Translations under genes and position numbers: made by a program
Part shown: one piece after another, positions 1 through 34,469 of the stretch
Position numbering within the stretch: the stretch's first letter is position 1
How the letters are laid out: each line of letters opens with the position of its first letter
DNA from: Nitrospinota bacterium
Lineage (GTDB): Bacteria; 2-12-FULL-45-22; JACOWJ01
DNA length: 34,469 bases
Reading direction: 5' to 3'
NCBI GenBank assembly: GCA_016176845.1
Contig: JACOWJ010000011.1
Coordinates: 6,303 to 40,771 of the forward strand
Notes under the pieces: model-generated
What the model was told of the DNA's origin: nothing
What the model saw: only the letters and a program-made list of their open reading frames with translations
Database searches by the model: none

Positions 1-161
1 GCGAGGGGCTCAAGAACCGGCAGATCGCCCAGCGCCTCTTCCTCAGCGAGACGACGGTGCGCCACCACCTCACGGCGATCTTCGCCAGGCTGGGGGTGGC
101 TGACCGCCTCGAGCTGTTGATTTACGCCTCCCGGCATGGCCTCGCCCAGCCGCCCCGCTAA
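1..161 (+). CDS. C-terminal end of a LuxR/NarL-type helix-turn-helix regulator (5' truncated by window edge)
   Basis: The visible 52 residues form the second half of a LuxR-type winged HTH: EGLKNRQIAQRLFLSE, then TTVRHHLTAIFARLGV, then DRLELLIYA. This is the classic 'G.sN.eIA..L.lSe.TVr.Hl..If.KLgv.dR.eL...A' pattern of NarL-family response regulators and stand-alone LuxR proteins. It is a DNA-binding transcription regulator; the receiver or ligand domain lies outside the window, so the signal is unknown. It ends in a TAA at 159-161. The next gene-like sequence downstream is a decayed protease, so no target can be inferred except possibly the dyads about 120 bp downstream. Confidence 0.9.
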   Translation, partial: EGLKNRQIAQRLFLSETTVRHHLTAIFARLGVADRLELLIYASRHGLAQPPR

Positions 162-277
162 TCTCTCCCTTCTGGCTCCCATCCTGTCCCGTCCCTGTCC
201 CACGCAGCCTAAGACCTCGCGAACCTCTCTGTAGAGCCGCTTGTTTCCTGTCGAATGGCACAAATGTGCCCCCCGGC

Positions 278-329
278 ATGGGCGGATCCGCCCATATCAG
301 CCCCTCAAAAAATGGGCGTTTCCGCCCAT
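278..329. promoter_or_regulatory. Paired operator-like dyads
   Basis: Two copies of the inverted repeat ATGGGCG-N4-CGCCCAT lie at 278-295 (a perfect 18-bp palindrome) and 312-329, with centres 34 bp apart (about three helical turns). A third, weaker dyad GGCACA-AA-TGTGCC lies just upstream (257-270). Two identical half-site pairs on one helix face are typical of cooperative binding by a dimeric regulator. The second dyad abuts the -35 box of the promoter at 329-356. The cognate regulator is unknown; the LuxR-type protein ending at 161 is only a positional candidate. Confidence 0.65.
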
Positions 330-356
330 GGACATAGGGCAGGCATGGTGTATCAT
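329..356 (+). promoter_or_regulatory. Sigma70-like promoter behind paired operators
   Basis: TGGACA at 329-334 (5/6 to TTGACA), a 16-bp spacer, and TATCAT at 351-356 (5/6 to TATAAT). The predicted start is near 363. The upstream palindromes sit at about -42 and -76, as for an activator or a repressor blocking the -35. No convincing coding sequence follows for 280 bp. Confidence 0.55.
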
Positions 357-646
357 TGCGCTATGGGAGGGTCCTGGATGTGAGGGCCGGGTATGGACCT
401 GGATGAGGCTCCATGACCTGGGGAGTGACAGCCTCCCCACGGGGCTCAAACAGGCGCGGAGCTGGCCAGGTCGCACGCAGGGTGGCGGAGGATTCTGAAG
501 ACCCTCATAGGTCAACTTGATCGTATCGGAATTTCCTTTCGGATTCCAATGAACGCAAGACAAGAGGCGAAGGACAAGGGGTGGAAGAAACTATTCCCTG
601 TCCCCTGTAACCTGTCCCCTAACTTGCCCCAGCGGCATCATGGTGA
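357..646. other. Gene-free stretch: possible untranslated RNA, then repeat copy
   Basis: No ORF here looks protein-like. The first part, downstream of the promoter, has several GGTCC/GGACC pairs and a clean 7-bp hairpin TGGGGAG/CTCCCCA (419-425 with 433-439), so a leader or small RNA is possible but unproven. From about 530 it turns into the window's repeat family: a GGAATTTCC module, then at 549-590 the reverse complement of the 'CCTTGTCCTTTGCCTCTTGTC' unit (long match to 13953-13980 and 27588-27615), then CTGTCCC heptamer tracts to about 622. Confidence 0.4.
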
Positions 647-1277
647 AACCCTGGGATCGACTCGGGCATCAACACGCACCATAGCGACCTGATGGGCAAC
701 GTCCTGGGCGGTCGAAACTTCGTGGCGGCTCATGAGGCGGATCCCGCTCACCTGATCGCGGCCGAGTCCGGCGACCCCGATGACCTGGAAGACAAGCTGG
801 GCCACGGCAGCCATGTCACCGGTGCGATCGCGGGCAATGGCCTCATCAAGGGAGTGGGGCCGGACCTGGGCATCCGGGTCTACCGGGTCTTCGACGCCTC
901 GGGCTTTGCCGAAGCCCGGCCATCTACACCAACTACGGGCCTTTCTGGCCGGGGATTCGGACTTCCTCCGGGAGTTCACCTTGTCCGCCTGGAAGGGGTG
1001 GCCGGAGCCCGCTTTCTTCGATTGGGTAGCCGCACCCTTTGAAGCCAGCGGCAACCCCTACGCCTGGCTGGCCGGCACCTCGATGGCCGCACCGAAGGTG
1101 GCCGCCGTGGCCGCCCTGATCATCAATCATGCCGAGGCCCGGGGCGAGAGGCTCCGGCCCGACCAGGTGGTGGCCTGGATGAAGCAGGTGGCGGTGGATC
1201 AGGGCAAGCCCGGATATGACCCGTATTATTATGGTTACGGCATGGTTAGCAGTTACACGGCCCTGGGTGGGCGTTAA
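647..1277 (+). pseudogene. Subtilisin-like (S8) serine peptidase remnant with internal deletion and frame change
   Basis: Two of the three S8 catalytic motifs are intact but in different frames. Frame 2 carries the Asp motif (IDSGINTHHSDL, from 656) and the His motif (GHGSHVTGAIAGNG), ending around FDASGFAEA near 915. The other frames then give IYTNYGPFWPG, normally found just after the oxyanion-hole Asn region, and further on GTSMAAPKVAAVAAL, the Ser motif, ending at TAA 1275-1277. The segment that normally holds the oxyanion Asn (roughly 130 residues) is missing, and no single frame joins the halves. There is no signal peptide or start; the 5' side runs into a stop at 644. Once a secreted or periplasmic protease, it is now non-functional as read. 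Confidence 0.8.
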
Positions 1278-1300
1278 CGGCACGGTCCGCAGTCCACAAG

Positions 1301-1976
1301 TTAGCCCGCGGGAAGATCCGCATAATAAGCGCAGCTCAAAACCTGAGGGAGGTATGCTATGTGTAAGCAAACAAAGTTGCAGCGTCTGACGGTTGTTGCT
1401 CTCGCAGTAATGATTGCTGTGTCGTGGGCTTTCTACTACACGGCACCCGTTTCTGCTGATGTTTCTAACCCTACATTTAACTTTTGCCCGGACAGCGTAG
1501 CCACGATAGCCGAGGTCAGCACCGATAACGCATCCGGGGTCACATGGTCATCGTCTATCTTCGCCCCGATAGTGGGAGGCAACGTCGGCATCTACTTCAA
1601 GAACAATGGCCCCGGCTCCATAACCTTCGCCTCCCCCAGTTGGGGCGTGAAGGGCGCCATTATTCCATGGGGCCAAGCGACCACCATTCCTCTCACACCC
1701 GCAGGTTCAACTGGTACCTTCAACGACCTTACGTGGGGGGGAAGCTTTGATCAAGATGTGGACAAACTGGGTTGTACCGACTTCTCCAGTATCTCGCTGA
1801 GCCGAGGGAGACAGGGGACAGCCCATCTCGACCTCTCGTTCTTTCGCGGGAGTACGCTTTACACAGTTCGGGTAAACGTACACCTCCGCTAACCCGAAGC
1901 ACAGGCCGCGGGCTAACAAGCGGTTTCAGGCGACGCCATGGAGCTGTGCTCCGCGGCGCGGCTGAACCGCAGGCCG
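1301..1976 (+). mobile_element. Integron-type gene cassette (676 bp, one ORF plus attC)
   Basis: The cassette starts at G^TTAGCC (cut between 1300 and 1301) and ends at the G^TTATGT core (1976/1977). Its start GTTAGCCCGCGG (1300-1311) is the perfect 12-nt reverse complement of CCGCGGGCTAAC (1906-1917), the R'' arm of the attC at its 3' end. That is what a circular cassette inserted by G^TTRRRY recombination predicts: the R' left at the downstream junction (GTTATGT) belongs to a neighbour and matches R'' poorly, while the true partner sits at the other end. It contains a single ORF (1359-1892). No attC precedes the cassette and no intI lies in the window, so it is an orphan cassette or an insertion at a secondary site, directly behind the protease remnant. 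Confidence 0.75.
1359..1892 (+). CDS. Small secreted protein of unknown function, cassette-borne
   Basis: 177 residues starting at an ATG with a good ribosome-binding site (GAGGGAGG, 6-7 nt upstream). An N-terminal signal peptide is evident: a basic start (KQTKLQR), hydrophobic core LTVVALAVMIAVSWAF, and a probable cut after PVSA at residue 33. The mature part is about 144 residues, rich in Gly, Ser, Thr and aromatic residues, with two cysteines (C43 and one in DKLGCTDF) and a beta-sandwich-like pattern. I do not recognise the family. It is the only ORF of the integron-type cassette, which fits the usual finding that cassette ORFs are small, exported and unannotated. Confidence 0.75.
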   Translation: MCKQTKLQRLTVVALAVMIAVSWAFYYTAPVSADVSNPTFNFCPDSVATIAEVSTDNASGVTWSSSIFAPIVGGNVGIYFKNNGPGSITFASPSWGVKGAIIPWGQATTIPLTPAGSTGTFNDLTWGGSFDQDVDKLGCTDFSSISLSRGRQGTAHLDLSFFRGSTLYTVRVNVHLR

Positions 1977-1983
1977 TTATGTC
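1911..1983 (+). other. attC: attC recombination site (59-base element)
   Basis: R'' is GGCTAAC (1911-1917) and R' is GTTATGT (1976-1982). Between them GCGGTTTCAG (1920-1929) pairs with CTGAACCGC (1962-1970) apart from one extra unpaired T, the extrahelical-base arrangement expected of L''/L' boxes. The tip folds as GCC-at-GGAGC-tgt-GCTCC-gc-GGC. The order R''-L''-variable hairpin-L'-R' and the roughly 70-nt length match known attC sites, and it begins 19 nt after the stop of the cassette ORF. Immediately after it, TTATGTC-tc-GACATAA (1977-1992) forms another short dyad. Confidence 0.8.
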
Positions 1984-2325
1984 TCGACATAAACAAAGAG
2001 AGTGCCATCGTTGCCAATGCGAACCAAGAGGAAGTGAAAGGATGTAAGTGTTTTAACGTAGTGTTCTTCAACAGGTTTGCTAAACAGACGCTTTTCCTAA
2101 TCACACAAACGGAGTTGATCCAAAGACCTGGATTGGATCCAGGGATACACGAATTGAGCGAGTTGGAATACCCGTTCAGCGAACGAACAGGCCTGCCTTT
2201 TGGCAAGCCTGTTGCCTCTCGATGGATACTGCCGCCGCAAACCTTACGGAAGCAGTATCCGCTGTCTGCTCTGGTGGGCGTTACGCACTTCCAAAAGGGC
2301 GAGAATTCCCATGGAGGGGAAAGAT
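1984..2325. other. Gene-free stretch with three inverted repeats
   Basis: No credible gene is seen. There are three hairpins: CCTGGAT/ATCCAGG around 2128-2144; AGGCcTGCC-TTTT-GGCAaGCCT around 2190-2211, terminator-like but without a T tract; and GGATACTGC/GCAGTATCC (about 2223-2259), a perfect 9-bp stem with a long loop. It may be leftover cassette or spacer DNA between the attC and the PilZ gene. Confidence 0.35.
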
Positions 2326-2655
2326 ATGAACGTTTACAGCGGGGCAGAGCGTAGGCGCCATCCGCGGATCTGTGAACCCTTTCCTGCGACGGTGCGCAGC
2401 GTGGATGTCAGCGGGACGGCCTTTCAGGCCGAGACAGTGCTCAAAGATTTCAGCGCTGGGGGCCTCGGCGTGCGACTGGGGCAGCGTGTCGAGTCGGGCG
2501 CGAGGCTGTTTGCTGTCGTCCGGTTCTCAACGGCCATGGATCCCAATGCCCCTGCGCCACACGTGGCAGTACGCGGTGTGGTGCGGCGGGCAGAGCCGCA
2601 GCCGGATGGGCTGTGGGGTGTGGGCGTCCAATTCACGCGCCATCGGTTCCTATGA
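2326..2655 (+). CDS. PilZ-domain protein (cyclic di-GMP receptor type)
   Basis: 109 residues. The start at 2326 is preferred because GGAGGGGA lies 5-8 nt upstream and the PilZ fold begins at once. The signature is complete: RRRHPR at residues 9-14 (the RxxxR motif) and DFSAGG near residue 41 (the D/NxSxxG motif), the two elements that grip cyclic di-GMP in PilZ proteins. The rest (VESGARLFAVVRFS, VAVRGVVRRAEP, WGVGVQFT) matches the beta-barrel strands. It is a stand-alone cytosolic PilZ domain, so it should act by binding a partner after sensing c-di-GMP. The large secreted repeat protein follows 118 bp downstream; coupling between them is only a guess. Confidence 0.88.
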   Translation: MNVYSGAERRRHPRICEPFPATVRSVDVSGTAFQAETVLKDFSAGGLGVRLGQRVESGARLFAVVRFSTAMDPNAPAPHVAVRGVVRRAEPQPDGLWGVGVQFTRHRFL

Positions 2656-2773
2656 CCCATGAGATGTGCAAATGGGGTGCGGAGGGAAGTATGAAGGTAT
2701 CGAGGGTGTTGGAAAGAGGTTTCAAAGAAGTCTTAAGGCTGCGTAACTCTTATCGGAGCATGGAGGATACATT

Positions 2774-5700
2774 ATGAAGAAGAGACTCTCCCTGAAGGTC
2801 CTCATTCTGTTAACCCTTTGTACCTTGAGCTTGCTTGCCTCGAACACCAGCTCTTCGGCAGCCAGTGTGCTCGACCAGCAACAGGCGGGTACGTCCAGCT
2901 CCTACACCGTTGCCAACGCGAACCAGATCGCGGCACAAACATTCAAGGCTGGTATCACCGGTAGCCTGGATCAGGTGTCGATCTTCGTGACGTTGATTCC
3001 GTCGTCCTCGAACAGCGATCCATTCTTATGCACGATGATGCCCATGGATCCATCCTGCCAGCCGGGTCCGGGCAGTATGATCGTCCAGATCCAGACGGTC
3101 GATGGAACCGGTACCCCAACGGGTACCATCCTCGGCAGCGGAACCGTGCTGGCGGGGAACTTCGCGCCCTGGAGCGGAAACTGGGTCGACGTTCCACTGA
3201 CGCAGCCAGCCTCGGTCTCGGCTGGAACCCCCTATGCGCTTGTCGTGACGTCGGAGCAAGGTGGTGGCTCGTATAACTGGAGCGAGGTTCCCGACGCCTA
3301 TTCGGGTGGAAATGCGATGGCCCGCCCCCAGTACGGGACATGGGTGCAGATGACCGCGTATGACTTCGCCTTCAAGACCTATGTCGCTTCCGCACAGGGC
3401 ACGGCGACGGTGCCGGGTGCGCCACAGAACTTGGTGGCCCAGGCCGGCGAGAACGGCACGCTGATCGTCACCTGGGCGCCGCCGAGCTCCGACGGGGGCA
3501 GTCCAATCACGGGCTACACTATCGTCCCGATGTATGGAAACTCTGGAAGCGATGTTCCGCCGGTCACCGTCGGCGCGAACGTCACGACCAAGACGCTGAA
3601 CGGCATCGTCAACGGTCAGCCGGTAATGAATCACGTGCTGGTCTATGCGACCAATGCCATCGGCGATGGTCCGGCAGCCGACTCCGCGGGACCGGACTGC
3701 CTCTCCGGAGAGAGTTGTACCTTCGTAACGCTCGGCTTCCAGCCCAACCTGCTGATCAACGGGGGCTTCTTGGATGGGACGAATGGTTGGGAGCTGTTCT
3801 GCCAGACGTGGGAGTCATCCGGCGGGTTTCTCTGGGACTTGTCTCACTGCGGCAATTTCTACACGACGTCCTCGGCGGGCCTCACGCTCGACGCGAGCGT
3901 AACGCCGTACGATGCACCGTACATTAGCGCGGACCAGACAGTTGCTGCCCCGGCGAGCTCGATTCTTCAGGGGACCGTAACGGTCCATAGCATGGCCACC
4001 TGCAACACGGACGGTGCCGTCTCGGTCGACGCGATCCTACTCGACGCCAACCAGAATTCCCTGGGAGAGATCCTGTTCTCCCACCATCCTTACACGACTG
4101 GCTGTACGCCGTTCAGCTACTCTAACTCGCCCACCTTTTATTGGCAAGACATGACCAGCTGGGTTCCCGGAACAGGGCCGCAGAACTTCACGATGGATAT
4201 CGGGTGGATCATCGAGCAGCACCTGCCGGGCGTGAATCCCGCACAGGTCGCGTTTATCCGGATACGATTGGTGAACTACGCCGACTTCACCCGTCCGATC
4301 GTGACCTTCGGCAACCTAAGCCTCATCACGCCTATCGTCAACCATCCCCCTGTGGCCAATGCCCAGACGGTACCCTCCTTCAACGAGGACACCTCCGTAG
4401 CTATCACGCTGACCGGAAGCGATCCGGACGGCGATCCCCTGACCTTCACGGTGGTTACTCCGCCCGCCCAGGGGACCCTGACAGGGAAGGCCCCCAACCT
4501 CACCTACACCCCGGCGGAAAACTATAATGGCTCCGACTCCTTCACCTTCAAGGTGAACGACGGGACAGTCGATAGCGATACCGCCACCGTCTCCCTCAAG
4601 ATCACGCCGGTCAACGATGCCCCAATCCTCTCCATTCAGAATCAGAGCGTTGATGAGGGACAGCCGCTGAAGTTTACCGTTAGTGCCATCGATCCCGAGG
4701 GGGATTTGCTAACCTACTCGGCCAGCAACTTGCCCGGCGGGGCGACCCTCAACCTGACCACCGGGGAATTCAGCTGGAAGCCCGGCTATGATCAGGCGAA
4801 TATCTACACGGTGATCTTTGAGGTAAGCGACAATGCTACCCCTCCCATGAAGGCTTCACAGGAGATTACCATCACGGTCAACAACGTCAATGGTGCCCCT
4901 GTGGCCATTGCCCAGACGGTGACCACCCCGGAGGACACCTCCGTAGCCATCACGCTGACCGGAAGCGATCCGGAAAAAGACCCCCTGACCTTCGGCTTCA
5001 CACAGCCGACCCATGGGATCCTGACGGGGGAGGCCCCTAACTTGACTTATACCCCGGCGGAAAACTATAATGGCTCCGACTCATTCACCTTCAAGGTGAA
5101 CGACGGGACAGTCAATAGCAACACCGCCACCGTCTCCCTCAATATCACGCCGGTCAACGATGCCCCTATCCTCTCCATTCAGAATCAGAGCGTTGATGAG
5201 GGAGAGCTGCTGAATTTTACCGTCAGTGCCACCGATCCCGAGGGGGATTTGCTGACCTACTCGGCCAGCAACTTGCCCGGCGGGGCGACCCTCAACCTGA
5301 CCACCGGGGAATTCAGCTGGACGCCAGACTTTGGTAAGGCAGGCAGCTACTTTGTCAGCTTCGTGGTCAGCGATGGGAAGCTTACCACCAGTGTGACGAT
5401 CACCATCACGGTCTATAAGAAAGAGGCCGATCTCTCCCTTACCCTGACCGACATCCCTGACCCAGCGGGGGTGGGACAGGAGTTGACTTACACGGTGACA
5501 GTGACCAATAACGGGCCAAGCACGGCCACGGGCATGATCGTCACCGATACGCTGTCGGAAAAGGTGAGCTGGGACTCGACTACGTCCAGCCAGGGCTGGT
5601 GCAGTGGCACCAGCACCATTACCTGCAGCCTGGGTGATCTGGCCAGCCAAGGCAGCGCCACGGTGACGATCGTGGTGAGGCCGACGACCTCAGGCGAGAT

Positions 5701-6160
5701 TAAAAACACGGCCGAGGCGAAAGGAAAAGAATTCGATCCCACCACTCCCAATTGGAAAGAGATCACGACAACAGTCCTTCCGAAGCCAGCGGCCGACCTT
5801 TCGGTTACCCAGATCGGCCCCACGACGGTGGCAGTGGGGCAGAAGTTAATTTACACGGTGACGGTGACCAATAATGGGCCGAGCATGGCCACGGGCGTGA
5901 TCGTCACCAACAGCCTGCAAGGGGCGCCACAGGCTTCGTCCCCCTCAATTACGCCCAGCCAGGGCGACTGCGATGGGAGCGGAACCTGCTTCCTGGGCAA
6001 TCTGGCCAGCCAAGGCAGCGCCACGGTGACCATTGTAAGGACACCGATAATGCAAGGTGTGGTCGGCAACACAGCTCGAGTAAGGGGAGACGGGGGGGAC
6101 GAGATGGATCGCAATAGGGGTAATAACGTGAATACATTTACTACCAGAGTGTCCAAGTGA
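2774..6160 (+). CDS. Large secreted multidomain repeat protein (Fn3, cadherin/Ig-like repeats, DUF11)
   Basis: 1128 residues with a strong ribosome-binding site (GGAGGATACATT-ATG). Signal peptide: residues 1 to about 30 (KKRLSLKVLILLTLCTLSLL). Domains in order: an N-terminal beta-rich 'anchor'-type region (about 31-205); a fibronectin type III domain (about 213-308, PGAPQNLVAQ...GYTIVP); a jelly-roll carbohydrate-binding-like region opening with LINGGFLDGTNGWELF (about 324-515); two alternating pairs of cadherin-like domains (520-615, 616-705, 705-795, 796-885), each pair holding EDTSVAITLTGSDP, YTPAENYNGSDSFTFKVND and PVNDAPILSIQNQSVDEG; then two DUF11 domains (about 886-1003 and 1006-1128, ADLS...YTVTVTNNGPS). 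It is extracellular, probably adhesive or structural. The cadherin pairs repeat at the DNA level with a 543-549 nt period. No C-terminal anchor or sorting signal is visible, and a further DUF11 fragment lies after the stop, so the present C-terminus may be truncated. Confidence 0.88.
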   Translation: MKKRLSLKVLILLTLCTLSLLASNTSSSAASVLDQQQAGTSSSYTVANANQIAAQTFKAGITGSLDQVSIFVTLIPSSSNSDPFLCTMMPMDPSCQPGPGSMIVQIQTVDGTGTPTGTILGSGTVLAGNFAPWSGNWVDVPLTQPASVSAGTPYALVVTSEQGGGSYNWSEVPDAYSGGNAMARPQYGTWVQMTAYDFAFKTYVASAQGTATVPGAPQNLVAQAGENGTLIVTWAPPSSDGGSPITGYTIVPMYGNSGSDVPPVTVGANVTTKTLNGIVNGQPVMNHVLVYATNAIGDGPAADSAGPDCLSGESCTFVTLGFQPNLLINGGFLDGTNGWELFCQTWESSGGFLWDLSHCGNFYTTSSAGLTLDASVTPYDAPYISADQTVAAPASSILQGTVTVHSMATCNTDGAVSVDAILLDANQNSLGEILFSHHPYTTGCTPFSYSNSPTFYWQDMTSWVPGTGPQNFTMDIGWIIEQHLPGVNPAQVAFIRIRLVNYADFTRPIVTFGNLSLITPIVNHPPVANAQTVPSFNEDTSVAITLTGSDPDGDPLTFTVVTPPAQGTLTGKAPNLTYTPAENYNGSDSFTFKVNDGTVDSDTATVSLKITPVNDAPILSIQNQSVDEGQPLKFTVSAIDPEGDLLTYSASNLPGGATLNLTTGEFSWKPGYDQANIYTVIFEVSDNATPPMKASQEITITVNNVNGAPVAIAQTVTTPEDTSVAITLTGSDPEKDPLTFGFTQPTHGILTGEAPNLTYTPAENYNGSDSFTFKVNDGTVNSNTATVSLNITPVNDAPILSIQNQSVDEGELLNFTVSATDPEGDLLTYSASNLPGGATLNLTTGEFSWTPDFGKAGSYFVSFVVSDGKLTTSVTITITVYKKEADLSLTLTDIPDPAGVGQELTYTVTVTNNGPSTATGMIVTDTLSEKVSWDSTTSSQGWCSGTSTITCSLGDLASQGSATVTIVVRPTTSGEIKNTAEAKGKEFDPTTPNWKEITTTVLPKPAADLSVTQIGPTTVAVGQKLIYTVTVTNNGPSMATGVIVTNSLQGAPQASSPSITPSQGDCDGSGTCFLGNLASQGSATVTIVRTPIMQGVVGNTARVRGDGGDEMDRNRGNNVNTFTTRVSK

Positions 6161-6170
6161 CGACTAACCT

Positions 6171-6242
6171 GTTGCCAGGGCCACAGTGACGGGAAGCAAT
6201 CCCGATTTCAGGCCGGACAATGATATGGGCACAGCTACGGCG
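6171..6242 (+). pseudogene. Stranded DUF11-repeat fragment downstream of the secreted protein
   Basis: In a frame different from the upstream gene the DNA reads VARATVTGSNPDFRPDN, then DMGTATAMA. This is the typical end of a DUF11 domain ('a.vtG..pDpnpaNN.atat..v'). It has no start and soon runs into unrelated sequence. It shows that the upstream gene, or a relative, once carried at least one more DUF11 domain here. Confidence 0.65.
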
Positions 6243-6354
6243 ATGGCGAGCTTATTCCTGGCTGCTGCCCGATCTGGCACCCGACCATTCCTACAAGTGC
6301 TCTCGGAGAGGGAGGGACTGGTTGACTGATCAAACATGATTGGCTGATATGAAG

Positions 6355-6855
6355 TCAGAGAGGCATGCCTTTCCAGATTCCCCGAAGGGGATCACACTGC
6401 CCCTGGGTTTGGGTTGTAGTCTCCCAGTCTAAGGGGAGCGACCCTGGAGGGCATGCCTCATCCCCTTGCTGCTTTTCCTCGAGGCGGATCTTGATGCTGA
6501 TGCTCCCCCGGAGTTCCTCCAATCGATAGCCCGTCGCCTGATTGTGTGGGTAGAGGGCCTGAAGCTGCGCCTTGACCCCAGGCCCCAGCTCCTCGGGACT
6601 CCCATGGCAGGTCAGGCAAAGGGGGCTTGCGATCACGATGGGCTTGAGATACCGAAGGTACCTCTTCCCCTCTTCGACTACCACCTCCCCATGCTCGGTC
6701 TGGGGACGGAGCTGCCTTTGGGCTTTCAAGGCTTCGGACTGGGTGAGGACTTGCGCCTCATGGGGGTTGGGGGCATTGGCCGGGTTCCGAACCTTTTCGA
6801 AGTGTCCATCGTCCCGCTGCTGCCGGAGGAGCTTAATTTTATCCCGTGATGGCAC
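6355..6855 (-). pseudogene. Truncated Tll0287-like (DUF3365) haem protein
   Basis: 166 codons from a GTG at 6855. The core matches the Tll0287-like domain: KVRNPANAPNPHEAQVL (about 21-37), YLKPIVIASPLCLTCHGSPE with a CxxCH c-haem site (C80, C83, H84), and ALYPHNQATGYRLEELRGSISIKI. These proteins are normally exported and begin with a signal peptide plus about 60 residues that are absent here; the frame upstream of the GTG stays open only briefly with no homologous or hydrophobic sequence. A c-type haem cannot be attached without export, so the gene is probably a decayed fragment. The odd C-terminal tail after IKIRLEEKQ may also be acquired. No ribosome-binding site was found. Confidence 0.65.
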
Positions 6856-6955
6856 GGTGGTTCTGCCAGAAGGAAGTAACCAACCGAAGCGGGGTGGGCA
6901 GACGTCAATGCTGTAGGATGAACACTATCCACCCTGGCAAGAAGATGTCCCCCCC

Positions 6956-6982
6956 TTGACTTTCTCTGCCTCCAGATGTAAT
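6956..6982 (+). promoter_or_regulatory. Weak promoter candidate for the toxin-antitoxin pair
   Basis: TTGACT (6956-6961) and TGTAAT (6977-6982) are each 5/6 matches but the spacer is only 15 bp. It lies 85 bp before the antitoxin start. Listed as a candidate only. Confidence 0.3.
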
Positions 6983-7067
6983 GTCTTCTTGAAAACAGTC
7001 ATAACCATAAGGTTTGGTCATCCTGAGGATAAAGAGACTTTTTGGGAAGGTCAAGGAGGTAGCGACA

Positions 7068-7418
7068 GTGGATACTGATGTTAAGTCACAAATCGAAAGA
7101 GCTTTTTCGTCGCTTCCTTTTGAGGAAAGGGAGACAATTATCCGCTATGGAGTTGCTTTCAGATTGTCCAATTTGATGAAGCGGCTTTTTCTTGCCGAGA
7201 GTAAGATACGGTATTTTGAAGAGAAGTATAAAACTACCCTAACTCACTTAGATACGGAAGGGCTTCCAGATGATGCCACCTATGAAATGCACGAAGATTA
7301 CATTATGTGGCATCATTGGGCTGCAGTTGCCCATAAGGTCAAACAAGATATAGATTCCCTGCAGAAAATAGCGCAGTATGGTCTTCCATGGGAAGAATGG
7401 GCCGATGTTGGCCATTGA
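7068..7418 (+). CDS. Putative antitoxin partner of a TumE-type toxin
   Basis: 116 residues starting at GTG 7068, chosen because a perfect Shine-Dalgarno AAGGAGGT lies 7 nt upstream; a TTG 54 nt further up has none. The protein is acidic and mainly helical (EERETIIRYGVAFRLSNLMKRLFLAESKIRYFEEKY..., HEDYIMWHHWAAVAHKVKQDIDSLQKI) with no recognised DNA-binding motif. It overlaps the toxin gene by 14 nt, the usual antitoxin-first order with translational coupling. I assign the antitoxin role from position and from memory of similar proteins next to DUF6516 genes, not from a motif. Base composition is more AT-rich than the neighbouring genes, as is common for mobile toxin-antitoxin modules. Confidence 0.65.
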   Translation: MDTDVKSQIERAFSSLPFEERETIIRYGVAFRLSNLMKRLFLAESKIRYFEEKYKTTLTHLDTEGLPDDATYEMHEDYIMWHHWAAVAHKVKQDIDSLQKIAQYGLPWEEWADVGH

Positions 7419-7761
7419 GAGGCTTCTTGAGATCCAGGAGAAATTCGGCAAAGAGGTAGATCGCATCGTTCCTATTGAGCTCGATGGTGGGGCATTACGT
7501 CTTATTCTGCACCTGAGAGATGGGACAAACCTGCGTATCGCTGAACAATGGGACGGGGATGTTCTCGAACGCTATAGTTACTATTGGCTGACTTCAGCCA
7601 ACGATCTGAAGATCGGATGGGATAACGCACCCCACCATACGCATTTGGAGCATTTCCCCCACCACAAGCATGTTGAGAATAGGGGAAACCTGCAACCATC
7701 ATCTAAAGCCTGCCTGGAAGAGATAATGGCGTTTATACGTAAGGTCTATGAGCTAATTTAG
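7405..7761 (+). CDS. TumE/DUF6516-family toxin
   Basis: 118 residues from ATG 7405 (GGAAGA about 9 nt upstream); an ATG at 7378 is possible but would overlap the antitoxin further. The family signature is clear: LHLRDGTNLRIAEQWDGD, YSYYWLTSANDLKIGWDN, then APHHTHLEHFPHHKHV, a histidine-rich block typical of DUF6516/TumE proteins, and an SS..CLEEIMAFI C-terminal helix. Such proteins are annotated as the toxic half of type II modules; the molecular target here is unknown. The stop (TAG 7759-7761) overlaps the stop of the convergent glutaredoxin-like gene within the four bases TTAG. Confidence 0.8.
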   Translation: MLAIERLLEIQEKFGKEVDRIVPIELDGGALRLILHLRDGTNLRIAEQWDGDVLERYSYYWLTSANDLKIGWDNAPHHTHLEHFPHHKHVENRGNLQPSSKACLEEIMAFIRKVYELI

Positions 7762-8027
7762 CCTCTATGGGATAGAGTGGGATGAGCGGCCCTTGCCAGC
7801 CTTCTTCGGAATTCCCTCTCGTCCAGCCGGTACTTGAAGGCCTTCTTGCCATCGATAAAGATAACCGGGATCTCCTCTTTGAACCGTTCATAAATACCGA
7901 CATCGCTCGTGATATCGACCTCCTCCAGTTCAAAGTGGATGGGGGAACTGTGCTGAACCCGATAGATCAGCTCTTTGGCCTCTTCGCAGAGGTGGCAGCC
8001 TTCTTTGGTGAAGATCCGGACCTTGAT
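7758..8027 (-). CDS. Glutaredoxin-like thiol-disulfide protein lacking a standard start codon
   Basis: The frame reads IKVRIFTKEGCHLCEEAKEL..., then IPVIFIDGKKAFKYRLDE, a typical small glutaredoxin-like (DUF836-type) protein of 89 residues with active site CHLC (C11, C14) and the cis-Pro segment IPVIF. Homologues start 'MKVRIFTKxGCHLC', so the codon at 8027-8025, ATC, sits exactly where ATG is expected. Upstream in frame there are only ATA GCG AGG CGA GAC before a TGA, with no ATG, GTG or TTG. Either ATC (or ATA) is used as a rare start, or the start has mutated (or is a sequencing error). It is last in the thiol-redox operon, 45 nt after the TlpA-like gene, and would be the cytosolic member. 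Confidence 0.75.
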   Translation of the reverse strand: MKVRIFTKEGCHLCEEAKELIYRVQHSSPIHFELEEVDITSDVGIYERFKEEIPVIFIDGKKAFKYRLDEREFRRRLARAAHPTLSHRG

Positions 8028-8072
8028 GTCTCGCCTCGCTATTCATAATCCGTCAGGGCGTCGCCTTCCTAC

Positions 8073-8678
8073 CTAGCTGCTTCGCTTAATCATCTCCTCG
8101 AAGAAGGAGAGGGTAGTGGGCTCAATCCAATTCCTCGGCCCGATCACCTTATGGACCACCACACCTTGTCGATCGATGATGAAACTCTCCGGCACTCCAG
8201 TGGTGGTATAGGCCTTTTTGATCTGCCCGCGGGGATCCAAGAGCGCCGGAAAAGACAGACCATACTTCTTCATGAATGGGGCTACCACCTGCTCCCCCAG
8301 CACATCAATGCTTACGGAGACCACCGCCAGGTCTCTATCCTGGAAACTCTCATGGAGCTTCTGGAGGGAGGGCATCTCCTCGATACAGGTGGGGCACCAG
8401 GTGGCCCAGATATTGAGCAGAACTACCCGGCCGCGCAGCGAGGAGAGCCTGACCTTCCTCCCCTCGAGATCGGGGAAAGAGAAATCGGGGGCGAGCTGTC
8501 CCATCTGGAGGCGGGGAATCTGCTTGGAATTCTTCAGATCGGCCGGCTTGAGGAGGAGATAGGAGAAAAAGCCCACCGCCAACAACAGCGGGGAAAGGAT
8601 CAGGACCCGCAGCAATACTTTCTCCGCCAGGGAGGACTCCGTCTCCTCCACCCTTTCTTTGACACCCTCAGGATTCAA
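8073..8678 (-). CDS. TlpA/ResA-like membrane-anchored thiol-disulfide oxidoreductase
   Basis: 201 residues. The N-terminal membrane anchor is residues 21-43 (VLLRVLILSPLLLAVGFFSY); the periplasmic thioredoxin fold follows with active site WCPTC (C95, C98) in LLNIWATWCPTCIEEMPSLQ and the cis-Pro loop TTGVPESFIID. Members of this group (ResA, CcmG, TlpA) reduce disulfides on the outer face of the membrane, for example in apocytochrome c. The start appears to be TTG at 8678, overlapping the CcmH stop by 11 nt, consistent with translational coupling. The genomic partner CcmH supports a role in cytochrome c or periplasmic thiol maintenance. Confidence 0.88.
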   Translation of the reverse strand: MNPEGVKERVEETESSLAEKVLLRVLILSPLLLAVGFFSYLLLKPADLKNSKQIPRLQMGQLAPDFSFPDLEGRKVRLSSLRGRVVLLNIWATWCPTCIEEMPSLQKLHESFQDRDLAVVSVSIDVLGEQVVAPFMKKYGLSFPALLDPRGQIKKAYTTTGVPESFIIDRQGVVVHKVIGPRNWIEPTTLSFFEEMIKRSS

Positions 8679-9171
8679 ATTCCTTTAGCTCCTTTTCTAG
8701 TCGCTCCCAATAAGGATCTTTCCGGGAATCAGGGTCCATCATGGCACTCTCCCCGATCCCATCTGCTCCTTCTCCCCCCTTACCCTTTCGGCGAGCCCAG
8801 ATCTTCAGCAGCAAGAGCAGGGCCAAGGCCCCATAGAGGAGGGCCAGGAAGGGCAGGGTCCAGGCGGCCAGATAGAAGCCGCTCTTGGGGGGGGAGGCCA
8901 GGATCGTCACTCCATAGACCTCCACCAGATAGTTGATGATCTGCTCCTTGGTCTGTCCCTGGGCGATCTTCTGTCGAATCAGCTCACGCAGCTGATCGGC
9001 CTCCCCACTGGTGCAATCGATGAGGAGCCGCCCGGGACAGGCCGGACTCATCACCTCTCTGGACACCTCTTGAGCGGTCAGGCCCTGTGCCAAAGATGGG
9101 CCTCCCAGTTCATAGAGGAATGCCAGGGCTATCGTGCCCAGCAGGATGGCTCGTATCGATCTGCAACTCAT
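8668..9171 (-). CDS. CcmH-like cytochrome c maturation protein
   Basis: 167 residues: signal or anchor sequence (residues 6-29), short CcmH domain, one transmembrane segment (about 105-127, FYLAAWTLPFLALLYGALAL) and a charged tail. The helical bundle matches PF03918: LTAQEVSREVMSP, DQLRELIRQKIAQGQTKEQIINYLVEVYG, ILASPPKSGF. The usual redox motif LRCxxC is replaced by C45-PGRLLID-C53, a C-x7-C pair also seen in my memory of divergent CcmH proteins. The family binds and reduces apocytochrome c haem-site cysteines with CcmF. No ccmF or haem exporter lies in the window, so the job here may be broader thiol relay. GAGGGGG precedes the ATG. Confidence 0.78.
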   Translation of the reverse strand: MSCRSIRAILLGTIALAFLYELGGPSLAQGLTAQEVSREVMSPACPGRLLIDCTSGEADQLRELIRQKIAQGQTKEQIINYLVEVYGVTILASPPKSGFYLAAWTLPFLALLYGALALLLLLKIWARRKGKGGEGADGIGESAMMDPDSRKDPYWERLEKELKEFES

Positions 9172-9187
9172 CGTGGGCCCCCTCTGC

Positions 9188-9724
9188 CTAACTGCTGTAC
9201 CGCTTGGCCAGCTTCTCTTTGATCTCCTGGATGGAATAGCCTGCCTTCGTATAAGCGGACGCTGCCAGCGCCTCGTTCATACAGACGTCTCACCCCGCAG
9301 CGTGGTTGTCCACGTAACAGGTCAGCAGGCTCTTGTGGCCAAAGGTCTCCTGACACTGGCAATAGCAGTAAAGCTGGTCCAGCACCTGGGGAATCTCCTG
9401 GGCCACCTGGTAAGCCTGGGCGATCTTTCCGGCAAAATGAGTGGGGCTCAGGGTGGGACGCGTCTCCTTCAATTTCGGTCCACTCTGGGCCGCGTTATCC
9501 GTCGCAGTCGCCACTTGGACGCCCTGGGTCCCTCGAACCCCAGAGGAGGCCTTGTGGGTGGACCGAGCGAACAGATAACTCCCTCCCAATCCCAAAACAA
9601 CCAGGGCGGCCACGACGATCGGGAAATATTTCATCCCCCCCGGTCCCTTCTCTTCTTGCCTGCTGGCCTCGGAACGCCGGGGGCCTTTTGAGGGAGTCCC
9701 CTTACCTTTGTTTCCTTCAGCCAT
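9188..9724 (-). CDS. PCYCGC-motif family protein, probable selenoprotein (in-frame UGA at 9290-9292)
   Basis: Read with UGA as selenocysteine the protein has 178 residues: a basic N-terminus, one membrane anchor (about 31-52, MKYFPIVVAALVVLGLGGSY), a linker, then the PCYCGC-type domain (PF13798). Motif residues: C120, C122 and C124 in YCYCQCQETFGHKS, H130, C136, H141, then U145-D-V-C148. Known family members (for example Bacillus) have the pattern HxxxCxxC at this spot, so U145 replaces the first Cys of a CxxC pair. After the UGA the frame stays open with matching family sequence (CMNEALAASAYTKAGYS, IQEIKEKLAKRYSS) to TAG 9188-9190, as expected for readthrough rather than a dead stop. A SECIS-like hairpin starts 7 nt after the UGA. 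Strong SD (AGGAGGG). It follows the HMA gene by 27 nt and precedes ccmH-like by 16 nt. Function of the family is unknown; a thiol/selenol redox or metal-handling role is inferred. Confidence 0.85.
9249..9282 (-). promoter_or_regulatory. SECIS-like hairpin for selenocysteine insertion
   Basis: On the transcript, starting 7 nt after the UGA: GUAUGA pairs with UUAUAC (one G-U), then a 1x1 A/C mismatch, CG/CG, one bulged A, and GGCGCU/AGCGUC (one G-U) closing a GGC triloop; 34 nt in all. The upper stem begins 17 nt after the UGA. Position, length and a G-rich apical loop agree with bacterial SECIS elements bound by SelB. It lies inside the coding sequence, as bacterial SECIS must. Confidence 0.72.
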
Positions 9725-9751
9725 TTAATGATCCCTCCTGTCACTCATAAA

Positions 9752-9970
9752 TCATGCCTCGTAACCCAATTCGGTGATCCGACTCTTGATCTGATCCAGC
9801 GATACCCTTCCGGGATCGAACTTTACCTCGGCCTGCTTCTTTTCCAAATCCACGACGATCTGAATGACCCCCTCCAGCAGGCGCAGCTCCTGTTCGATCG
9901 TCTTGCGGCAGTGGTCACATCCCATTCCTTCGATTCCGATGATCGAGGTCTCCCCTCGGCCTATCGTCAT
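9752..9970 (-). CDS. Heavy-metal-associated (HMA) domain protein, CopZ/MerP-like
   Basis: 72 residues, one HMA ferredoxin-like fold: metal site GMGCDHC (C18, C21), helix CRKTIEQELRLLEGV, strands IQIVVDLEKKQAEVKFD and the helix SLDQIKSRITELGYEA. Such proteins are small cytosolic carriers of Cu(I) or other soft metals. The start ATG has GGGGG 8 nt upstream and a good promoter about 75 bp up. As first gene of the operon ahead of a membrane selenol/thiol protein, CcmH-like and TlpA-like proteins, it suggests metal delivery or metal-stress defence tied to extracytoplasmic cysteines; the metal cannot be told from the sequence. Confidence 0.88.
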   Translation of the reverse strand: MTIGRGETSIIGIEGMGCDHCRKTIEQELRLLEGVIQIVVDLEKKQAEVKFDPGRVSLDQIKSRITELGYEA

Positions 9971-10045
9971 CTTTCATCCCCCTCGAATGAAGAGTTGCGG
10001 AGAAGGAACCCCTTAGAAATCCTTATTTGCTAAAGAAATGTTTTC

Positions 10046-10074
10046 ATTTTAGCAGAAATTTCATGGCTTCGCAA
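10046..10074 (-). promoter_or_regulatory. Predicted promoter of the thiol-redox operon
   Basis: On the minus strand: TTGCGA (10074-10069), a 17-bp spacer, TAAAAT (10051-10046). These match -35 at 4/6 and -10 at 5/6 with optimal spacing. The start site would be near 10039, about 70 nt before the HMA start codon. It separates this operon from the upstream acyl-CoA dehydrogenase gene. Confidence 0.55.
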
Positions 10075-10184
10075 ACGGGACAGGAGTACCCAAAAGACCC
10101 ATTCGAGCAGGTCCTGGAAAGATTTTTTGCCAGAAGGGGGCTTTAAGGAAACACGGTTCTACGGGGAAATTTAATCTTGTCGAG

Positions 10185-11336
10185 CTAAGTAAATGCGCTG
10201 ATCCCCAAGACCTCCCGGCCGATCATCAATTTCTGGATTTGGGATGTGCCCTCGGCCATGGTCAGATGTCGGATATCCCGGTAATAACGCTCCACGGGGA
10301 ATTCCCGGGTATAGCCATAGCCCCCGTGGATCTGGATGGCGTTAGAGGCGGTCCTCAGGGCGGACTCGGTGGCGAATAGCTTGGCCATGGAGGCCTCCTT
10401 CACGCAGGAAGCTCCTTTCTGCAGGAGGTGCGCCGCTCGATATCCCAGGAGCCTGGCGGCATCGGTCTCCATCACCATCTCAGCAATCATCCCCTGGATC
10501 AGCTGGAAACCCCCGATAGGGCGGCTAAACTGTTTCCTCTCTTGGGCATATCGGATCGAAGCCTCGATGCAAGCCTGAGCCACCCCAATGACCGCAAAGG
10601 CCACATTGCAACGGCCCACATTCAACATGGAAAGGGCCATCTTCAGTCCTTCGCCCGTCCTCCCCAGGAGGTTTTCCCGTGGGACCCGACAGTCCTCGAA
10701 GGTGAGCTCCGAGAGGACGGAGGCCCGCATCCCCATTTTCTTGATGTTTCGGGCAGTATACTGGCAGGTATCCTTCTCGACAAGAAAGGCCGAGATCCCT
10801 TTGGCCCCCAAGCTTCGATCGGTGGTGGCGAAGACGAGACCGACCTCGGCCAGGCTGCCGTGTGTGATCAGGGTCTTGGTCCCGTTGAGGAGATAGTCAT
10901 CTCCCTCGAGCACTGCCCGAGTCTCGACGGCGGCGGCATCCGAGCCCACGTTGGGCTCCGTCAGGCCGAAAAAGGCGATCTTGTCTGCCGACAACATGGG
11001 CTCCAGGAACCTCTTCTTCTGCTCCTCGGTACCATTGCGGGCAATGTTGGTCAGGACCATGTTGTTGGTGGTCAGGACCGTGCGCAACGAGCTCCAGGCC
11101 CGGGCCAGCTCCTCGATCAAGATGAAATAGGAGGCATAATCCAACCCCAGGCCTCCCAGCTCCTCGGGCAACAGCCCCCCAAAATAGCCGAAGGGGACCA
11201 GCTTCTTGACCAGCTCCCGTGGAGGGAACTGCTCTTTCTCCTCGTATTCGTCCACCAGGGGGATGACTTCGGCCTCCATGAACTTGCGAATGGTCTTCTG
11301 CAAAGCGATCTGCTCTTCGGTCAAATCGAAATCCAT
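10185..11336 (-). CDS. Acyl-CoA dehydrogenase
   Basis: 383 residues, full length for the family. N-terminal helical domain (MDFDLTEEQIALQKTIRKFM), middle beta domain with the FAD/substrate segment FFGLTEPNVGSDAAAVETRA, and C-terminal helical domain with IQIHGGYGYTREFPVERYYRD and AEGTSQIQKLMIGRE. Glu362 in AEGTS is the position of the catalytic base of short- and medium-chain enzymes. It oxidises an acyl-CoA to the 2,3-enoyl-CoA with FAD and passes electrons to ETF (no etf genes in view). It is the last gene of the cluster MaoC-SDR-DUF35-thiolase-ACAD, 25 nt after the thiolase. Start ATG has GGGAG 5 nt upstream. The exact chain or ring substrate is not deducible. Confidence 0.93.
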   Translation of the reverse strand: MDFDLTEEQIALQKTIRKFMEAEVIPLVDEYEEKEQFPPRELVKKLVPFGYFGGLLPEELGGLGLDYASYFILIEELARAWSSLRTVLTTNNMVLTNIARNGTEEQKKRFLEPMLSADKIAFFGLTEPNVGSDAAAVETRAVLEGDDYLLNGTKTLITHGSLAEVGLVFATTDRSLGAKGISAFLVEKDTCQYTARNIKKMGMRASVLSELTFEDCRVPRENLLGRTGEGLKMALSMLNVGRCNVAFAVIGVAQACIEASIRYAQERKQFSRPIGGFQLIQGMIAEMVMETDAARLLGYRAAHLLQKGASCVKEASMAKLFATESALRTASNAIQIHGGYGYTREFPVERYYRDIRHLTMAEGTSQIQKLMIGREVLGISAFT

Positions 11337-11361
11337 CGCAACTCCCTAGCTATGAGCGATT

Positions 11362-12531
11362 TCATGCTTTCAAAATGATCACGGTTACGGAGGCCACCTC
11401 TGCCAGCTCCAGGCTCTCCTGGAAGCCCCCCGCACAATGGGCCAATCCCACCCTGGCCCCCTCCACCTGCCGGTCCCCCGCCTGGCCCCGCAGCTGCCAG
11501 ACCAGCTCAGCGATCTGGGCGATGCCGGTGGCCCCCAGGGGATGTCCTTTCGAGATCAACCCCCCGCTGGGGTTGACCGGGATGGTCCCGCCGATCTGCG
11601 TCGCGCCGGAAGCGATAAAGGCCCCCCCTTCCCCTTTGGGACAGAGCCCCAGGTCCTCGTAATGGAGGATCTCAGCCGGCGTAAAACAGTCGTGGACTTC
11701 AGCGACATCCAACTCTTCCGGGCCCAGCCCGGCCCGCTCGTAGGCCTCTCGGGAGGCCCGGACCGTGCCATCGAGGGTGGTAATCTCCCGCCTTCTCTGA
11801 TATTCCCCGGACTTGAGCACGGCCGCAGCGACGGTGATGGGACGAGCGGTATACCGGGCAGCCATCTCCCGGGAGCAGAGGATGGCGGCAGCGGCCCCGT
11901 CTCCCGTAGGGCAACAGCTCAAGAGGGTCAGAGGATCCACGATCATGGGTGCCTTCAGCACCTCCTCCACCGTCACCGCCTTCCGGTACTGGGCCCGGGG
12001 GTTGCCGCAGGCGTTCTTGCGGTTCTTCACCGCCACCAAGGCCAACTGCTCTCGGGTGGTGCCGAAATCGTGCATGTGCCGCTGGGCGATCTGGGCGAAA
12101 TAGGTAGGAGGGCTAAAGCCCATGACCGTGAGCAATTCCACGCCGTCAGAGGTCAAGGGTTTCCCTTTGACCCCACGAGCGGTGAGTTGCTCGGCCCCGA
12201 GGGCCATGACGATATCGTAGAGCCCGGAGGCTACCGACAGCCAGGCATCCCGGAAGGCCGTCGAGCCGCTCGCGCAGAAGTTGCCCACGCTGGAGATCGG
12301 GATCCCCGAGATCCCCAACTCCCAAAGCACCGACTGTCCGATGCCGCACTCCCGGTTTAACAGGCGGCCGGTGCGGGCATGGCCGCAATAGGCGGCCTCG
12401 ATCCGTTGAGCCGGCACTTGGGCATCCCGAAGGGCCTCCAGGCAGGCCTCCCTCCCCAGATCCAGGATGCTCCTCTGAGGAAACTTGCCGAAGGGGGTCA
12501 TCCCCACCCCAATGACACAGACCTCTCTCAT
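11362..12531 (-). CDS. Thiolase-family acyltransferase (SCP2/acetyl-CoA acetyltransferase type)
   Basis: 389 residues from the ATG at 12531 (GAGAGGAG upstream; the frame extends further up only into the previous gene). N-terminus MREVCVIGVGMTPFGKF is typical of SCP2-type thiolases. The nucleophilic Cys is C86 in SVGNFCASGSTAF; HDCFTPAEILHYEDLGL and the C-terminal GGLISKGHPLGATG give the catalytic His residues. The usual final Cys-x-Gly loop appears as AHCAGGF. It cleaves 3-ketoacyl-CoA to a shorter acyl-CoA plus acetyl- or propionyl-CoA. This subtype commonly needs a DUF35 OB-fold partner, and exactly such a gene lies 13 nt upstream. It is the thiolytic step of the cluster. Confidence 0.92.
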   Translation of the reverse strand: MREVCVIGVGMTPFGKFPQRSILDLGREACLEALRDAQVPAQRIEAAYCGHARTGRLLNRECGIGQSVLWELGISGIPISSVGNFCASGSTAFRDAWLSVASGLYDIVMALGAEQLTARGVKGKPLTSDGVELLTVMGFSPPTYFAQIAQRHMHDFGTTREQLALVAVKNRKNACGNPRAQYRKAVTVEEVLKAPMIVDPLTLLSCCPTGDGAAAAILCSREMAARYTARPITVAAAVLKSGEYQRRREITTLDGTVRASREAYERAGLGPEELDVAEVHDCFTPAEILHYEDLGLCPKGEGGAFIASGATQIGGTIPVNPSGGLISKGHPLGATGIAQIAELVWQLRGQAGDRQVEGARVGLAHCAGGFQESLELAEVASVTVIILKA

Positions 12532-12544
12532 CGCTCGGCTCCTC

Positions 12545-12988
12545 TCACTCCTTGGCACGAAACTTATAGCAGACGAGGGGATTGCCGGCCTCATCCTGGC
12601 AGAGCTTCTCGATCACCAGCTCCATCTCCATGCCGATCTTCAGCTGGCCCAGGTCGTCTGCCGCCAGGGGAGCAAAGATCCTCAGATCTTCCTCCGGCAG
12701 ATCCACGTAGCCCAGGGCATAGGGGGCCTCGAACCCTTCCGGCGGCGTGTGAATCACGCAGAAGCTGTACAGGACGCCTTGGGTGCTCAGGGGGACCTCC
12801 TCGATGGTCCCCTCGGCCTGGCAGGAAGAACAGAAGCGGCGTTTGGGGAAGAAGGTCCTCCCGCAGGAGCGACATTTCCCCCCAATGAGGTAGGGCCTCT
12901 CTTCCGGGGTCGTGGGCAAATGAAAGAGGCCCTCTCGAACCGGAGCCAAATGGACCAACATCGATTTCACGGAGCTCCTCTCAACCAT
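12545..12988 (-). CDS. Zn-ribbon/OB-fold protein (DUF35 type), thiolase partner
   Basis: 147 residues: rubredoxin-like zinc ribbon with C-x2-C-x10-C-x2-C (GGKCRSCGRTFFPKRRFCSSC), then an OB fold (TIEEVPLSTQGVLYSFCVIH, YALGYVDLPEEDLRIFAPLA). DUF35 proteins form complexes with SCP2-type thiolases or with MaoC/ACAD-like enzymes in side-chain degradation. The first ATG (12988) overlaps the SDR stop by 8 nt; a GTG at 12970 has a better-placed GAGGAG and may be the true start. It has no catalytic residues of its own and is taken as an obligate structural subunit of the next gene's thiolase. Confidence 0.88.
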   Translation of the reverse strand: MVERSSVKSMLVHLAPVREGLFHLPTTPEERPYLIGGKCRSCGRTFFPKRRFCSSCQAEGTIEEVPLSTQGVLYSFCVIHTPPEGFEAPYALGYVDLPEEDLRIFAPLAADDLGQLKIGMEMELVIEKLCQDEAGNPLVCYKFRAKE

Positions 12989-13724
12989 ACCGGCCCCCCG
13001 TCACGTGAAGCACATCGCCCGTGATGTAGCTGGATTCATCCGAGGCCAGGAAAAGGATGACATTGGCCACATCGATGGGCTCACCGATCCTCCCTAAGGG
13101 GGTGTTCTGGATGGCCTTCTCGACGATCTTCTCGAAATGGCCAAGGCTGGTGACCCCTGGGGTTCGGATCATGCCCGGAGCGATGGCGTTGACGTTGATA
13201 TTGTAACGGCCCAATTCCAGGGCGAGGGCGCGGGTCAGGCCCAGGATGCCCGCCTTAGAGGCAGAATAGTTGGCTTGCCCAGGGTTGCCCAGGTAAGCCC
13301 GAGAGGAGAGGTTGATGATCTTGCCCGATTTCTGCTCGATCATGAATCTGGCCGCGAATTGGGCGCAGTTGAAGCTTCCCTTGAGGTTGATGTCGATCAC
13401 CCGGTCCCAGTCCTCCTCGGTCATCTTTCGCAGCGAGACGTCCCGGGTGATGCCGGCGTTGTTGACCAGGATATCCACCCGCCCGAAGTGTTTGACGGTG
13501 GCCTCCACCAGGGCCTCGGCCTCTTGGCGGACGGAGACATCCGCCTTCACCACGATGGCCTCCCGGCCCATCTCTCGGATCTTCGTCGCCGTCTGCTGCG
13601 CCCCGGCTTCGTCCACGTCGGACACCACCACCTTGGCCCCTTCCTCGGCCAGCCGTAATGCCGCCGCTTCTCCCAGTCCCCGGCCAGCCCCGGTCACGAT
13701 CGCTACCTTGTCCTTCACCCTCAT
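12981..13724 (-). CDS. Short-chain dehydrogenase/reductase (FabG-like 3-hydroxyacyl-CoA dehydrogenase)
   Basis: 247 residues from ATG 13724 (AAGGAGA, 6 nt upstream); the open frame continues upstream but only through dispersed repeat DNA. Classical SDR: TGAGRGLG cofactor loop at 11-18, NNAG at 88-91, catalytic N113, S140, Y153 and K157 (YSASK), and APGMIRTP. The Asp after the second strand (VVVSDVDEAG) favours NAD(H). In this cluster it most likely oxidises the 3-hydroxyacyl-CoA made by the MaoC hydratase to the 3-keto form used by the thiolase. A FabG role in synthesis is the alternative, less likely given the neighbours. Confidence 0.9.
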   Translation of the reverse strand: MRVKDKVAIVTGAGRGLGEAAALRLAEEGAKVVVSDVDEAGAQQTATKIREMGREAIVVKADVSVRQEAEALVEATVKHFGRVDILVNNAGITRDVSLRKMTEEDWDRVIDINLKGSFNCAQFAARFMIEQKSGKIINLSSRAYLGNPGQANYSASKAGILGLTRALALELGRYNINVNAIAPGMIRTPGVTSLGHFEKIVEKAIQNTPLGRIGEPIDVANVILFLASDESSYITGDVLHVTGGRYG

Positions 13725-14226
13725 AGCGCTCTCCTTCTGGCAGGAATTTTCATTCGGGAAGCAGATGAACCCAGATGAACGGGGATCCATACCGATGTGC
13801 AGGATATTGCATCGATATTGATTCTCGCGTTTATCCGCGAAGCCTTGAAGAGCCTCCGCGTTCATCCGCTTCCGATCATTCAAATAGAATCCAATTAAGT
13901 TAGGTAACAGGTTACAGGGGACAGGGGACAGGGGATCGTCACTCCTTCCCCTTGTCCTTTGCCTCTTGTCTCCCGTTCATTTTCTAATCCTGTCCATCCG
14001 GTAAATCCTGTCAATCCTGTCAAAAAAGGAAATTCGTATAGGAATTTCCATTTTAAGATTCCTCAGTCGCTATCGCTCCTTCGGAATGACAGCTTCTATG
14101 TTTGTCATTCCGAGCGAAGCGAGGAATCTAAGTTCATCGCATAGGAATTTCCATTTTTAGGGTACAGATTATTGGGACCCTGTCCCCTGTCCCCTAATTT
14201 AACTTTTTTTGGCTATGAGCTACGAG
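13725..14226. repeat. Intergenic mosaic of dispersed repeats between SDR and MaoC genes
   Basis: No gene. From 13905 it holds: CAGGGGA heptamer tract (about 13910-13933); the 'CCTTGTCCTTTGCCTCTTGTC'-type unit (13951-14033) shared with 27588-27664 and, inverted, 549-590; GGAAATTCG/GGAATTTCC modules; a palindrome CGGAATGACA...TGTCATTCCG with arms 'gattcctc'/'gaggaatc' (14057-14129); and a 48-bp block (14136-14183, ATCGCATAGGAATTTCC... ACCCTGTC) identical to 15936-15983, exactly 1800 bp away. It splits what looks like one operon, so either the promoter lies here or transcription runs through the repeats. Confidence 0.7.
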
Positions 14227-14685
14227 CTAACTCGCCGGCCTGCGAGCGATCATCAGGGTGGTCTCTCCCTGCTGGACCACCTCGCCCCGCTGATTGATCA
14301 CCGTCCGCTCCAGCACAATGATGCCGCGGTCGGGCCGCTTGGTCTCTTTCTTCTCCAAGAGCTTCGCCCTGACATGGATCGTATCGCCGATCTTGATGGG
14401 GCCGGTGAATTTCCAGGTCAACCCCATGAAGGCCATGATCGATTTCTGCATCCGCTGCATATGCTCCGTCCGGGTAAAGAGGCCGGAAGCGATGGAAAGG
14501 CCCAGTAGGCCGTGGGCTACCCGACCCCCGAACATGGTCCCCTTGGCGAACTCTTCGTCCGTGTGCAGGATGTTGTAATCCCCAGAGAGGCCGGCAAAAG
14601 AGACAATATCCGCCTCGGTTACCGTGCGGGCTGGAGAGAGGATTTCTTCTCCCTCCTTCAGGTCTTCGAAGTATAAGGTGCTCAT
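14227..14685 (-). CDS. MaoC-like (R)-enoyl-CoA hydratase
   Basis: 152 residues, one hot-dog fold. Hydratase-2 motif GLSGDYNILHTDEEFA with catalytic D36 and H41 (the usual N-P is N-I here). Other conserved parts: GGRVAHGLLGLSIASGLFT, WKFTGPIKIGDTIHVRAKLLEKKE and GEVVQQGETTLMI. It adds water across a 2,3-enoyl-CoA. Start ATG at 14685 has GGGGAGGG upstream. It is first in the minus-strand CoA cluster, followed after 500 bp of repeats by SDR, DUF35, thiolase and ACAD; with them it provides a complete beta-oxidation round. Confidence 0.9.
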   Translation of the reverse strand: MSTLYFEDLKEGEEILSPARTVTEADIVSFAGLSGDYNILHTDEEFAKGTMFGGRVAHGLLGLSIASGLFTRTEHMQRMQKSIMAFMGLTWKFTGPIKIGDTIHVRAKLLEKKETKRPDRGIIVLERTVINQRGEVVQQGETTLMIARRPAS

Positions 14686-14779
14686 CCCTTACCCTCCCCT
14701 TGCAGTAAACCGCAGGAATTTGATACGAAAATAGCCCCCACCATTTTAATACGCTTGGGTGCCCATGGGGCATGACCAG

Positions 14780-14860
14780 TTACCGTGAAAATGCTCGAGT
14801 CTTCCGGGGGCCATTTTCATTCCCCGGGGGCGGCCAACTTCGGTCGGCCATGTCGGTTTC
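14780..14860 (+). repeat. Two-hairpin dispersed element, copy 1
   Basis: TTACCGTGAAAATG ... CCATTTTCATT, then CCGGGGGCGGCCAA...CGGCCATGTCGGTTTC. The first hairpin is GAAAATG/CATTTTC and the second GGCCAA-type/GGCC. The other copies lie at 19474-19566 (same strand), 23749-23832, 28913-28968 and, decayed, 30521-30570 (opposite strand). Confidence 0.75.
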
Positions 14861-14896
14861 CTTGAGAAACCAACTGAGGAACCTCATCAGCATCTG

Positions 14897-15040
14897 CTTA
14901 GTACCACTCCACAGAATTCAGTGCCCAGCGGGGTGAAATTGCTTCGCTTCGCTCGCAATGACCTGATCTTGTCATTGCGAGGAGCGTTAGCGACGAAGCA
15001 ATCTCGAATTGGGCACCCTTTTCCGTGGAGCTGTACTTAG
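14897..15040. repeat. 144-bp nested palindromic element (MITE-like)
   Basis: The outer arms CTTAGTACCACTCCACAGAA...GTGCCCA (14897-14927) and TGGGCAC...TTCCGTGGAGCTGTACTTAG (15010-15040) are imperfect inverted repeats of about 31 bp. Nested inside is a second palindrome: ATTGCTTCGCTTCGCTCGCA ATGAC...GTCATTGCGAGGAGC, ending in CGACGAAGCAAT (about 14938-15003). The inner unit recurs at 27905-27981; the outer arm recurs at 26744 behind the molybdoenzyme gene. No ORF inside. 14686-15054 holds no gene. Confidence 0.7.
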
Positions 15041-15054
15041 AAAGCGAAACTTAC

Positions 15055-15741
15055 TCAAGCGCTGCTGGAAACGCCCCGGTGCCAGGCCTCCAAGGCGATC
15101 GCCTTAAACGTTCCCTGTCGGATGGCGTGAGCCAGCTCTCGATCATTGGTGATATCCTGCTCGAAGCAGGTCACATATCGGCCTACATCGGAAACGAGGT
15201 GAGCATCGCTGCCACCGGTGGCCGGAAGCCCCAGCAGTTCGCAGATCGTCAGAGCGCCCTGGTTTTGAATATTGGAGGTATTGCCGTTGAGGCCTTCAAT
15301 GCCATCCACCCAGCGAAAGACCGGCCGGCTACTCAATTCCCGGACCTTCTGGTGGAACTCGGCCGATTCTTGCCCATCCCGCGACAGAAAACATCCTCGT
15401 AAGGGATGAGCGGCCACCGTTGCCCCGCCCCGCAGTACCACCATCTCTTGCAATCTTTGAGCGGAAATGATCCCTTGAATCTCGTAAGGCAGCCCAAAAG
15501 TATGAGGACCGTAGACCAGAACATCGCCCTCGCGGGTGGTGATCTCGACTCCACGAAAGAGGGTAAAATCATAGCGCAGGGCCAGCTGCCGGATGGAATA
15601 GGTGTCCCAGCTGGCATGGTGCTCGGTAAGGCACACCCCATCAAGACCCAGCTGTTTCGCCCGCTTAATCAGGTCTTCGGGGCGCAAGCGGCTGCATCCT
15701 GAGGCAGGTGTCGTGTGCGTGTGGAGGTCGATTACCTTCAT
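15055..15741 (-). CDS. PHP-domain metal-dependent phosphoesterase
   Basis: 228 residues. PHP metal-binding motifs: DLHTHT (H7, H9), LTEHH, FRGVEITT with a metal-binding Glu, AAHPLRG, and C-terminal GGSDAHLVSDVG. The layout matches small stand-alone PHP phosphoesterases (nucleoside or histidinol-phosphatase-like, YciV/RNase AM relatives); substrate not assignable. It begins at ATG 15741 with no clear Shine-Dalgarno and is divergent to nadA across 380 bp that contain a repeat block and the nadA promoter. It ends 14 bp from a palindromic element. Confidence 0.88.
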   Translation of the reverse strand: MKVIDLHTHTTPASGCSRLRPEDLIKRAKQLGLDGVCLTEHHASWDTYSIRQLALRYDFTLFRGVEITTREGDVLVYGPHTFGLPYEIQGIISAQRLQEMVVLRGGATVAAHPLRGCFLSRDGQESAEFHQKVRELSSRPVFRWVDGIEGLNGNTSNIQNQGALTICELLGLPATGGSDAHLVSDVGRYVTCFEQDITNDRELAHAIRQGTFKAIALEAWHRGVSSSA

Positions 15742-15935
15742 GCGGGCCCTCGGTTCCTCTGATTCGGATTCAGATCATTCGGCTAAAGGGTAACAGAGGC
15801 ACGGGGGCTTCGTCAACTTTTTTTTCTCCTCCGCAGGGTTCCTCAAACGAATTATGAACGACGACAATTTTTTCGCTAATTCCCCATGCCTCTCCAGGAC
15901 ATGATGGGTTAAACTGGAATCTCGGACCTTTCTTG

Positions 15936-16018
15936 ATCGCATAGGAATTTCCATTTTTAGGGTACAGATTATTGGGACCCTGTCACCTGTCCCCTGTTCC
16001 CTGTTCCCTGTCCCCTAA
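15936..16018. repeat. GGAATTTCC module plus CTGTCCC heptamer tract
   Basis: 48 bp (15936-15983) identical to 14136-14183, followed by a run of CTGTCCC/CTGTTCC heptamers ending in CCCCTAATT. This block makes up much of the 15742-16121 gap; the remainder has a T-rich stretch near 15820 and the nadA promoter. Confidence 0.75.
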
Positions 16019-16031
16019 TTCAAAGCCATCC

Positions 16032-16060
16032 TTGACTTCGAGGGTCGTTTCACTTAATAT
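16032..16060 (+). promoter_or_regulatory. Predicted nadA promoter
   Basis: TTGACT (16032-16037, 5/6), a 17-bp spacer, TAATAT (16055-16060, 4/6). The start near 16067 gives a leader of about 55 nt to the preferred nadA ATG. It lies just downstream of a repeat tract. Confidence 0.55.
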
Positions 16061-16121
16061 TTGTCCAGGAAATACCCGAACAAACGGCTCAATGTCCCCC
16101 AAGAGACTGAGGAAAAGCGTG

Positions 16122-17078
16122 ATGCAGCAGCAAAGGGAAAGCTACCCCGAGTATGAGGAAGATCAGGAAAGGCTCAAGCGCAGGGTCCGGGAGCTCCTCC
16201 GGGAGAGGAGGGCCATCCTGCTCGCCCACAACTATCAACGGGACGAAATCCAGGAGATCGCCGATATTACCGGAGATTCCCTGGGCCTGAGCCAAACCGC
16301 GGCGAAGACGGACGCTCAGGTCATCGTCTTCTGTGGGGTCCATTTTATGGCGGAGAGCGCTGCCATCCTCTGCCCAGATAAGACCGTCCTGCTTCCCCGC
16401 CTGGAGGCCGGCTGTCCCATGGCCGATATGATTACCGCGGAGGCCCTGGAGGAGAAAAAGCGGGAGCACCCCGGGGCGATCGTCGTCTGCTACGTGAATT
16501 CCTCAGCTGCTGTCAAGGCCCATAGCGACATCTGCTGCACCTCGGCCAACGCCATCCAGGTGGTGAGCTCCGTCCCCAACGGCCATCCCATCCTCTTCGT
16601 CCCCGATATGAACCTGGGCAATTATGTGGCCCAGCACACGGAGAAGGAGATCCTCCTGTGGAAGGGCTTCTGCCCCACCCATCACCGGCTGAAGGCGGAG
16701 AAGGTCCGGGAAGCCAAGCGGGAACATCCCCAGGCGGAGTTCATGGCCCATCCGGAGTGCACCCCAGATGTCTTGGCCCTCGCCGATCACATCTGCAGCA
16801 CCTCGGGGATGTACAAATATGCCCAGACCAGCCAGGCCCGGGAGCTGATTGTGGGGACGGAGCGGGGCATCCTCTACCGGCTGAGGAAGGAGAACCCCGA
16901 TAAAGTTTTCTATGAGCCCTGGGAGGACATGCTCTGCCCAAACATGAAGCTGACCACGCTGGAGGATGTGGTCTATTCCCTGGAGAACATGGTCCACGTC
17001 ATTACTGTGCCCGAAGAGACGCGGCTGCTGGCCAAGCGCTCCTTGGACCGGATGCTGGAGATTCCCAGAGACTATTGA
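16122..17078 (+). CDS. nadA: Quinolinate synthase
   Basis: 318 residues from ATG 16122, chosen for GAGGA 8 nt upstream; ATG 16092 lacks a ribosome-binding site, and anything earlier is repeat DNA. NadA condenses iminoaspartate with dihydroxyacetone phosphate to quinolinate in NAD synthesis, using a [4Fe-4S] cluster. The three cluster cysteines are visible: C98 (EAGCPMADM), C184 (GFCPTHHR) and C272 (EDMLCPNMK). Other signatures: [51 protein letters not shown] and [12 protein letters not shown]. No nadB or nadC is adjacent. The TGA overlaps a TTG/ATG start of the following TPR gene. The Fe-S enzyme fits anaerobic or microaerobic life. Confidence 0.96.
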
Positions 17079-17080
17079 GC

Positions 17081-18661
17081 ATGCGTTCGGTTTCCCTCTC
17101 GCTAACTTCCCCTTTAACCCCGCTGCTCTTTTTCCTCTCCTTCTGCCTGAGCCCGTGCCTCTCTGAGGGGGCCGATGAGGCCGTGGTCATTCCCAAGGAG
17201 AAAAAGGGGGCGCCAGCTTATCCCCTCCCTGAAGGAACCGATTCCGGGCAGCGCTCTGAGGCAGTCCTCCCGAAAGAGAGGCCTCCGCTGCAGCAGATAT
17301 GGAAGGGGATCGCGTGGGAGCGGCCCGAGATCAAAGAGGAGATTCGGTTTTTGGCGATCGCCTCGGAGGAACGAGAGTCCCCCAAGGAATCCCCCGCAAA
17401 TTGGTCCTATGGGAGTCCCTTCTCGGCTTTCTTTCTGAAGCTTTTTCAAGGGGAGGAGGCTTACTACAAGGAGGGACTTTACCACTTCCAGGAGGGACGT
17501 TACCGGGAAGCCATCGAGGCGTGGGAGGTCCAGCTGAATCTCTATCCTCGAGGGCATCTCAGGGTCAGAGCATTCTACTGGAAGGGGGAAGCCTATTACC
17601 GGCTCAAGGATAACTGGCGAGCGCTGGGCGCTTACAACCAGGCGCTTTTAGAGGCCCGCCCGGGAGACAAATACCGGGCCTACGCCCATCTGGCGCAGGG
17701 TTGGATTTACTTGCAAGGGGGTGAATATGAGAAGGCCTTCACCCGCTTCAGTGCCCTGGTGGAGCTCAAACCTCGCCCTTCTTTGGCCGCTACGGGCCAT
17801 TACCTGAGGGGAGGGAACCTGTTCAATCTGGGCCGATACGCCCAGGCCTCCATCGCATATACCCGCCTGTTGGAGCTTTACCCCAACAGCCCTCTGGCGG
17901 CCAAGGCCTTTTTTTGGAAGGCCGAAAGCCTCTACCATAACGGACAATACTTGCAGGCTCGGGACCTCCACGCCCATTTCCTGACGCGGTATCGGCAAAA
18001 CCCGCTGGGTGAACAGTCTCTCTACAGCCTGGGGTGGTGTCAGTTGGGCTTGAGGGACGCTGCCGGAGCATGCCGGACCTGGGAGCATTTCGAGGCCGCC
18101 TATCCCTCCAGCGGCCTGTTGGATTCGGCCCTCCTGGGGAGGATCCGCGCCTCATTGATTCAGGGAGACCTGGCAGCTGCCCTAAAGACCCATCGCCGCC
18201 TGCTGCTCAAAAGACCGGAAAGCACCTGGCGCGATCATGCCCTGTTCGAGATCGCAGCCCATCGCTTCGAGAAAGAGGAGGTCGGTGAGGCCATCCTGGA
18301 GATGGAGGATCTCCTGCGGAGCTCCCCCTCCACCCCCCTCAGGCCCAACCTGCTCTTCCTTCTTGGGGAAAGCTTCCTCCGCATGGGTGACCACCGAACG
18401 GCCTTATCCTATTATAACCGGCTGGCGAAAGAGTATGCGACCGATTCGGCCTGGGAAAGTCGGGCCCAATCCCGCATCGAGAACAGAAGATCGACCATCT
18501 TTCCCTTACCTCTTCTTCTCGTTCTCCGGCGAGATCTGCAACTCCAGCTCCAAATCCAGCTTGTTGCGGGTCTCCGTCTCCGTCAGGCGGATCTCCAGGG
18601 CCTTGAGGGTTTGGACCTCCTCGGGAGGGATCTGGAAAAAGACCAACCCCTTCACCTTTGA
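17081..18661 (+). CDS. Exported TPR-repeat protein
   Basis: About 526 residues from ATG 17081 (a TTG at 17075 overlapping the nadA stop is an alternative). Signal peptide: LTSPLTPLLFFLSFCLSPCLSEG. After a charged linker, six to eight tetratricopeptide repeats run from about residue 125 to 465 (EGLYHFQEGRYREAIEAWEV, GEAYYRLKDNWRALGAYNQAL, WIYLQGGEYEKAFTRFSALV, AESLYHNGQYLQARDLHAHF and others), in the style of periplasmic YbgF/BamD-like scaffolds. The natural protein probably ends near RAQSRIENR; the last 50-odd residues are read on the antisense of the convergent lipoprotein gene and are low-complexity (LLLVLRRDLQLQLQIQL), suggesting the original stop was lost. Function: protein-protein scaffold in the envelope; partner unknown. 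Confidence 0.82.
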   Translation: MRSVSLSLTSPLTPLLFFLSFCLSPCLSEGADEAVVIPKEKKGAPAYPLPEGTDSGQRSEAVLPKERPPLQQIWKGIAWERPEIKEEIRFLAIASEERESPKESPANWSYGSPFSAFFLKLFQGEEAYYKEGLYHFQEGRYREAIEAWEVQLNLYPRGHLRVRAFYWKGEAYYRLKDNWRALGAYNQALLEARPGDKYRAYAHLAQGWIYLQGGEYEKAFTRFSALVELKPRPSLAATGHYLRGGNLFNLGRYAQASIAYTRLLELYPNSPLAAKAFFWKAESLYHNGQYLQARDLHAHFLTRYRQNPLGEQSLYSLGWCQLGLRDAAGACRTWEHFEAAYPSSGLLDSALLGRIRASLIQGDLAAALKTHRRLLLKRPESTWRDHALFEIAAHRFEKEEVGEAILEMEDLLRSSPSTPLRPNLLFLLGESFLRMGDHRTALSYYNRLAKEYATDSAWESRAQSRIENRRSTIFPLPLLLVLRRDLQLQLQIQLVAGLRLRQADLQGLEGLDLLGRDLEKDQPLHL

Positions 18662-19267
18662 GTCTTCCGGAATCTTACTGGCGGTCATCATCAGCTGGCC
18701 CAAGCCGTCTTTGATCCGCTCGGTGGCCCGCTCTTTGGCCTGGGTAGCTCCCTTGATGGCCCCCGCAGAGGCCCCGCCCCAGCCTCCGATCGCCCCGCCC
18801 TGCCCGGCGCCTCCTCTCCGCAGGATCAGCCCGCCGATGGCCCCGATGATCGCCCCCGCAGCCCCGTAAACGGCGGCATCCTTGGCCCCGTAATTGACCA
18901 TCTCTTTATACTTGTTCGACTCGTAGATCCTCTTGGCCAGCTGGTCCAGGGTCATGGGGCGATAGAGATACTTGTCTTTGTCCTTGACATAGATGTCGTC
19001 CAGGCTCAGCTGCAGAAGCTCTGCGTTCTTGTTTTCCAGCTCAAGGTTTGCGGGCTGGATCCCCATCTCGTTAAGGTTCACGCCGAAGTACTGCTTGGAC
19101 TGCTCGGGGGAAAGAAGATCGACCTTCACCGCGTACTTTCCCCGGTCAACCCGCTGGAAGCTGCCGATGGGCTTGGGGGGCGGCTTTTTCATACGGAAGG
19201 TCTGGCAGGATACCCCCAGGGGGATGATGAGGAGAAGAGCGGCGATTCTGACGACTCGGTATCTCAT
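18506..19267 (-). CDS. Glycine-zipper envelope lipoprotein of unknown function
   Basis: 253 residues from ATG 19267, with GGAGGTGG about 5-7 nt upstream (a GTG 9 nt further up is inside the SD). Signal: RVVRIAALLLIIPLGVSC, a plausible lipoprotein cut before the Cys although the box is not canonical. The middle has a glycine-zipper membrane hairpin (AAVYGAAGAIIGAIGGLILR, then GGAGQGGAIGGWGGASAGAI), as in SlyB/Rick_17kDa-like outer-membrane proteins. The flanks are charged, with an EVQTLKALEIRLTETETRN stretch near the C-terminus. It converges with the TPR gene and their reading frames overlap by 156 bp. Family not recognised. Confidence 0.75.
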   Translation of the reverse strand: MRYRVVRIAALLLIIPLGVSCQTFRMKKPPPKPIGSFQRVDRGKYAVKVDLLSPEQSKQYFGVNLNEMGIQPANLELENKNAELLQLSLDDIYVKDKDKYLYRPMTLDQLAKRIYESNKYKEMVNYGAKDAAVYGAAGAIIGAIGGLILRRGGAGQGGAIGGWGGASAGAIKGATQAKERATERIKDGLGQLMMTASKIPEDSKVKGLVFFQIPPEEVQTLKALEIRLTETETRNKLDLELELQISPENEKKR

Positions 19268-19415
19268 CCTGACCACCTCCGCCGGCCTGGCCTACTGTTT
19301 CTGTTCAGGGCGTTCACGGTTCGCTGGCGGATGAACCCCCTGGGGGACGTTGAAATAGATGGACAGACAAACACACAGAACTTTATAGAGCCGGGCCTGC
19401 AACCTAAAAAGAAGG

Positions 19416-19449
19416 TTGAAAGTGTTGATTTAATCCTTATATATAAGGA
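19416..19449 (+). promoter_or_regulatory. Promoter candidate with a 16-bp palindrome over the -10
   Basis: TTGAAA at 19416-19421, an 18-bp spacer and TATATA at 19440-19445, all within a locally AT-rich patch. The -10 lies inside the perfect palindrome TCCTTATATATAAGGA (19434-19449), which could be an operator. The gap 19268-19601 otherwise holds only this and the two-hairpin repeat copy that follows, and it may serve the ROK kinase gene. Confidence 0.4.
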
Positions 19450-19473
19450 AGTGTAGTGGAAGTATAAGATTCC

Positions 19474-19566
19474 GTCAAGAGGTTTTACCGTTGAAAATGC
19501 CACAGTCTCTCTGGGGTCCATTTTCATGCGGGGGGGCGGCCAATGCTGCTTGGCCATGTCGGTTTC
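19474..19566 (+). repeat. Two-hairpin dispersed element, copy 2
   Basis: GTCAAGAGGTTTTACCGT, GAAAATG...GTCCATTTTCAT, a G run, then GGCGGCCAA...TTGGCCATGTCGGTTTC. It closely matches copy 1 and, in reverse complement, the copies at 23749-23832 and 28913-28968. It lies directly before the ROK kinase start, so an in-frame ATG at 19491 belongs to the repeat. Confidence 0.8.
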
Positions 19567-19601
19567 AAGTTGGTGTCTGCTCAAAATTGTGGGGGCATCC
19601 T

Positions 19602-20594
19602 TTGGGAAAAGAGGAGGAGAGGGTCCGCGCGGTAGGGGTGGATTTGGGAGGGACGAACATCCGAGCGATTCTGGTGGATCGCCAAGGCACCATTTTGTGG
19701 CGCGAGAGGGGCCCCACCGACGCCCATCTCGGCCCGGAAACGGTGATAGACAACATTGTGTCCCTCGTGAGCCACGTGCTGGAAAGGAAGGGGGTGGCTC
19801 GGGAGCTCATCGAGGGCGTCGGCGTCGGCACGCCGGGTCCCCTGAACCCACATACCGGCGTGGTCTACGGGGCCCCCAACCTCCCCGGCTGGGAGCAGAT
19901 TCCCCTGAAAGAAAGGCTCGAGGAGAGGTTGGAGCTCTCCATTCAGGTCGAAAACGATGCGAACGTTGCTGCCTGGGGGGAATATCGGTTTGGAGCGGGC
20001 CGCGGAGCTCAGAGCCTGGTTTGCATCACCTTGGGGACTGGGCTGGGCGGAGGCATTATCCTGGGGGGCGAGATCTGGCGGGGTTCGGCTTACATGGCGG
20101 GGGAGATCGGGCATATGATCATCGAGAGAGATGGACCCTCTTGCAATTGCGGAAATCGGGGTTGCCTGGAGGCCTTCGTCTCGGCCGCCAGCCTGAGGGT
20201 CAGGGTGCGCGAGAAGCTTAAGGATGGAGGGGTGGCTTCTGCCATCCGGCCGTTGGTAGAACAAGGAGAGGAGGTCGCGCCGGAGCGCTTGTATCAGGAG
20301 GCCGTCAAAGGCGACCGTTTCTGCCGGGAGATCCTGAGAGAGGCAGGGGAGCGGCTCGGGATCGGCCTGATCAACGTCATCCACATCCTGAACCCGGAGG
20401 TCATCGTCCTGACAGGAGGACTGATGGGGGCCCGGGAGATTCTGTTGGAGACGGCCCTCAAGGAGGTCGAGGCGAAGGCATTCCCCTGGGCAGCCCTGCG
20501 GACCCGGATCGTTCCGGGGGAGCTGGGGGACGATGCGGGTCCCCTCGGCGCTGCTGCCCTTTTATTCGCAAAGCATCAAGAGGTCGAGCTATGA
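19602..20594 (+). CDS. ROK-family sugar kinase (glucokinase-like)
   Basis: 330 residues if TTG 19602 is the start. The conserved protein begins at VRAVGVDLGGTNIRAIL (ATP-binding DxGGT), and the earlier in-frame ATG (19491) lies in repeat DNA. ROK signature: GVGTPGPLN, VENDANVAAWGEYRFGAG (catalytic END), TLGTGLGGGIILGGE, GEIGHMIIERDGPSCNCGNRGCLEAF with the zinc-binding H and three Cys, and VIVLTGGLMGA. It phosphorylates glucose or an N-acyl hexosamine with ATP. Its stop overlaps the M48 protease start as ATGA (20591-20594), so the two are translationally coupled although they share no obvious pathway. Confidence 0.9.
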   Translation: MGKEEERVRAVGVDLGGTNIRAILVDRQGTILWRERGPTDAHLGPETVIDNIVSLVSHVLERKGVARELIEGVGVGTPGPLNPHTGVVYGAPNLPGWEQIPLKERLEERLELSIQVENDANVAAWGEYRFGAGRGAQSLVCITLGTGLGGGIILGGEIWRGSAYMAGEIGHMIIERDGPSCNCGNRGCLEAFVSAASLRVRVREKLKDGGVASAIRPLVEQGEEVAPERLYQEAVKGDRFCREILREAGERLGIGLINVIHILNPEVIVLTGGLMGAREILLETALKEVEAKAFPWAALRTRIVPGELGDDAGPLGAAALLFAKHQEVEL

Positions 20595-22138
20595 AAGAGA
20601 AAGGGGGCTTCCCCGGCTTGAATTTTCGCTTTACCATTTTCTCATCCAGCCGGGTGGTGGCGCTCCTGCTGGCCTTCCTTTTTCTTGTGGCCAGCTGTGC
20701 CACCAATCCGGTGACCAAGAAACGTGAGTTCGTGCTGCTGAGCGAAGACGAGGAGATCGCCATCGGCAAGCAGCAGGACCCGATCGCCCTGGAGGAGTTC
20801 GGCTATTTCAACGACCCCAAATGGCAGGAGTACGCAAACCAGGTGGGGCAGAGATTGGCCGCTGTCTGCCATCGCCCCGACCTCATCTATCGCTTCAAGG
20901 TGGTCGATTCCCCAGAAGTCAACGCCTTCGCCCTGCCCGGGGGCTATATTTATATTACCCGCGGCCTGCTGACCGCCCTGAACAGCGAGGCAGAGATGGC
21001 AGCTGTCCTGGGACACGAGATCGGCCATGTGACCGCCCGGCACGCCGTCGAACAGTACACCAAAGCCAAAGCCTATGATTATCTTCGGACGATCGGCGCC
21101 ATCGTTCTCTCCCAGGTTGGGGTCCCCTCACAGGTCGGGCAGCTATTCCAACTTTCTGACATCCTCTTCTTCGGGGTCCTCATGGGTTACGGCCGGCAGG
21201 CCGAGTTCCAGTCGGATCAGCTGGGCATCGAATACGCTTACAAGGCGGGCTACGATCCAAATGCCGCGGAGGGATTCCTGAAGACGCTGAAGGGGATGGA
21301 TAAGGACGCCGGGAGGGGAGGCTTCGAGGGCTTCTTTGCCAGCCATCCGGAGACCGCCGACCGGATCAAGGCGGCCGAAGAGGGGGCCAAAAAATGGCTC
21401 TCGGCGGACGGGCAAAAGGCGCCAGCCAGGCTGATCGAAGGAAAAGAGGGATACTTGACGCGCCTGGATGGGCTGCCTTACGGGCCCAACCCGAAAGAGG
21501 GGGTCGTCACGGGGAACATCTTCCGCCACAAGGAGCTGGGGATCGAGATTACCTTCCCCGAGAAATGGGAGATCTTCAACGGGAAATCGGCTGTGATAGC
21601 CAAAGAGCCTGATCCTGAGAAGGACCACGAATCCAAGAAAAACCGTTTTATCCAGCTGGCGGCGCCGGATGACCTGAACAAGCGATATTCCCCGGAGGAA
21701 TACGCCAAAAAGTACGTCAAGGGAATAAAGGCCGGAGAGACGAAGGAGATCCATGGCCTGAAGGCCTATGTGGGTCGGGGCGAAGGCACCCACCAGAAGA
21801 TCGGCAGGATCACCTTCTTGTATGGCATCTTCTTCAAGGGCGACAAGGCCTTCCACCTGGTGGGCTTCGCCCCGACCGGGGAATTCAAAGAGGTGGAGGA
21901 GAAGTTCCGCAAGACGATCGAGAGCTTCCGGGGCTTATCCGCCGAGGAGGCGGAGAAGATCAAGCCCACGCGGGTCAAGGTCTACGAAGTCAAGGCCGGA
22001 GAGACCCTCGAGGCGATCGTGAAGGAGCATGCCGCCAAGGGCCAGGATGTTAAGGAGATCGCCATTCTGAACGGGTTAGACCCCAAAAAACCCGACCTGA
22101 AACCAGGGCAAAAGATCAAATTGATCGTGCCCGCTTAG
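20591..22138 (+). CDS. M48-family metalloprotease lipoprotein with LysM-like C-terminus (BepA/LoiP type)
   Basis: 515 residues. Lipoprotein signal (RVVALLLAFLFLVASC, Cys36) followed by ATNPVTKKREFVLLSEDEE, the typical opening of BepA/YfgC-like periplasmic proteases. Zinc site HEIGH (H142, E143, H146) in AAVLGHEIGHVTARH, the downstream EFQSDQLGIEYAYKAGYD helix and the FASHPETADRI motif. After the protease domain comes a beta-rich region (about 290-455) and a short LysM-like end (VYEVKAGETLEAIVKEHAAK, NGLDPKKPDLKPGQKIKLIV). It probably degrades misfolded envelope proteins at the outer membrane. It overlaps the kinase gene by 4 nt and its stop overlaps that of the convergent gene in the four bases TTAG. 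Confidence 0.92.
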   Translation: MKEKGGFPGLNFRFTIFSSSRVVALLLAFLFLVASCATNPVTKKREFVLLSEDEEIAIGKQQDPIALEEFGYFNDPKWQEYANQVGQRLAAVCHRPDLIYRFKVVDSPEVNAFALPGGYIYITRGLLTALNSEAEMAAVLGHEIGHVTARHAVEQYTKAKAYDYLRTIGAIVLSQVGVPSQVGQLFQLSDILFFGVLMGYGRQAEFQSDQLGIEYAYKAGYDPNAAEGFLKTLKGMDKDAGRGGFEGFFASHPETADRIKAAEEGAKKWLSADGQKAPARLIEGKEGYLTRLDGLPYGPNPKEGVVTGNIFRHKELGIEITFPEKWEIFNGKSAVIAKEPDPEKDHESKKNRFIQLAAPDDLNKRYSPEEYAKKYVKGIKAGETKEIHGLKAYVGRGEGTHQKIGRITFLYGIFFKGDKAFHLVGFAPTGEFKEVEEKFRKTIESFRGLSAEEAEKIKPTRVKVYEVKAGETLEAIVKEHAAKGQDVKEIAILNGLDPKKPDLKPGQKIKLIVPA

Positions 22139-22653
22139 ACCAAGGCCAGCAGGTCATGTTGTAAGATGAGCTCCTTTAACCTCCTGGCATTGATGAGCTC
22201 CAGGGGGGCCCCTTCCAACAGGTGGGCGGTATCGGCGGAGAAATATCCCGTGGTGATAAAGATCCCTTTGGAGGCCTTCTCCGTCCGAACCACATCGCTC
22301 AGGGCAATCACCCGGTTGGCCTCTACGACCTCTCCCGGGGAGGCCAACAGACAATGGACAATGAAATCCCCCCCCGTGACCGGTTTGACATCCCGGGCGA
22401 TCAGATCAAACTCCCGGGGGTTGATATAGGAAACGCACTCGACCTTTAATCCCAGGCCCTCCAAGAGCCCCAGGCAGACTTTTTCGAAATGACTCAGATT
22501 CCACTGCTCAAACCGGTTCGTGAAGGCGCCGGCCTCCTCGTAATAGTCCTTCTCCATGGAAATGGAGGTGGTCGAGCGCTTCAAGAAGAGGATCAATAAA
22601 AAGCCGACCACCACGGACACTATCACGAGCTGGATCACACTCTTCACCTCCAT
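22135..22653 (-). CDS. Membrane-anchored Mrr/restriction-endonuclease-like protein of unknown function
   Basis: 172 residues: one N-terminal transmembrane helix (about 5-25, SVIQLVIVSVVVGFLLILFL), then a cytosolic domain with the Mrr-like layout: NLSHFEKVCLGLLEGLGLKVE, INPREFDLIARD, GDFIVHCLLASPGEVVEANRVIALSDVVR, KGIFITTGYFSADTAHL, APLELINARRLKELI. The FD acidic position is kept, but the usual (Q/E)xK that completes the nuclease centre reads VHC, so catalysis is doubtful. Such TM-anchored Mrr-like proteins are common but uncharacterised. It precedes no obvious restriction partner; a small membrane protein lies 27 bp upstream on the same strand. Confidence 0.7.
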   Translation of the reverse strand: MEVKSVIQLVIVSVVVGFLLILFLKRSTTSISMEKDYYEEAGAFTNRFEQWNLSHFEKVCLGLLEGLGLKVECVSYINPREFDLIARDVKPVTGGDFIVHCLLASPGEVVEANRVIALSDVVRTEKASKGIFITTGYFSADTAHLLEGAPLELINARRLKELILQHDLLALV

Positions 22654-22680
22654 CGGTGGAGCGATTCGCGAATCGCCCCT

Positions 22681-22848
22681 TTACTTGATCATCTCGTCCA
22701 AGAGCTCATCTTTGCCCTTTTCTTCGATGACCTGATCGCTCCGGAAGGCCTGCTTCAAAGCGAGCCAGGTGAAGAAAATCACCACGAGGGCCATCGCCGA
22801 GATGGGGATATTATCCGGTTTGGTCACGATCTGCAGAAATTGCTCCAT
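22681..22848 (-). CDS. Small single-pass membrane protein
   Basis: 55 residues, start ATG with GGGGTGG about 8 nt upstream. Sequence: MEQFLQIVTKPDNIPISAMA, then LVVIFFTWLALKQAFRSDQV, then a charged tail ending DEMIK. One transmembrane helix (about 17-34) and a cytosolic acidic-basic tail. I recall similar small proteins beside respiratory complexes of anaerobes but cannot name the family. It is divergent to torD and could accompany the molybdoenzyme or the Mrr-like protein 27 bp downstream. Confidence 0.72.
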   Translation of the reverse strand: MEQFLQIVTKPDNIPISAMALVVIFFTWLALKQAFRSDQVIEEKGKDELLDEMIK

Positions 22849-22885
22849 GGTCTTTGCCACCCCCTTTCATTGGGCATTGGGATTA

Positions 22886-22968
22886 AGCTAGGTGTTAAGT
22901 TTTAGGTTTTAAGTTTTAAGTTTTAGGTTTCTTGCTTAACACTTAAAACCTAAAACTTAAAACTTTCC
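22886..22968. repeat. AT-rich heptamer hairpin (TTTTAAG/TTTTAGG units)
   Basis: Runs of AAGTTTTAAG/TTTTAGG form the left arm and ACTTAAAACCTAAAACTTAA the right arm, with a stem of about 20 bp around CTTGCTTAACACTT. Same family as 33407-33506 and 34417-34467. It lies in the 312-bp divergent gap between the small membrane protein and torD. The remainder of the gap has a GGAAATTCC module (22988) and AT-rich DNA with only weak promoter matches. Confidence 0.75.
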
Positions 22969-23160
22969 CGTAAATCCTGTCTAAAAAGGAAATTCCTGGT
23001 TTAAAATGTGTACCCTAAAATACCATAGAGAGGCCCTCAAAGACAAGAATTTTTTTGGCTTAGAAGAAGATTTGCCGTTGCTTTTAAAGAAAAAGAATGG
23101 TAAAGTGTGCCACAAACGGGTAGCAGTCAGAAAGAGGTCAACCCATGAGGATGTAACACG

Positions 23161-23742
23161 ATGATGGAGCTTTCCGTAAGCGAAAGGAGCCTGCTCTATT
23201 GCGAGTTGGCCCGCTGGTTCTCCTTTCCGCAGGAGGACCTTTATCTCTCCCTGGAGGAAGGAGGAGGGCTGTTGGAGGTCTTCCCGCCCCCCTCCCCGGA
23301 ACCCCTTCCGACCTTGGAGGAGCTGCAAGAGGCCTACACCTCCCTCTTCGATGTCGGGGCTGGAGGCCCCCCCTGTTCCCTCTACGAAGGGTCGTATGTC
23401 GGGTGGGGAAGGACCCAGCTTTTCGAGGAGCTGTTGCGCTTTTATGAGTTCTTTGGGCTGGAGCTCTCTCCATCGGTCAGGGAGCTTCCCGATCACCTCA
23501 CGGTAGAGCTCGAGTTCATGCATTACCTCACTTTCCAAGAGGCCCAAGCCGAAGATCCCTCTTCCTATCGCCTGGCTCAGCGGGACTTCCTGGCCCGGCA
23601 CCTGGCGCGTTGGGTTCCCCTGATGGTGGAGCGGCTTATCCAGAGCACCGGTTCCGGCTTTTTCGCAACTCTGGGGGAGATCCTGCGCTCCTTTATCGGG
23701 ACGGAGGCCGCGATGTCTGGACAATGGGAAATGCAGGATTAA
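23161..23742 (+). CDS. TorD/DmsD-family molybdoenzyme chaperone
   Basis: 193 residues, all helical. Family features: SERSLLYCELARWFSFPQ at the start, SLYEGSYVGWGRTQLFEELLRFYEFFGLEL, and the signature ELPDHLTVELEFMHYLTFQEA, followed by FLARHLARWVPLMVERL. These chaperones bind the Tat signal and apo-form of DMSO-reductase-family enzymes and guard cofactor insertion before export. Its client is surely the Tat-dependent molybdoenzyme encoded 140 bp downstream. Two ATGs in a row (23161, 23164) follow GAGG; either may be used. A repeat copy begins 7 bp after the stop. Confidence 0.9.
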   Translation: MMELSVSERSLLYCELARWFSFPQEDLYLSLEEGGGLLEVFPPPSPEPLPTLEELQEAYTSLFDVGAGGPPCSLYEGSYVGWGRTQLFEELLRFYEFFGLELSPSVRELPDHLTVELEFMHYLTFQEAQAEDPSSYRLAQRDFLARHLARWVPLMVERLIQSTGSGFFATLGEILRSFIGTEAAMSGQWEMQD

Positions 23743-23748
23743 ATCAAA

Positions 23749-23832
23749 GAAACCGACCTGGCCAACCCAAGTTGGTCTCCCCCGCGAATGAAAATGGGCC
23801 TCCAAGAGCCCTTGGCATTTTCACGGTAAAAT
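23749..23832 (-). repeat. Two-hairpin dispersed element, copy 3 (reverse orientation)
   Basis: Read in reverse complement: TTTTACCGTGAAAATG, CCCATTTTCATT, CGGGGGAGACCAACTTGGG, TTGGCCAGGTCGGTTTC. It fills the gap between torD and the molybdoenzyme gene and ends about 40 bp before the latter's ribosome-binding site. Its hairpin GAAAATG/CATTTTC (23790-23822) could act on mRNA stability between the two genes. Confidence 0.8.
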
Positions 23833-23884
23833 TCCATAAAATCAAAATTCGTTGTAAAGTAATTTCCTGTCAGAGGGAGGCATC

Positions 23885-26746
23885 ATGGCAGATCACACGT
23901 TCACGAGAAGGGAGTTCTTCAAGGGTACAGGCATCGCTATCGGCGCTCTGTACCTGAGCCGGCTGAAACTGAAGGAAGGCTGGGCCGCCGCGGCCACCGC
24001 CTCTGCCTACCCTTACCGCAGCTGGGAGGACATCTACCGGCAGAAGTGGACCTGGGACAAGGTGGCCCGCGGGACCCACATGGTCAACTGCTGGTATCAG
24101 TCGGCCTGCTGCTGGGACCTTTACATCAAGGGAGGGGTGGTGATCCGGGAGGAGCAAACCGCCATCTACCCGCAGATCGCTCCCGACTCGCCCGACTTCA
24201 ATCCCCGGGGCTGCCAGAAGGGGGGATGCTACAGCGAGCGGATGTACGACCCGTCCCGCATCAAGTATCCCTTGCGCCGGGTGGGAAAACGGGGCGAGGG
24301 CAAATGGAAGCGGATCTCCTGGGACGAGGCCTTGAGCGAGATCGCCGATACCATCATCGATGTCATCCGCAAGGAGGGACCCGAGCGGGTCGCCTGGGAG
24401 CTCGGAACGCAATTAAGCTTTGGGCCCCAGGGGGCCTGGCTGGGCCGCTTCGGCCCGCTCTTGGGCTCCCCTCTGTTCGATATGAACGCGGAGATCGGCG
24501 ACGACCACCACGGGGCGGCGGTCACCTTCGGCAACATCATGTCGGAAGGCTCGGCGGACAACTGGTTCCACACCGATCTCTTCCTCATCTGGGGCGGCAA
24601 CCCCTTCTACACCAGTATTCCCAACGCCCATTTCTTCCTGGAGGGCCGCTACCACGGCTCCCGGGTGGTGACGATCAGCCCCGACTATAGCCCTTCCTCC
24701 ATCCACTCGGACCAGTGGATCCCCATCAATGTGGGGACCGACGCCGCCTTTGGCCTCTCGATGGCCCACGTGATCGTAAAAGAAAAGCTCCACAAAGAGG
24801 GCTTTCTCAAGGAGCAGACCGACATGCCCCTGCTGGTGCGGGACGACACCCGGCGGCTGCTGCGGGCCAGGGACTTAAAGAAGGGGGGCGCTGAGGACAG
24901 CTTCTACCTGTACGACCTGGCCACCAAATCGATCCAGGAGGCCCCCAAGAAGAGCCTGGCGCTGGGCAAGCTTCAGCCCGCCCTGGAGGGGGAGTACGAG
25001 GTCAACACCTTGCAGGGGAAGGTCAAGGTGCGGCCGGTCTTCGATCTCTTGAAAATGAAGCTGGAGGAGTACTCCCCGGAGAAGACGGCCGAGATCACCG
25101 GAATCCATCCCGAGACGACCCGCAAGCTGGCCCGGGAGATCGGCCAGGCCAAATCGGTTTGTAACGTCACCCAGAGCAACTTCTCCAAGTTTTATCATGG
25201 GGTGCTGATGGAGCGGGCCCAGATCCTGGTCCTGGCCTTGTGCGGCCATTTCGGCAAGCGGGGCAGCGGCTACCGGGGCTTCCCCTTCCTGAGCGCCGAC
25301 GCCTTCGAGCAGTTCGCCTTCATGAAGAAGCCAGGGGTCGAGGGGGCCAAGGCCATGGAGAAGGAGATGGCTCCCATGGTCAAGAAGCTCAAGGCGGCTG
25401 GATACACCAACGAGATGGTCACCTATGAGATGATCCGGCAGACCTATCAGGCCGGGATGTGGGTCTCCAGCACCCTCTTCTGGTATCATCACGGGGGCTT
25501 GAACGAGCTCTCCGGCCGCTCGAAGGAATGGGACAAGTACCTGAAGCGCTCGGTGGACGAGTATATGAAGGAGTCGCTGGCCAAGGGCTGGCAATATGTC
25601 ACCCCGGCCCCCGGCAAGGAGCCGCGCGTCCTCTTCGAGTACGGCGGCAACATCCTGCGCCGGGTCCGGGGTTACACCCAGCTCCAGAAGGTCCTCTTCC
25701 CCAAGCTGCGCCTCCTGGTGACCATCGACTGGCGGATGAGCGCCACCGCCCACAACTCCGATATCGTGCTGCCCGCGGCCGGTTGGTACGAGAAGTACGA
25801 CATCAAGTGGGGAACCCCCCTGATGCCTTACGCCCACGTGGGCGCCAAGGCGGTCGAGCCGCTTCACGAGGCCAAGCCGGAGTGGGAGATCGTCTGCCTG
25901 CTGGCCAAAAAGCTCCAGGAGAAGGCCAGGAAGACCGGCTTTACCACCTACAAGGGGGCGGACGGCCAGGAGCGTCACCTCGACCGGATTTACGACGGCC
26001 TGACCTTCAACGGCTATTACAAAGAGAACGACCAGGAGAAGCTGGCCACCGACTTCGTGAAGATCTCCACCAACCTGAAGGGAGTCAAGTGGGAGGATCT
26101 CAAGAAAACCGGCTTCGCCAAGTTCACCAGCGTGGGCAACAGCCCGGCTACCATCGGCAATGCGACCGACATCGTGCCCAACCAGACCATCATCCCCTTC
26201 ACCTGGCACACGAACAAGAAGGTCCCCTATGCCACCCTGACCCGGCGGATGCAGTTCTACATCGATCAGGATCTTTATATGGAGCTGGGGGAAGAGCTGC
26301 CCACGCACAAAGAGCCCCCCAAGGTGGGAGGCGACCATCCCCTGGTGGTCACGGGCGGCCACACCCGCTGGAGCATTCACTCCTCCTGGCGGGATGACAA
26401 GTACATGATGCGCCAGCAGCGGGGCGTGCCTATCATGTACATGAGCTCAGCCGATGCCGCCAGGCGGGGGATCAAGGACGGCGACGAGGTGGAGGTCAAG
26501 AACGACTTGAACAGCTTCCGCATCCATGCCAAGGTCTCCCCCTCCGTGCGACCCGGCCAGGTGGTGATCTACCATGCCTGGGAGAACTACATGTTCAAGG
26601 AGGGCAAGCTCTACCAGAACCTGATGCCTTCGCCCATCAACCCGATCGAGCTGGCGGGAGGCTACTTCCACCTGAGGCCGATGTTCCTCTGCCTCCACCC
26701 GGGGCAAAACGACCGCGACACCCACGTGGAGGTGACCAAGGCTTAG
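23885..26746 (+). CDS. Type II DMSO-reductase-family molybdopterin catalytic subunit (ethylbenzene/steroid C25 dehydrogenase-like)
   Basis: 953 residues, GGGAGG 4-5 nt upstream. Tat signal TRREFFKGTGIAIGALYLS (7-25). N-terminal Fe-S site: H65-x3-C69-x5-C75-x34-C110, the His-ligated FS0 arrangement of NarG/EbdA/SerA-type enzymes with two extra residues between the first cysteines. RGCQKGGCYSERMYDP, KWKRISWDEALSEIAD and FLIWGGNPFYTSIPNAHFF are strongly type II. DMNAEIGDDHHGA (199-211) holds the region of the Asp molybdenum ligand. The C-terminal domain (GGHTRWSIHSSWRDD...) closes the bis-MGD site. Exported to the periplasm with its partner subunits. The family includes dehydrogenases that hydroxylate hydrocarbons with water, and selenate, chlorate and DMS enzymes, so the substrate is open. 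Oddly, no beta (Fe-S) or gamma (haem b) gene follows. The stop TAG overlaps a repeat end (CTTAGTACC). Confidence 0.92.
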   Translation: MADHTFTRREFFKGTGIAIGALYLSRLKLKEGWAAAATASAYPYRSWEDIYRQKWTWDKVARGTHMVNCWYQSACCWDLYIKGGVVIREEQTAIYPQIAPDSPDFNPRGCQKGGCYSERMYDPSRIKYPLRRVGKRGEGKWKRISWDEALSEIADTIIDVIRKEGPERVAWELGTQLSFGPQGAWLGRFGPLLGSPLFDMNAEIGDDHHGAAVTFGNIMSEGSADNWFHTDLFLIWGGNPFYTSIPNAHFFLEGRYHGSRVVTISPDYSPSSIHSDQWIPINVGTDAAFGLSMAHVIVKEKLHKEGFLKEQTDMPLLVRDDTRRLLRARDLKKGGAEDSFYLYDLATKSIQEAPKKSLALGKLQPALEGEYEVNTLQGKVKVRPVFDLLKMKLEEYSPEKTAEITGIHPETTRKLAREIGQAKSVCNVTQSNFSKFYHGVLMERAQILVLALCGHFGKRGSGYRGFPFLSADAFEQFAFMKKPGVEGAKAMEKEMAPMVKKLKAAGYTNEMVTYEMIRQTYQAGMWVSSTLFWYHHGGLNELSGRSKEWDKYLKRSVDEYMKESLAKGWQYVTPAPGKEPRVLFEYGGNILRRVRGYTQLQKVLFPKLRLLVTIDWRMSATAHNSDIVLPAAGWYEKYDIKWGTPLMPYAHVGAKAVEPLHEAKPEWEIVCLLAKKLQEKARKTGFTTYKGADGQERHLDRIYDGLTFNGYYKENDQEKLATDFVKISTNLKGVKWEDLKKTGFAKFTSVGNSPATIGNATDIVPNQTIIPFTWHTNKKVPYATLTRRMQFYIDQDLYMELGEELPTHKEPPKVGGDHPLVVTGGHTRWSIHSSWRDDKYMMRQQRGVPIMYMSSADAARRGIKDGDEVEVKNDLNSFRIHAKVSPSVRPGQVVIYHAWENYMFKEGKLYQNLMPSPINPIELAGGYFHLRPMFLCLHPGQNDRDTHVEVTKA

Positions 26747-26840
26747 TACCGCTCTACAGAAAAAGGTCTCCAGTAAACCGCAGAGGCGCAGAGGAAAAAG
26801 TTGGAAATCCTTGCGCCTCTGCATCTTAGCGGTAAATGGG
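26744..26840. repeat. Repeat end plus strong hairpin behind the molybdoenzyme gene
   Basis: CTTAGTACCGCTCTACAGAA (26744-26763) matches the outer arm of the palindromic element at 14897. Then GCAGAGGCGCA (26780-26790) pairs perfectly with TGCGCCTCTGC (26812-26822); the loop is A-rich. There is no T tract after it, so Rho-independent termination is uncertain, but it will protect the mRNA end. A second, weaker hairpin arm GCGG/CCGC extends it. Confidence 0.6.
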
Positions 26841-26957
26841 CAGCTTAATGCGTTGAGATTAAGCTAGATTCCCCCTTTCGCAGGAAGAATGTTTTATTAT
26901 CACCCCCGTGAAAGGGGGGGGGCTAACTTCTGCGATGCGAGGTTTCACGTTTTCCCA

Positions 26958-27497
26958 TTACCAATCCTTGGGGAGGTAATCGGGGATTTTCCAGTCGGTG
27001 TCGTCCAATCCCTTCTTCTCTTTCGGTTCGGCTTTGGCCTCGGCCTGTTCGTCCTGGAGGTCCTCCTTCTCGCTGGAAGGGCGAAGGCCCCGCTCGAGGA
27101 AAAGACCAAACATCCTCGCCATGCCAAAAAGCCAGGCGCGGTCGCCCTTCAGGCTCCAACGCGTCCCTTCGGCCTCCGAGAAGTGGGCGATCAGGTAATT
27201 TGAAATTCCCGACTCCTCGAGGAGCTTCACCGCGCGCTCCCGCACCTTGTCCGCCTGCATGGGCGGCGGCTCGGGCTGAGCTCCTTTCGCCTCCCCCGCC
27301 TTTGCCGGTCCGGGATTGTTGAGGCTGCTGGTCAGGAAACGATTCAAAATGACGGCCACCCCGTTGAGCCAAACCGAGTCTCCCTTCGATTGCCAGCGGG
27401 TTCCCCTTTCGGTCAACACAGCGATTAGATAGTGAGAGATCCCTTCCTCTTCCAAAATTCGAGCAGCCCCTCGCCGTGCTTCCAGCTGCCGCTTCAT
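26958..27497 (-). CDS. Protein with a duplicated, unrecognised ~50-residue domain
   Basis: 179 residues from ATG 27497 (AAAGGAGA upstream; the longer open frame beyond it is repeat DNA). Two copies of one module: residues 5-55 (ARILEEEGISHYLIAVLTE, RGTRWQSKGDSVWLNGVA) and 84-135 (VKLLEESGISNYLIAHFSEA, EGTRWSLKGDRAWLFGMA). The shared pattern is LLEE.GIS.YLIA....GTRW..KGD..WL.G.A....FL. A Pro/Ala-rich linker separates them and an acidic-lysine tail ends in DTDWKIPDYLPKDW. No signal peptide or membrane helix, so cytosolic. I do not recognise the family. It stands alone between the molybdoenzyme and a 580-bp repeat block. Confidence 0.72.
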   Translation of the reverse strand: MKRQLEARRGAARILEEEGISHYLIAVLTERGTRWQSKGDSVWLNGVAVILNRFLTSSLNNPGPAKAGEAKGAQPEPPPMQADKVRERAVKLLEESGISNYLIAHFSEAEGTRWSLKGDRAWLFGMARMFGLFLERGLRPSSEKEDLQDEQAEAKAEPKEKKGLDDTDWKIPDYLPKDW

Positions 27498-28075
27498 CCA
27501 ATGCTCTCCTTTCCATAAATTAGGGAACAGGGTACAGGGTACAGGGGACAGGGGACAGGGGAGAGGGAACAGGGGGGTAATCACTCGCTCCCCTTGTCCT
27601 TTGCCTCTTGTCTTGCGTTCATCTTCTCATCCTGTCCATCCTGATAAATCCTGTCAATAAAGAAAATTCCTGCTCGATCAAGTTAGTGGACAGGTTGCCG
27701 GGAATAGGTTATATCTGTAATCACTATCTCCCCTTGCCCATGGACTATTGTTCCGCATTCATCGGGATCCGAAAGGAAATTCTTGGTTACATTTATCCTA
27801 TAGGAATTCCCATTTTTGAGGGGCCAGGGGCTGAGAACTAGCGAAAGCTCTTTTTACTAATCCCTAATCCCTAACTTGACTGCATAGGAATTTCCTTTTG
27901 GGAGATTGCTTCGCTACGCTCGCAATGACAAGGTTGGTCTTATGTGTCATTGCGAGGAGCGCCAGCGACGAAGCAATCTAAGTTCATCGTACAGGAATTT
28001 CCTTTTGGCAGAAGCCAGTTGTCGGGAATCAGGGGGTCAGCATCCCTCTGATCCCTCATCCCTATCCCCTGTTCC
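27498..28075. repeat. 578-bp intergenic repeat mosaic
   Basis: No gene is seen. In order: CAGGGTA/CAGGGGA heptamers (27522-27572); the 'CCTTGTCCTTTGCCTCTTGTC' unit with ATCCTGTCCATCC (27588-27664), as at 13953; GGAAATTC/GGAATTCC modules at 27660, 27773, 27803, 27886 and 27991; the palindrome ATTGCTTCGCTACGCTCGCA...TGCGAGGAGCGCCAGCGACG, ending AAGCAATC (27905-27979), as in the element at 14938; then ATCCCTGATCCCT/CCTGTTCCC tract to the methyltransferase stop codon. Confidence 0.75.
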
Positions 28076-28858
28076 CTAATTTAATTGCCCCATGGCCCCT
28101 CGGATGCCGACGATCACCAGGTTGGGTGATTCTTGGGGATCAAAGGGACTTCCCCGGCAATCTCCATAGCAGGCCAGCTGAGAGAAGCCCGTCCGGCTTA
28201 AGTGATCCTCCAGGTCGGCCTTCAGGAGCGGCCGCTGGGGGGTCCCATCCGCTTGATAGCTCCAGGCCTTTCCCTCCTTCATGAAGGTAATGACATGAAA
28301 AACCACCCTCTCCCCCTCGAAGTCAAAGAAGCGAAAGAAAAGATACTCTCGCCCGGCTTGACGAGCGCTGGCCAGGGGCATAAAACGGCGCGGCCCTTGG
28401 AGGATGGCATCATAGTTATTGTTCTGGAGGATGAGGAGCCCGCCGGGGTTGAGAACCGCGTGAAAATCGACCAAGGCAGCGTCCAGGTCAGCCTGGCTTA
28501 AGAGGTGCGGAAGGGAGCTCCCCAGGCAGGTCACCGCATCGTATGGACCCGGGGCCTTCTGCTGTACCTCTCCAAACCCCGCTTCGAGGAACTGGATAGA
28601 TGGGTTGCCGACCGCGTTTTCTCTGGCCCGTCGGATCATATTCGAGCTCAGATCGGTCCCGGTTACCCTGAGGCCCCACCGGGAGAAAAGATGGGCATGT
28701 CGGCCGGTGCCGCAGGCCACATCGAGAACGCTTTGGACCCGATGCCTTCGGAAGAGCTGCCGGAAAAAGGGGGCCTCACTGCGCAACCGGGAAGGCCAGT
28801 TGATCAGCAGGTCATAGGCATCGAAACGATCATAAAGGGGAACTTCCATGGGTTCCAA
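28076..28858 (-). CDS. SAM-dependent methyltransferase
   Basis: 260 residues (MEPMEVPLYDRFDAYDLLINW...; the second Met, residue 4, is an alternative start). Class I methyltransferase: motif I VLDVACGTGRHAHLFSRWG, acidic loop VTGTDLSSNMIRRAREN, motif with YDAVTCLGSSLPHL, and LNPGGLLILQNNNYDAIL. The C-terminal half has a beta-rich substrate lid (FFDFEGERVVFHVITFMKEG). The layout resembles glycine/sarcosine and small-molecule methyltransferases; substrate not assignable. It stands alone with repeats on both sides, and its 3' end abuts a heptamer tract. Confidence 0.88.
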   Translation of the reverse strand: MEPMEVPLYDRFDAYDLLINWPSRLRSEAPFFRQLFRRHRVQSVLDVACGTGRHAHLFSRWGLRVTGTDLSSNMIRRARENAVGNPSIQFLEAGFGEVQQKAPGPYDAVTCLGSSLPHLLSQADLDAALVDFHAVLNPGGLLILQNNNYDAILQGPRRFMPLASARQAGREYLFFRFFDFEGERVVFHVITFMKEGKAWSYQADGTPQRPLLKADLEDHLSRTGFSQLACYGDCRGSPFDPQESPNLVIVGIRGAMGQLN

Positions 28859-28912
28859 TCGAGACTGGTCCTGTTAAAAGCTCGGTGGCCAGGCAGAGTT
28901 GGCCGCTCTAAA

Positions 28913-28968
28913 GAATGAAAATGGACCCACAGAGACCGGCCCATTTTCACGGTAAAACCTCTTGACTG
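28913..28968 (-). repeat. Two-hairpin dispersed element, copy 4 (truncated)
   Basis: Reverse complement reads GTCAAGAGGTTTTACCGT, GAAAATGG...GGTCTCTGTGGG, TCCATTTTCATT: almost the left half of copy 2. The second (GGCC) hairpin is missing. It lies directly upstream of the methyltransferase gene. The gap 28859-29231 contains this, a perfect 20-bp inverted repeat, and no gene. Confidence 0.75.
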
Positions 28969-29109
28969 AGACCCTTGGTTCCGCTAAACTCTTGCCCAAT
29001 CCGATCGGACTCCGCCGGGAGCGTAATATGTCTCATTGAGGGCCGTCCGGTGCGGCTCTGAGAAGCTAAATGTAAGGGAAAAGGGGTGTCGTCACCGCCT
29101 GTGGCATCT

Positions 29110-29156
29110 ATCCCTCCATGTGTTACAATGCCGCTTATTGTAACACATGGAGGGAT
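29110..29156. repeat. Perfect 20-bp inverted repeat with 7-nt loop
   Basis: ATCCCTCCATGTGTTACAAT (29110-29129), loop gccgctt, then its exact reverse complement (29137-29156). It lies 75 bp before the DUF3090 start. No T tract follows, so it is not a standard terminator. It could be an operator for a large dimer, an attenuator hairpin or a remnant of a mobile element. It has no second copy in the window. Confidence 0.75.
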
Positions 29157-29231
29157 CGCCGGGTCAAGGAGAATTTTCGTCAGCGAAGAGGCCCATAGAT
29201 AGGATGGGTCTCCGCACGAGGAAATCATTAT

Positions 29232-29756
29232 ATGGATTCTGCCCAGCACGACTTCGGTGAGATAAGAGCATTAAAGGTTACAGCGATCGGTGAGCCAGGC
29301 AAAAGGACATTTTATTTCTCGATTGCTTCAGATTATGGATGTGCCAAGATATGGCTGGAAAAAGAAGAACTTTATGGATTAGCCATGGCCCTTAAGCAGC
29401 TGCTCCACTCCTTAGCAGAAGATGAGGAAATGGGTATTGGGCTAGGGTTGGATGCGGAAATCGATTACAGTTTATCAGAGCCCGATGTTGTGGAGTTTAA
29501 ACTGGGTTATCTTACGCTTCATTATGACGGCGATTTACAGAGGTTCTTTTTCTCGGTATTTGACGTTCAGGAAGGAAAGGCGGCAGATGCAAAGGTCCGC
29601 TTTCTAGCAACCGCCGAGCAGGTTGAGGATTTGGTTGGGGAGGCGTTATCGGCATTTGCCGGCGGGCGGCCTATATGCCCCTTTTGCCACCGCCCTATCG
29701 ACCCGGGAGCTCATTTCTGCCCTTCGAGAAATGGTAGCAGGCAGTCTAATGGTTGA
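29232..29756 (+). CDS. DUF3090 family protein
   Basis: 174 residues, ACGAGGAAAT 5-6 nt before ATG 29232. The family core is clear: GEPGKRTFYFSIASDYGCAKIWLEKEELYGLAMALKQLL at the start, FKLGYLTLHYDGDLQRFFFSVFD in the middle, and a zinc-binding end ICPFCHRPIDPGAHFCPSRNG (CPxC...H.CP.xNG). DUF3090 is conserved mainly in Actinobacteria and Chloroflexi and is nearly always next to an SCO1664-type gene, as here (6 bp downstream). Biochemical function unknown; the pair is sometimes accompanied by a phosphatase. The 5' half is more AT-rich than the surroundings. Confidence 0.85.
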   Translation: MDSAQHDFGEIRALKVTAIGEPGKRTFYFSIASDYGCAKIWLEKEELYGLAMALKQLLHSLAEDEEMGIGLGLDAEIDYSLSEPDVVEFKLGYLTLHYDGDLQRFFFSVFDVQEGKAADAKVRFLATAEQVEDLVGEALSAFAGGRPICPFCHRPIDPGAHFCPSRNGSRQSNG

Positions 29757-29762
29757 GATCGG

Positions 29763-30494
29763 ATGCATTCAGAGATTTCTCTCCCAGAGGCCTTGAAGCT
29801 CTTGCACGATGGTGAGATCTCGCGCTGGGAGCCCTTGTTCTGGGGGTCAAATGGTAATTTTATCGTTGAAGTCCATGAGGGCGATGAAAGGCGCCTCCTG
29901 GCCATCTACAAGCCAAGGAGCGGGGAGAGGCCTTTGTGGGATTTCCCCCGTGGCACTTTATATAAGAGGGAGTATGCCTCTTATCTGTTCTGCACCCTCC
30001 TGGGATGGAACTTCATCCCTCCTACCGTAATTCGAGAGGGCCCTCGGGGAATCGGCTCGCTTCAGCTCTATATCGAGCCCGACCTCACGGTGGACTATTC
30101 CACCCTCCAAAAGAAGCATGTCGAAGAGATCCAGCGGATCTGCCTGTTTGATATCCTGGTGAACAATGCGGATAGGAAGGCAGGCCATATATTTCGAGGA
30201 ACGGATGGAAAGATCTGGGCGATCGATCACGGCCTCACCTTTCACGCTGAGCCCAAGCTGCGAACGGTGATTTGGGACTTTTGCAACCATCCTGCGCCTC
30301 CAGAGCTGTTCCGCGACCTTCAAAAGATTCTTAAGCACCTCCACCGTAGGGAAGGGACCCCCGATTGGCTTTCCCCCTGGCTAGAAGCCCGGGAGATCGA
30401 GGCCTTGCTGGCCCGCCTCCGACGCATTTTAAAGACCGGCCGATTTCCCAACTTCGATCCCCGGGCGAGGAACATCCCCTGGCCCTTCGATTAG
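29763..30494 (+). CDS. SCO1664-family, PI3/4-kinase-like protein
   Basis: 243 residues. Kinase-like features: AIYKPRSGERPLWDFPRGTLYKREYASYLF (the Lys-containing ATP loop), IGSLQLYIEPD, then LFDILVNNADRKAGHIF with the catalytic NADRK and WAIDHGLTFH with the DHG metal motif, ending RNIPWPFD. These mirror HipA/PI3K-like folds, so phosphotransfer to a protein or small molecule is likely but untested for the family. It follows DUF3090 by 6 bp, so the two are co-transcribed. No ribosome-binding site of strength is seen; translation may be coupled. Confidence 0.85.
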   Translation: MHSEISLPEALKLLHDGEISRWEPLFWGSNGNFIVEVHEGDERRLLAIYKPRSGERPLWDFPRGTLYKREYASYLFCTLLGWNFIPPTVIREGPRGIGSLQLYIEPDLTVDYSTLQKKHVEEIQRICLFDILVNNADRKAGHIFRGTDGKIWAIDHGLTFHAEPKLRTVIWDFCNHPAPPELFRDLQKILKHLHRREGTPDWLSPWLEAREIEALLARLRRILKTGRFPNFDPRARNIPWPFD

Positions 30495-30520
30495 ACACTA
30501 GCGCGATCATGTCTATGGAT

Positions 30521-30570
30521 CGCCCCCCTATACCATGGGAGACTCGGGCATGTTCACGGTAATAACCTCC
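30521..30570 (-). repeat. Two-hairpin dispersed element, decayed copy 5
   Basis: Reverse complement: GAGGTTATTACCGTGAACAT, GCCCGAGTCTCCCATGG, recalling GAGGTTTTACCGTGAAAATG of copy 2. It overlaps the 3' end of the phosphatase gene, whose stop codon is the TGA in ACCGTGA (30554-30556). Confidence 0.5.
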
Positions 30571-31492
30571 GCCGGATCGAGGAGGCGACCAGCCGGGCGG
30601 CGTTGGGGCTCCCGACGATCAGCGGCACCCGCCATTCCCTGAGGCCTTTGAGGTCTCGGGATTGCCTTTTGCCGTCCAGATCGAATGATGTGAAGGGCCG
30701 CCAGGTTCGACGATCCTTGATCAGGGCTTCCCCATTGGCCTCCTTCACCAGCAAAATGCCCGCCGCCACATCCCAAATCTTCGGCCCCCCAAAGACCGCG
30801 TAATAGAAGGTCCCGCAGGCGGTATAGGCCAGCTCGTATACGGTGCTGCCGGTGGATCTTACCTCGCCCCCCTCCTTTTTGAGCCTTCCACCAAAACGCC
30901 AGTGCCGAAAAAAATTGGCTGGAAGAGTCACCAGCTGGTCTCGCCGCGGCCCATCTCCCGGGGCCACCGATATCCGGGAGATCCCCAGGAAGGCACCACC
31001 CCCCTGACGCGCGTGGAAGATCGCCCGGTCTGTCCTTTGTCCTGGGCTCTTTGTCCCTCCTGATCCCTGACCCCTGATCCCTGACCCCTGCTTTAGGGAG
31101 TCTGCCATTGCCGGCAAGGATATGGCCCCCACCACGGGCCTCCCTTCATCGAGAGCTCCGACGGAGACGCCATAGATGGGCAACCCATTCAAAAAATTCT
31201 TGGTCCCGTCCAGGGGGTCCAGCACCCAGAGGATCCGGCAGCCTTTGGGCTCCAGGGCGAGGTCCTCCTCGCCGAGGATCCCGTGGTCCGGATACTCCCG
31301 CTGGATCGCCTCCCGGAGGTACTCCTGGCTCTCCCGATCGGCCTTGGTAACGGGGTCTCCTCGGTGCCGGTCCTTGAACTCCACCCGCAAATCGGTCCCG
31401 AAATCCTCCAACAGGATCTCTCCCGCGTGGGACGCCAGCTGGATGGCGAAGCTTTCCATCTGTTGGAGCAATCGATCGTCAATCTCGGACAC
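30554..31492 (-). CDS. Inositol-monophosphatase/CysQ-family phosphatase with a repeat-derived insertion
   Basis: 312 residues from GTG 31492. Metal sites of the family: GEED (E75, E76), LDPLDGTKNF (D92, D95) and the C-terminal KIWDVAAG. DPVTKADRESQEYL is the usual early motif. It removes phosphate from inositol-1-phosphate, PAP or a related sugar phosphate. Residues about 132-156 (SLKQGSGIRGQGSGG...GQRTD) interrupt the normally contiguous 'P...ELF.A..GGGAF' stretch; this is translated CTGATCCC/CTGTCC repeat DNA in frame. The last codons come from another repeat. It follows the VWA gene by 4 nt. Activity is plausible because the insertion sits in a surface loop before IFHARQGGGAF. Confidence 0.88.
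   Translation of the reverse strand: MSEIDDRLLQQMESFAIQLASHAGEILLEDFGTDLRVEFKDRHRGDPVTKADRESQEYLREAIQREYPDHGILGEEDLALEPKGCRILWVLDPLDGTKNFLNGLPIYGVSVGALDEGRPVVGAISLPAMADSLKQGSGIRGQGSGGTKSPGQRTDRAIFHARQGGGAFLGISRISVAPGDGPRRDQLVTLPANFFRHWRFGGRLKKEGGEVRSTGSTVYELAYTACGTFYYAVFGGPKIWDVAAGILLVKEANGEALIKDRRTWRPFTSFDLDGKRQSRDLKGLREWRVPLIVGSPNAARLVASSIRRRLLP
31025..31099. repeat. In-frame repeat insertion inside the phosphatase gene
   Basis: TGTCCTTTGTCCTGGGCTCT, TTGTCCCTCC, then TGATCCCTGACCCC twice. The same heptamer/GTCCTTTG-type DNA is otherwise intergenic (13951, 27588, 28040). About 75 nt, a multiple of three, so the frame survives. Confidence 0.7.
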
Positions 31493-31496
31493 GAGA

Positions 31497-32999
31497 TTAA
31501 GCGATCCGACGCCGTTTATTGGCGATATAATCCGTTACGATATATTCCCCCAAATGAGAGGGCGAGGAAAAGAAGGCCCGCCCGCGGTTGATCCTGGTTA
31601 CCTCGTGGATGAACTTCATCAGACGTGGCTCTTGCTCCAGCATGAAGGTATTGATCACGATGCCGTCCTTAGTGCAGCGTTTCACCTCCATCAAGGTCTG
31701 CTGCAGGGTCCGGTAGCTGGGCGGGTAGTTGAAATAAGCGAGCCCCTGCTCCAGGTGGGTCGTGGGCTCTCCGTCGGTGATCATGATGACCTGCCTTTGC
31801 CCCGACCGCGATCGGGAAAGGAGCTTGCGGGCAATCATCAGGGCATGGTGCATGTTGGTCCCCTGCGTGTAGGTGTTCCAGGTCGTCTCGGGGATCTCCT
31901 GGCAGCGAATCTCCCGGGCATATTCCGAGAAGCCGATGATGTAAAGGTGATCTCGAGGGTACTGGGTCTGAATCAGACTGTGGAGGGCCAGCGTCACCCG
32001 TTTGGCCGCCTCGAAGTAGCCGTTGAGCCCCATCGAGCGGCTCTGGTCGAGCATCAAGACGGTGGCGCACTGGCTGAGCTGATCCTCCCGGTAGATCTCG
32101 AAGTCTTCCGGCTGGATCTTGATGGGCGTGCCGGGTCCCCCGCGGTGGACCGAGCGCATGAGCGTCTGCTGCAGGTGTAGGCGCAGCGGGTCGCCGAACT
32201 CGTATTCCTTGGTCTCGTGAGTGGCCTCCACCCCCAGTCCTTTGCGGTCGGTCCGATGTCCCCCCTGGCGGCTGGCCTTGAGGCGGTCGAAAATGCTGAT
32301 CAGGGCCTTCAGGCCGATCTTCCGGATCGCTTTTGGGGTGAGCTCCAGGCGGCTCCCCTTGCGCCGGAGATAGCCCGCCTTCTCCAATTCCTTTTCCAGC
32401 TCTTTCAGCTTCTCCAGCTCCCGCCTTCCCTCCGGGCCGAGGATCTCCTCGATCGCCCTTTCGTCCACATCTTCCAGTCTCCCTCCTTTCCCCAGAGACT
32501 CGAGCTGGTCCTGCAAGGCATCGATCTTCTGGAGCTCCTCCATCAGCGCCATCGCCTTCTCCAGGGGGAGGGGATCTTCGCCGGAGAAGGAATACCCCTT
32601 TCGTTCTGTGGGGCTGAGGAAGTCTAAGTTCTCTGCCAACTCCGCCAGCTCGGCGGCCATCTCCGGGTCCATCCAGGCGGCCCCCAACATTTCTCCCAAT
32701 TCGCTACGGAGGTCATCGGGGAGGCTGTTAAACAGGGAGGTCATGCGGGCGGACTGCTCCTGGAGTCGTTGGATCAGCTCCTCCAGGCTCCGGGGAGGAT
32801 CCGAGCCGAACAGGGAACCGTATTTTCGCATGAACCCCTCGAAATCGGGCTTTTCGCCCCAGATCTTTCGATCCATCAGATTGTTCAGCTCGGCCAGCAT
32901 CTCCTTGAGCTGCTGGAGCTCCTCGGGTGTCATCCCTCGAAGCCTTTGGGCCAGCTCTTTGAAATAGGAGCCCAGGGCCTGCTCCTTCAGGGAATCCAT
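31497..32999 (-). CDS. VWA-domain protein (main part)
   Basis: 500 residues. The N-terminal half is helical and charged (EELQQLKEMLAELNNLMDRK, ELEKLKELEKELEKAGYL); the C-terminal half is a von Willebrand A domain with MIDAS motif D318-Q-S-R-S (VLMLDQSRSMG), TNMHHALMIARKLL and MITDGEPT. Such cytosolic VWA proteins usually work with MoxR-type AAA ATPases, none of which is in the window. Its ATG shares one base with the TGA of the upstream ORF (TGATG). From memory, homologues are single proteins of about 600-650 residues beginning with RYSRW; here that part is the separate ORF at 32999-33385, so this looks like a split gene. Confidence 0.85.
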   Translation of the reverse strand: MDSLKEQALGSYFKELAQRLRGMTPEELQQLKEMLAELNNLMDRKIWGEKPDFEGFMRKYGSLFGSDPPRSLEELIQRLQEQSARMTSLFNSLPDDLRSELGEMLGAAWMDPEMAAELAELAENLDFLSPTERKGYSFSGEDPLPLEKAMALMEELQKIDALQDQLESLGKGGRLEDVDERAIEEILGPEGRRELEKLKELEKELEKAGYLRRKGSRLELTPKAIRKIGLKALISIFDRLKASRQGGHRTDRKGLGVEATHETKEYEFGDPLRLHLQQTLMRSVHRGGPGTPIKIQPEDFEIYREDQLSQCATVLMLDQSRSMGLNGYFEAAKRVTLALHSLIQTQYPRDHLYIIGFSEYAREIRCQEIPETTWNTYTQGTNMHHALMIARKLLSRSRSGQRQVIMITDGEPTTHLEQGLAYFNYPPSYRTLQQTLMEVKRCTKDGIVINTFMLEQEPRLMKFIHEVTRINRGRAFFSSPSHLGEYIVTDYIANKRRRIA

Positions 33000-33385
33000 C
33001 AGTTGCCCAGGAACTTGAGCTTCTTGGATGCCTCCTTCCTGGGAGACTTGCCGGCCTTGGCGTCTCTAGCCTGCCTTTGGAGGGTGGAGCGTTCCCGGCG
33101 TAGGATCTTCTCCAGTCGGCGTTTCAGGTCATCGAGGACCGAATCCGGGGCGTACCTCTCCAGGCGCTGTTGGCTCTGCTGTTTGAGCCGCTGGATCATC
33201 TCTCGGATTCCTTCGAAGCCGCTCCCCATCCGGCCCCTCATGCCGCGCCGCATCAGGCTGCGCAGGGCCGCTTTCATGTCGCCATGTTCCATCAGATCGT
33301 CCGCCAATTCGTTCAACAGGTCATCCGGATCGATCCGGAAAGGGTCCTGGGTGTCATCCCATCGAGAGTACCGAAAGGTTTCCAT
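32999..33385 (-). CDS. N-terminal part of a split VWA protein
   Basis: 128 residues: METFRYSRWDDTQDPFRIDPDDLLNELADDLMEHGD, MKAALRSLMRRGMRGR, then a basic helical stretch ending KKLKFLGN. RYSRWD...D.DDLL.EL.DDL..HGD..AALR.L..RG is the opening of full-length VWA proteins of this type. The stop is joined directly to the ATG of the next ORF (TGATG), with the linker expected between 'FLGN' and 'SLKEQALGSYFKEL' apparently missing (roughly 35 residues from memory). The two pieces may still be made as interacting polypeptides by coupled translation. Confidence 0.78.
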   Translation of the reverse strand: METFRYSRWDDTQDPFRIDPDDLLNELADDLMEHGDMKAALRSLMRRGMRGRMGSGFEGIREMIQRLKQQSQQRLERYAPDSVLDDLKRRLEKILRRERSTLQRQARDAKAGKSPRKEASKKLKFLGN

Positions 33386-33406
33386 CAGAGACTCCTTGAA
33401 GCGATA

Positions 33407-33506
33407 GGTGTTAAGTTTTAAGTGTTAAGTTTTAAGTGTTAAGTGGAGGTAGGCTTGAGGGGTCTGCCCCCACTTAAAACCTAAAACCTAAAACCTAAAA
33501 CCTATT
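33407..33506. repeat. AT-rich heptamer hairpin, second copy
   Basis: GGTGTTAAGTTTTAAGTGTT repeats on the left and CACTTAAAACCTAAAACCTA repeats (four CCTAAAA units) on the right, separated by a GC-rich loop (GAGGTAGGCTTGAGGGGTCT). The right end contributes to the LmbE stop codon region (33505-33507). Confidence 0.75.
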
Positions 33507-34206
33507 AGAGCTCCACCCGCTTGAAGATCTCGGCGTAGGCAAAGGGCTCCTTCTCCGCAAGGCGGGCCCCCATTCCACGGACCCGATCCTGCCAGCCGGA
33601 CATGGGACCCATCTGGCTCTTGTGCTGAGCAACGGCCTCCAGCTTGACCTCCATGAGCTCGGTGATGTCCGAGATAACGTCCGGGATGTCCGGAAAGGTG
33701 TAATAGATCTCCCGGGGGGAATGGGGCTCGAGTCCGATGGCCAGCAGGGCCGGTAGGAACAGGTGGTCGCGGGCCGCCACCACCGCATCGGTGGTCGCCA
33801 GGCCGGCGGCCCGGTGGTCGGGGTGAATCAGGTAATGGCGCCAGGGATCATGCGTGACAATGCGATCCGGGCGATGATAGCGGATGAGAGTGGCCAGCTC
33901 ATAACAAAGGGCCCCGTCCGCCTTCAGTTCCCCGTCCAAATGGCGCAGGAAGGTAATCCCTTTAACTCCCAGAACCTGGGCCGCCTTCTCTTGCTCCTTC
34001 TCCCGGATCTCTGCCAGGGAGTGCGGGTTGATCCCTCGATCTTTGGTGCCCTTGGAGCCGTCGGTGCAGACGATGTAATAGACTTCCTTCCCTTCCTGTC
34101 GGATCCATTTGGCCAACGTGCCTCCACAACCCAGCTCTGCATCATCCGGGTGGGCCATGATGACCAGCAGCTTTTTCACCGGTTCCTTCGTTTCGGTTGT
34201 CACCAT
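33505..34206 (-). CDS. LmbE/PIG-L-family deacetylase
   Basis: 233 residues. Zinc motif AHPDDAELGCGG (H19, D21, D22) near the start and HPDHRAAG in the middle, with YYIVCTDGSKGTKD and RIVTHDPWRHYLIHPD, typical of MshB/BshB-like N-acetylglucosaminyl deacetylases. It removes acetyl groups from GlcNAc conjugates such as bacillithiol or mycothiol precursors, lipid or glycan sugars; the substrate is not deducible and no BshA/BshC partner is visible. It begins the minus-strand row LmbE, VWA-N, VWA, phosphatase. No clear ribosome-binding site before the ATG. Confidence 0.9.
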   Translation of the reverse strand: MVTTETKEPVKKLLVIMAHPDDAELGCGGTLAKWIRQEGKEVYYIVCTDGSKGTKDRGINPHSLAEIREKEQEKAAQVLGVKGITFLRHLDGELKADGALCYELATLIRYHRPDRIVTHDPWRHYLIHPDHRAAGLATTDAVVAARDHLFLPALLAIGLEPHSPREIYYTFPDIPDVISDITELMEVKLEAVAQHKSQMGPMSGWQDRVRGMGARLAEKEPFAYAEIFKRVEL

Positions 34207-34304
34207 TTTTGTATGTCTTTCTCTCGTCTTTTACAACGCTGACCTCGACACCCCCCGGGGATCATTGGGTGGGTCATTGGGGAATCCTTCGTGCCAATCT
34301 AACC

Positions 34305-34362
34305 CCTGGGAACGCCGGCGTCCCCACCGGCAAAGACCGGCCAGGATGGCCGCGCTCCCAGG
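34305..34362. repeat. GC-rich imperfect palindrome
   Basis: CCTGGGAACGCCGGCGTCCC ... CACCGGC-aaa-GACCGGC ... GGATGGCCGCGCTCCCAGG. The ends CCTGGGA/TCCCAGG and the centre CCGG/CCGG pair. Sequences of this kind are familiar as dispersed extragenic repeats in many environmental genomes. Confidence 0.6.
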
Positions 34363-34416
34363 ACTAAACCTTAAGGACTGGCGACCAAATAACTTTCCCA
34401 TGGTCGAATGGGATAA

Positions 34417-34467
34417 TAGGTTTTAAGTTTTAAGTTTTAGGTTTTAGGGCTTAAAACTTAAAACCTA
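34417..34467. repeat. AT-rich heptamer hairpin, third copy
   Basis: TAGGTTTTAAGTTTTAAG (34417-34434) pairs perfectly with CTTAAAACTTAAAACCTA (34450-34467): an 18-bp stem with a 15-nt loop. Same family as 22886-22968 and 33407-33506. It may continue past the window edge. Confidence 0.8.
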
Positions 34468-34469
34468 AA

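Follow-up and report, generated by a model that had tools for sequence, protein, structure and literature searches.

Organization of the locus

The window analysed here is a stretch of 34,469 nucleotides from a Nitrospinota bacterium whose genome assembly is 68 % complete. It contains four closely spaced genes on the minus strand, the second of which (9188–9724) encodes a member of the CYCXC (OS_HP4) family. Its upstream neighbour (9752–9970) encodes a CopZ-like heavy-metal-associated (HMA) domain protein with the metal motif GMGCDHC, which also resembles MerP/CopZ models. Downstream lie genes for a CcmH/NrfF-type cytochrome c biogenesis protein (8668–9171) and, overlapping it, for a ResA/TlpA-type thiol-disulfide oxidoreductase with a WATWCPTC motif (8073–8678), all three neighbours being assigned from profile matches. 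Classical CcmH proteins carry the active-site motif LRCxxC; since CPGRLLIDC stands in its place here, the 8668–9171 product is likely to be a variant CcmH type.

Read from 9724 to 9188, the CYCXC frame specifies 144 residues, a TGA at residue 145 (9292–9290), a further 33 family-like residues (DVCMNEALAASAYTKAGYSIQEIKEKLAKRYSS) and a TAG stop (9190–9188). Under the standard code the ORF terminates at the TGA after 144 residues. With this codon, the only internal TGA in the frame, read as selenocysteine (Sec), the product is a protein of 178 residues in which U145 lies in the context HAAG-U-DVC (HxxxUxxC) and forms a UxxC pair, U145-D-V-C148, while the CYCxC motif is present as YCYCQC at residues 119–124. 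The first-pass annotation, made from the raw sequence, had described the in-frame TGA and the family-like continuation in just these terms, and translation bears it out. It had also warned that a standard gene caller would truncate the protein; a caller ignorant of Sec would indeed do so, but a pipeline equipped with the NCBIfam model NF041379 has a family name by which to recognize the gene.

The AlphaFold2 model consists of a membrane-length helix (residues 34–54), a linker of low confidence and a single, confidently predicted all-helical domain, with pLDDT values of about 90–98 over residues 91–178; the conserved domain occupies residues 85–178. The thioredoxin fold is absent, as the model has no strands and no Pfam thioredoxin match was obtained. 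A sequence search of the PDB returned no similar solved structure, and a fold search with the model gave no significant match (best E 1.5).

Family assignment

The protein matches NF041379, named 'CYCXC family (seleno)protein' (OS_HP4), with 124.8 bits against a cut-off of 90, covering profile positions 1–89 of 90, and a genomic search with the same model scored the window gene at 122.5 bits. The Pfam family PF13798 (PCYCGC) is matched at residues 97–177 with 44.9 bits, above the gathering score of 25, and this match spans the TGA. Two reviews, one of 2022 (PMC9312934) and one of 2026 (PMC13188914), tabulate OS_HP4 among selenoproteins with a UxxC motif; the later one also maps it to PF13798 and credits it to Zhang & Gladyshev (2007), whose work dealt with the selenoproteome of the symbiont of Olavius algarvensis. 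The selenoprotein family has thus been catalogued since 2007 and is not new at the family level. The first-pass proposal of a 'new selenoprotein in the PCYCGC-motif family' therefore stands as regards the selenoprotein, which is supported by the machinery, the Cys/TGA pairs and a hairpin confined to TGA forms, and as regards PF13798, but the word 'new' fails, because the family is already on record as NF041379/OS_HP4 and the protein scores above the cut-off of that model.

Selenocysteine machinery

The components of Sec insertion, which the first-pass annotation had proposed to seek in the same genome, were all found: tRNA-Sec (selC) at 70.4 bits with the anticodon TCA, selB at 377.6 bits, selA at 608.5 bits and selD at 381.1 bits. 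The selD gene of this genome (L034, G000:C23:19348-20271) has an in-frame TGA of its own, which presumably represents the known Sec form of SelD. Across the genomes compared, selA is present in 14 of 16 with a TGA form versus 6 of 11 others, which have Cys forms, a difference to be read as a trend only. The two TGA-form genomes in which selA was not found are G032 (86 % complete) and G074 (97 % complete), the latter having a tRNA-Sec at 77.6 bits.

Sec and Cys forms of the family

The family was found in 27 of 386 related genomes, in which 17 matches contain a single in-frame TGA and 12 contain none; two more matches, weak or broken, contain other stops and stand outside these sets. Among the 26 genes in which the motif could be placed, a single column holds TGA in 14 versus TGC or TGT in 12, so that the position of U145 is occupied by Cys in orthologues, a check that had likewise been suggested at the outset. 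Further Cys forms at the same column came from the scan of named genomes, for which a search of the contigs with the single protein returned no relative and a narrower alignment-based scan gave 22, some identical to matches in the related genomes; the phylum-restricted search covered two genomes. The 14 TGA genes are spread over many bacterial families, and their C-terminal domain is conserved beyond the TGA. Ten positions are invariant in 28 rows, in Sec and Cys forms alike (Y105, A108, C120, C122, C124, H130, C136, H141, C/U145 and C148), and include six Cys/Sec and two His.

In a tree of 42 rows, in which most deep branches are weakly supported, Sec and Cys forms are interspersed and six changes between them are needed (bootstrap 4–6). 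Two genomes, G138 and G074, have two clear copies each, and the pair in G074 comprises one TGA and one TGC gene, which makes it a natural pair for comparing the two forms. The Cys copy of this pair lies beside an HMA/YHS protein and the Sec copy beside SCO1/SenC (L071, G074:C45 and L078, G074:C46). In another genome (L068, G171:C30) a tRNA-Sec gene (67.5 bits, ~5109–5199) is located about 90 bases upstream of a Cys-form CYCXC gene (~5285–5770), an adjacency that may be due to chance or may be a trace of linkage.

A SECIS-like hairpin downstream of the UGA

Folding of the segment 9292–9240 yields a hairpin (−17.9 kcal/mol) that begins a few bases past the UGA and is capped by a GGC triloop, in agreement, within a base or two, with the first-pass annotation. 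The SECIS-like element occupies 9248–9283 on the minus strand; in alignment columns counted from the T of the TGA as 1, its core stem pairs columns 21–26 with 30–35 and its loop G is column 27. By itself the hairpin is only mildly more stable than dinucleotide shuffles (z −1.7), 5.6 % of synonymous recodings are equally or more stable, and the Rfam search gave no hit. As the hairpin is only marginal alone, the SECIS claim rests on comparison.

In the TGA rows 71.4 % of cells are paired versus 36.4 % in the Cys rows. The covariation score of the TGA rows exceeds all 500 shuffles, with a control slid by two positions scoring nearly as high (0.275 vs 0.306), whereas the Cys rows display no excess. 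Each of the 13 distinct TGA sequences retains the bases C25, G27 and G31, but only 2 of 28 Cys sequences do so (Fisher 6e-9), and stem length also differs between the two forms (Mann–Whitney p 4e-6). In three TGA rows, G124 (L022), G261 (L042) and G215 (L053), the stem is out of register and the loop G falls at the same codon position. Judged from these alignments, conservation of the putative SECIS hairpin is confined to the TGA forms. According to established knowledge of bacterial Sec insertion, SelB carrying Sec-tRNA-Sec would bind the loop of this hairpin, and Sec would be inserted instead of termination.

Recoding or termination

The window gene is accordingly assigned, with a probability of about 0.93, to the known CYCXC (OS_HP4) selenoprotein family within PF13798, its UGA being read as Sec. 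The opposing view, that the TGA is a true stop, a sequencing or assembly error or the mark of a decaying pseudogene, and that the 33 downstream codons are a relic, draws on the 144-residue ORF that ends there under the standard code and on the weakness of the hairpin by itself. Against it stand the 14 genes from many bacterial families with a single TGA at the same column and a conserved C-terminal domain after it, the Sec machinery in the genome and the SECIS-specific conservation. An error at 9290–9292 is, on the sequence comparison, very unlikely, because unrelated genomes have the same TGA, and the stop-codon or pseudogene explanation as a whole, highly improbable in our estimate, was dismissed in view of the Cys/TGA pairs and the presence of the Sec machinery. 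Reading of the raw sequence had thus picked up a genuine recoded codon together with a SECIS-type hairpin.

Gene neighbourhood and possible function

Several homologues have neighbours related to copper handling or cytochrome assembly. In G124 and G355 they are P-type ATPases of the copper type that contain HMA domains, in G074 HMA and YHS domains, with SCO1/SenC at the second copy of that genome, in G171 ResB, and in G098 a cytochrome c assembly protein of the CcsA type. A TlpA-like protein accompanied by cytochrome b is encoded near the homologue of G006, Rieske/cytochrome b near that of G033, cytochrome c near that of G032 and an outer membrane efflux protein near that of G064. Elsewhere the neighbours are unrelated, such as MobA/MobB in G215 and sugar epimerases in G049 and G224, and the enrichment of copper and cytochrome c genes is an impression. 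These recurring neighbours provide a testable idea of the role of the OS_HP4 family.

In the proposed mechanism, the single N-terminal membrane helix would anchor the product, and its extracytoplasmic domain, with the pattern C-Y-C-x-C ... H ... C ... H-x3-U-x2-C, would form a redox-active or soft-metal (copper) site; such a Cys/Sec/His-rich array would, as a sequence pattern, suit either metal binding or redox chemistry. The protein would then aid copper delivery or keep thiols reduced during the assembly of cytochrome c and copper oxidases, its presumed partners being the adjoining CopZ-like, CcmH-like and ResA/TlpA-like proteins. Anatomy and neighbourhood together suggest, at odds that we put slightly short of even, an extracytoplasmic protein that assists the handling of copper and the assembly of cytochromes, acting on a soft metal, probably copper, or in thiol redox. 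The more specific proposal of a membrane-anchored copper/thiol chaperone that depends on selenium, serves the assembly of cytochrome c and oxidases and is encoded with CopZ-, CcmH- and ResA-like partners is speculative and, taken in full, rather unlikely. If true, it would give the OS_HP4 selenoprotein family its first function and would place Sec in a helical Cys/His site instead of a thioredoxin fold.

Two other functions, both of which accept Sec insertion, have to be set against the helper role. The UxxC spacing and the ResA/TlpA, CcmH and SCO1-type thiol-redox neighbours would fit a thiol-redox enzyme or electron donor that uses the UxxC pair as a redox couple and carries no metal; this is possible but somewhat doubtful, as the invariant set of six Cys/Sec and two His resembles metal ligands more than it does a mere redox couple, the CopZ/HMA and copper P-type ATPase neighbours point to metal, and the all-helical model lacks the thioredoxin fold. 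Conversely, the domain could bind a metal cluster or scavenge toxic soft metals (Hg, Ag) in place of delivering respiratory copper. The Cys/His-rich array, the HMA proteins and P-type ATPases nearby in several genomes and the likeness of the window HMA protein to MerP/CopZ models would fit such a function, which we nonetheless consider improbable, given that no mer genes were seen among the neighbours examined and that genes for cytochrome b, cytochrome c, ResB and CcsA-type proteins are encountered repeatedly.

Comparison with known systems

A weak structural parallel, the N-terminal domain of CcmH (PDB 2kw0; TM 0.54 on the target), is like the CYCXC domain a small helical bundle whose gene lies close to others for cytochrome c maturation, but its E value of 3.0 is not significant and the window protein lacks LRCxxC; homology is not claimed. 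The PF13798 family, which includes Bacillales lipoproteins with a PCYCGC motif (PMC13068155), has in common with the window protein the CxCxC motif, further conserved Cys and attachment to the membrane outside the cytoplasm, while the window protein differs in having YCYCQC instead of PCYCGC, an N-terminal membrane helix and Sec in place of Cys at the C-terminal pair. In the comparison with NF041379/OS_HP4 the score lies over the curated cut-off, Sec occupies the UxxC position and Cys-containing orthologues exist; nothing distinguishes the window protein except a new host lineage, which is what is added to this catalogued family.
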